DNA of 37,596 nucleotides from Candidatus Thiodiazotropha endolucinida. Lineage in GTDB: Bacteria > Pseudomonadota > Gammaproteobacteria > Chromatiales > Chromatiaceae. Positions 1 to 37,596 of the stretch are shown here, piece by piece. The notes under the pieces were generated by a model. That model saw only the letters and a program-made list of their open reading frames with translations. It was not told where the DNA came from and ran no database searches. The DNA is taken from assembly GCF_001715975.1 (NCBI RefSeq), contig NZ_MARB01000032.1:1-37596 (forward strand). Reading direction: 5' to 3'. How positions within the stretch are numbered: position 1 is the stretch's first letter; each line of letters starts with the position of its first letter. Position numbers and translations under genes: made by a program.

Positions 1-42
1 GATCGATATGATCTGGGATTCGCTGTAGCGGGACTTCTTCAT
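1..42 (-). mobile_element. 5' end of an IS3-family transposase OrfA, cut by the window edge
   Basis: Reading leftwards from position 42, an ATG opens a frame of 14 codons that runs off the window: MKKSRYSESQIISI. This is the characteristic start of the small helix-turn-helix OrfA protein of IS3-family elements. A GGAG ribosome binding site lies about 8 bases upstream (rightwards). Only the N-terminus is visible, so completeness and frameshifting into OrfB cannot be judged. The insertion-sequence end should lie a few tens of bases to the right, but no terminal inverted repeat could be paired because the other end is outside the window. Confidence 0.7.
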
Positions 43-811
43 TGTAGATTCTCCTTTTCGTAATCATAATTGGAAAACTCTACTTTTGAACCCCGTTATT
101 TTTCGGGGGGATTACCCGGCTAAATACCCCCGATGTATAACTCTACTTTTTTGAGTGGATGCTCCGCGCTTTCTCTTTCCTCTTTTTCTTTTTTGAGTTT
201 TTTAAAAGCTCGGCCTACACTCGCTCTAACTGTTATTGCACTTCCGATTGTTTTTGTGTTTTGGCTTGTGGTGGCTGCCGGTATTCTACCGGTTATTTAT
301 ATACTGCCTTTTTCACAGGATTGATGCGCTCCGCTACCTCATCCTTGACAGACTCTCCTGATGAGAATGGATTCAAGTAGCGTGCAAATACCATATACAC
401 CGCTACAAAAACAGACAGACAGAACCACCAAGCGGTGTTATTCGAGTATCGATAAGATGGAGCATAAGAAACTATAGTTATAGTTTGATAGCAAACGTGT
501 CATAAGCTGACACCCACTTTATTTCTCACCCTTTCTATCTATTCAGCGTGCACCTCACCCGAATAGATCCGACTGAAGTTACCCACCCTACACTCTATTG
601 TTGTTAGCCTCATTGCCTAATAAGATAAGACCGATTTGCGACCTATTGGGATTAGGTATTATTACTGAAAGCAATCAACACCCGTGTGGTCAGGGCCAGG
701 TCCTGTCTATTACAATGCGCAATCAGAGGAGCTGCTTTGGCGAAAATCCCGCCGCGGCGGGGTAATGATGAGCAGTTCTGATCAGCGCTAGTGCAAAAAT
801 CGAAAGTACGC
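43..811. other. Intergenic stretch next to the IS fragment; no convincing gene
   Basis: About 770 bases without a gene I can support. The left part holds a 12-base direct repeat (AACTCTACTTTT at 76-87 and again at 139-150) and a short G/C-rich dyad (CCCCG at 91-95 against CGGGG at 104-108), possibly belonging to the end of the insertion sequence. Overlapping short open frames at 133-380 give low-complexity, Ser/Phe-rich translations in two frames and look like chance. Positions 700-770 contain a GC-rich patch unlike its A/T-rich surroundings, which might be a gene remnant, but no family was recognised. Confidence 0.4.
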
Positions 812-1099
812 CTATAAGTTCTCGACAAGTTTTCTCATACCCTCCACTGAGTAAGCCCGCATTGTTTCCGTCCGGATATTGCCGAGGGAGCCTACCTTCA
901 GTAGTGCCGCTGTAGCCGCTTCGTCGCTCCCCTCCAAGATCACCACCATGTCATAATGCCCGACAGTGTAGTAGACGCCCATAACTGTTAAACCCATTTG
1001 TTCTGCGAGTACCTTGAAAGCTTCGTACCGATCCGGTGATTCTTTCACATTTCGGATTCCTTGATCCGTAAAGTTCACAAGAGTGATATGCATAGACAT
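812..1099 (-). CDS. GYD domain-containing protein
   Basis: A 95-residue protein of the GYD family, small alpha-beta ferredoxin-like-fold proteins of unknown function named after a Gly-Tyr-Asp motif. The sequence opens MSMHITLVNFTDQG, and carries the typical GVYYTVGHYDMVVILEG core around residues 40-57, including the HYD version of the motif. The ATG at 1097-1099 is chosen because a strong ribosome binding site (GAGGAGG) lies just upstream. A longer frame reaching 1228 adds 43 lysine/serine-rich residues outside the domain and is probably not translated. The gene stands alone with no obvious operon partner. Family assignment is firm; function is unknown. Confidence 0.8.
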   Translation of the reverse strand: MSMHITLVNFTDQGIRNVKESPDRYEAFKVLAEQMGLTVMGVYYTVGHYDMVVILEGSDEAATAALLKVGSLGNIRTETMRAYSVEGMRKLVENL

Positions 1100-1640
1100 A
1101 ATCTCATCCTCCTCTGTTGAAGAATACTGTTTTGACGATCGCCTGCTTTTCTTCCTTGATTTATGACCCTCTGCTTCTTGAGCTTTCAACTGTTCGACGT
1201 CTGTAAAGAGAGGTAGAAGCCGAGACATTGTTACGATTAGTTATCTCTCGTCCAAAGGAGAGCATAGCTCACTAGAGAAAAGATACGAGGCCATCAGTGT
1301 GTGAACCAATCAGGATCGTTTCATCGTCCGCTGGTCTTGGCCGTTACCAGACCATGTCATCCTTATAATTCGTATAATGAGTCATCTGCTGAATGCAGAT
1401 GATCACACTGGACATAAAATTGACTAAAATACTTGGAATCTGACCATTACAATACAGGTGGATAAAGTACTGCGTGCTATTTACATAATTACTTGGATTA
1501 AATACATTTTTTCAGTGGGTTACGCACTACACTATTTACATTATTGCTTGGACGTCCACGAGTACATTCAGGTATGTGCATTGGGCCCTCATCCGCTACA
1601 TTTGGATGAGGCGCAATTGATATAGTGCATCAGTATATTC
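1100..1640. other. Intergenic region with spaced ACTTGGA repeats and a hairpin
   Basis: A/T-rich region with no supported gene, lying between two divergent genes. It contains a 21-base imperfect direct repeat (1477-1497 and 1532-1552, 19 of 21 identical), whose last seven bases also occur at 1431-1437, giving three copies about 55-60 bases apart. A hairpin CCTCATCC/GGATGAGG (1587-1594 with 1604-1611) lies about 30 bases before the amidohydrolase start. There is no T-run after it, so it is not a clear terminator. Confidence 0.5.
1477..1552. repeat. Imperfect 21-base direct repeat pair
   Basis: The copies at 1477-1497 and 1532-1552 share CTATTTACAT and CTTGGA, differing at two positions. The spacing (55 bases) is about five helical turns. 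A shorter related copy ends at 1437. Repeated binding sites for a regulator are possible; a chance A/T-rich similarity is the alternative. Confidence 0.5.
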
Positions 1641-2552
1641 ATGAACAGACTCATCGTATCCGCAACGTTTGCTGCCCTGCTTCCACTGTTCGCAGTGCCT
1701 TTACCCTGTGTTAGTAACGAACGGCCGACAAAGCTGGCGGATGTTCATCTGCACTGGAAGTGGAATCAGAAAGAGGTCACGGAACCGGAACAAGCCATCA
1801 ATATCTTACGTGATAACAATGTCAGGCTAGCGGTTGTGACCGGCACTCCCCCTGAACTGGCGCTTGAGCTGCAACAGTTGGCACCCGACATCGTGATCCC
1901 TATTTATGGGATCTATCAGGATCGTATCGACTGGTCTAACTGGTATCGCGATAACGAATTAGTTGGGCGTGTCCGACAGGCATTGGAATCGGGTAACTAC
2001 CGGGGTATCGGTGAGCTTCACATGATCAGCGGCTTTATCAGTGATTGGAAGCACCCGAATATCTCCGGTCTGTTTGAACTTGCAGCGGTGTTTGATGTGC
2101 CCGTTCTTGTTCACACGGAATTTTCCAAGGCAGATTATCTGATTGGTTTCTGCAGCGCGCATCCGAAAACCCGCTTTCTGTGGGCGCATGCCGGTTCGGT
2201 TCTACCGCCGGATGAGGTTGCTCGTGCATTGAGAGATTGTGAAAATCTCAGTGTAGAGTTGTCGGCTCGTGATCCTTGGCGGCATGTGGGTAGGCCTATT
2301 ATCGATGAGACGGGAGTTTTAAAAGCCGATTGGAGAGATCTCGTGATCACTTACCCGAACCGCTTTATGATCGGCTCCGATCCGGTTTGGCCGGTTGAGC
2401 AGCTCAATTCCTGGGACGAGCCTGATACAGGCTGGCAGCAAATTTCACGTTTCCTCGGCTTTCATCGTGAGTGGTTAAAGCAGCTACCAACCGAAGTTGC
2501 GCAAAAGGTGCTTTACAATAATGCAATTGATTATTTCAAGTGGCAACATTAA
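1641..2552 (+). CDS. Secreted amidohydrolase-family (TIM-barrel) metal-dependent hydrolase
   Basis: A 303-residue protein with an N-terminal signal peptide (hydrophobic residues 4-22) followed by an amidohydrolase-2-type barrel. Metal-ligand motifs are visible in order: VHLH (His36 and His38), GELH in the middle, VLVHTE, LWAHAG and, near the C-terminus, IGSDPVW with the expected catalytic Asp. Export to the periplasm is unusual for this mostly cytoplasmic superfamily. The substrate cannot be predicted: relatives act on carboxylates, lactones or amides. The gene is isolated, with a hairpin in its leader and no operon partner. The start is the first ATG and gives a good signal peptide. The superfamily call is firm, the activity open. 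Confidence 0.75.
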   Translation: MNRLIVSATFAALLPLFAVPLPCVSNERPTKLADVHLHWKWNQKEVTEPEQAINILRDNNVRLAVVTGTPPELALELQQLAPDIVIPIYGIYQDRIDWSNWYRDNELVGRVRQALESGNYRGIGELHMISGFISDWKHPNISGLFELAAVFDVPVLVHTEFSKADYLIGFCSAHPKTRFLWAHAGSVLPPDEVARALRDCENLSVELSARDPWRHVGRPIIDETGVLKADWRDLVITYPNRFMIGSDPVWPVEQLNSWDEPDTGWQQISRFLGFHREWLKQLPTEVAQKVLYNNAIDYFKWQH

Positions 2553-2738
2553 TCTCGCTTTAGTTGTTTTCTTATGCGATTGCAAACTCAGGTTGCCGCC
2601 CCCACCGCCCTACCTAAGTGTGACTAATTGATAAGTCATGTTGAGTCAAGTAAATCCAATACTAAATGGTGAGAAACAATGCCGCTAATTGTGATCAACG
2701 CTATGTCATCAGGGTTAACTTCGTGCCATTTTAATGAG

Positions 2739-3425
2739 TTATCTTGTGTTGACGTGTTTAGGTAACTGCTCTGTTAAATCTCTCAGATCCTCGACAGTAA
2801 GAGTTGGTTCGATCCCCCAAGGATCAAATATGATCCCACCTGAACGCTTAACCCATGCTGCATTCATTCCTGACGAAATGGCGCCGATGACATCGAACGG
2901 ATTACTGGAAACAAGCCAGGACTGACCGCCATGAGCTTTGGATTTTCTCAAAAAGTGACTGTACACAGCAGGATTGGGTTTGAATGATTTTATGTCGTCC
3001 ACACTGATGATATCGGTGAAATACGCTTTGATACCGGCTGATTCCAGCAAACTTTCAACTGCACGTGATGTGCCATTTGAGAACGCAAACAGCCTGTAAC
3101 CTCTTTGGCTGAATGCCGAGAGGCTCTCCTTAGCGTCCATGAAGGCCGGCAAGGTTTTGTAGAAATCAAGCATATGCTGCTTTTGACTGACGGATAGCGG
3201 TGTATTGAAAAACTCACACACGTAATCGAGCGCATGCTTGGTACACACATCGAAGGTTACGTAGTTTTGCATGAGTCCGCGGCGAAACGAGTATTCCAAC
3301 TGTTTTTCCCGCCATTTATGTGAGAAGGCTTCAGCTTTGTCCTGAACCATGCCGTTCAACTCTGACACGACTCCATGGGTATCGATCAAAGTACCGTAAA
3401 CATCGAATGCCAGAGTGATTGCCAT
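2739..3425 (-). CDS. Haloacid dehalogenase, type II (HAD superfamily)
   Basis: A 228-residue HAD hydrolase of the (S)-2-haloacid dehalogenase type. Visible motifs: FDVYGTLID near the N-terminus with the nucleophilic Asp8, SNGTSR (motif II, residues about 116-121), KPNPAVY (motif III lysine) and SSNPFDVIGA near residue 175, where haloacid dehalogenases have the SxNxxD motif. The length matches the family. It would hydrolyse a C-halogen bond in short 2-halo acids, although many genome-annotated members act on other small substrates. The neighbouring gene on the same strand, upstream, encodes an ABM-type protein; the gap is about 60 bases, so co-transcription is possible. Family confident, substrate inferred. 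Confidence 0.85.
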   Translation of the reverse strand: MAITLAFDVYGTLIDTHGVVSELNGMVQDKAEAFSHKWREKQLEYSFRRGLMQNYVTFDVCTKHALDYVCEFFNTPLSVSQKQHMLDFYKTLPAFMDAKESLSAFSQRGYRLFAFSNGTSRAVESLLESAGIKAYFTDIISVDDIKSFKPNPAVYSHFLRKSKAHGGQSWLVSSNPFDVIGAISSGMNAAWVKRSGGIIFDPWGIEPTLTVEDLRDLTEQLPKHVNTR

Positions 3426-3486
3426 GGATTCCCTGCCTCCATATTTATGGTCAGCGATAGTTTTCAGCGCAGATTTTAATATAAAG

Positions 3487-3831
3487 TTAATCTAACTTGA
3501 TTTTTGAGTCAGACGGGGCTTGTTCTCGATCCGTATCGCTGTAGTCACGGACTACTTCCGCGACACGTATCCGATAGGAATTGAAAAGGCGCTCTTTACC
3601 TTTGCGCTGAGCCGCTCTGTGTTCCATGAGATTGCGCCATGCTTCAACCGCAGTCTCATCACGCCAGAAGGAAAGGCTCAGAATCTTTTTCTCATCCACC
3701 AGGCTTTTAAATCGCTCGATTGAGATGAATCCGTCTCTGTCCTCGAGAAATTTCCTGAGATCTGCGGCAATGCTCAGATATTCATCCTTACCTATATCAG
3801 TGGGGTAAACCTCAAAAATTACAGCCAACAT
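3487..3831 (-). CDS. Antibiotic biosynthesis monooxygenase (ABM) domain protein
   Basis: A 114-residue protein with an ABM-type ferredoxin-like fold: an N-terminal strand MLAVIFEV, the DLRKFLEDRDGFISIERF helix-strand segment, and LSLSFWRDETAVEAWRNLMEHRAAQ, which is the usual signature of this family. Members include small cofactor-free monooxygenases and haem-degrading proteins, but many have no known role. The start at 3829-3831 is chosen because GAGG sits seven bases upstream; a slightly longer frame begins at 3843. The C-terminus has a hydrophilic tail of about 20 residues. It lies just upstream of the dehalogenase gene on the same strand. Confidence 0.75.
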   Translation of the reverse strand: MLAVIFEVYPTDIGKDEYLSIAADLRKFLEDRDGFISIERFKSLVDEKKILSLSFWRDETAVEAWRNLMEHRAAQRKGKERLFNSYRIRVAEVVRDYSDTDREQAPSDSKIKLD

Positions 3832-3979
3832 TATTAACCTCATATAGTGGTAGTCGATAACTGTCAGGCGGATTAAAGATGATCTACAACAATAGATTAT
3901 TTGTGTCTAAATGCGTTTGTGCTTTTTTTAAAAAAAAGAAAGAATCCAGTGACTTCCACATAGATTTGCAGGCATTCTA

Positions 3980-4342
3980 TTATTTTATTACAGCTTTCCA
4001 TTTTCCATCAGGTTGCTTGCAAAATATAGAATTTGATGTGTGCTCCTGCCCTTTTGCGCGATTGGTGATTTTTAGCTTTTTGCAAAGCTTCCCGCTGCTT
4101 TTGCCTGCTTTCAGAATCGTTAATTTGCCTGAATTCCCGGAGTCAGGATTGTCCCACATAACACTATCTCCCAATTCACGGTTTTTCAGTATGTCTCTGG
4201 CGGCCGTTTTGGCAATGTCCCAATCCTGTTTCGTAAAATATCTTGCCGGTGAATTTTTCAGAAAATGCAGGTCGAATCCATGAGCTGATAACACTGCAAA
4301 AATCAGGGCTACTGCAGAACAGAGGAGGATAATTATTTTCAC
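3980..4342 (-). CDS. Small secreted protein, RT0821/Lpp0805 surface-antigen-like
   Basis: A 120-residue protein with a clear signal peptide (residues 1-22, ending about SAHG). The mature part carries VMWDNPDSGNSGKLTI and a paired-cysteine C-terminal region (GKLCKKLKI ... SIFCKQPDGKW), a pattern resembling the C-terminal domain of RT0821/Lpp0805-type and 17 kDa surface-antigen proteins, in which W-N-x-SG and C-x-x-DG-x-W motifs recur. The glycine-zipper part typical of full-length relatives is missing. It stands alone, and the function is unknown; an outer-membrane or periplasmic structural role is an inference from the family. Confidence 0.6.
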   Translation of the reverse strand: MKIIILLCSAVALIFAVLSAHGFDLHFLKNSPARYFTKQDWDIAKTAARDILKNRELGDSVMWDNPDSGNSGKLTILKAGKSSGKLCKKLKITNRAKGQEHTSNSIFCKQPDGKWKAVIK

Positions 4343-4698
4343 AGTTTACTCCGATTTCTAGTGTGAATTCTGAATATATATGGACGAGTGGTATTTTATT
4401 CCATAAATTGACTATGGTTGAATATGTTCCTCAGGTTTTCTTAATACATATCTTACAAATCAGGATATCCATACCATAATTATGGTTGAATCAACCAGGG
4501 AGTTGACCCTGTTTAGCGCCATTCCAGTGATGTCGGTTTCAATTGGTCGCTGTCAGAATGATTTAATGTTCTAAAAATACTGCCGTTATATTGAGAAGTA
4601 CTCATAACAAATGCCCACTTTTTAAGATAATGTGCACATTCGATTTTATGATGTCGCTATCATAATGAAAATATTAAGTAAAACGACTGACTTCGACC
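4343..4698. other. Intergenic region with adjacent palindromes upstream of the receiver-hemerythrin gene
   Basis: About 355 A/T-rich bases between divergent genes. Two palindromes touch each other: CCATAATTATGG (4474-4485) and GGTTGAATCAACC (4484-4496). The 11-mer TATGGTTGAAT occurs at 4413-4423 and again at 4481-4491. No FNR-type site matching the others in the window was found here. No gene was seen. Confidence 0.5.
4474..4496. promoter_or_regulatory. Two overlapping palindromes, possible operator
   Basis: CCATAATTATGG is a perfect 12-base palindrome, and the next 13 bases GGTTGAATCAACC form a perfect palindrome around a central A. They share GG. They sit about 200 bases before the receiver-hemerythrin start and about 130 bases before the secreted-protein start on the other strand. 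Function as an operator is an inference from symmetry only. Confidence 0.35.
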
Positions 4699-5493
4699 AT
4701 GCATTTCACTACTCTGCTGATTGAGCCGCCTGGCATTGACTCCCAACTGATCAATCTGATGCTTGCACCGGAAAAATTTCTGGTCAATAAGGCCGAATGC
4801 GGTCCGAAGGCCTGGAACCTGATCATCGAGAGCGATCCTCCGGACCTGGTGATCGTCGATACAGATCTTCCCCTGAATGGAAATGTCCGCATCGGCGCAA
4901 GTCAGCTGATGGAGCTCATGTCGAGACGGTCCGGTTGGCGAAAAATACCCAAACTTGTACTCACCTCAGATAGTAGCTCCAGCATTTTCCAGCAAACCAC
5001 AAAGAAAAATGTCTGTGCCGCCATATTGAAGCCTTATGATCCTCGCAGATTTATTCAAGAGGTTTTTAATTGCATCAGCAAACGATTGGATGCCCATATC
5101 AAAGAGATTAACCGGCAACACATTCAGCTCGGTACGCAGATTAAGAATATCACTAATATGCTGAATCAAGGGGATACCATTAATCTCAAAAATAGACTCG
5201 GAACTATCCTTGCCGAAATTGAGGACCATTTTGCATTTGAAGAGCAGTACATGTCACAACACTTTTATCCTGATTTTGTTGAGCATCAAAAAGGACACAA
5301 ACAGGTGTTGACGAATGCAGCGAAATTGATCGATGAGATCTGTACCAGCAGTCCGATGATCGCCAATCAAAAAATCAAACAACTAAGTACTGATGTCTTT
5401 GACGTCACTGACGACAAAAAATATATCGGCTTCCTCTATGATTTACTCGAGTCTCTGACAACACATTTGAAAACAGTGGATTTCAAAGAATAA
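4699..5493 (+). CDS. Response-regulator receiver domain fused to hemerythrin domain
   Basis: A 264-residue two-domain protein. Residues 1-125 form a CheY-like receiver: LLIEPP at strand 1 (one acidic residue where two are usual), the phosphoacceptor Asp in LVIVDTDLPLNG, LTSDS with the conserved Thr/Ser, and LKPYDP with the conserved Lys. Residues 130-260 form a bacteriohemerythrin bundle with the di-iron ligand pattern INRQHIQL, EDHFAFEE, EHQKGH and a C-terminal TTHLKTVD. It is therefore likely an O2- or NO-sensing signalling protein, with a diiron site in place of a DNA-binding output domain. No histidine kinase lies nearby. The start lacks a strong ribosome binding site but gives a full receiver domain. 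Confidence 0.8.
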   Translation: MHFTTLLIEPPGIDSQLINLMLAPEKFLVNKAECGPKAWNLIIESDPPDLVIVDTDLPLNGNVRIGASQLMELMSRRSGWRKIPKLVLTSDSSSSIFQQTTKKNVCAAILKPYDPRRFIQEVFNCISKRLDAHIKEINRQHIQLGTQIKNITNMLNQGDTINLKNRLGTILAEIEDHFAFEEQYMSQHFYPDFVEHQKGHKQVLTNAAKLIDEICTSSPMIANQKIKQLSTDVFDVTDDKKYIGFLYDLLESLTTHLKTVDFKE

Positions 5494-5689
5494 CGTCGGT
5501 CTTTCACGCGTCTTTAACCATGTTTTCACGCATCTCAGTTGTGACTGGAGAGCAGAGATCCCTGCCCTAAGATCCAATATACCTCAGCATTTCCTCTTGG
5601 AATGTGAGTTCTGATAGTCAACGCTTCATTGTCTGCGTGTACAGAGACACCGCCTATGTGCGCATACATTGAATCGATACGCTCCAGTT

Positions 5690-6373
5690 TCAGATATCCG
5701 CCTGTGATTGCTTGTCGCCGCACTCCGGCGTACTCATTGCGACTGGAAACGTCATCGCCATGGCGATCTCCTTGCGTGCTTGGCGAACCACTGTAAACGC
5801 GGAGGTCAGCGCAAGACTGGATATCATTACAGCGACAATCAGATCCGGCCAGCGCGTGCCGGAGCCCAAGACCCCCAAAGCGGCAACGATGATGGTCAAA
5901 TTGACGATCGCGTCATTACGGCTGCACAGCCACACAGAGCGCATGTTCGCATCCCCGTCACGGAAGGTGTACAGCATCAATGCAACACTCAGGTTGGCGC
6001 TCAACGCCAGCAAACCGATGATGCCCATGGTATAGGGTTCGGGTGCGACACCATACAGGGCCGCCCAAGCGCTCTTGCCCACTACGAACAGGCCGTATCC
6101 CCCCATCGTTAGACCCTTCACCAGAGCCGCCCGGGCCCGCCACATCAGTCCCAGTGACAGCACGGTCAAAGACAATGCATAGTTCGCGGCATCACCGGCG
6201 AAGTCGACCGCATCCGCCAGCAGGGACACCGATCCGGCATGCAAGCCGCCCGCGATCTCCACCGCGAACATGATGGTATTGACGATCAGGGCCACCCACA
6301 ACGCCTTGCGGAATCGAGGATCGACAGAGGCGTGGTCAGATGAACAATGATCTGAAGAACAGCACGCAGGCAT
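5690..6373 (-). CDS. Cation diffusion facilitator (CDF) family metal efflux transporter
   Basis: A 227-residue inner-membrane transporter of the CDF type, short for the family because it lacks the cytoplasmic C-terminal domain. The N-terminus is rich in Cys and His (ACCSSDHCSSDH), a likely metal-collecting tail. Six hydrophobic segments follow; segment 2 carries LLADAVDFAGDAANYAL and segment 5 WLCSRNDAIVNL, the family's acidic metal-binding positions. It would export a divalent ion, with cadmium, lead, zinc or cobalt as candidates, using the proton gradient. It is divergent from a Cd/Pb-type MerR regulator with an operator-like dyad in between, which points to metal-induced expression. Function is well supported; the exact ion is not. 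Confidence 0.85.
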   Translation of the reverse strand: MPACCSSDHCSSDHASVDPRFRKALWVALIVNTIMFAVEIAGGLHAGSVSLLADAVDFAGDAANYALSLTVLSLGLMWRARAALVKGLTMGGYGLFVVGKSAWAALYGVAPEPYTMGIIGLLALSANLSVALMLYTFRDGDANMRSVWLCSRNDAIVNLTIIVAALGVLGSGTRWPDLIVAVMISSLALTSAFTVVRQARKEIAMAMTFPVAMSTPECGDKQSQADI

Positions 6374-6412
6374 GCCATTTCACTCCGACTGATTCTATAA
6401 GATTATTTGAAA

Positions 6413-6435
6413 CCATGGAGCCACTCCAAGGTCAA
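6413..6435 (-). promoter_or_regulatory. MerR-type operator/promoter between the efflux and regulator genes
   Basis: An interrupted inverted repeat, CCATGGAG-CCA-CTCCAAGG (6413-6431; seven of eight arm bases pair), directly follows a TTGACC -35-like hexamer on the minus strand (6430-6435 on the plus strand as GGTCAA). A dyad placed right after the -35 box is the standard arrangement for MerR-family activators, which untwist an over-long spacer. It faces the CDF gene. The -10 box is not clear-cut. Confidence 0.65.
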
Positions 6436-6486
6436 TAGTGTAATCTTTCTGAAATTTCCTGTAAGTGAGAACCAGGGGGATCGGCT

Positions 6487-6969
6487 ATGCGTATTGGCGA
6501 ACTGGCGAAACGTGCCGCAATGAAGACCGATACAGTGCGTTACTACGAAAAGGCCGGCTTGTTACCGCCACCGCCGCGGCGTCAAAACGGATACCGGGAT
6601 TACGGCACACGCCATCTCGAGCGTCTCGCCTTCATCCGCCATTGCAGGGCCTTGGACATGTCGTTGGCGGATATTTCCCGCCTGTTGGAGTTCGTCACCC
6701 ACCCCGATGTGAAATGCGATGCCATTGATCGGCTGATCGAGGGCCAGCTCATTCAGGTACAGGCACGTATCGCAAGCCTGCGCACCCTGGAGAGTCAGTT
6801 ATTGGTACTGCGTGATCAATGCCACGACCAGAAAACCGCCGGTGAGTGCGGTATATTGCAGGAACTGGTTGCCGCTGCACATGACGGGGGCTGTGTGTGC
6901 CATCCCGCCTCGATCGGCGAGACCGCTACCGATAATTATGCTTCAATCCCCAAAGATGACCATGATTAA
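6487..6969 (+). CDS. MerR-family metal-responsive regulator, Cd/Pb (CadR/PbrR) type
   Basis: A 160-residue protein. Residues 1-70 form the MerR winged helix-turn-helix (MRIGELAKRAAMKTDTVRYY, then RRQNGYRDYG), followed by a long dimerisation helix and a metal-binding loop. Cysteines at 77 (DVKCDAI), 112 (DQCHD) and 121 (GECGILQEL) match the three-cysteine site of CadR and PbrR regulators; CVCH near residue 136-139 adds more thiols. It should bind the dyad in the divergent promoter region and activate the efflux gene when Cd(II), Pb(II) or a similar ion is present. An AGGGGG ribosome binding site precedes the ATG. Regulator class confident; the inducing ion is inferred from cysteine positions. 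Confidence 0.85.
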   Translation: MRIGELAKRAAMKTDTVRYYEKAGLLPPPPRRQNGYRDYGTRHLERLAFIRHCRALDMSLADISRLLEFVTHPDVKCDAIDRLIEGQLIQVQARIASLRTLESQLLVLRDQCHDQKTAGECGILQELVAAAHDGGCVCHPASIGETATDNYASIPKDDHD

Positions 6970-7096
6970 ATTGTCTGTCCCAGCGAGCAACCCGCCATTG
7001 CTGAATAGCAATTACAAACAAGATAAGCGATCATTCCATACAACATCCCTGCCCTTCAATATCCCCATTTTTAGTACATTTACTGAAGCAACTATT

Positions 7097-7110
7097 TTGA
7101 TTAACGTCAA
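7097..7110. promoter_or_regulatory. FNR/DNR-type box upstream of a diheme cytochrome c
   Basis: TTGATTAACGTCAA matches TTGAY-N4-RTCAA. Its centre lies about 94 bases before the ATG at 7198, which leaves room for class II activation (site centred near -41) with a leader of about 50 bases. Confidence 0.7.
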
Positions 7111-7197
7111 ACGGATCTTTTCTAACTGTGGTCAAATCGCCGTGATTACACATAGATTTCAGCAGACTCACCTGTATGACGACCTGATTCCAATCCG

Positions 7198-7860
7198 ATG
7201 CCAAGGCCTTTTATCTTAATCTGCCTCTCCATACTGCCAACGTTGAGTCCCGCTTTCGATTTTGAAAACGGTGAAGAGATCAATGAGGTATGCGCCGGCT
7301 GTCATGGTGAATACGGTCAGGGCGGCAAGGAGGGGGAGTATCCCCGGCTGGCGGGGATGCCGAGCGCCTTCCTGGCCAAGCAGCTGCACCTCTTTCGTGA
7401 CCGTATTCGTCCCAATCTGGCGATGGTGGAGTATGTGGATGATCGACAGATGCCCGATCAGGATATTGAAGACATTTCGAAATTTCTCGAGCAGATAAAA
7501 TTGAAGACAAAACTGCCGCCGGTGGATGAAACCGCGCCGGGTTTCAACGCCTATCAGCGTCTGTTGGAATCCAAACGCCTGATGCAGATTCCACGCGCCC
7601 CGGGTGATCTGGAAAAGGGCCAGAAAATCTACAGGAAGGAGTGCGCCTCCTGTCATGGACGCGATGGGATGGGAGACAAGGAAAAGGCGGTGCCGATGCT
7701 CGCCGGCCAATATACAAACTATCTTTGGCGGCAGGTGAAAAAGTACCGGGAGAAGATCCGTATTCACGACGAGGATGCACCGGAAGAGGAGCTGTTGTCG
7801 GATTTCAGTGATGACGAACTGACCGACATATTCGCCTATCTCTCCATCCTCGACGACTGA
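7198..7860 (+). CDS. Periplasmic diheme cytochrome c, c4-like
   Basis: A 220-residue exported cytochrome with a signal peptide (residues 1-19, ending PAFD) and two haem-binding motifs, CAGCH in the N-terminal half and CASCH in the C-terminal half, each followed by the c4-type phrases YPRLAGMPSAFLAKQL and VPMLAGQYTNYLWRQV. The halves are related and bind one haem each; Met residues (for example in the RQMPDQDI segment) are candidate sixth ligands. It ends 20 bases from the end of the converging nos gene cluster. An FNR/DNR-type box lies upstream, so it probably serves as an electron carrier to N2O or NO reductase under denitrifying conditions. The c4 family call is firm; the partner is inferred. 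Confidence 0.85.
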   Translation: MPRPFILICLSILPTLSPAFDFENGEEINEVCAGCHGEYGQGGKEGEYPRLAGMPSAFLAKQLHLFRDRIRPNLAMVEYVDDRQMPDQDIEDISKFLEQIKLKTKLPPVDETAPGFNAYQRLLESKRLMQIPRAPGDLEKGQKIYRKECASCHGRDGMGDKEKAVPMLAGQYTNYLWRQVKKYREKIRIHDEDAPEEELLSDFSDDELTDIFAYLSILDD

Positions 7861-7879
7861 GCGTGAATCGTGTATTCGG

Positions 7880-8389
7880 TTAAGTGCCTGCGCCCAGCAA
7901 CGGCACACCCTGCCGTGCCGTGATAAAGCGATAGGGTACTGAGATCTTTCCCCGCCTACTGTCAATAAGTACCTTGGCCTCCCACTCCATGGCGTCCCAG
8001 ACACAGACTGGCAGCATTCCCTCCCCGCTGAACTCTGTCGCAGAGTCATGCTGCAGTTTGAAGCGGTTGAAGCCCATCTGCATATTCACACCGCTGAAAT
8101 CGACCTCGATGCTCTCCGCCCGCAGGTCTTGAACCCTGACTTGCACCTTGAGCGGTGTCATCGTCGGCAGCTCCCTGGGTTCGATGGAGAGGCTGACCTG
8201 AGCGCCTTCGTCCAGCTTGGTGACACAGGGCCCGGCCCGCAGATCGCACATCGGATCGGCAGTCAGCTCGACCACAACATCGGGAAACAGGATCGGCCAG
8301 GCTTTAATCAGCGCGACAACCGATGCAGCGATCAGTAGCATACCCAGCGATACCCACAAGGTTCCGTTGGATTTATCCGCAGACTGCAT
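7880..8389 (-). CDS. Membrane-anchored periplasmic protein of the nos operon, possible copper site
   Basis: A 169-residue protein with one N-terminal membrane segment (residues 11-34) and a periplasmic domain. I do not recognise a named family. The domain has beta-strand-like alternation (LKVQVRVQDL, IEVDFSGVNMQMGFNRFKL) and a Met/Cys-rich set of residues (DPMCDLRAGPC near residue 45-54, NMQMG near 102, MLPVCVWDAMEW near 127-138), resembling copper-handling or FixH-like proteins. It starts 11 bases after the nosY stop and is the last gene of the nos operon. A role in copper delivery or NosZ maturation is an inference from the residues and the location. Confidence 0.55.
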   Translation of the reverse strand: MQSADKSNGTLWVSLGMLLIAASVVALIKAWPILFPDVVVELTADPMCDLRAGPCVTKLDEGAQVSLSIEPRELPTMTPLKVQVRVQDLRAESIEVDFSGVNMQMGFNRFKLQHDSATEFSGEGMLPVCVWDAMEWEAKVLIDSRRGKISVPYRFITARQGVPLLGAGT

Positions 8390-8400
8390 GAACTGTGGCC

Positions 8401-9279
8401 CTAGGGCAAATCACTTCGCTTGAACATAACAAATCCCAGACCGGCACAGGCCGTACCCAATGCGATGGGATAGAGCATTGCGTAGGTGATGTAGCCACTC
8501 AGGCCGAAGTTATCCAATATCACGTAGGCGGTGGGTCCCAGCAGCACCAGCTGGGGATCGAACAGCATCATGGTGGCGGTACGGAATACCTGCATCGGAT
8601 TGGTGAGTGCGATCGCCACCGCCGTCTCCGGCGGCAGGTGTTCCTGGATCAAAATCCCCAACAGGATCAGGTCGAGAAACAGCAACAGGGTCAACCAGAC
8701 CACAAAGGCGGCGCCCTGGGCCACATCGGTACTGCGTGTCAGGGTGGAGATCAACATACCGATCCCCAGAAAGCACCAGGCCAGGGCCATCAGCAGACCA
8801 CTGTAATAGAGCAGCAGATGCCAGGGCACCTCGACCCCTTTGACCGTTCCCCAGGCTGTGGCGCCGAGCATGGCGAGAAAGACAGGCAGAAAAACGACGA
8901 AGAAGCGGCCGAAAACACGTCCCCAGAACCAGGCGCTGAGAGTGATCGGCAGGGAGAGCAGATACTCGAAGACACCCGCCTCCCGGTCACCGGCCACCGA
9001 TCTCACGGTAGTGATCAGGACAAAGATGGGCAGCATCGCCATGGAGAGTTGGATGTAGGTGATCAACAGCCGTGAAAGGCCGGTAAAACCCATGATGCGC
9101 GACTCGGCCAGACCGAAGGCGAACAGGATGACCACCAATCCACCAAATACCATGGCGTAGACCATGAACCAGCGCGCCCGCAGGGATTCAATGATATCGG
9201 TGTAGGCCGCGAGCCAGAGATATTTCATGGATTTTCGACTCCCGTTCGATGAGAGAAAGTTATTATCGCCATCATTCAA
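8401..9279 (-). CDS. nosY: NosY, membrane permease of the NosFY(D) ABC complex
   Basis: A 292-residue ABC-2-type permease with six predicted membrane segments. The segment VRSVAGDREAGVFEYLLSLPITLSAWFWGR (about residues 92-121) contains the coupling element conserved in NosY proteins. With NosF (ATPase) and NosD (periplasmic) it forms the transporter-like machine needed to assemble the tetranuclear CuZ centre of nitrous oxide reductase. The frame starts at 9279, overlapping the nosL stop in an ATGA junction; an internal ATG at 9228 (MKYLWLAAY) with GGGAG ten bases upstream is an alternative start that removes 17 non-conserved residues. Confidence 0.85.
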   Translation of the reverse strand: MNDGDNNFLSSNGSRKSMKYLWLAAYTDIIESLRARWFMVYAMVFGGLVVILFAFGLAESRIMGFTGLSRLLITYIQLSMAMLPIFVLITTVRSVAGDREAGVFEYLLSLPITLSAWFWGRVFGRFFVVFLPVFLAMLGATAWGTVKGVEVPWHLLLYYSGLLMALAWCFLGIGMLISTLTRSTDVAQGAAFVVWLTLLLFLDLILLGILIQEHLPPETAVAIALTNPMQVFRTATMMLFDPQLVLLGPTAYVILDNFGLSGYITYAMLYPIALGTACAGLGFVMFKRSDLP

Positions 9280-9821
9280 TCCCCACCTCTATCCGCATCC
9301 TTTCCTTTGTCAGACGCTCTGCGCGCTTCCTGTTCCTTGAAGCGTTGCAGCAGATGGGCCGTGTGTATCTGGTTCTGTTGCTCCACACTGCGGATATGCT
9401 CCTTCGCCTGGGCGAAGTTGAGTCCGTCGGGTGCCGCCTCCGTTTGCGCGCCCAAGCCATACTCCATGGGTGTGTGATGGCCTTTCACATAGATTGCCCG
9501 GGTGGCATCGATCCATTCCCCAGTTCGATGATCGGTGACCCAAATCTCGGTTCTGGGGTCCTGTTGCCAGGGTTTTTCCGATAACCACAGGACAGCGCAG
9601 CCGATATCATCGAAGCGGGCTACTGCCGATCGTTGTTTGTGCGGTGGAAAATAGCGGATCTGGGCCGAGTGAGAGCGATCACTCAATACCATGCGACAGC
9701 GTTCGCAGGCATCCCTGTCCCATTTAATCGCCAGGGGACCACTACCGCTGTCTCCAGAACAGCCGATCAGCAGGAACACTACAGCCAGCATCATCGCCAG
9801 AAACAGGGATCTAAACCACAT
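9276..9821 (-). CDS. nosL: NosL, copper-binding lipoprotein chaperone
   Basis: A 181-residue outer-membrane or periplasmic lipoprotein: signal peptide with lipobox LIGC (Cys21 as the acylated residue), then a NosL domain with the copper-site motif CERCRM (about residues 39-44), the DDIGCAVLWL segment and ATRAIYV followed by MEYGLGA. NosL delivers Cu(I) for CuZ assembly. The start overlaps nosF by 11 bases, with GGGGAG as ribosome binding site. The C-terminal 40 residues are a charged, Glu/Lys/Arg-rich tail longer than the domain needs. Confidence 0.9.
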   Translation of the reverse strand: MWFRSLFLAMMLAVVFLLIGCSGDSGSGPLAIKWDRDACERCRMVLSDRSHSAQIRYFPPHKQRSAVARFDDIGCAVLWLSEKPWQQDPRTEIWVTDHRTGEWIDATRAIYVKGHHTPMEYGLGAQTEAAPDGLNFAQAKEHIRSVEQQNQIHTAHLLQRFKEQEARRASDKGKDADRGGD

Positions 9822-10710
9822 TGATGCTGCTCCCCTGGTTCAGCAATATCCCCTCCCCTTCGGCCTCGGAGATCTCTAAACTCGAAAGCAGTGCGGCATA
9901 GCGGGAGAGCAGACTGAGAAAACGCAGGCGATCCGGTCCGGCAATGGTGCCTTGCCACACCAGCCCCGCTTCCACGTCGCTGAATCCCCACTCGGCGATG
10001 GCCTTGGCGAATGCAGCCTCGGGTTGCAGCAGCCGGATAGTGCAGTTGAGTTGTGATGAGAGTTCCACCAGATCGGCCACCCGGTCATCCAGGACGATCT
10101 CTCCCTGGTCCATCTCGATCACCCGATTCACCAGGCTGGCCACTTCATCCAGCCGATGGCTCGATATGAGCATTGCCGCCCGCTCCTTCTTCTCCGCCAG
10201 GAGTTTGAAGAAGATATGCCTTGCTTCCGGATCCAGATTGGCGGCAGGCTCATCCATCACCAGCAACTCACTCTCTCTCCCCAGTGCGATGGCGATCAAC
10301 AGTTTCTGCTTCTGGCCGCCGGAGAGTTTTACAAAGGCGTGATGGTGAAAACGCCCGGCGTCGAAGCCGAGTTGCTCCGCCACGCCGATCATGCGTGCCG
10401 GATCGCTGTCGCACAGGGTGGCGGAGAAACGGATCAGTTGCCCCACCGGCATGTGCAGGGGTGGCGGCAGTTGGGGCACAAACCCCACTTTTGACAGCAC
10501 CTCACGGCGATTCTGGCGCGGATCCAATCCATCCACCAACACCCTGCCCTCGCAGATGTATTCACCGAGCAGGCAGCGGATCAGCGTGGTTTTCCCCGCC
10601 CCGTTGGAGCCGACCAGGGCAACCCGGTGACCCCGTTCGATGGTGAGATCAATGCCCTTGAGTACCCGATGCCGGCGAAATCGTTTGACGATGTTTTCAA
10701 ATTGGATCAT
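9811..10710 (-). CDS. nosF: NosF, ATPase of the nitrous oxide reductase maturation ABC complex
   Basis: A 299-residue ABC ATPase. Visible motifs: Walker A GSNGAGKT (about residues 34-41), Q-loop FVPQLP, signature LSGGQKQKL, Walker B LLVMDEP and the switch histidine in ISSHRLDE. It would power the NosDFY complex in the cytoplasm to assemble the CuZ site. It lies between nosH and nosL, followed by nosY. The length is normal for NosF proteins. Confidence 0.9.
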   Translation of the reverse strand: MIQFENIVKRFRRHRVLKGIDLTIERGHRVALVGSNGAGKTTLIRCLLGEYICEGRVLVDGLDPRQNRREVLSKVGFVPQLPPPLHMPVGQLIRFSATLCDSDPARMIGVAEQLGFDAGRFHHHAFVKLSGGQKQKLLIAIALGRESELLVMDEPAANLDPEARHIFFKLLAEKKERAAMLISSHRLDEVASLVNRVIEMDQGEIVLDDRVADLVELSSQLNCTIRLLQPEAAFAKAIAEWGFSDVEAGLVWQGTIAGPDRLRFLSLLSRYAALLSSLEISEAEGEGILLNQGSSINVV

Positions 10711-10735
10711 AGCCTGTATCCGGTTCCTGTCAGCA

Positions 10736-11710
10736 CTATTTGAGCATCTTACTCAACCCTTTGACCTCGAAGGTCAGAGAGCTGGTGGGGCAGATATCCA
10801 CGCACATGCCGCAGCGGGTGCAATCGGATGTCACATCCTGATTCACATCACTGGCGCCGCCGCGGATCGTCAGGTCCAATACATGGGGCACCATACAGAC
10901 CTTTCGGCAATCGCCCTCGTGATGACAGGCCTCGGCGTTGTACTTGACCCTTATCGGGGAGAGCACCCCCACCATGCCATAGGTTACACCGATGGGACAG
11001 ACATATCGGCACCAGGCCCGGCGGGAATAGAAGACCTCGAACAGGAGCAGCACCCCCACCCAGAGTAGCGCGATACCCGGCCCGTAGATCAATGCCCGGC
11101 TGAGGATGCCGGTGGGCGAAATGGTTTCGAAAACCGTATAGCCGGTGACCAGTGCCAATAGCGCGAAGATGATATAGAAAACGCTTCGCACCTTGCGGCT
11201 GAAGGTATGGTTCTTGATGATCTTCTTTTCGACCAGCCAAAGATGAAGGTATTCGGTCCATTCGGACAACAGATGGTAGGGACAGACCCAGGCACAGAAG
11301 GTGCGTCCGCCCAGCAGCATCCACATCACGAACACCGTGACCATACCGATCACCAGATTGAGCACGATATGTTTGTAGGCCAGGGCGACCTGTAGGGCGG
11401 AATTGAGGTCGGCGAAGTGGAAACCGATGACCCGCGCACCGGTGAGAGAGCCTTCCACCAACTGCACGTCGAAATAGAAGGAAGCGACAAACAGCAGGTT
11501 CACGATGATCAGAGTAATCCATCGGCGCTTCTTCCACTTGCTGAAAAAGGGGCCTTTGTGCTCATCCCGCAACGCTTCCAGATCCGCCTTCGACAGGGCA
11601 CCCCGCTTGCCTTCATAGATTTTCCTGACTTCCGGGCTCTGTTGATCCTTGCTTGGTCTGGGGCGCTTATAGCCGAAAACCTGTAACAGGGAGTCTTTGA
11701 CATAATCCAT
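10736..11710 (-). CDS. nosH: NosH (NapH-like) polytopic iron-sulfur quinol dehydrogenase subunit
   Basis: A 324-residue membrane protein of the NapH family: four membrane segments (from about residue 65), two CxxxCP motifs in loops (FCAWVCPYHLLSEW and WCRYVCPIGVTYG), and a C-terminal ferredoxin-type part with CHHEGDCRKVC and CTRCGMCVDICP for 4Fe-4S clusters. With NosG it should pass electrons from (mena)quinol to the cytochromes c that feed NosZ, as proposed for clade II nos clusters, which lack NosR. It starts two bases from the nosG stop, after a G-rich ribosome binding site, so the two are tightly coupled. Confidence 0.88.
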   Translation of the reverse strand: MDYVKDSLLQVFGYKRPRPSKDQQSPEVRKIYEGKRGALSKADLEALRDEHKGPFFSKWKKRRWITLIIVNLLFVASFYFDVQLVEGSLTGARVIGFHFADLNSALQVALAYKHIVLNLVIGMVTVFVMWMLLGGRTFCAWVCPYHLLSEWTEYLHLWLVEKKIIKNHTFSRKVRSVFYIIFALLALVTGYTVFETISPTGILSRALIYGPGIALLWVGVLLLFEVFYSRRAWCRYVCPIGVTYGMVGVLSPIRVKYNAEACHHEGDCRKVCMVPHVLDLTIRGGASDVNQDVTSDCTRCGMCVDICPTSSLTFEVKGLSKMLK

Positions 11711-11711
11711 A

Positions 11712-12599
11712 TCAGCCCCCCATTACCGTATCGGCGTTTTTATCCAGATCGACCACAATGGCGGCACTCTCCACCGGACAGATCATTTCGCACACTCCGC
11801 AGCCGACACAGCCCTCCTGGACCGTCGGTCGCAGGCGCTTGATGCCGTCGCCCTGATCCACCGGCTCCAGGGTAATGGCATGCTTGGGCGGACACTCGTT
11901 GCCCATCTGCTGAGCCACACGAGCCAGCTGCTGCGGTTTGTCGGTCTCTGCTGTCTCGCACTGGGTGATACGGATTTCGATTGGACACTGACGTACGCAG
12001 AGGTCGCAGATCTCCAGATCGTAGGGGTAATCCGCCACGGGTATGGGATTCCAGCGATCGACCTCCTCATAGCGCAGCAGTCCCTGGTAGTCAGCTCCCC
12101 TCGCCTGCCCTTTAAAGCCTTTTCCCTGCATGGCGAGACAGGCCTTGGGGCGTGCCAGCCTGGCAAAACCCATACGGGTATCCGCCGGGTAGTCCAGGTC
12201 ATGGGTCAAGGCGCCTGTGGGACAGGCCAGAACGCACTGCAGACCGTCGCAGGAGAAGTCGCAGGCCTGTGCCCTGGCATCGATATAGGGGAGTCCGATT
12301 CCGAAACCGTCGGGCAGATCCGCCAGTTTGATCGCCTCCACCGGACAGACCTGAACACATTGGCCGCATTTGATGCATGAGGCAAAGAACTCCTGCTCGT
12401 CTTGCGGGGTTTTCAAGGCGCCGGGCGGACGCAGCCGCATCGCCTTTCCCTGCATGACCGGCACGAATCCCAACAACGAGATACCGACCACGCCGGCGGT
12501 CAAGACCGTGGCGCGCAAAAACTCACGACGGCTCTGTTCCCTGCGCTTGGGCGTCAAAGGCCGTTTGTTCCTTTTTTTCGCCGTTTTTCTCTCGCTCAT
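11712..12599 (-). CDS. nosG: NosG (NapG-like) exported ferredoxin-type protein
   Basis: A 295-residue protein with a basic N-terminus and a twin-arginine signal (QSRREFLRATV, then a hydrophobic stretch), followed by four cysteine clusters typical of NapG: CIKCGQCVQVCP, CDFSCDGLQCVLACP, CDLCVRQCP and CVGCGVCEMICP, consistent with up to four 4Fe-4S clusters. It would act in the periplasm together with the NosH membrane subunit. The ATG at 12597-12599 with upstream GAGAGG is preferred; a TTG six codons earlier also keeps the frame. The gap to nosD is 14 bases. Confidence 0.88.
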   Translation of the reverse strand: MSERKTAKKRNKRPLTPKRREQSRREFLRATVLTAGVVGISLLGFVPVMQGKAMRLRPPGALKTPQDEQEFFASCIKCGQCVQVCPVEAIKLADLPDGFGIGLPYIDARAQACDFSCDGLQCVLACPTGALTHDLDYPADTRMGFARLARPKACLAMQGKGFKGQARGADYQGLLRYEEVDRWNPIPVADYPYDLEICDLCVRQCPIEIRITQCETAETDKPQQLARVAQQMGNECPPKHAITLEPVDQGDGIKRLRPTVQEGCVGCGVCEMICPVESAAIVVDLDKNADTVMGG

Positions 12600-12613
12600 C
12601 TCAATGATGCCTC

Positions 12614-14068
12614 TCAACGTCCCAGTGACTCGCGCAATGCCTTGTAGGCGTCGAAGGCTTGCTCACTCTGTTCCGACGGTGATTCGGATTGCTCAGTCAT
12701 ATCGGCATCGTCCGCCGACCCGGGGATGGACGACTCCGTTGTCAGTGTGGCAGCTGCTGTGCTCATCCGGGGTTGTTTGTCCCGCACCAGCATGTTGGGT
12801 TGCGTGAAGGGCGCGAGGCGTTCCAGAAAATCCATCACTTCGAGCACAGGGGACCCCTTGAAGAAACGTGCCGATGGCACATCCATCCATATCCGGTCGG
12901 CATAGCTGAACAGCTCGTAAGGTTTGTCACCCACCTGATCACGGTCGATATCGAAACCCTCGTAGTCATCCCAGTAGTTGGCCTGCCACAGATTGCGATT
13001 GGCCGTCTTGCCGCCGCCCGACACCGCCACTTGTGTGATATTGCCTTTGAAACTGTTGCCGATCAGATGATTGCCGGTCCAGTCGTTGAGAAACAGCACC
13101 CCGATACCGCTGTAGGCAATCAAGTTGTTTTCAATACGGTTGATGGAGTCCGGCTGAAACGGCGAAACATCGAGATAGAGACCGGTGGCGCAATAGAGCA
13201 CCTGGTTTCCGGTGACCACCACATCGGAGGTCTCCTTGAAACCTATACCCATCCCTGTGGCGCCGGTGGCATGGGCGATGTAGTTGTTTTTCAAATGCAC
13301 GCCGTCGCTGTACATGACGAATATACCGACAGAATTGTTTTCGTAATGGTTGTCTGCAACCTCGTTGTACTGGGAATACATAAAGTGGAGTGAGTAACGA
13401 CCGCCACGTGCGTCGTTGCGTGCGATCAGGTTGTCCCGGGAGTACCAGACCACCGTATCCCTCGAGTTGCGGATGATGTTGTCCGTAATCTTGTTGTCAA
13501 AGCTGTACCAGAGTCGGATGGCATCCCCGCGCACTCCGAGTTCAAGCGGCTTTGAGGAGATGCGATTGCCGCGCACGATATTGTTTTTTGACTGTTGCAG
13601 GTCGATACCGAAGAGGGTGTTATCGATGACATTGTCTTTGATGACATTGAAATCACCACGCACCTGTACCCCGGAATCGATGGTGTTGTGAGATTCACCG
13701 GAGTTGGTCAAATGGAGATTCTTCAGGGTCGCGCCATCGGTTTCCAGGACGATAACCGATCCCTTACCCCCCGCGTCGATGGTAACTTTCCCCTGTCCGT
13801 CTATTGTCAAAGGCTCGCTGATCGTGACCGGTCCCGCATAGGTCCCCGGTGATGGGACAAGGGTGCCGCCGACCTCCGTCTGATCGACTAAGGCCTGGAA
13901 GGATGGAAAGGCTGTCGATTCCGCAAATACCTGAAAACTCTGTAGTGATAGCAACAGCACAATAAAACTATGAATGAAGGATTTTGAATTTTGAATTGAT
14001 GGGTGTGCATGTGCACACAATCCATTAATAAGATGTGAACGCAGTGAACACAACAATTCAACATTCAT
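12614..14068 (-). CDS. nosD: NosD, periplasmic beta-helix protein for CuZ assembly
   Basis: A 484-residue protein of the NosD family. After a signal peptide (hydrophobic residues 32-48, mature part from about AESTAF) come regular right-handed beta-helix coils with many N-rich turns (DNVIDNT, NNIVRGNRI, NKITDNIIRNS, YNEVADNHYENN), then WQANYWDDYEGFDIDRDQVGDKPYE, the conserved NosD C-terminal segment. The final 70 residues are a Ser/Glu-rich tail. NosD works with NosFY in assembling CuZ. The start ATG lies three bases after the nosB stop codon without a good ribosome binding site, and the first 30 residues are atypical for an export signal (see findings). Confidence 0.88.
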   Translation of the reverse strand: MNVELLCSLRSHLINGLCAHAHPSIQNSKSFIHSFIVLLLSLQSFQVFAESTAFPSFQALVDQTEVGGTLVPSPGTYAGPVTISEPLTIDGQGKVTIDAGGKGSVIVLETDGATLKNLHLTNSGESHNTIDSGVQVRGDFNVIKDNVIDNTLFGIDLQQSKNNIVRGNRISSKPLELGVRGDAIRLWYSFDNKITDNIIRNSRDTVVWYSRDNLIARNDARGGRYSLHFMYSQYNEVADNHYENNSVGIFVMYSDGVHLKNNYIAHATGATGMGIGFKETSDVVVTGNQVLYCATGLYLDVSPFQPDSINRIENNLIAYSGIGVLFLNDWTGNHLIGNSFKGNITQVAVSGGGKTANRNLWQANYWDDYEGFDIDRDQVGDKPYELFSYADRIWMDVPSARFFKGSPVLEVMDFLERLAPFTQPNMLVRDKQPRMSTAAATLTTESSIPGSADDADMTEQSESPSEQSEQAFDAYKALRESLGR

Positions 14069-14071
14069 AAT

Positions 14072-15250
14072 TTACTGTTTCAGTTGCTTGAACCTGAGCA
14101 GTGCGGCAACAGCCAAAATCAACGATGTGAGCAGCATCAGGCCAAACCCGATATAGGGATAGGAGTGGGTGGTGAACTGCGCCACCTTGCCATCACCGAA
14201 GACCGTCGGCATGAAGGGCTTGACGGAAAAGGCGCCCATATCGTTCAAGGTATGTCCGTACCACCATAACCATGCGGAGTAATCGATAACGAAAAATACC
14301 GGCAGGGCGATGGGCACCAGTATCAACAACCAGTAGAGCATGCCGCCGTTCCTACGGGAACCGAAAACCACCAGGGCCATGGCGCCCAGAATAGCGTAAA
14401 AGACCAGGTGAATCGCCAGCTCCAGGTTCTTTACCATCGGCACGATCTCTTGCGGATTATTGAAATAGCGTCCCAGACTCTTGGCATAGTGCCACGTCAT
14501 CACCTGAAAGGAGCTGCCGTCCCAGGGCGATAAACTGTCTGATTTCACCTGATCGATATCATAGGTCAGCTTTAGCTGCTCAATCAGATGTGCCTTTTCC
14601 GCACCCGCCGATTTCGTACCGGCCTGCCTGGCCGCTTCCAATTCTGAGGGCAGGATGACCTCGACTCCGGATGCTTCCAGGGAATCCTTCAGCACACCGG
14701 TGACCCCGCCAATCACAATTTCAGGTTCACCGGTTTCCCCCGAGGCTTCCTGGTCCAACGATGTCACCATAGCGCTGACATAACCCTTGTTCTGCAGGTT
14801 GAAACCGTTTTCGCCATAGAGCGTCATCGCCATCCAGGCGGCAATACCGGTAAATCCGACAGTCAACACGATCATGCGCTGCTTCGGCCCGGTGAAGATA
14901 AAGCCGATCAGCATTACGCCAAGGAAGGCCATCAAAAACTGACCGAATCCACGCTCCACAGGGCCGCCGGCCGCGATGGGATACATGCCCACATAGTGGT
15001 TGATGGTATCCATCTCATGTACACAATCCAGTGCCTCGTCTTCGACTATCTCCGCCTTTTCCTGTTTTTCACAGCCGTTGAATACCCCATTCATATGGAA
15101 ATGGATGCGAACTCCGTCCGGGAAGGATTCCTCGGGGTAATTGGGCGCCGTCAACGACACCCACCAGATAGGCGTATAGAAAATCACAGCAAGCAGTCCC
15201 AATCCAATCAGGGTGAGTACTGCAACTTGAAGGGTTTGCTTAGACTGCAT
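14072..15250 (-). CDS. nosB: NosB-like polytopic membrane protein of clade II nos cluster
   Basis: A 392-residue membrane protein with an N-terminal membrane anchor (residues 8-31), a periplasmic stretch, several further hydrophobic segments (about 104-125, 130-145, then four between 280 and 390) and a charged soluble loop in the middle. Position and topology match NosB, the transmembrane protein found between nosZ and nosD in clade II nos clusters, for example in Wolinella. The W-W-Y and HTLNDMGAFSVKPF stretch near residue 335 is notable, but no cofactor motif is obvious. The role in N2O reduction is not established for the family; the call rests on gene order and membrane pattern. Confidence 0.7.
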   Translation of the reverse strand: MQSKQTLQVAVLTLIGLGLLAVIFYTPIWWVSLTAPNYPEESFPDGVRIHFHMNGVFNGCEKQEKAEIVEDEALDCVHEMDTINHYVGMYPIAAGGPVERGFGQFLMAFLGVMLIGFIFTGPKQRMIVLTVGFTGIAAWMAMTLYGENGFNLQNKGYVSAMVTSLDQEASGETGEPEIVIGGVTGVLKDSLEASGVEVILPSELEAARQAGTKSAGAEKAHLIEQLKLTYDIDQVKSDSLSPWDGSSFQVMTWHYAKSLGRYFNNPQEIVPMVKNLELAIHLVFYAILGAMALVVFGSRRNGGMLYWLLILVPIALPVFFVIDYSAWLWWYGHTLNDMGAFSVKPFMPTVFGDGKVAQFTTHSYPYIGFGLMLLTSLILAVAALLRFKQLKQ

Positions 15251-15477
15251 GGCGTATCTCTATGAAAGCGATTCAATTTCCAGTGGTTGGAATGATTGAG
15301 ATAGTGATTTTCAGATTGGGCTGGGGAGTCATGACCAATGCACAGCAGGCGTTTGAACCACCTGTCGGGCATCGCACCTCAGCCTTATCTGAACCTGAGT
15401 CAGACAAGCCCTGCAGAGAGAGGCACCCGTCATGCTGACGGGTTGCCGGTTCAACAGGCCATGTCTGTCAGGCTGGA

Positions 15478-16227
15478 TCAATCGTAGTCCGGATTTTGCC
15501 AATCCTTGGAGGGAGCAACCATATCCTTTGGCACCGGCAGTCTGGATACGTAGTTGATGACCATCTGCATATCCTTGTCGGAGAAGTTTTTGATCTGCTC
15601 CACCATGTCGGGGTTGGCATTGCGGCGTTTCCCGTCACGAATCCACTCGAACTGGCGCAGCATGTAGGCATAGTGCTGTCCGTGAATCTTGGGATAGAAC
15701 TTTTCGTCATCCCCTTCACCGATATCACCATGACACTGCACGCAGTTGTCATCGTACAGCTTTTTGCCTTGTTCGAATTCAGGGAACAGTTTATTCCAGG
15801 GGCCTTTACCGTTTTCCGGGTTCATCGGTAGTTTAGCGATATAGGCGGTGACATCGGCAACCAGTTGCGCGGGATTGATGTCACCCTTATGATAGCCGGA
15901 AGCGGCCATGATCTGCTCGTCCAAGGCAAACGGATACATTGTCGGATTGTCGCGATTCTGGGCGCGAATATCAGCCAACTGCTTGATCAGTACGTTACGA
16001 TGCTGTCCCGCCAATTGTGGGAAGGTACCGTCCGACAGACCCCAACCTTCCAATAGATGGCAGGCCGAGCAGACTTCATAAACTGCAATACCACGCTCAC
16101 GGTCGGGGGTCAGCAGCATCGCTTCATCCTTCTCGCCGCCAGCTTCGTTCCAGCCGGCCAGGGCAGTGCTGCACAAGATTGTTCCCAAAGCGGCGGTCAG
16201 GCTCTTCAACATCGGTTTTACTTTCAT
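15478..16227 (-). CDS. Periplasmic diheme cytochrome c of the nos cluster
   Basis: A 249-residue exported cytochrome: signal peptide (MKVKPMLKSLTAALG to SSTALAG) and two haem-binding sites, CSACH and CVQCH, each followed by a c4-type segment (FPQLAGQHRNVLIKQL and YPKIHGQHYAYMLRQF). The ATG at 16227 is preferred because GGAGAA lies upstream; the longer frame to 16248 adds seven residues. It lies between nosZ and nosB, where clade II clusters often carry c-type cytochromes, and has its own FNR/DNR-type box. It probably carries electrons to NosZ. Confidence 0.85.
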   Translation of the reverse strand: MKVKPMLKSLTAALGTILCSTALAGWNEAGGEKDEAMLLTPDRERGIAVYEVCSACHLLEGWGLSDGTFPQLAGQHRNVLIKQLADIRAQNRDNPTMYPFALDEQIMAASGYHKGDINPAQLVADVTAYIAKLPMNPENGKGPWNKLFPEFEQGKKLYDDNCVQCHGDIGEGDDEKFYPKIHGQHYAYMLRQFEWIRDGKRRNANPDMVEQIKNFSDKDMQMVINYVSRLPVPKDMVAPSKDWQNPDYD

Positions 16228-16374
16228 CGTTCGATTCTCCAGCCCCATGATCTGTCACTGGGGATAGTTCGGATTTGCCACCTTTTCAGGTGTTATAAAT
16301 CAGGTTCTCTTGTGAAGCCAATTCAACCCCTGAAAAGAGATGCTGCAGTGTGTCACAGGCTATATTAGAGCACT

Positions 16375-16388
16375 TTGATATACATCAA
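16375..16388. promoter_or_regulatory. FNR/DNR-type box upstream of the internal nos cytochrome
   Basis: TTGATATACATCAA is a perfect match to TTGAT-N4-ATCAA. It lies between the monoheme and diheme cytochrome genes, centred about 155 bases before the ATG at 16227, implying a secondary promoter within the nos cluster. Confidence 0.7.
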
Positions 16389-16440
16389 CTGCCCCAATTC
16401 GGCATCTTCTGATGCTATCAGCAGCAGATTCACACTGAGT

Positions 16441-16764
16441 TTATAGCGTGCTCAACCAGTCAGCTATCGCACGCATCTCCTCTTCGGTAACAAGTCCCAT
16501 GACACCCTTCATGGCTGCGGTCTGGCCATTACTGCGGGCACCGGATTTGATATCTATCATCTGATTGAAGGCATAGTCGGCATTCTGCCCGGCAAGCTTT
16601 GGATAGATAGGCATAATCGGTGTATTGGCATCTTTACCGTGGCAGGACCAGCAGGTCTTGGTCTTGTAGAGTTCGGCTCCGTCGGCAGCCTGCGCCTGAG
16701 TGGTAATCCCAACAGCAAACAGCAATGCAGCAGATGACAATGCGATTTTAACAATTTTCATCAT
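16441..16764 (-). CDS. Small monoheme cytochrome c
   Basis: A 107-residue cytochrome with a signal peptide (MMKIVKIALSSAALLFAVG to AQAAD) and one haem site, CWSCH, followed by YPKLAGQNADYAFNQM and a C-terminal Met (KGVMGLVTEEEM) as candidate axial ligand. It lies immediately after nosZ and is a likely direct electron donor to the CuA site. The start is the first of two adjacent ATG codons after AGAGGAAA. Confidence 0.85.
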   Translation of the reverse strand: MMKIVKIALSSAALLFAVGITTQAQAADGAELYKTKTCWSCHGKDANTPIMPIYPKLAGQNADYAFNQMIDIKSGARSNGQTAAMKGVMGLVTEEEMRAIADWLSTL

Positions 16765-16906
16765 ATCGATTTCCTCTAGCAAATTAGGGCAATAGTCTTT
16801 ACCGATGGCATAACTCTATTGCAATCTGTAGTTAGACGAATTGAGCTATGTTAAATCAGATTCCTAAAAACCGCTGAAGTTTTATGTGAATTTTGTCCTC
16901 AACGTA

Positions 16907-16930
16907 GAAAGGGGCCAAACGGCCCCTTTC
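16907..16930 (-). terminator. Perfect 10-bp hairpin after nosZ
   Basis: GAAAGGGGCC and GGCCCCTTTC form a perfect ten-pair stem with a four-base loop, 26 bases after the nosZ stop. No T-run follows in the direction of nosZ transcription, so it may stabilise or partly terminate the nosZ mRNA rather than act as a classical terminator. Confidence 0.55.
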
Positions 16931-16955
16931 CACTCTCAGTCAAAGACCTAAAGGA

Positions 16956-19253
16956 CTATTTGACTTTCTTAGCGCCATGCTCCTCGAGGAAGGTCTTGGC
17001 GCGCAGTCCCAGATCAGCCGTCTTGACCTGATACTGCCACCATTGGCCCGCCCATAGAGTGGCGTTCTGAAAGTCACCCTTGGCCGCGAACGTCTCGGAC
17101 TTCTTCTTCGCCTCTTCCGCGAAACCGAGCTGATCGGTGGCATCTTCCACAAGTGCTACAACTTCCGGGAAGTCTTTGTAGTTGTGGCTGGTTATGAAGC
17201 CGACCACAGAGTCGATGACCGCCTGGGTGTCAAGATTGGTCTTGACCTGTTTCTTATAGTCAGCCTCGGTGTACTTCGTTCCCTCCACCATCTGAGTGGT
17301 CTTGGCCACATAACCTTTCGGTTTGACCAGCAGATAGCCCTGCATCTCGAGATGGAGCGCCGAACAGAACTCGGTGCAATAGTAGGGAAAGACGCCAGCC
17401 TTGTCGGCTTTGAAGGTGGCCGATACGGTTTTGCCCGGTTCGATGGAGAGATTCACGTTCTCGTTATAGAGCGCGAAACCGTGGGTCTCGTCCTCAGCTC
17501 GCTCCAGGTTGGTCAGATGGATGGAGACAGTGTCGCCCTCTTCCACCTCGATGATCTCAGGCGTGATGTGGGAACGGATGACCGTACCGTAGACATGAAC
17601 CACACCATTCTCATCCTTCACGACCTTCTCACGTCCCGCACGGGTCTTGTAGGGAGACTTGGAATCGGTACGGCTGTTCCAGCCCGATTTGTAGCGTACT
17701 GCCGGTTTCAGCTTGTCGGCCTTGATCGCCACCACATAGTGGGGTTCGCCCAGTGGCAGCGGCATATCGTAGAGCAGTTGCATCTTATCGCCGCTGATAT
17801 CGATCAGCTGATGGTTCTGCGGATGCAGAGGACCGACAGGATTGAAGCGGTCGATGGCCAGCTTGTTCAGGGAGACCAGATATTTGCCGTCAGGTGAAAC
17901 GGAGTCACCCTCCATCGCTACCAGATGGCCGATATTGTAGTGGATATGCAGTTGATCCAGCACCTTGCCTTCGCAGTAGTCCCACTTGGTAACCATCGAG
18001 TCGACGTAGATCGAGGTATAGACCACGCACTTCTTGGCATCATACTGAGTATGCAATGGACCCAGGCCCACCTGTACTTGGGTATGCAGGGCATCCTTCA
18101 TGGCGATGATCGGGATACCATAGGGGTCTTTGCCTTCGAAATTCTTGTCCTTGATGGCTTTTTGGATCTTCTCCCAGCTGTATACCCAGGCGTGGCTGTC
18201 CAGCTTACCGGAAACGATGATGTGAGTGCCGTCCGGGCTCACATCGACGCCATGCGGGCTCTTGGGTTCGGGGATCAGATAGAGCAGACCCTCTTTGACC
18301 GCCTGATCCATGGGGATCATGTAAGCGCCCTTGGACTTCTTGACCTTGCCGGCGGCAACCAGCTCGGCGGCTTTCTTCCAGTTGGTGATATGCAGGAAGT
18401 CGGTATCTTTCTGAGAACAGCCGGCCTCGAAGGGAGGACGTCCGCGTTCGATACCGCCCACATAACGCTCGGAACAGAAGGAGTTGGTGAAACCCCAACC
18501 CATGGAAGGTCCTTTACCGGCGTCGGAGAGGTCCTGGCTGTAGGGAGGCAGTTCGAAGGTGAATGACTTTTCTGGATCGAGCCGACCCTTCTTGTCATCG
18601 AACTTCCAGTAGGTCACCGCACCCCGGTATTTCTCATTGAACTCTTCGAGCGGTACGAAGTCGTCGCTGAAAGGCGCTGCATATTGAGACGCTTCCATGA
18701 CGTACTCGGTGTTAGGTGTGACGAAGGCGCCACCATGCTCCGATTTCATGAATGGGTTAACAACGATCTGCTTAGTCTCGAAATCGTGCAGATCGATGAC
18801 TGCCATGCGCGGGTTGGCCTTATCGTTGATGAACAGATAGCGGCCGTTGTATTCACCCTCGGTTTCAGAGAATGCAGGGTGATGGGTATCACCATAGGTG
18901 ATATCTTCACCGTTGATTCTGCCCTGTGCCAATACGGCCTTGGATTCATCATCGAATCCATAACCCTGCCAAGGCTCCGGAGTAAACACCGCAATGTACT
19001 TCAGGATCCTCATGGATGGCACACCGTATACGATGACCTGGCCGCTCTGCCCCCCCGAACTGAAGGCCAGATACTCATCCCGCCCGCCGGTCGGTGTATA
19101 GGTTTTGGCGGCTGCCAAGAGGTCCTTTTGCGTCAGGCCACGCTCCTTCATGACCTCTTCTAAGGATGACTGGGCTGAGGCATTGGAAGCGGCGCCCATA
19201 CCGATCCCCAAACCCATTACCAGTGCCGATATGCTTTTCAAGCTCTTGTTCAT
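16956..19253 (-). CDS. nosZ: Nitrous oxide reductase NosZ, clade II (Sec-type signal)
   Basis: The catalytic enzyme reducing N2O to N2 in the periplasm, 765 residues. It carries a Sec signal peptide (MNKSLKSISALVMGLG to SNASAQ) with no twin arginine, which together with the gene order places it in clade II. The seven-bladed propeller shows CuZ histidines in GDTHHPAFS, SEHGGAF, SPHGVDV, GPLHTQYD, YNIGHLVAMEGDS and EPHYVV. The C-terminal cupredoxin domain holds the CuA motif CTEFCSALHLEMQGY. The ATG at 19251-19253 follows GGGACGGGA; an upstream start at 19304 would spoil the signal peptide. The C-terminal 90 residues extend past CuA, as in some clade II relatives. An FNR/DNR-type box lies upstream. 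Confidence 0.95.
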   Translation of the reverse strand: MNKSLKSISALVMGLGIGMGAASNASAQSSLEEVMKERGLTQKDLLAAAKTYTPTGGRDEYLAFSSGGQSGQVIVYGVPSMRILKYIAVFTPEPWQGYGFDDESKAVLAQGRINGEDITYGDTHHPAFSETEGEYNGRYLFINDKANPRMAVIDLHDFETKQIVVNPFMKSEHGGAFVTPNTEYVMEASQYAAPFSDDFVPLEEFNEKYRGAVTYWKFDDKKGRLDPEKSFTFELPPYSQDLSDAGKGPSMGWGFTNSFCSERYVGGIERGRPPFEAGCSQKDTDFLHITNWKKAAELVAAGKVKKSKGAYMIPMDQAVKEGLLYLIPEPKSPHGVDVSPDGTHIIVSGKLDSHAWVYSWEKIQKAIKDKNFEGKDPYGIPIIAMKDALHTQVQVGLGPLHTQYDAKKCVVYTSIYVDSMVTKWDYCEGKVLDQLHIHYNIGHLVAMEGDSVSPDGKYLVSLNKLAIDRFNPVGPLHPQNHQLIDISGDKMQLLYDMPLPLGEPHYVVAIKADKLKPAVRYKSGWNSRTDSKSPYKTRAGREKVVKDENGVVHVYGTVIRSHITPEIIEVEEGDTVSIHLTNLERAEDETHGFALYNENVNLSIEPGKTVSATFKADKAGVFPYYCTEFCSALHLEMQGYLLVKPKGYVAKTTQMVEGTKYTEADYKKQVKTNLDTQAVIDSVVGFITSHNYKDFPEVVALVEDATDQLGFAEEAKKKSETFAAKGDFQNATLWAGQWWQYQVKTADLGLRAKTFLEEHGAKKVK

Positions 19254-19339
19254 TATTTCCCGTCCCCATGGTTGGAAGAGATGCGAGATACCAGATGGCA
19301 TCATTCAGGAATGGTCGCAAAAGTGCGTCATATGACACA

Positions 19340-19353
19340 TTGATGTAGGTCAA
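19340..19353. promoter_or_regulatory. FNR/DNR-type box upstream of nosZ
   Basis: TTGATGTAGGTCAA has one base off the perfect TTGAT-N4-ATCAA. The centre is about 93 bases before the nosZ ATG, a suitable distance for an activator site near -41 with a leader of about 50 bases. Confidence 0.7.
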
Positions 19354-19508
19354 ATACCATAGTTGGGTGGTGGAAACGTGTTTATACAGACTGCAATAAT
19401 TTACCGATTTATAGGTAGCCTATTAGAGAAACAAGGATAAGAATCAGATCAATTATATTGAAATTTGGGGATTTTGTTTGTCTATATTTTCGCACCACAT
19501 AAGGATTC

Positions 19509-20951
19509 TCAAGGCAGCAGCATACGAAGCTGCTGTGCAAGGTCTTCCGGTGCAATGCCATGGGCATATTTAGTGAGGAATCTTCCCTCCGGGTCGAGGA
19601 GATAGAGACTGGCGGTATGGTCCATCAGATACATCGACGGATCAGTTGTGTCCTCCTCCACGACCTTTTCGTATCTCGCCTTGAACTGACTGGCCACTCG
19701 TTCAATCATTTCGACGGAACCGGTAACTCCAATCAGGCGCTCATCGTAATACTGCACATAGTTTCTCATCACTGCGATGGTATCCCGGTCTGGGTCGATA
19801 GTAATGAAATAGGGCTGAAACAGCTCCGACCCCTCGCCGAGAATATCCAGTGCCTGGAATAGAATCTGCAGTGAGGTGGGACAGATGTCGGGACAGAATG
19901 TATAGCCGAAATAGACTATCTGGTATTTCCCCTTCATGCTCTCCTTGGTGACCAGCCTCCCCATATGATCCGTCAGGATATACTGACCGCCGCCGATGCC
20001 TTCAATCGACACGGCGCGCTCCGGTATGATCGTTTTCGTTGCAGTTTCGGCGGTCTGTGACTCGGCTTTCAGGCAGCGTTTGATGACATGGGTGTTGTGC
20101 TCCATGATCTCGAAGTAGAGATGGGGCCCAGCCTTAATACCGAAACCCAGACTGTTCAATTCTCCATGATTGACACTGCCCTTATTCATCAGCAGTTCGC
20201 TGTGCCTGGCTGGAAAGCCGTTTTCCGATAACAGGCAAGTCACTTCTCCGTTAACAATTTTCTCCCGGACCTTGAGCAATTCAGCTGTATCTACTTCCTT
20301 GCCCGGTGTACTGGCCACATGGTCGATGATCTTTAACGCATAAGCCTGTTCGAAATATTGCAGTGTATCGAAGTATTGAATGCCTAAGCCGGCCTTCATG
20401 CCACGGTAGCCATACTCATACTCTCTGTCTATTCGCGACAGGCGTGAAAGAATATTGCGTCTGTTCCGTTCATAGAGATGGGTGCGCAGAGGATCGGCAT
20501 CCTGTAGGAGCCGGGCAATGTCGTCGATGATGATGAGCAGGTTTCGATTGTCCAGCCAGAAAAAGGGATCGCGTTGATCAGGATCCGCTCTTGCGGGAAG
20601 TATCTTCATGCCCTGGTGTGATAGCAGTTCAATCACTTTCACCTGCGGGGGCAGGGTTTCGATGATCTCAGCGAGTCGCGGCTCAAGTTCGGCGCCTACC
20701 CAAAACAGTATGTCCGCACTGCGCATCGACGCCAGCTGTTCCTCGGTGGGGCTATAAGCATAAGGAATCTGATCGTCGATCAGCAATTCAGGTGTTTCCG
20801 CGTCCTCCATCAGTCCGGCAATGATCGAGTGAATCGGTTTAATGCTGGCCATGACGCGCAGGGAGTCTGCGCCCTCGGATACAGGGGCAATGAACAGCCC
20901 GAGAATCAGAAGGGGGAAAACAAGCGGTAGTCTTGATTTATGACAACTCAT
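19509..20951 (-). CDS. Fusion of a degenerate ZnuA-like domain to a SCO copper-chaperone domain
   Basis: A 480-residue exported protein (signal peptide about residues 1-27). Residues 30-295 resemble ZnuA-type metal-binding ABC solute-binding proteins: SLRVMASIKPIHSIIAGLM, then SMRSADILFWVGAELEP. The usual metal-ligand histidines are replaced: the SPHDY-type loop reads IPYAYSP (about 62-68), DPHxW reads DPFFW (128-132), and HDAYGYFE reads FDTLQYFE (194-201). Residues about 315-480 form a SCO/SenC thioredoxin-like domain with the copper motif FCPDICPTS (Cys353, Cys357) and His445 in LMDHTAS. It starts in an ATGA overlap with the preceding small gene. Position next to nosZ and the SCO domain suggest copper delivery to NosZ CuA; that is inference. 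Confidence 0.85.
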   Translation of the reverse strand: MSCHKSRLPLVFPLLILGLFIAPVSEGADSLRVMASIKPIHSIIAGLMEDAETPELLIDDQIPYAYSPTEEQLASMRSADILFWVGAELEPRLAEIIETLPPQVKVIELLSHQGMKILPARADPDQRDPFFWLDNRNLLIIIDDIARLLQDADPLRTHLYERNRRNILSRLSRIDREYEYGYRGMKAGLGIQYFDTLQYFEQAYALKIIDHVASTPGKEVDTAELLKVREKIVNGEVTCLLSENGFPARHSELLMNKGSVNHGELNSLGFGIKAGPHLYFEIMEHNTHVIKRCLKAESQTAETATKTIIPERAVSIEGIGGGQYILTDHMGRLVTKESMKGKYQIVYFGYTFCPDICPTSLQILFQALDILGEGSELFQPYFITIDPDRDTIAVMRNYVQYYDERLIGVTGSVEMIERVASQFKARYEKVVEEDTTDPSMYLMDHTASLYLLDPEGRFLTKYAHGIAPEDLAQQLRMLLP

Positions 20952-21307
20952 TTTGCGGGAAAGAGTGCTTTCAACCTATCAAGGGCCTCATCGACCCGTT
21001 GTTCCAATGACTGGGGAGTCGGACAGGTATTATTTTTCTCGATAAACGCCATGAATGACCGATTGGTTTCATAGTCGAACAGTTCACCCAGCTGACGCCG
21101 CTTCGGGAGTGTCGCCACCAATGTCCGCTTGATCCGTTGTGTCTCACTTAGGGCCTTACAGTGCAGCGCGATGCCGTTGAGTGAACCGAGCGCAGTGATG
21201 GCCGTAAGCTGCTCGCTGTTCTGCGCTGACGCCTCTCGTGGCTGAGCAGTCGTCAGGGCAAGGCTCGCAGCAAACATCAAAGTTAATTTATTTAATCTAA
21301 ATAACAT
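20948..21307 (-). CDS. Small secreted hypothetical protein, partner of the ZnuA-SCO fusion
   Basis: A 119-residue protein with a signal peptide (MLFRLNKLTLMFAASLALTT, cleavage probably after ASA) and a mature helical part of about 90 residues containing two cysteines (HCKAL and NNTCPTPQ) that could form a disulfide. No family was recognised. Its stop codon overlaps the start of the fusion gene by four bases, so the two are translationally coupled and probably work together. A start at 21307 is preferred for the signal peptide; a TTG at 21319 would put the ribosome binding site too close. The promoter region has an FNR/DNR-type box. Confidence 0.65.
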   Translation of the reverse strand: MLFRLNKLTLMFAASLALTTAQPREASAQNSEQLTAITALGSLNGIALHCKALSETQRIKRTLVATLPKRRQLGELFDYETNRSFMAFIEKNNTCPTPQSLEQRVDEALDRLKALFPAK

Positions 21308-21455
21308 ATAATTAGGCAACTTTCCTAACCCTATCTATATGAATGAATAGAGATGGATCATAGCCCGGTAAACAGAGATTGTCAGCCATAGACCGACATC
21401 TTCTGGATGATTGCTAATTGGGTGAGTATTAAAGCCTATCTCAAGCGATCGCAGA

Positions 21456-21469
21456 TTGATGAAGATCAA
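21456..21469. promoter_or_regulatory. FNR/DNR-type box upstream of the SCO-fusion operon
   Basis: TTGATGAAGATCAA is a perfect TTGAT-N4-ATCAA match, about 155 bases before the small secreted-protein gene on the minus strand. It lies beyond the pentapeptide gene stop at 21513, so it separates that gene from the SCO operon. Confidence 0.7.
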
Positions 21470-21512
21470 GCCATGCCCGGTGGATGTCGGAGACCGCCAA
21501 TCTTACATGCAC

Positions 21513-22253
21513 TCAGTCGTAGACAAGATCCTTAGGCGGATCGATGACATCGGTGAAATCAGGCGACTGCATACGTGCATTGACAAAACGGCTCCCCGTG
21601 AGTCTGGCGCCCCGGAACCGCGTCTCTGTCAATGTTGTCCCGTTCAGCAGCGCGCCGGTTAGATCTGCTCGGGTGAAGTCAGCAAACTCCAACGCGGCGC
21701 CTGTCAATACCACTTGATGGAAACTTGAGCCGCTTAAGTCGCTTTCGATAAGCACAGCCCGCATCATGAACGCCTGATCAAAATTGCAGTTCGTCAGCCG
21801 GCTCTCCTCCATGGATATGTCCTTAAGATTTGCATGGGAGAAATCGGCCTTGTCGGCAGTTACCCCATTCAGACTGGCGCCGAACAGATTGGCCTTGGTG
21901 AAATCAGCATTGTCGATGCTGCTGTCGTCCAGATTGGTGTGAAACAGGTCGGCATTGGTGAAATCAGCCGAGGACGCCCTGCAGCCGGACAGCATAGCCC
22001 ATTTGAGGTCAGCATCCTCAAGCGTCGCTCCCTCCAGATTACAATCCGGCATCCTGGCATTCTGTAAATTGACGCCGCTCAACAGACTGCCTTCAAGATT
22101 GACTGCGGAAAGATCCCTGCCATTGAAATCACAATGGCGATAATCACGGTAGGGTTCCGGCTGCAAGCAATCGCCCTTCGATAATGGTTTCCTGTCCTGG
22201 CCATAGACCAGGACCGGAAACAGAGCGATGAGCATCAACAGTTGAGTGTACAT
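21513..22253 (-). CDS. Secreted pentapeptide-repeat protein
   Basis: A 246-residue protein: signal peptide (residues 1-18), then about 30 tandem pentapeptides of the A(D/N)Lxx type starting near residue 40, for example LSAVNLEGSLLSGVNLQNARMPDCNLEGA, continuing almost to the C-terminus and predicting a right-handed quadrilateral beta-helix in the periplasm. It starts 34 bases after the polytopic membrane protein stop and could be the last gene of the hemerythrin operon. Pentapeptide proteins have diverse roles, so no function is assigned. Confidence 0.8.
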   Translation of the reverse strand: MYTQLLMLIALFPVLVYGQDRKPLSKGDCLQPEPYRDYRHCDFNGRDLSAVNLEGSLLSGVNLQNARMPDCNLEGATLEDADLKWAMLSGCRASSADFTNADLFHTNLDDSSIDNADFTKANLFGASLNGVTADKADFSHANLKDISMEESRLTNCNFDQAFMMRAVLIESDLSGSSFHQVVLTGAALEFADFTRADLTGALLNGTTLTETRFRGARLTGSRFVNARMQSPDFTDVIDPPKDLVYD

Positions 22254-22287
22254 TCCACCATCCGGTTGCTTCGTAAGCGATATATCA

Positions 22288-23559
22288 TCATCTATCCAAG
22301 AGTGCCCGTTGTTGTTTGTTGAATCTCAACAACGCAAACAGCAGATTCTTTAAAAAATAGAGTGAGGACAGGCTTAAAGCAATGCCGGAAGTTCTTGCAA
22401 GCGTTGCCGGCATCAGGGTAGCGGCAGCGGTCAGTGCAATTGCCGCCAGATGCAACAGATAGTGGCGCTTTGCATCCACTTCATTGATGTAGTGTTTCAT
22501 CGATGGCAGTCTGGACGACAGCTTCCCCTGCTTCACTAACAGACTCTGCAGGTGAAACCAGCATAGAAACGGGATGACTTTGTAGATAATCCCGATCGGG
22601 ATGGTGATACAGACGCCGCCAAGCAAAAGCACCCCGACCAGAAGCGCATTGTCACAAAGCATCCAGACCATAGCTGCAAGCGCCAAACAGATCAGGCCTG
22701 TCCAGAGGAAAACCAATGTCATGTCGACTATTTTTCGCCTGCGTTTCCATATCATTTGAAACAGTGCGAGACTCAACAGAAGAAACAGCGCAACAATCAT
22801 CGGCAGACTATAGGCAAGCAGTTCGCTGTTGATATATTGCGACAAGCTGAACAACGCCAGCAATGCGAAAACGATAATGAAGGAGATATTCCTGATATTG
22901 ACCGGCATCTCACCGGTTATATAAAAGATCGGTAATATTTGGATAATTGTCGCAAATAGTACAATACCGACCCATCCTAAAAGCCCCCATGAGAGATGAA
23001 CAGCGATGAGCACAGGCATATCGTTTATCGTCAACATACCGGATAGCCCCAGGACCATGTAGACGCCGATAGCCAGCGTGGGAATGACAGCCATCCAACC
23101 GAGGCCGATTGGAATTGCGTTGTCATGCCGACTTTTGGAGCTGATCAGGGAAACTACCATGGCGAGTAGAAACAGGGTAATCGCGAACAATACGAGACCG
23201 GCGCCTGTAACGAGAACAGATTGAGGGGAGCGGATAAAACCCAACCCCATCATCAGTGCGCCGGCGAAAAGCGACAGATGGATAATTCTGCTTACTGTGG
23301 TGACTGCCGGAATGGGAGAACCAGCCAACACAGGTAGTAGTTGGATCATGGCGCCCGTCATCACCTGAGCGAGAAAGCCAACGGTCATTAAATGGGTGAT
23401 GCCCAACGCCAGAGGACTCCAACGGGACAGGAAGACCGCCTCGGCATCGATCATCAAGAAGATTCCCACGATGACGCTGAACAGTGAGGCTGTCAGAAAG
23501 AATTTGAAAGGTATGATGATCGGTGGGGCCTGATCGAGAGAGAGCCCGGTGGTTTTCAC
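22288..23559 (-). CDS. Polytopic membrane protein, NnrS/haem-copper-oxidase-subunit-I-like
   Basis: A 423-residue protein with about twelve membrane segments. Two histidine-centred segments stand out: ALGITHLMTVGFLAQVMTGA with IQLLPVLAG, and AVHLSWGLLGWVGIVLF with IQILPIFYITGE; a third cluster, IPFLCWFHLQ, lies near residue 340. The repeated H-x-x-x-G and LLPV/LPIFY pattern recalls NnrS-like and haem-copper-oxidase subunit I-like proteins, but the full ligand set of an oxidase was not found. It is coupled to the DUF2249 gene (start overlaps its stop as GTGA) and downstream of a hemerythrin, which suggests nitric-oxide handling. Family assignment is tentative. Confidence 0.6.
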   Translation of the reverse strand: MKTTGLSLDQAPPIIIPFKFFLTASLFSVIVGIFLMIDAEAVFLSRWSPLALGITHLMTVGFLAQVMTGAMIQLLPVLAGSPIPAVTTVSRIIHLSLFAGALMMGLGFIRSPQSVLVTGAGLVLFAITLFLLAMVVSLISSKSRHDNAIPIGLGWMAVIPTLAIGVYMVLGLSGMLTINDMPVLIAVHLSWGLLGWVGIVLFATIIQILPIFYITGEMPVNIRNISFIIVFALLALFSLSQYINSELLAYSLPMIVALFLLLSLALFQMIWKRRRKIVDMTLVFLWTGLICLALAAMVWMLCDNALLVGVLLLGGVCITIPIGIIYKVIPFLCWFHLQSLLVKQGKLSSRLPSMKHYINEVDAKRHYLLHLAAIALTAAATLMPATLARTSGIALSLSSLYFLKNLLFALLRFNKQQRALLDR

Positions 23560-23804
23560 AGCCTCCTTCCACTATCACCGGGCGGTGGACTCCCCGCATG
23601 CCAGATCAGGATAATGCACTCACTATTCTGCCACTTGGTACTCCAGTCAAAACCCATTTCGCGCAAAAGACTGTAGAGTGGATAGGGTTCACGGCTGTGC
23701 CGCACCTTAAGCCAGTCATCCGATGGCAACTCCTCCAGGGTTTCCAGTATGCGCTCCAGCGGAACAGGCGGCTCCAACTCCCGTACATCAAGCCGCAGCT
23801 CCAC
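23556..23804 (-). CDS. DUF2249 domain-containing protein
   Basis: An 82-residue protein: LDVRELEPPVPLERILETLEELP, then VRHSREPYPLYSLLREMGF and a strand-rich end, the standard DUF2249 pattern of small TusA-fold-like proteins often encoded near NO-reductase or hemerythrin genes. The start codon is GTG and overlaps the hemerythrin stop (TAGTG). The biochemical role is unknown. Confidence 0.85.
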   Translation of the reverse strand: MELRLDVRELEPPVPLERILETLEELPSDDWLKVRHSREPYPLYSLLREMGFDWSTKWQNSECIILIWHAGSPPPGDSGRRL

Positions 23805-24241
23805 TAGGCGGACTCCGAATACGCCTTATCAATTACATCGCTGACGTCTGGAACCGCATTGTCCGCCATCGGATAGAGAATACTCTCCTCTTTCATATTA
23901 TGTTGCTGCATGGTGACGAGTAATGTATCTACATAACCGGCAGAGAGTGATCTGGACATATTGTCCAACGACGACACCAACTGCGACATCAGATGTCGCA
24001 TTTGCTCATGTTCCATCAACATCACGTTGACGGGACCGTTTGCCTGGGAGGTTGCTTTCAAGAGTGCCGGGAAAAGCAGTTCCTCTTCTATTTTGAAATG
24101 GTGCTCCATCGAATTGATAAAAGCCTGACAGAGACGATCTGCCTCCTGCCACTTGTGTTGCATAATGGCCTGTTCCATTTCCACGAAGATTTCATCACAG
24201 CGACGGTGATCCTGTGTCATCGAATCGTTGATCGTTTTCAT
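23804..24241 (-). CDS. Hemerythrin HHE-domain protein
   Basis: A 145-residue four-helix protein with the HHE cation-binding pattern: MTQDHRRCDEIF, FINSMEHHFKIEEELLFPAL, MLMEHEQMRHLM and MQQHNMKEESILYPMAD, supplying the histidine and glutamate ligands of a diiron site. No export signal, so cytoplasmic. It heads an operon with DUF2249 and a polytopic membrane protein, and has an FNR/DNR-type box close upstream, suggesting NO or O2 binding or diiron repair under nitrosative stress, as in YtfE-like proteins. Domain call confident, role inferred. Confidence 0.85.
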   Translation of the reverse strand: MKTINDSMTQDHRRCDEIFVEMEQAIMQHKWQEADRLCQAFINSMEHHFKIEEELLFPALLKATSQANGPVNVMLMEHEQMRHLMSQLVSSLDNMSRSLSAGYVDTLLVTMQQHNMKEESILYPMADNAVPDVSDVIDKAYSESA

Positions 24242-24293
24242 AGTGTCGTTACCTCGCTACCGTCACTATTCTCTGCGTGTAACAGCCACCCTC

Positions 24294-24307
24294 CTTGACA
24301 TTCATCA
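24294..24307. promoter_or_regulatory. FNR/DNR-type box upstream of the hemerythrin operon
   Basis: TTGACATTCATCAA is one base from a perfect TTGAT-N4-ATCAA site. Its centre lies only 60 bases before the hemerythrin start, so transcription would begin about 20 bases before the ATG. Confidence 0.7.
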
Positions 24308-24361
24308 ATACAGCAAAATAAGAATATTAGGGGCTGTTAAACTGAATATGACCGCAACGGA

Positions 24362-26191
24362 TCACTCCCGTGTCAGACGGGCGTAGAGTAATGGCAGCTT
24401 GCGGGGCAACTCCTGCGGCTTGTGAATCACCACATAACCACCGCTGCCAAAGAGGTAGGGCAGATAGTCGTTACCTTTCTCATCGATGGTGACGCAAAAG
24501 GGCTGTATACCTGAGTTGCGGGCTTCTCTGACGGCCTGCCGGGTATCTTCCACACCATAACGCCCTTCATACTTATCCAGGTCGTTGGGTTTTCCGTCGC
24601 TCAACAGCAGCAGCAATCGCCGTTGTGCCGGCTGCTTGTTAAGCAATTGGTGTGCATAACGGATTGCCGCACCCATGCGGGTATAATAACCGGGTTTGAT
24701 CGCTTGAATTTTTCCACGTGATTTGGCCGAGTAGGATTCGTCAAAGGCTTTGATTTGATGCACACGGACAGGATCCCTTTTTCTCGATGAAAATCCATAC
24801 AACCCAAACCTGTCGCCGGTAGCCGATAGCGATTCGGCAAATAGGTAGAGACTGTCGCGAATCACATCGATTACACGGTGGTGGTTGTCTATCCAGCTGT
24901 CGGTGGAGAGTGACAGGTCGGCCATCAGCAGACAGCTCAGATCCCTGGCGCCTGTTCGCAGATCCCGGTAGAGGTTATCGCCAGTGGCGAGATGACCGCT
25001 TTTCCGCTCTGCCGAGAAACGCAGGTAGGCCTCCATGTCGATCTCACTGCCGTCCGCCTGGCCATGCAGCCAAACGCGTGCCGGCATCAATTGTTGAAAC
25101 TGGGCGCGCAGCTGCTTGGCAGTCTTTGTAAGATGAACGGGCAGTTCGATTGCCGGGGCATCCCCCGTCTGCAGCGTCATGATGCGGCAATGGGCCTCCT
25201 GCATAACCTGGTGCTTCCAGTCCCACTCCGGCAGCAACATGCCTTCCTGCACGATCTCATCGTCACACGCCTCGGACGGCAGGTCGAGATCGAACTTCAA
25301 TTTTGATGCGACGGATTTGCCGTCACGGGTCACGCTGAACTGCTCCATCTGTTCCGCCGCCTCCATGGCCTGATCCAGATCCTCATTCTCCTCGGCACCC
25401 CGGTCGACCTTGGCGAACTCACCCCAACTCAGAATGTTCTCCATGCGAATGGTGATCAATCCTCCGTCGCCATCGGCCATCTCAGTACGCTCTCCCCGGC
25501 GGCTGCGGCCATCATTTACAGCCTTCGACTCGCCCCCGGATTCATTCTCCTGATCAGGGGTATCACTCCCATGAACCAGCCCTGGAGGAGACGGATGGAG
25601 CCACAGCGGTACCGGCCATGGCGCATGGCTGGCAACCGGTAGTCGTGCAACAGTGCCCGGATCGATAAGGGCACGTCTGATGGCCTCCTCCTGTTGTGCT
25701 TCATCCTGTTTCAGGGTTTCCGGATCGGGTCGCTGTGCCAGATGCGCATTCCGCAAACGCCGGTAACGGGCTTGCATGCCCGGATATCTCTCCAGTGCCA
25801 GTTTGCTCAGCTGCTGATTCTTTTCCAGCCATGGCCGGCTTTCGCCCCGATCACATGCGGCCAGCGCCGCGAGCCAGAAATAGAGATCGCGGTTAAGGGA
25901 TCCCTGGGGAAACAGATCGATGACTTCGGGCAGGCGCAATGCATGTTCATCGCGCCAGGCCAGTTCAGTCTTGGTGGCACTGCCGGCTATGCGTTGCAGC
26001 ATGCCTCGCCTGGCATTGTGTTCAGTTGCACCGGCGGCTTCGACCCGCAGTCCGCCATCGCCGCCGAAGGCGCGAAACAGAATGCCCAGAGTGTGGTTCA
26101 GATCGGTCAGGCGCACCGCGGCCTCGGGATAACGGTCCTGTGCCAGGCGGGTGATCAGCCGGTGCCAGAGTTCACCGATCTTCTCTTCCAT
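24362..26191 (-). CDS. norD: NorD, VWA-domain nitric oxide reductase activation protein
   Basis: A 609-residue cytoplasmic protein with a long N-terminal region and a C-terminal von Willebrand factor A domain, in which the MIDAS motif DLSLSTDSW (about residues 431-439) and the LLLLSDGKPND strand are visible. NorD works with the AAA ATPase NorQ in inserting non-haem iron into the NorB subunit of NO reductase. The middle (about residues 185-260) is acidic and low-complexity. The ATG follows GGGGAG. Encoded in one operon with norQ; norB itself is not in the window. Confidence 0.9.
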   Translation of the reverse strand: MEEKIGELWHRLITRLAQDRYPEAAVRLTDLNHTLGILFRAFGGDGGLRVEAAGATEHNARRGMLQRIAGSATKTELAWRDEHALRLPEVIDLFPQGSLNRDLYFWLAALAACDRGESRPWLEKNQQLSKLALERYPGMQARYRRLRNAHLAQRPDPETLKQDEAQQEEAIRRALIDPGTVARLPVASHAPWPVPLWLHPSPPGLVHGSDTPDQENESGGESKAVNDGRSRRGERTEMADGDGGLITIRMENILSWGEFAKVDRGAEENEDLDQAMEAAEQMEQFSVTRDGKSVASKLKFDLDLPSEACDDEIVQEGMLLPEWDWKHQVMQEAHCRIMTLQTGDAPAIELPVHLTKTAKQLRAQFQQLMPARVWLHGQADGSEIDMEAYLRFSAERKSGHLATGDNLYRDLRTGARDLSCLLMADLSLSTDSWIDNHHRVIDVIRDSLYLFAESLSATGDRFGLYGFSSRKRDPVRVHQIKAFDESYSAKSRGKIQAIKPGYYTRMGAAIRYAHQLLNKQPAQRRLLLLLSDGKPNDLDKYEGRYGVEDTRQAVREARNSGIQPFCVTIDEKGNDYLPYLFGSGGYVVIHKPQELPRKLPLLYARLTRE

Positions 26192-26225
26192 CAGTCTCCC
26201 CTTGGCTCAAGCGGTTTGGCGCCCA

Positions 26226-26654
26226 TCAGGACATCCTCCGGCACGCTTCGGGCAATGCCCTGCCGATAAGGGGATAGCGGTAACATTTTCCCGCCATCGC
26301 CTTGGCGAGTCCCAGCATGCCGATGAGAATCAAGGTGGAGTGGCACACTGTAAAGTAGATGATGACCACCATCCAGGTGTAGGCGCCGTCATAACCGCCA
26401 AGCAAAAGGATAACGATGTTGACAATCACCAGCAGCACGCCTGCCCAGAGAGAGGCCGAGAAGGTCTGTTCAAGATGGGATCGCGCAAGCGGCGGCAGGG
26501 ATTTGCCCTGCCTAAAATAGATCGCCAACAGAATGGCAAATGCAATACCGGGTATCAACAGCAGATTCGCCAAATAGAGTGACTCCGCGGTGACAGCCAT
26601 GGCCGACCCCGGCGGGTCTCCCTGCGGATAATTGTCACCGCCCGATTGTGGCAT
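26226..26654 (-). CDS. Small four-helix membrane protein inside the nor operon
   Basis: A 142-residue protein with four membrane segments (about 28-45, 72-90, 96-118 and a weaker one near 60), ending with KCYRYPLIGRALPEACRRMS, a tail recalling DUF4870-type proteins. I do not recognise a defined function. Its start overlaps the norQ stop by about 20 bases, and norD follows after 34 bases, so it is embedded in the operon and may be a membrane component for NO-reductase assembly. An internal ATG at 26600 is an alternative start. Confidence 0.6.
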   Translation of the reverse strand: MPQSGGDNYPQGDPPGSAMAVTAESLYLANLLLIPGIAFAILLAIYFRQGKSLPPLARSHLEQTFSASLWAGVLLVIVNIVILLLGGYDGAYTWMVVIIYFTVCHSTLILIGMLGLAKAMAGKCYRYPLIGRALPEACRRMS

Positions 26655-27453
26655 AGACGACCTCCATCAAGGCTGTCGCTGTTTCCATATCGTCTGTGAG
26701 TGGCTCAACCAGTGCAGAACGGCAGGCCTCGACCGGCTCATAGCCGCCCAGAATCAAGGTGGCCGCATAGACCAGCAGTCGTGTAGAGGCAGCCTCCTCC
26801 AGATCGTGGTCCTTGAGTGCCCGCATGGCATTGGCCAGACGCACCAGTTGGCGGGCCATATCGCCATCGATGCCGGTCTCTCCAATCAGAATCTCATGCT
26901 CCAGCTCAGGAGCGGGAAACTCGAATCGGAGTGCGACGAAACGCTGCCGGGTACTCGGTTTCATGCCTTTCAGAAGATTTTGATAGCCGGGATTGTATGA
27001 CACAACCAGCATGAACTCCGGGGGTGCCTTGAGAATCTCTCCGGTACGCTCGAGGGGAAGAATGCGTCTGTCATCAGTCAGGGGATGGAGCACCACGGTG
27101 GTATCCTTCCTCGCCTCCACCACCTCATCCAGATAGCAGATGGCGCCCTCCCTGACCGCACGGGTCAGCGGGCCGTCCGACCAATAGGTGCCACTCTCGC
27201 CGATCAGATGCCGTCCCACCAGATCGGCGGCACTCAGATCGTCATGACAGGCAACCGTGTAGACTGGCCTGGCGAGCTTGGCCGCCATGTAGTTGATAAA
27301 GCGAGTTTTGCCACATCCGGTCGGGCCCTTGATCAGCAAGGGGAGCTGATGTTTGTAGCCATATTCGAAGAGTTCGATTTCCCGTGCCTGGGGTTTATAG
27401 AAGGGAAGCGATTCGTCATTTTCACGCTTGTTTAAAATTACAGGTTTTTCCAT
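26635..27453 (-). CDS. norQ: NorQ, MoxR-type AAA ATPase for NO reductase activation
   Basis: A 272-residue AAA+ ATPase with Walker A GPTGCGKTRFI (about residues 44-53), Walker B AICYLDEVVEA and sensor segment FMLVVSYNPGYQ. With NorD it forms a MoxR/VWA chaperone pair that activates the NorCB reductase. The ATG at 27451-27453 is chosen because GAGGAG lies at the right distance; the longer frame to 27489 runs into norF. Confidence 0.9.
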   Translation of the reverse strand: MEKPVILNKRENDESLPFYKPQAREIELFEYGYKHQLPLLIKGPTGCGKTRFINYMAAKLARPVYTVACHDDLSAADLVGRHLIGESGTYWSDGPLTRAVREGAICYLDEVVEARKDTTVVLHPLTDDRRILPLERTGEILKAPPEFMLVVSYNPGYQNLLKGMKPSTRQRFVALRFEFPAPELEHEILIGETGIDGDMARQLVRLANAMRALKDHDLEEAASTRLLVYAATLILGGYEPVEACRSALVEPLTDDMETATALMEVVYATIGR

Positions 27454-27463
27454 CGCCATCTCC

Positions 27464-27739
27464 TCATCCGACCAGGGTAAAGGCGACACCGATCAAACCG
27501 CCGGGAAGAAACAGCCAGAGGCTGACCGGCCAACGCCAGAAACCCTGTATCCGTTTCAAACCCATAAAGTAGTCACCCACCATCTGCCCTTTGATCAGGG
27601 CAAAAGCCAAAACTGTCAGCGAAACACCCAGACCACCCAGGCTGAATTGACCGATCAGATAGGTTGTCAGCGTCAACCCCATCATGATCAGCCAGACCCA
27701 GGTACAGGCACGGATGCCAAAAGCGGTTCGTCTAGTCAT
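27464..27739 (-). CDS. norF: NorF-like small membrane protein (cytochrome oxidase subunit IV-type)
   Basis: A 91-residue protein with three hydrophobic segments and the KGQMVGDYFMGLK motif near residue 48, characteristic of the prokaryotic cytochrome c oxidase subunit IV family to which NorF belongs. It follows norE after six bases and precedes norQ by ten, a compact norE-norF-norQ order. A second, divergent norF copy lies at 29171-29458. Confidence 0.8.
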   Translation of the reverse strand: MTRRTAFGIRACTWVWLIMMGLTLTTYLIGQFSLGGLGVSLTVLAFALIKGQMVGDYFMGLKRIQGFWRWPVSLWLFLPGGLIGVAFTLVG

Positions 27740-27745
27740 TGTGGA

Positions 27746-28327
27746 TCATCTCATGATATAGACAAGGGGAAACAGAATCAGCCAGACCAGGTCGACCATA
27801 TGCCAGTAGGATACACCCGTTTCAACCCCCGTATGTTCCCGGTCACTGTAGCCCCCCCTTTTGGCCTTCACCGCGACTGCCGCAAGAATCACCATACCCA
27901 TGATGACATGCATGAAATGAAAAAAGGTCAGCGACAGATAGAACATATAGAATGTGTTTGTGCTCAGTCTGATGCCCGCTTCGATATGATGGACATACTC
28001 ATGCCCCTTCACAATCAGGAAGAGTAGCCCCATTGCCAGCGCCGCCAACAACCAATGCACGCAGCCACGACTGTCATCTTCGCGAATGGATGCCACAGCC
28101 CTGACAACGAAATAGCTGCTGGTAATCAGGGCAAACGTGTTGAGCAGCGCCGCATCGCTATCCAGGGTGCTCTGATAATGGTTGAACAGATCCACATTTT
28201 TCATGCGGGTAAAGGCATAGGCGCCGAAAAACGCGGCAAATGCGGCAAGCTCCGCCAGTATGAAGACCCAAATCGCCAAATCACCCGGGGGAAAGCGGTT
28301 GGATTCAATCGTTGCCTCGGCCTGCAC
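27746..28327 (-). CDS. norE: NorE, cytochrome oxidase subunit III-like protein
   Basis: A 193-residue membrane protein of the cytochrome oxidase subunit III family: GDLAIWVFILAELAAFAAFFGAYAF, the conserved KGHEYVHHIEAG segment, FFHFMHVIMGM and the terminal SYWHMVDLVWLILFPLVYIMR. NorE supports the activity of NO reductase without being a catalytic subunit. The start codon is GTG, after AGGAG. An FNR/DNR-type box lies 70 bases upstream and a second norE copy runs divergently. Confidence 0.85.
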   Translation of the reverse strand: MQAEATIESNRFPPGDLAIWVFILAELAAFAAFFGAYAFTRMKNVDLFNHYQSTLDSDAALLNTFALITSSYFVVRAVASIREDDSRGCVHWLLAALAMGLLFLIVKGHEYVHHIEAGIRLSTNTFYMFYLSLTFFHFMHVIMGMVILAAVAVKAKRGGYSDREHTGVETGVSYWHMVDLVWLILFPLVYIMR

Positions 28328-28392
28328 GGGGGATTACTGCTCCTGTAGGAAAATTCACAAACCCAATGCTAAAGCAGGTCCCATACTTCACC

Positions 28393-28406
28393 TTGATGAA
28401 TATCAA
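28393..28406. promoter_or_regulatory. FNR/DNR-type box for the minus-strand nor operon
   Basis: TTGATGAATATCAA is a perfect site, centred about 72 bases before the minus-strand norE start. It is one of two boxes between the divergent norE copies. Confidence 0.75.
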
Positions 28407-28459
28407 GCTGAATACCCTGAAGAAAATCATGGATTTACCTACAGCGCAGTTGCGATAAA

Positions 28460-28473
28460 TTGATCCTTGTCAA
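28460..28473. promoter_or_regulatory. FNR/DNR-type box for the plus-strand norEF pair
   Basis: TTGATCCTTGTCAA has one base off the perfect site. It is centred about 92 bases before the plus-strand norE and 67 bases from the box facing the other way. Confidence 0.7.
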
Positions 28474-28498
28474 AGCACTATCACCAGGTGTACAGACA

Positions 28499-28573
28499 AT
28501 GGCATCTCCCAACATCGATAGGCCTGCGCGCATTCCGCCTCCGACCTTAATCATTACATGCCTAATTCCATAG
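28499..28573 (+). CDS. Possible 24-codon leader ORF overlapping the start of the second norE
   Basis: An ATG at 28499 preceded by AGGTG opens a 24-residue frame (MASPNIDRPARIPPPTLIIT then four residues) that ends at 28573, fifteen bases inside the norE gene in another frame. The norE start itself has a weak ribosome binding site, so translational coupling is possible. It may also be chance. Confidence 0.25.
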   Translation: MASPNIDRPARIPPPTLIITCLIP

Positions 28574-29157
28574 CCCCACCAGTACAGGCAGTAGTACCCG
28601 TCAAGAACCATGTGCCCGGCAACATGGCCATCTGGGTAGGGATTCTCTCGGAAATGACCGAGTTCGCCCTGATGTTCATCGTCTATTTCATCGCCAAGGT
28701 ACATAATCCGGAGTTTTTCGCCGACGGGCCACTGCGCCTGAACACCACCGCCGGCGTGTTGAATACCCTGGTCCTGCTCTCCAGCAGCTATTTCGTCATC
28801 AAAGCGATAAAATCGATCAGGATCGGCCAGGTAGACCAGTGTCAACGCTGGCTTTGGTCGGCGGTTGCGATGGGTGCGCTCTACCTGATCATCAAATTCT
28901 ATGAGTATCACTGGAACAGTGAACACGGGCTGGCAACCGACACGGATATCTTCTTTACCGTCTACTACTACACCACCTTCAACCATTTGCTGCATGTCGG
29001 CTGGGGCAGCGGCGCCATTTTATGGGCTATTATGGGAATAAGGATGGGTGGTATCACCCAGCTTAACCACAGCGGTTTGGAGGCGGTTGCCGTCTACTGG
29101 CATATGATCGATCTGGCGTGGATTGTCATATTCCCCTTGCTGTATGTGTTGCGTTGA
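28558..29157 (+). CDS. Second NorE-like protein (cytochrome oxidase subunit III family)
   Basis: A 199-residue membrane protein of the same family as the minus-strand NorE, but clearly diverged. Shared features are GNMAIWVGILSEMTEFALMFIVYF, KFYEYHWNSEHG, FNHLLHVGWGSG and the ending VYWHMIDLAWIVIFPLLYVLR. Five membrane segments are visible. It forms a pair with the small COX4-like gene that follows after 13 bases. Having two norEF-like pairs back to back suggests two NO-reductase-type or oxidase-type complexes to serve, which cannot be seen in this window. Confidence 0.8.
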   Translation: MPNSIAPPVQAVVPVKNHVPGNMAIWVGILSEMTEFALMFIVYFIAKVHNPEFFADGPLRLNTTAGVLNTLVLLSSSYFVIKAIKSIRIGQVDQCQRWLWSAVAMGALYLIIKFYEYHWNSEHGLATDTDIFFTVYYYTTFNHLLHVGWGSGAILWAIMGIRMGGITQLNHSGLEAVAVYWHMIDLAWIVIFPLLYVLR

Positions 29158-29170
29158 TAGGAGACGACTG

Positions 29171-29458
29171 GTGTTCGACACTAAATCCGTAGATTTCATT
29201 TGGCTGGTCTTGATGGGTTTGACCCTGCTCAGCGCCGCCATTGCCGAATCGCCCGATCAGGGTTTGATCTTGATCCTGGTGATCACTCTTACCGTGGCCT
29301 ACAAGGGCCGTATGATCGTCGACCATTTTATGGAACTCAAAGATGCCAACCGGCTGCTGCGCAACAGCATGCGTATCTATTTTTACGTCATCCCCGCCAT
29401 GATCGTGCTTGTCTATCTCTTTCCGGATCTCATTGCTCGGCTTACTACGTTGCAATAG
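29171..29458 (+). CDS. Second NorF-like protein (prokaryotic COX4 family)
   Basis: A 95-residue protein with three membrane segments and the family motif YKGRMIVDHFMELKD near the middle, followed by LRNSMRIYFYVIPAMIVLVYLF. The GTG at 29171 is chosen because ATAGGAGACG precedes it; the ORF could open at 29123 but would then overlap norE. It is co-transcribed with the norE-like gene upstream. Confidence 0.75.
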   Translation: MFDTKSVDFIWLVLMGLTLLSAAIAESPDQGLILILVITLTVAYKGRMIVDHFMELKDANRLLRNSMRIYFYVIPAMIVLVYLFPDLIARLTTLQ

Positions 29459-29895
29459 AGGGATTTTTTGAAGAAACCGGGACTGGTTTTATAACACCAG
29501 GTCTGCACACCACCATCACATCACATCGTGACAACTGAACTGAGAGGTTGCCCGACGGCTTATTGCCTGATACTCAGCCCGCCGGTATGGAATAACAGAG
29601 TGCTGTATAGAGGGTTGCCAGGCTGATCTGGGTCAACGGGTTGATCCCTAGCCTCGATTTCTCTCTTGTGATGGAGGGAGGGTATGTTTATTCTTCATAG
29701 ACTTGTCGCGAAATGGGACAGAGTTACTACAGGAAGGGCTGAATTTCTATGCCGAACTGGTTAATTTCCATCCTAGGCGCAATATATACCCGCATACCGG
29801 TTAGTATTCGCCCCTACGTCAAGCGTGTTTTCAACTGGGGGGTGCTTCGCATTCAGGCGATAGTCAGTCGCCGAAGGGTCCACTAGGGTCAGCAG
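29459..29895 (+). other. Intergenic region with short ORFs before the oxidoreductase cluster
   Basis: About 440 bases. A 26-codon frame at 29684-29764 has a very strong GGAGGGAGGG ribosome binding site; it overlaps the 45-codon frame at 29749-29886 listed separately. Neither matches a family I know. No FNR-type site and no terminator were found. Confidence 0.35.
29749..29886 (+). CDS. Possible 45-residue small protein upstream of the MDR gene
   Basis: An ATG frame encoding MPNWLISILGAIYTRIPVS and a further 26 basic residues ending SRRRVH, stopping nine bases before the MDR start codon. It has a short hydrophobic N-terminus and an Arg-rich end. It could be a true small protein of the operon or the leftover of a truncated gene; no family recognised. 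Confidence 0.3.
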   Translation: MPNWLISILGAIYTRIPVSIRPYVKRVFNWGVLRIQAIVSRRRVH

Positions 29896-30882
29896 GTGCA
29901 GTTCCTGGATTTTGAAATCGCACACCTGGAACCGTACGAGTTTCTCAGTCCCTCAAATGGTGAAGTGTTGATCAAGGCGCAGTTCAGCTGCATCAGTCCA
30001 GGTACTGAGCGAGCCGTACTCTGTGGTTTACCGGGAGCGCGCCGGGATTTTCCGTATGCGCCGGGTTATGCGGTAGCGGGTCGCTTGCTCGCTGCAGGCA
30101 AGGGGGTTGGGAATTTGAAGGTGGGTGACCGGGTGGCTGGGCGTATGCCCCATGCCGATCTGGCTACGGTGTCGGCTCGCCACCTCTTCAAGATTCCGCA
30201 TCAGGTAACGGATCAGGAGGCTTGCTTCATCGAATTGGGCATCATCTGCCTGCAGGGTATCCGCAAGGCGGGAATCCAACCAGGCGACGTAGTGGCTGTC
30301 GTGGGACAGGGCCTGATTGGCCAACTTGCCAATCGTTTGGCGAAGATGCTAGGGGCGGCCCGGGTTGTTGCCATTGCGCCCAGCCACAACCGTGAGAAGA
30401 CAGCATTGCTACCCGGCGGTGCCGATGAATTCCTAGCCTTCAATGACGATGACGTGAGTTTGGCGGACGTTCAGGCAGATATCGTCATCGAGGCCGTGGG
30501 TAGCCCCGATGCTAACTTAACAGCCTTGGAATGCGCAAAAGATAAGGGGCGCGTGGTATTGCTCGGTAGTACCCGGGGATTGACCCGGAATATCAATCTC
30601 GCCGAACTCGTGCAGCGCCGTGAACTCACCATTGTCGGCGCCCATATCAATGCCATGCCCGAACATGATGCTGGGCCGCAGCGCTGGACCTATTGGCAGG
30701 AAGGACGTCTGTTTCTGGATTTGCTTGCCAATCAACGTCTTTCTGTCGCCGATCTGATTACCTGGCAGGCGGCCCCAACCGAATGTAACGCGGTATATGA
30801 GAATCTTGCTCAAGGCGGGCGGGGCCAGGTTGGTGTCGTTTTTGATTGGCGAGACAGTAATACTTCCAAATCGGCTGCTTAG
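29896..30882 (+). CDS. Medium-chain dehydrogenase/reductase (zinc-alcohol-dehydrogenase-like)
   Basis: A 328-residue MDR-family oxidoreductase. The N-terminal GroES-like domain reads SCISPGTERAVL, then YAPGYAVAGRLLAAGKGVGNLKVGDRV; the nucleotide-binding domain has VVAVVGQGLIGQLANRLAKMLGAARVVAIAP (Rossmann GxGxxG). The catalytic Cys and GHE motif of alcohol dehydrogenases are absent, as in the group resembling BchC and the polysaccharide-linked bidomain oxidoreductases. The start is GTG, since an in-frame stop lies just upstream. It heads a three-gene unit with a Gfo/Idh/MocA gene and an MDR-like gene. Substrate unknown. Confidence 0.75.
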   Translation: MQFLDFEIAHLEPYEFLSPSNGEVLIKAQFSCISPGTERAVLCGLPGARRDFPYAPGYAVAGRLLAAGKGVGNLKVGDRVAGRMPHADLATVSARHLFKIPHQVTDQEACFIELGIICLQGIRKAGIQPGDVVAVVGQGLIGQLANRLAKMLGAARVVAIAPSHNREKTALLPGGADEFLAFNDDDVSLADVQADIVIEAVGSPDANLTALECAKDKGRVVLLGSTRGLTRNINLAELVQRRELTIVGAHINAMPEHDAGPQRWTYWQEGRLFLDLLANQRLSVADLITWQAAPTECNAVYENLAQGGRGQVGVVFDWRDSNTSKSAA

Positions 30883-30917
30883 GGCAAACATAGCGAGATC
30901 GTCACGGGGAAATTGAT

Positions 30918-31979
30918 ATGGATACTTTAAGAATTGGTGTTGTCGGTGCCGGTGCGATTGCACAACGAAATGCACGCGATACGGTAGCTTCCGGCGTGGC
31001 GACCATCGCCGGAGTGTTCGATATCAACCACAAGGCGGCTCGTGATATGGCCCACGATCTGTCTGCACCGTTCTTTTCGAGTTATGAGGATATGCTTAAG
31101 TCGGAAGCGGTGGATGCCGTTTTGCTGTCGGTGCCGCATCACCTGCATCGGTCAATGACAGTGCAAGCGGCGGAGGCTGGAAAGCACGTTTTGGTCGAAA
31201 AACCCATCGCCAATACCTTGTCCGAAGCCGAGGAAATGATAAAAGCCTGCAACGCCAACGGTGTCAAGATGACGGTCAACTATAGTTTTCGTTATTTACC
31301 CAAGATACTCAAGGCAAAACAATTAATCGAAGACGGTGCTTTGGGTGAGATAACAGGGTTTCAAACCTGTATTCAACAATACAAGAATCGCGGATATTGG
31401 AGCGGTGCATCGAGTAATTCTCCGGATAATTGGCGGGCATCCAAGGCCAAATGCGGTGGAGGTTTTCTCATTATGACAGCCTGCCACAATGTTGATTATC
31501 TCTATTATATTACCGGTCTCAAAGGTACCCGGGTATACAGTGAATACGCAACGCTCGGATCGCCCGCTGAGGTCGAGGATATCATCAGTATTTCTTACCG
31601 GATGGGAGAGCGAGCCGTTGGCAGCTTTAGCGCCAGTTCCATCATGCGGGGAATGGAACAGAAAGAAGAACGCATATGGGGCACCAATGGGAGCTTGTTG
31701 ATTCACCCGGAGGGGTTGGAAATGTATTCCACGAGGCCCATCGACGGTAAACGCCCCGGCAAGGTGCACAAATTCAAAAAATTTCCCAATGTTAGCTGGA
31801 CAGCCGAATGGGTAAAGGGCTTTGTGAACGCGGTACGGTCAGATACCATGCCTCCCGTATCCTATGTTGATGCATGGGAGAATCTGGCTTTTATAACCAC
31901 CGCATACCAATCAATGGAAGAACGGCGTGCGCTGACTGTGCCGGAGTTCATATCCACACAGTTGGAGTCGGTGGCGTGA
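30918..31979 (+). CDS. Gfo/Idh/MocA-family oxidoreductase
   Basis: A 353-residue NAD(P)-dependent sugar or cyclitol dehydrogenase. RIGVVGAGAIAQRNARD at the N-terminus is the dinucleotide-binding fold, VEKPIANT at about residues 92-99 is the family EKP motif with the catalytic Lys, and the H-x-x-DYLYYITG segment near residue 190 carries the acid-base His. A GGGGA ribosome binding site precedes the ATG. Such genes beside an MDR gene often belong to sugar or cell-surface polysaccharide pathways, but no glycosyltransferase or sugar nucleotide gene is nearby. Confidence 0.85.
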   Translation: MDTLRIGVVGAGAIAQRNARDTVASGVATIAGVFDINHKAARDMAHDLSAPFFSSYEDMLKSEAVDAVLLSVPHHLHRSMTVQAAEAGKHVLVEKPIANTLSEAEEMIKACNANGVKMTVNYSFRYLPKILKAKQLIEDGALGEITGFQTCIQQYKNRGYWSGASSNSPDNWRASKAKCGGGFLIMTACHNVDYLYYITGLKGTRVYSEYATLGSPAEVEDIISISYRMGERAVGSFSASSIMRGMEQKEERIWGTNGSLLIHPEGLEMYSTRPIDGKRPGKVHKFKKFPNVSWTAEWVKGFVNAVRSDTMPPVSYVDAWENLAFITTAYQSMEERRALTVPEFISTQLESVA

Positions 31980-32737
31980 ACGAGGCGATAGAAATCCTCG
32001 CCCAAACGTCGATGGCCGGTGTCGACAACCCCGGATATGGCATAGGGAAAATGCGTGGCCCCGGTGATGGCGCTGATTCGGATCGTTTCGCCCTCTTTCC
32101 GATTTCCGACCAGCCAGTCATGTCCGCCGGACAGGAGGCATACATCGAACTGCCTCCCATGAAGAACCCAAGAATCGGACTGTTGATCCCACCGCTGACC
32201 ATGGCCTTGTGGGCCTGGGATCGGTTAGGTCTGGAAATGGGCGAAGCGGCGGTGGTCTCGGGTGGGCAACCGTATACGCGGCTGTTAACCTATTGCGCTT
32301 CGCTTCGGGGAGCATTGCCGGTAATTGAACTGGGTAGTCGGTCGACCACGGAAACCGATACAGGGTTTCACTACTTGTCTATCGACGATCCCGATTCAGC
32401 GCTGCGGACACTAACAGAGCAAATCGCCGACAAACCGGGTGTGTGTATGGTGGATCTCAGCGGTGAGGCGAAAATTATGGATCTGTTTTTCGCGGCGATG
32501 CCGCGCTTCGGGCGCTTGATGCTGTCCTCAATCTCGAGCGAACCCTTGACCGTCGATTTTTACAATCATATTCATCGAACCGGGGCGAGAATCGAAGCGG
32601 GTAAGATTATGCCTCAACTGGTTTTTGACCCAGCGTGGCGTGATGAACTGACGCCTGTTCGTCTACGGGCAACTCGACTGGTCGACTGCCCAGCCATTGC
32701 TGAGAAACTGCAATCCTTAGTTCCCATCAAAATATAG
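31976..32737 (+). CDS. Degenerate MDR-like protein, catalytic domain reduced
   Basis: A 253-residue protein that starts with GTG in a GTGA overlap with the Gfo/Idh/MocA gene (GGAG nine bases before). Its second half resembles the nucleotide-binding part of MDR proteins (EAAVVSGGQPYTRLLTYCASLRGALPVIEL; MVDLSGEAKIMDLFFAAMPRFGRLMLSS), but the glycine-rich loop is altered (SGGQPYTR) and the N-terminal GroES-like domain is reduced to about 70 residues ending in YIELPPMK. It therefore looks like a paralogue of the first gene that lost catalysis, perhaps acting as a partner subunit. An older frame from 31874 exists but runs inside the preceding gene. Confidence 0.6.
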   Translation: MNEAIEILAQTSMAGVDNPGYGIGKMRGPGDGADSDRFALFPISDQPVMSAGQEAYIELPPMKNPRIGLLIPPLTMALWAWDRLGLEMGEAAVVSGGQPYTRLLTYCASLRGALPVIELGSRSTTETDTGFHYLSIDDPDSALRTLTEQIADKPGVCMVDLSGEAKIMDLFFAAMPRFGRLMLSSISSEPLTVDFYNHIHRTGARIEAGKIMPQLVFDPAWRDELTPVRLRATRLVDCPAIAEKLQSLVPIKI

Positions 32738-32781
32738 GGAAATGCCTGGTACGACTTTTCTCGATTGTCTCTATCCTACCG

Positions 32782-32810
32782 GCGAATGACGCTATAAGGA
32801 TATCATTCGC
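32782..32810. terminator. Inverted repeat between convergent genes
   Basis: GCGAATGA (32782-32789) pairs perfectly with TCATTCGC (32803-32810) across a 13-base loop, between the plus-strand oxidoreductase unit and the minus-strand fcc operon. There is no T-run, so a bidirectional terminator role is plausible but weakly supported. Confidence 0.4.
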
Positions 32811-32867
32811 AAAGTATGTCCATTTCCAGTGACTCGATGCCATCCCTGGCAGTATGTGTGTTATGGC

Positions 32868-34163
32868 CTACTCCATCATGTCGTTGATGACGTTCTTGAA
32901 CCAGCTGTGAGCGTACTTGACCTCCCGCTTCCGTTGCTCGGCCGATGCATCCATGGGTGAAAGGCCGCCCGAGCCTTTGATGGGCAGAATGGTGTTGGTT
33001 GTTTCGTCGAGGGTGTAGACCGCGGCCACCGATATGCCGTGCTCTTCACCCAGAATGCTGTAGCAGGTGTTGACGAAGGTCGGATCGCCGGGATCCGCGC
33101 CATTGAACTTGGTGATGATGGCGGCGGCGGCGACCTTGGCCTGGGAGTTGGCGGCATAGGCCGATTTCGGCATTTTGGCGGCACTCGACGCGTCGCCCAG
33201 CACGTAGACATCGGGGTGACGCTTCGATTCGAAGGTCCGCTTGTTGACCGGGCACCAGTCACCTTCCACCAGGTCTGAGGCGTAGGCCACCTTGCCTGCC
33301 TTCTGGGGTGGGATGATGTTGATCACGTCAGCGGTGAACTCCTCGACCTCAGCCTGCAGGGTGCGGGTGGAGGGATCGAGCTCCTCCACTATACCGCCGC
33401 CCGCTGCGCCGACCCATTCGATCATGGCGTTATCGGTGCCGAAGCCATAGAGCTTCGACCAGCCCTGCCTGAACAGCCCCTGCTTGGAGAAGGCGTCTTT
33501 GGGATCGAGGATGAGAATCTTCGCCCTCGGTTTATGGTGCTTGCAGTACATCGCAATCTGCGCGGCCCGCTCATAGGGCCCGGGCGGGCATTTGTAGGGA
33601 TTCGGCGGCGCAACGATGATCACTCTCCCCCCTTCCGGCATAGACTCGATCTGCCGCCTCAGGGTGAGTGTCTGAGGACCGGCATACCAGGCGTGGGGAA
33701 TGGTCTCGGAGACCGCTGCATCGTAGCCCTCGATGGCGTCCCACTTGAAGTCCACGCCGGGGGAGACCACGCAGGCATCATATTCGAATGTACCGCTGTC
33801 GACGGTGGCGACCTGCTTGTTTGCCGGCTCGATGGCCGTGACCCTGTCGATGACGATCTCCACACCATGCCGTTTGAGTCCTTCATAATCGAATGTGATG
33901 GAGTCCAGGGTGCGGTCACCGCTCAATACCTCGTTGCTCATGAAACAGGATGTGTACTGTTTTTTGGCCTCGATCAGGGTGACCTTCAGGTTTGGATTCA
34001 GCTTGCGCAGGTACTTGGCGGCAGTGCAGCCCCCTACGCCGCCACCCACTACCACCACCCTGGGAGCGGCTGCCAGGGCAAGGGTTGGAAACATAAGCGA
34101 GGTACCCGCCAGGGTCAGGCCTCCACCCAAGCGGATGAAATCTCTGCGATTGATTTTATTCAT
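32868..34163 (-). CDS. fccB: FccB-like flavoprotein of flavocytochrome c sulfide dehydrogenase
   Basis: A 431-residue periplasmic FAD protein with a twin-arginine signal (INRRDFIRLGGGLTLAG) and an FAD-binding RVVVVGGGVGGCTAAKYLRK. The redox-active cysteine pair of the family is visible in PNPYKCPPGPYERA and GDWCPVNKR, and the FCSD C-terminal domain is present. It oxidises sulfide (or polysulfide) and passes electrons to a diheme cytochrome c, encoded just upstream. It is the last gene of an operon with a nonaheme cytochrome b/c fusion, which is not part of the classical fccAB system. Alternative: a related persulfide or sulfur-redox flavoprotein. Confidence 0.85.
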   Translation of the reverse strand: MNKINRRDFIRLGGGLTLAGTSLMFPTLALAAAPRVVVVGGGVGGCTAAKYLRKLNPNLKVTLIEAKKQYTSCFMSNEVLSGDRTLDSITFDYEGLKRHGVEIVIDRVTAIEPANKQVATVDSGTFEYDACVVSPGVDFKWDAIEGYDAAVSETIPHAWYAGPQTLTLRRQIESMPEGGRVIIVAPPNPYKCPPGPYERAAQIAMYCKHHKPRAKILILDPKDAFSKQGLFRQGWSKLYGFGTDNAMIEWVGAAGGGIVEELDPSTRTLQAEVEEFTADVINIIPPQKAGKVAYASDLVEGDWCPVNKRTFESKRHPDVYVLGDASSAAKMPKSAYAANSQAKVAAAAIITKFNGADPGDPTFVNTCYSILGEEHGISVAAVYTLDETTNTILPIKGSGGLSPMDASAEQRKREVKYAHSWFKNVINDMME

Positions 34164-34185
34164 GGTTATTTTTCCTTCTCCGCGA

Positions 34186-34764
34186 TCAGTGCTGACTGCC
34201 GTAGTAGTGGATCAGTGCGGGCATGGCCTGTTCGCCCTGCTCCTCGATAGCGGCATCCACCTTCCGTTTCATCTTTCTCGGGTAGGGGCGCCGGCCGTCG
34301 ATGAAATCCTGCATGCTGTAGTCAAGATAAGGCATCCACTGACCGGCAAGGGTACCGGAGTCACCCGGACGACCTCCCTCTTCATGGCACTTCTCACAAT
34401 AGCTGTTGTGCAGCTTTTCGCCGAGACTAACCAGTTGCTGATCGGTCTCCTGGGTGTAAAGTCGCAGTTCCTGTTTGGCGAAGAACCAGGCCATGGCCTT
34501 GATCTGCTCGTCGCTGTAGCCCTTGGCGATCCGGTTCATGATGGTGGAGTTGCGCTGGTCACGCTTGTAGGCCTGCATGGCGTCGATGAAAACATCCGGA
34601 TCCATCGCTGCGATGGAGGGACTGGAGGGGCCGACGCTGGATCCATCGGTACCATGGCAGCCGGCGCAGGTGAAGGCCAGCGCCTGGCCCGACGGCCCCG
34701 ACAGGGCAACCGTCGGAAGCAACACCAGTAAAGCCAGGAGTAGATTGCGAACTTTCTTGCTCAT
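34186..34764 (-). CDS. fccA: FccA-like diheme cytochrome c subunit
   Basis: A 192-residue exported cytochrome with signal peptide (MSKKVRNLLLALLVLLPTVALSG) and two haem sites, CAGCH and CEKCH, in c4-like halves. Its size and position 22 bases upstream of fccB match the cytochrome subunit of flavocytochrome c sulfide dehydrogenase. The ATG at 34764 is chosen because it begins the signal peptide; an earlier ATG at 34797 overlaps the previous gene stop as TGATG, indicating coupling. Confidence 0.8.
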   Translation of the reverse strand: MSKKVRNLLLALLVLLPTVALSGPSGQALAFTCAGCHGTDGSSVGPSSPSIAAMDPDVFIDAMQAYKRDQRNSTIMNRIAKGYSDEQIKAMAWFFAKQELRLYTQETDQQLVSLGEKLHNSYCEKCHEEGGRPGDSGTLAGQWMPYLDYSMQDFIDGRRPYPRKMKRKVDAAIEEQGEQAMPALIHYYGSQH

Positions 34765-34796
34765 CGTATCGTTTCTCAACATGTTATCCGCCCCCA

Positions 34797-36779
34797 TCAG
34801 CTTGGTGTGGTCATCAGGCCGATCAGCACCAGGGTTAGCAGGGCCAGACCGGTCATGATCAGCACAGTGGTGATGAAGGAGGCCGCCAGATCTGAACGGC
34901 GCGAGGGACGTCTGACCAGATGCTTGTCCAGTTCCCCGCTCTCAGCCAACCGTTCATATTCGAGACGGTGGTCGTGCTTGAACTCCTCGATGGGGATCTT
35001 ACCGGTGAAGATGGTCGTGCTCATCGGGAAACGCTCAGGCCTGAAGTGCACGTTGAAGAAGTGCACGGAGTTGAGGAAGATGGCCGCCAGCAGCGCCTCC
35101 TCGGCATGGACCAGGGTGGCGATATTGAACATCCAGCCCGGCAGGATGATGGCGGTCGTCTCCGGCGCGAACAGCATGATACCGGATGAACCGATTATCG
35201 CCGCACCCCAGAAGGGTGCCCAGTAGTCGAACTTCTGCCAATAGGTCCAGTGAGTGAACTCGGGACGTGGGCCCAGGCCGATGAACCACTTGAACATGCC
35301 TTTCAGGTCATCCCAATCCTTCCAGTTGGGCAGCATGGAGGTGCTGCCGAACCACTTGAAGCTATCGCGCTTGCTCCAGATGTTGCTGATAGCTATTGTC
35401 AGGTGGGCCAGGAAAATACCCAGCCAGATGACGGCCGCGGTACGATGGATAATACCCTCCATCTCCGTTCCGCCGAGGAACACCACCACGGCCTTGGCCC
35501 AGCCGGTATGCGAAAACAGCAAGGTGGTACCGGTCAGAATCAGGGTCATGGTGGAGATGGCGAACAGCGCGTGGATCCAGAGCCAAACAGTCGGGAATCG
35601 ACGGAAATAGACCACATCCGGGTTATCCAGATCCTCGTTGAAACCTTTACCCTGGATGCGATCCATCACCTCGCGGTAGAGCCACAGCACTACATGAACC
35701 CAGAAGAAGGCCATGACCGAGAAGATCAGCGTCTGCATGAAGATCTTGAAGAACCAGAGACCCGGGTATCTCTCTCTATCGTCCGCATCACCGTGCGGCC
35801 AGAAGGTCAGGAAGTTTTCATTGGCATCTTCATGGCAGATCCTGCAGTTTTCCAGACGATTGTTGGCGTGGATCTCCGATGTCGGATCATCTTCACCCTT
35901 GATCTTGTGGCTGCCGTGACAGTCGTGACACTTGGCGGTATTGGTATAACCGAGTCGATGCACCTGGCCATGATAGGAGTCGAAGTAGGTACGCTGCGCC
36001 TCCTTGTGGCAGTCTCCGCAATTCTTGGTGATCGCCAGCTTGGCCTGATCGGTGTCGGGTGAACTGATGGTATGGGTCGTGTGGCAGTCTGAGCAGACGG
36101 CCGATTCGCTGTCGCCCGCTTCCAGCACCGCCTTGCCGTGGTCGGACTCCCGGTAGTCGTCGAGTTCCTTCTTGTGACACTCGCCACACACCTCCGGGTT
36201 TTTCAGGCGGTGCTCGGCGCGCTGGTGGCTGCCCAGCGTGCCGATGTTGTGGGCATCGTGGCAGTCGTAGCAGGTGGCGTTGGTCTCCGATTGGTCGTGT
36301 TTGTTGGGCAGGGCATGTACCGAGTCGTAAAAGGCATCGATGGTTTCTACCACTACGCCGAGGCGTTCGTACTTCTCGTCGGGATCGCTCCGGTGCTTGT
36401 TCCAGGTCTCCCGGTGGCACTCCACACAGCCGACTACCACCTCCGGTGACTCGCGATGCGGTACTCGCTCGATGGTGGCGTGACAGTGGGTACAGGCCTG
36501 TTCACCGTGCACGCTATCCTCGATCTTTTGCGGGTCCGCGTAGATATCGACGATGGTGCCGTCTTCCCGGGTATCGGTTTTATCATGCGCGTCGCCATGA
36601 CACTTCAGGCAGCGTTTGTTGGGGATGATGCGCTTCCCCGAGACTGGGTCGAAGCCCGGTGGAGGGGTTTCGCCCAAGATGGTCAGATTACCTTCGGCAC
36701 TCTCAACGGGAGTGAAGAAACAGAGGGTTAGAAGAAAAACGAAAATCCAGACTGGCGATCGGGATGCCATGTTCAACAT
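34797..36779 (-). CDS. Nonaheme cytochrome c fused to a membrane cytochrome b domain
   Basis: A 660-residue exported protein: signal peptide (about residues 1-28), a multihaem domain with nine CxxCH motifs (CLKCH, CTHCH, CVECH, CYDCH, CGECH, CSDCH, CGDCH, CHDCH, CRICH) up to about residue 325, and a C-terminal cytochrome b561-like domain with several membrane segments carrying histidines (WVHVVLWLY, WIHALFAIS, HRTAAVIWLGIFLAHLTIAIS, LVHAEEALLAAIFLNSVHFFNVHF). This arrangement suits a quinone-linked electron transfer protein with multihaem wiring in the periplasm. It heads the operon with fccA and fccB, whose genes follow closely. The ATG at 36779 follows GAGGAAA. Terminal partner and direction are unknown. 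Confidence 0.85.
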   Translation of the reverse strand: MLNMASRSPVWIFVFLLTLCFFTPVESAEGNLTILGETPPPGFDPVSGKRIIPNKRCLKCHGDAHDKTDTREDGTIVDIYADPQKIEDSVHGEQACTHCHATIERVPHRESPEVVVGCVECHRETWNKHRSDPDEKYERLGVVVETIDAFYDSVHALPNKHDQSETNATCYDCHDAHNIGTLGSHQRAEHRLKNPEVCGECHKKELDDYRESDHGKAVLEAGDSESAVCSDCHTTHTISSPDTDQAKLAITKNCGDCHKEAQRTYFDSYHGQVHRLGYTNTAKCHDCHGSHKIKGEDDPTSEIHANNRLENCRICHEDANENFLTFWPHGDADDRERYPGLWFFKIFMQTLIFSVMAFFWVHVVLWLYREVMDRIQGKGFNEDLDNPDVVYFRRFPTVWLWIHALFAISTMTLILTGTTLLFSHTGWAKAVVVFLGGTEMEGIIHRTAAVIWLGIFLAHLTIAISNIWSKRDSFKWFGSTSMLPNWKDWDDLKGMFKWFIGLGPRPEFTHWTYWQKFDYWAPFWGAAIIGSSGIMLFAPETTAIILPGWMFNIATLVHAEEALLAAIFLNSVHFFNVHFRPERFPMSTTIFTGKIPIEEFKHDHRLEYERLAESGELDKHLVRRPSRRSDLAASFITTVLIMTGLALLTLVLIGLMTTPS

Positions 36780-36980
36780 TATTATTTCCTCGTGCGTCAA
36801 GTGCACAACCGCTAGAACGAGGCTTATAAATTAAAAAGATCAAACGGAGCCAAAAAGCGGGACTACAGTGCCAAACGGACCTACTATCCGAGCAACTTGG
36901 AGTATCTCGTCCAGTCTTCATACAGGTCAACATCGATTCTGCGACATTCACCAAGTCAAGAGAATTAAGGCGGGCTTGTG

Positions 36981-36994
36981 TTGATCTTGATCAA
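36981..36994. promoter_or_regulatory. FNR/DNR-type box upstream of the nonaheme/fcc operon
   Basis: TTGATCTTGATCAA is a perfect TTGAT-N4-ATCAA palindrome. It lies 200 bases before the nonaheme gene and also about 110 bases before the short plus-strand ORF at 37100. Confidence 0.75.
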
Positions 36995-37099
36995 TTAACA
37001 ATTAATTACTAATACGGTTTTCAATTATTCCATAAGATGCTAATATTCAGCTTGAGATTGTAGTTGTTTTCAATTTCAGATTGCTAGTTGGAGATCATC

Positions 37100-37234
37100 A
37101 TGAATGTAGCACCCATCTTGATCATGGCATCAGCGGTATTTATTTTTGCTGTCACGGCTTTGAGCATCGCCACCATCCTCGGTGTGGCCATAGGCCAGGC
37201 ACGACTTTTCTTTCAAAAGAAAACCCAAGCCTGA
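37100..37234 (+). CDS. Possible 44-residue single-span membrane protein
   Basis: An ATG with GGAG eight bases upstream opens a 44-codon frame: MNVAPILIMASAVFIFAVTA, a short glycine-containing hydrophobic continuation, then the basic tail FFQKKTQA. This is one transmembrane helix with a positively charged C-terminus, typical of small subunits or regulators of membrane complexes. It is divergent from the nonaheme operon and shares the FNR/DNR-type box. No family was recognised. Confidence 0.5.
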   Translation: MNVAPILIMASAVFIFAVTALSIATILGVAIGQARLFFQKKTQA

Positions 37235-37387
37235 AACCCGCACGTTTTCCCGTCCAGGAAATCAAAGAGGAACAAACCACGGTTTTCCTGCATATACCCT
37301 GGTCCGCCCTCAGTCTGGTTCTTTCTCGAACCACGATCTCGGATCGTGGGATGATTAGCTGTTGCGATTGGCGATAGAAGATAGAGC

Positions 37388-37496
37388 CGCCAATGGACGC
37401 CAATCACCGCGAATGCACGCAAATAGTTTCATTGCGATCACTTGCTTTTGGAAATAATGTTTGCGTCTATTAGCAGTGATTCGCGTCCATTCGCGG
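37388..37496. repeat. Large imperfect inverted repeat built of short degenerate units
   Basis: Two 37-base arms (37388-37424 and 37460-37496) are reverse complements at 31 of 37 positions, separated by 35 bases. Each arm consists of about 11-base degenerate units such as AATGGACGC, AATCACCGC and AATGCACGC. This resembles repetitive extragenic palindromes or small miniature elements seen in gammaproteobacterial genomes. Confidence 0.65.
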
Positions 37497-37535
37497 CCTT
37501 TCCTTTTCTTCTCTTTTCTTCAAAGCCTGCCCCAT

Positions 37536-37575
37536 AAAAAAAGCCGGACGGGTTGATGCCATCTCACCGTCCGGC
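37536..37575 (-). terminator. Rho-independent terminator for a gene beyond the right edge
   Basis: GCCGGACGG (37543-37551) pairs with CCGTCCGGC (37567-37575), and in the leftward direction the stem is followed by seven T residues (37536-37542 read as A on the plus strand). It therefore ends a minus-strand transcription unit whose genes lie to the right of the window. Confidence 0.85.
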
Positions 37576-37596
37576 CAGGGGGTTGCTATCGGTTGG

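Follow-up and report, generated by a model that had tools for sequence, protein, structure and literature searches.

The window, that is, the whole stretch of 37,596 nucleotides from Candidatus Thiodiazotropha endolucinida, a lucinid-clam symbiont, that was analysed, contains three genes that form a tight operon on the minus strand in the order fusion, fccA, fccB. In the preliminary description of this DNA, FccB-like and FccA-like genes were said to accompany a nonahaem fusion gene with overlapping or close junctions, and the gene coordinates agree with this: one base is common to the stop codon of the fusion gene and the start codon of fccA, and the gap between fccA and fccB is 22 bases. An alternative GTG start of the fusion gene at position 36806 would add 9 residues to its product. 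The features of the locus are the following:

34797-36779, minus strand: fusion gene, encoding 660 residues from the ATG, with nine CxxCH motifs; its product fits the CbcL/MtoC/MtrH type
34186-34797, minus strand: fccA, dihaem cytochrome c subunit of flavocytochrome c sulfide dehydrogenase
32868-34163, minus strand: fccB, FAD subunit of flavocytochrome c sulfide dehydrogenase
36981-36994: FNR/DNR-type palindrome TTGAT-N4-ATCAA, a perfect match (TTGATCTTGATCAA on the plus strand)
37100-37234, plus strand: divergent open reading frame (ORF) of 44 residues with a single helix, which neighbours the operon in some members of the genus and may encode an accessory peptide

Judged from its sequence, the flavocytochrome half of the operon is of an ordinary kind. 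FccB contains the Pfam domains PF21706 (FCSD central domain, 158.1 bits) and PF09242 (flavin-binding, 94.3 bits), and its best match in the PDB is 3vrd_B (E 7.1e-139). Its N-terminus is of the twin-arginine type, with a score of 14.3 bits for Pfam TAT_signal, which is below the cut-off. The protein has C73, C192 and C367, which, from the literature on 1fcd, we take to be the FAD-linking cysteine and the redox cysteine pair. In an alignment of 47 FccB sequences, both linked and unlinked to a fusion, the two redox cysteines are present in all 47 and the FAD-linking cysteine in 46, the exception being L066. FccA contains two CxxCH motifs, and its best PDB match is 1fcd_C (E 6.1e-49, residues 35-202). 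The possibility that FccA is a dihaem shuttle of the PdsA type was rejected, as it scores 86 bits with NF049874, far below the cut-off of 330.

Two further FccB copies are present in the genome of the window, away from any fusion gene. Hence, other sulfide routes exist, and sulfide oxidation need not depend on the operon. In the same genome, another fccB gene has a multihaem neighbour, being located near the genes for an octahaem cytochrome of PF13447 and for a TPR protein (L050, 6580-10591), and no adjoining FccA-like ORF was seen there. The ordinary fccAB of this genome is adjoined by a gene for an ankyrin-repeat protein (L049, 6817-9903; Pfam). Genes for an ankyrin-repeat protein and a dihaem cytochrome are also present behind fusions of a sister clade (L032, 10012-11845, by Pfam; L066, 8017-9880, by position and a similar start), and the ankyrin-repeat protein is possibly a helper shared by fccAB and the sister-clade fusions.

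The fusion protein and its family

The fusion protein is composed of a hydrophobic, signal-like N-terminus, a nonahaem c domain spanning residues ~40-335, and an FdnI-like b-type membrane domain at residues 339-656. The CxxCH motifs are at residues 57, 96, 118, 170, 198, 229, 254, 284 and 312. Sequence searches with the fusion gave little: the score of Pfam PF01292 on the fusion is 18.6 bits, below the cut-off of 30.1, the best match in a sequence search against the PDB has an E value of only 0.053, and a profile search returned short multihaem stretches only, the membrane half being without any match.

The fusion was modelled with AlphaFold (pLDDT 79.8, pTM 0.70) from a 51-row alignment consisting of the window and 50 of 80 named loci. 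These 80 are the top-ranking ones of 574 relatives, and the gene calling lacks the fusion frame in 8 of them. The model contains six transmembrane helices (residues 339-375, 397-421, 438-469, 513-537, 550-578 and 627-656). When the model was compared with the PDB by Foldseek, nothing was found below E 0.001. The top match is FdnI (1kqf_C), with E 4.2e-3, a probability of 1.00 and a TM score of 0.75 by target length, followed by the cytochrome b of hydrogenase-1 (4gd3_A; E 0.58, probability 0.97). Five histidines of the membrane half, H403, H445, H558, H573 and H578, are invariant in all 51 rows of the alignment. Of these, H558 and H573 are located in the fifth helix with a spacing of 15, which presumably resembles that of the paired haem ligands of FdnI, and some of the membrane histidines of the fusion probably ligate b-haems.

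The make-up of the membrane protein had been regarded as undescribed, a view that is not supported, since it matches published descriptions. CbcL of Geobacter is described as having a six-helix di-haem b domain and a nine-haem periplasmic domain (PMC9129911), and the catalogued CbcL/MtoC/MtrH family is characterized by an N-terminal multihaem c domain with 3-23 CX2CH motifs across the family, for which both quinol oxidase and quinone reductase roles are described (PMC6295460). Placed by published description, the fusion fits this family of quinone oxidoreductases, and the idea of a wholly new kind of membrane protein was rejected, the family having already been described (PMC6295460).

Conservation of the pairing with FccAB

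A search of 93 relatives revealed some fusion match at E 0.001 in 52 of them, partly other multihaem or cytochrome b proteins. Of 210 genomes of the order, 85 contain a fusion match at 1e-120, at 87 places in total. None of these places has an internal stop, and a broken fusion frame was rejected on this ground. As the closest fusions we took the 47 places, in 45 genomes, that score at least 933 bits, a cut chosen after inspection of the table. In 43 of the 47, a same-strand gene for an FccB of the window's subtype (at least 69% identity) follows within 3 kb, which led us to reject a chance neighbourhood. The preliminary description had proposed the neighbourhood of fccAB in related genomes as a check, and this neighbourhood is strongly conserved.

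Three of the remaining four cases are cut by contig ends (G158, G222 and G109), and the fourth, G102, runs off its contig. In G158, equated with L056 by coordinates, fccA and the start of fccB are present before the contig end, and in G222 and G109, fccA is split across two contig ends and fccB is on the second contig. With the three cut cases included, 46 of the 47 closest fusions have FccB or a broken-off part of it. In the reverse count, 43 of 47 FccB of the window's subtype share a contig with a fusion and two correspond to contig breaks (G222 and G109); as for the other two, G048 has a decayed fusion remnant and G224, a genome that is 80% complete, has no fusion at 1e-120. For the other 40 fusions found at 1e-120, there is no FccB within 3 kb among the matches listed, the nearest one being 8.3 kb away (G056). 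Also among the matches listed, the nearest named record is that of a Ctena orbiculata symbiont, with a fusion of 97% identity, and the fusions of Ca. Thiodiazotropha species come next, with 77-78% identity to that of the window.

Several loci deviate from the common layout. Two genomes of the same genus (G005 and G018) carry two full copies of the operon each, with fusions that are ~60% and 89% identical to that of the window. In genome G025, fccA and fccB are separated by an inserted IscB-like gene with RRXRR and HNH domains (L041, 9971-11263), and the operon of genome G048 looks decayed (L047, 6966-8677), with a four-haem fusion remnant of 200 residues abutting a shortened fccB frame.

A fusion tree of 111 rows was calculated with FastTree; 11 duplicate loci (L002, L003, L031-L034, L041, L043-L045 and L048) and fragments (frames shorter than 560 residues or alignments of at most 400) were left out, and rows outside the linked clade carry long-branch warnings. 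A fusion was considered linked when its locus DNA contained an FccB match, with flanks of up to 1.5 kb for the loci of the 93 relatives and up to 6 kb for the named loci. The linked fusions form a clade of 39 rows, all of them linked, with a support of 92, and this clade, whose own branch is not starred in the tree, contains a subclade of 33 rows with a support of 99. L021 was counted as linked by means of the longer locus L041, in which fccB is located behind the inserted IscB-like gene. The linkage label requires 4 changes on the tree, against 32.9 in shuffles. Two linked rows fall outside the 39-row clade: L066, where fccAB is adjacent to the fusion and divergent, and L071, where fccAB is located ~2.7 kb from the fusion end on the other strand. 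The clade takes in the purple sulfur bacteria Thiorhodococcus and Halochromatium, and Rhodoferax and Ramlibacter are among the named relatives of the fusion.

In the FccB tree (47 rows), the linked FccB are present in two separate lineages, a gamma lineage of 19 rows, one of which is the decayed G048 locus, and a beta lineage of 3 rows, with a support of 100 each. The beta lineage is betaproteobacterial, its FccB are 46-48% identical to that of the window, and in one of its loci (L061) fccAB is divergent from the fusion; its exact placement comes with a long-branch warning. That a single clade of fusions is combined with two lineages of FccB speaks for a working partnership and against shared descent alone, and it seems from the trees that this partnership outlasted an exchange of FccB.

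Most fusions outside the linked clade have no FccB in the locus DNA examined, which indicates that FccAB is one partner among several. These fusions adjoin genes for a dihaem cytochrome and an ankyrin-repeat protein, for octahaem PF13447 proteins, or ORFs with tetrahaem or decahaem motifs, and some of the decahaem-motif ORFs come with an ORF of MtrB size, assignments that are by motif and size only. The fusion therefore looks like a general membrane module that may have exchangeable periplasmic partners.

Promoter site, quinone type and direction of electron flow

The preliminary description had pointed to a perfect TTGAT-N4-ATCAA site upstream of the operon, and it was found there, 201 bp from the ATG of the fusion gene and 105 bp from the start of the divergent 44-residue ORF. 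The window contains 4 perfect matches to this palindrome, against 0.10 expected from 100 shuffles; the further FNR-type sites are at positions 16375, 21456 and 28393. As the palindrome is located between the fusion gene and the divergent ORF, its target gene is not settled by position alone. We screened 34 linked loci that have enough DNA upstream (200 bp or more for the loci of the genus), which are related and not independent, for sites deviating from the palindrome at no more than one position in the upstream 360 bp. Such a site was detected in 26 of them, comprising 21/21 from the genus and 5/13 others, and its position varies among loci. The count does not include the near-copies L003, L051-L054 and L058, nor L024, L066 and L071; L024 has ~126 bp of upstream DNA and no site in that stretch. 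The background is 0.107 sites per kb in 904,094 bases (related loci included), or ~0.04 per 360 bp. The site is lacking in the Thiorhodococcus locus L059 and the betaproteobacterial loci L060, L061 and L076, and the Halochromatium locus L065 has one with one mismatch.

In L012 and L014, which are of the endoloripes and taylori type, a site with one mismatch is retained even though no copy of the small divergent ORF was detected, and this points to the operon as the target. The start and a nearby stop of the divergent ORF are conserved in part of the genus, with 36-100% identity of the products, and no Pfam or NCBIfam match was obtained for it. Distant copies show 26 amino-acid-changing versus 6-9 silent codon differences, so that constraint on this ORF is not proven. 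At 12614-19304 on the minus strand, the window also contains a Sec-type (clade II) nosZ and nosD. The operon had been tied to denitrifying or anoxic growth; within the genus, a link to anoxic growth is plausible from the site at every locus counted and the nos genes in the window, but the tie may not extend in the same way to the loci outside it, where a minority has the site.

The quinone type was addressed by searching 22 genomes of the genus for biosynthesis genes. UbiA is over the cut-off in 22/22 and MqnA/D was found in 0/22. MenD is over the cut-off in 0/22, all 22 having matches far below it that we take to be related enzymes. Among 14 control genomes, MenD exceeded its cut-off in 7 and MqnA/D in 4. 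Menaquinone as the partner of the fusion was rejected on this basis, and ubiquinone is likely the only quinone of the genus, as far as gene content tells. According to textbook potentials, ubiquinol is much too oxidising for the reduction of sulfur. If ubiquinone is, as is likely, the sole quinone, electron transfer from sulfide to quinone is strongly downhill and the reverse transfer is not.

We propose, with a probability of roughly 0.6, that the operon encodes a membrane-anchored sulfide:ubiquinone oxidoreductase assembled from two known modules. FccB, with its FAD and redox cysteines, would oxidise periplasmic sulfide to zero-valent sulfur and pass the electrons to FccA in what may be a physical complex of the three proteins. 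From the two c-haems of FccA, the electrons would enter the nonahaem domain of the fusion, with soluble cytochrome c either bypassed or served in parallel, and from there they would travel through the b-haems of the FdnI-like membrane half to ubiquinone. The wiring of a sulfur-active flavoprotein to the quinone pool, as put forward in the preliminary description, thus probably holds, being supported by the family and fold of the fusion, the conservation of the operon and the two FccB lineages. FdnI reduces quinone on the cytoplasmic side of the membrane, and the modelled likeness of the membrane half to FdnI suggests electrogenic quinone reduction. If ubiquinone were likewise reduced on the cytoplasmic side, proton motive force would be generated, unlike with the peripheral sulfide:quinone oxidoreductase (SQR). 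That the enzyme is such an electrogenic, haem-wired sulfide:ubiquinone oxidoreductase, with sulfide oxidation building proton motive force, is a tentative extension that we hold to be somewhat doubtful.

The nonahaem domain of CbcL is low in potential, and if that of the fusion is equally low, the step from the haems of FccA would be uphill. Flavocytochrome c reduces sulfur in vitro, which would suit a flow from quinol through the fusion and FccA to FccB with reduction of sulfur or polysulfide, an option also raised in the preliminary description. CbcL of Geobacter is described as moving inner-membrane electrons into the periplasm, which is a counter-point to the flow from sulfide to ubiquinone (PMC9129911), and the family survey could not tell the direction from any feature of the sequences (PMC6295460). 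Such reverse running is nevertheless improbable, because the genes for menaquinone synthesis are lacking in the 22 genomes, all of which have UbiA. Moreover, the linked clade holds Thiorhodococcus and Halochromatium, and purple sulfur bacteria live on sulfide oxidation. Quinol might also feed other periplasmic acceptors, with the fusion oxidising ubiquinol, FccA being a mere carrier to, for example, N2O reductase, and FccB joining the cytochrome pool independently. The FNR-type site at all 21 genus loci counted, the nosZ and nosD genes in the window and the multihaem genes (dihaem to decahaem-motif) next to fusions outside the clade would suit this arrangement. We consider it unlikely, though less so than the other alternatives, since FccA is by its match to 1fcd_C a clear FCSD subunit rather than a general carrier, all but one of the 47 closest fusions are accompanied by FccB or a broken-off part of it, and the four loci L059, L060, L061 and L076 lack the site (though L065 has one with a mismatch).

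The electrons could instead be drawn from metal sulfides or from another donor outside the cell, as is thought for MtoC with MtoAB. Several fusions outside the clade are found beside decahaem-motif ORFs and ORFs of MtrB size, as in the family survey (PMC6295460), the linked locus L057 is adjoined by an octahaem-motif ORF on the other strand, and transcripts of fccA and fccB of A. vinosum are up ~175- and 75-fold, respectively, on pyrite (PMC11267869). However, no decahaem-motif ORF is located within four genes of the fusion in 16 named FccB loci, and there is little chance that this explanation applies. Least probable of all is that the fusion and FccAB are merely co-regulated neighbours that work apart. 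It would agree with the absence of FccB from the locus DNA of most fusions outside the clade, but is contradicted by the 43 of 47 intact pairings plus three contig-cut cases, by the one-base overlap of the fusion gene and fccA in the window, and by the association of one fusion clade with two FccB lineages.

Novelty and relation to known systems

In the main texts of the open-licence literature, we found no paper describing the pairing of FccAB with a CbcL/MtoC protein, and the words flavocytochrome and sulfide are absent from the main text of the family survey (PMC6295460). A Nature 2025 study of sulfide oxidation with iron oxide mentions FccBA together with MtrCAB in Rhodoferax and, separately from this, a CbcL homologue in Desulfurivibrio (PMC12545173). 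The earlier view that a complex of this make-up is undescribed is thus correct in part: the family of the fusion is known, but the unit with FccAB was not found in the open-licence literature. What is new, as far as this search goes, is that a CbcL-type protein and FccAB form a stable unit of three genes, the parts being known.

What FccAB does in A. vinosum has been described as unresolved, as fccAB mutants oxidise sulfide at rates like those of the wild type (PMC11267869). A conserved FccAB subtype with its own membrane quinone module offers a testable role, namely that electrons from sulfide enter at the level of quinone, which, if true, would yield more energy per sulfide than entry via cytochrome c. 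The CbcL/MtoC/MtrH family has so far been studied for metal respiration (PMC6295460). If the proposal is true, it would extend from there to sulfur oxidation by symbionts of animals and by purple sulfur bacteria. One membrane module appears to serve several periplasmic partners.

The operon shares with classical FccAB (PDB 1fcd and 3vrd) both subunits, the FAD-linking cysteine and the redox cysteine pair. Classical FccAB, however, is soluble and uses cytochrome c as its acceptor, whereas the operon of the window is headed by a membrane subunit. With SQR it would have the net reaction from sulfide to quinone in common; SQR is a single flavoenzyme at the membrane surface without a haem c wire, in which quinone is in direct contact with the FAD. 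The membrane half of the fusion has, in the model, the fold of FdnI (1kqf_C), but FdnI is a polypeptide of its own that receives electrons from an iron-sulfur subunit during formate oxidation, and the fusion unites a c domain and a b domain in one protein. The greatest likeness is to CbcL of Geobacter sulfurreducens and its family, with nine N-terminal CX2CH motifs, six C-terminal helices and an FdnI/HydC-like b domain, which are likewise taken to be inner-membrane quinone oxidoreductases. The periplasmic part of the fusion, of ~300 residues, is longer than that of CbcL (given as residues 30-279), and a further difference is that the genus of the window seems by its genes to make ubiquinone and no menaquinone. 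Finally, known members of this family go with PpcA, MtrAB/MtoAB or other c-type cytochromes, whereas the fusion clade described here goes with FccAB.
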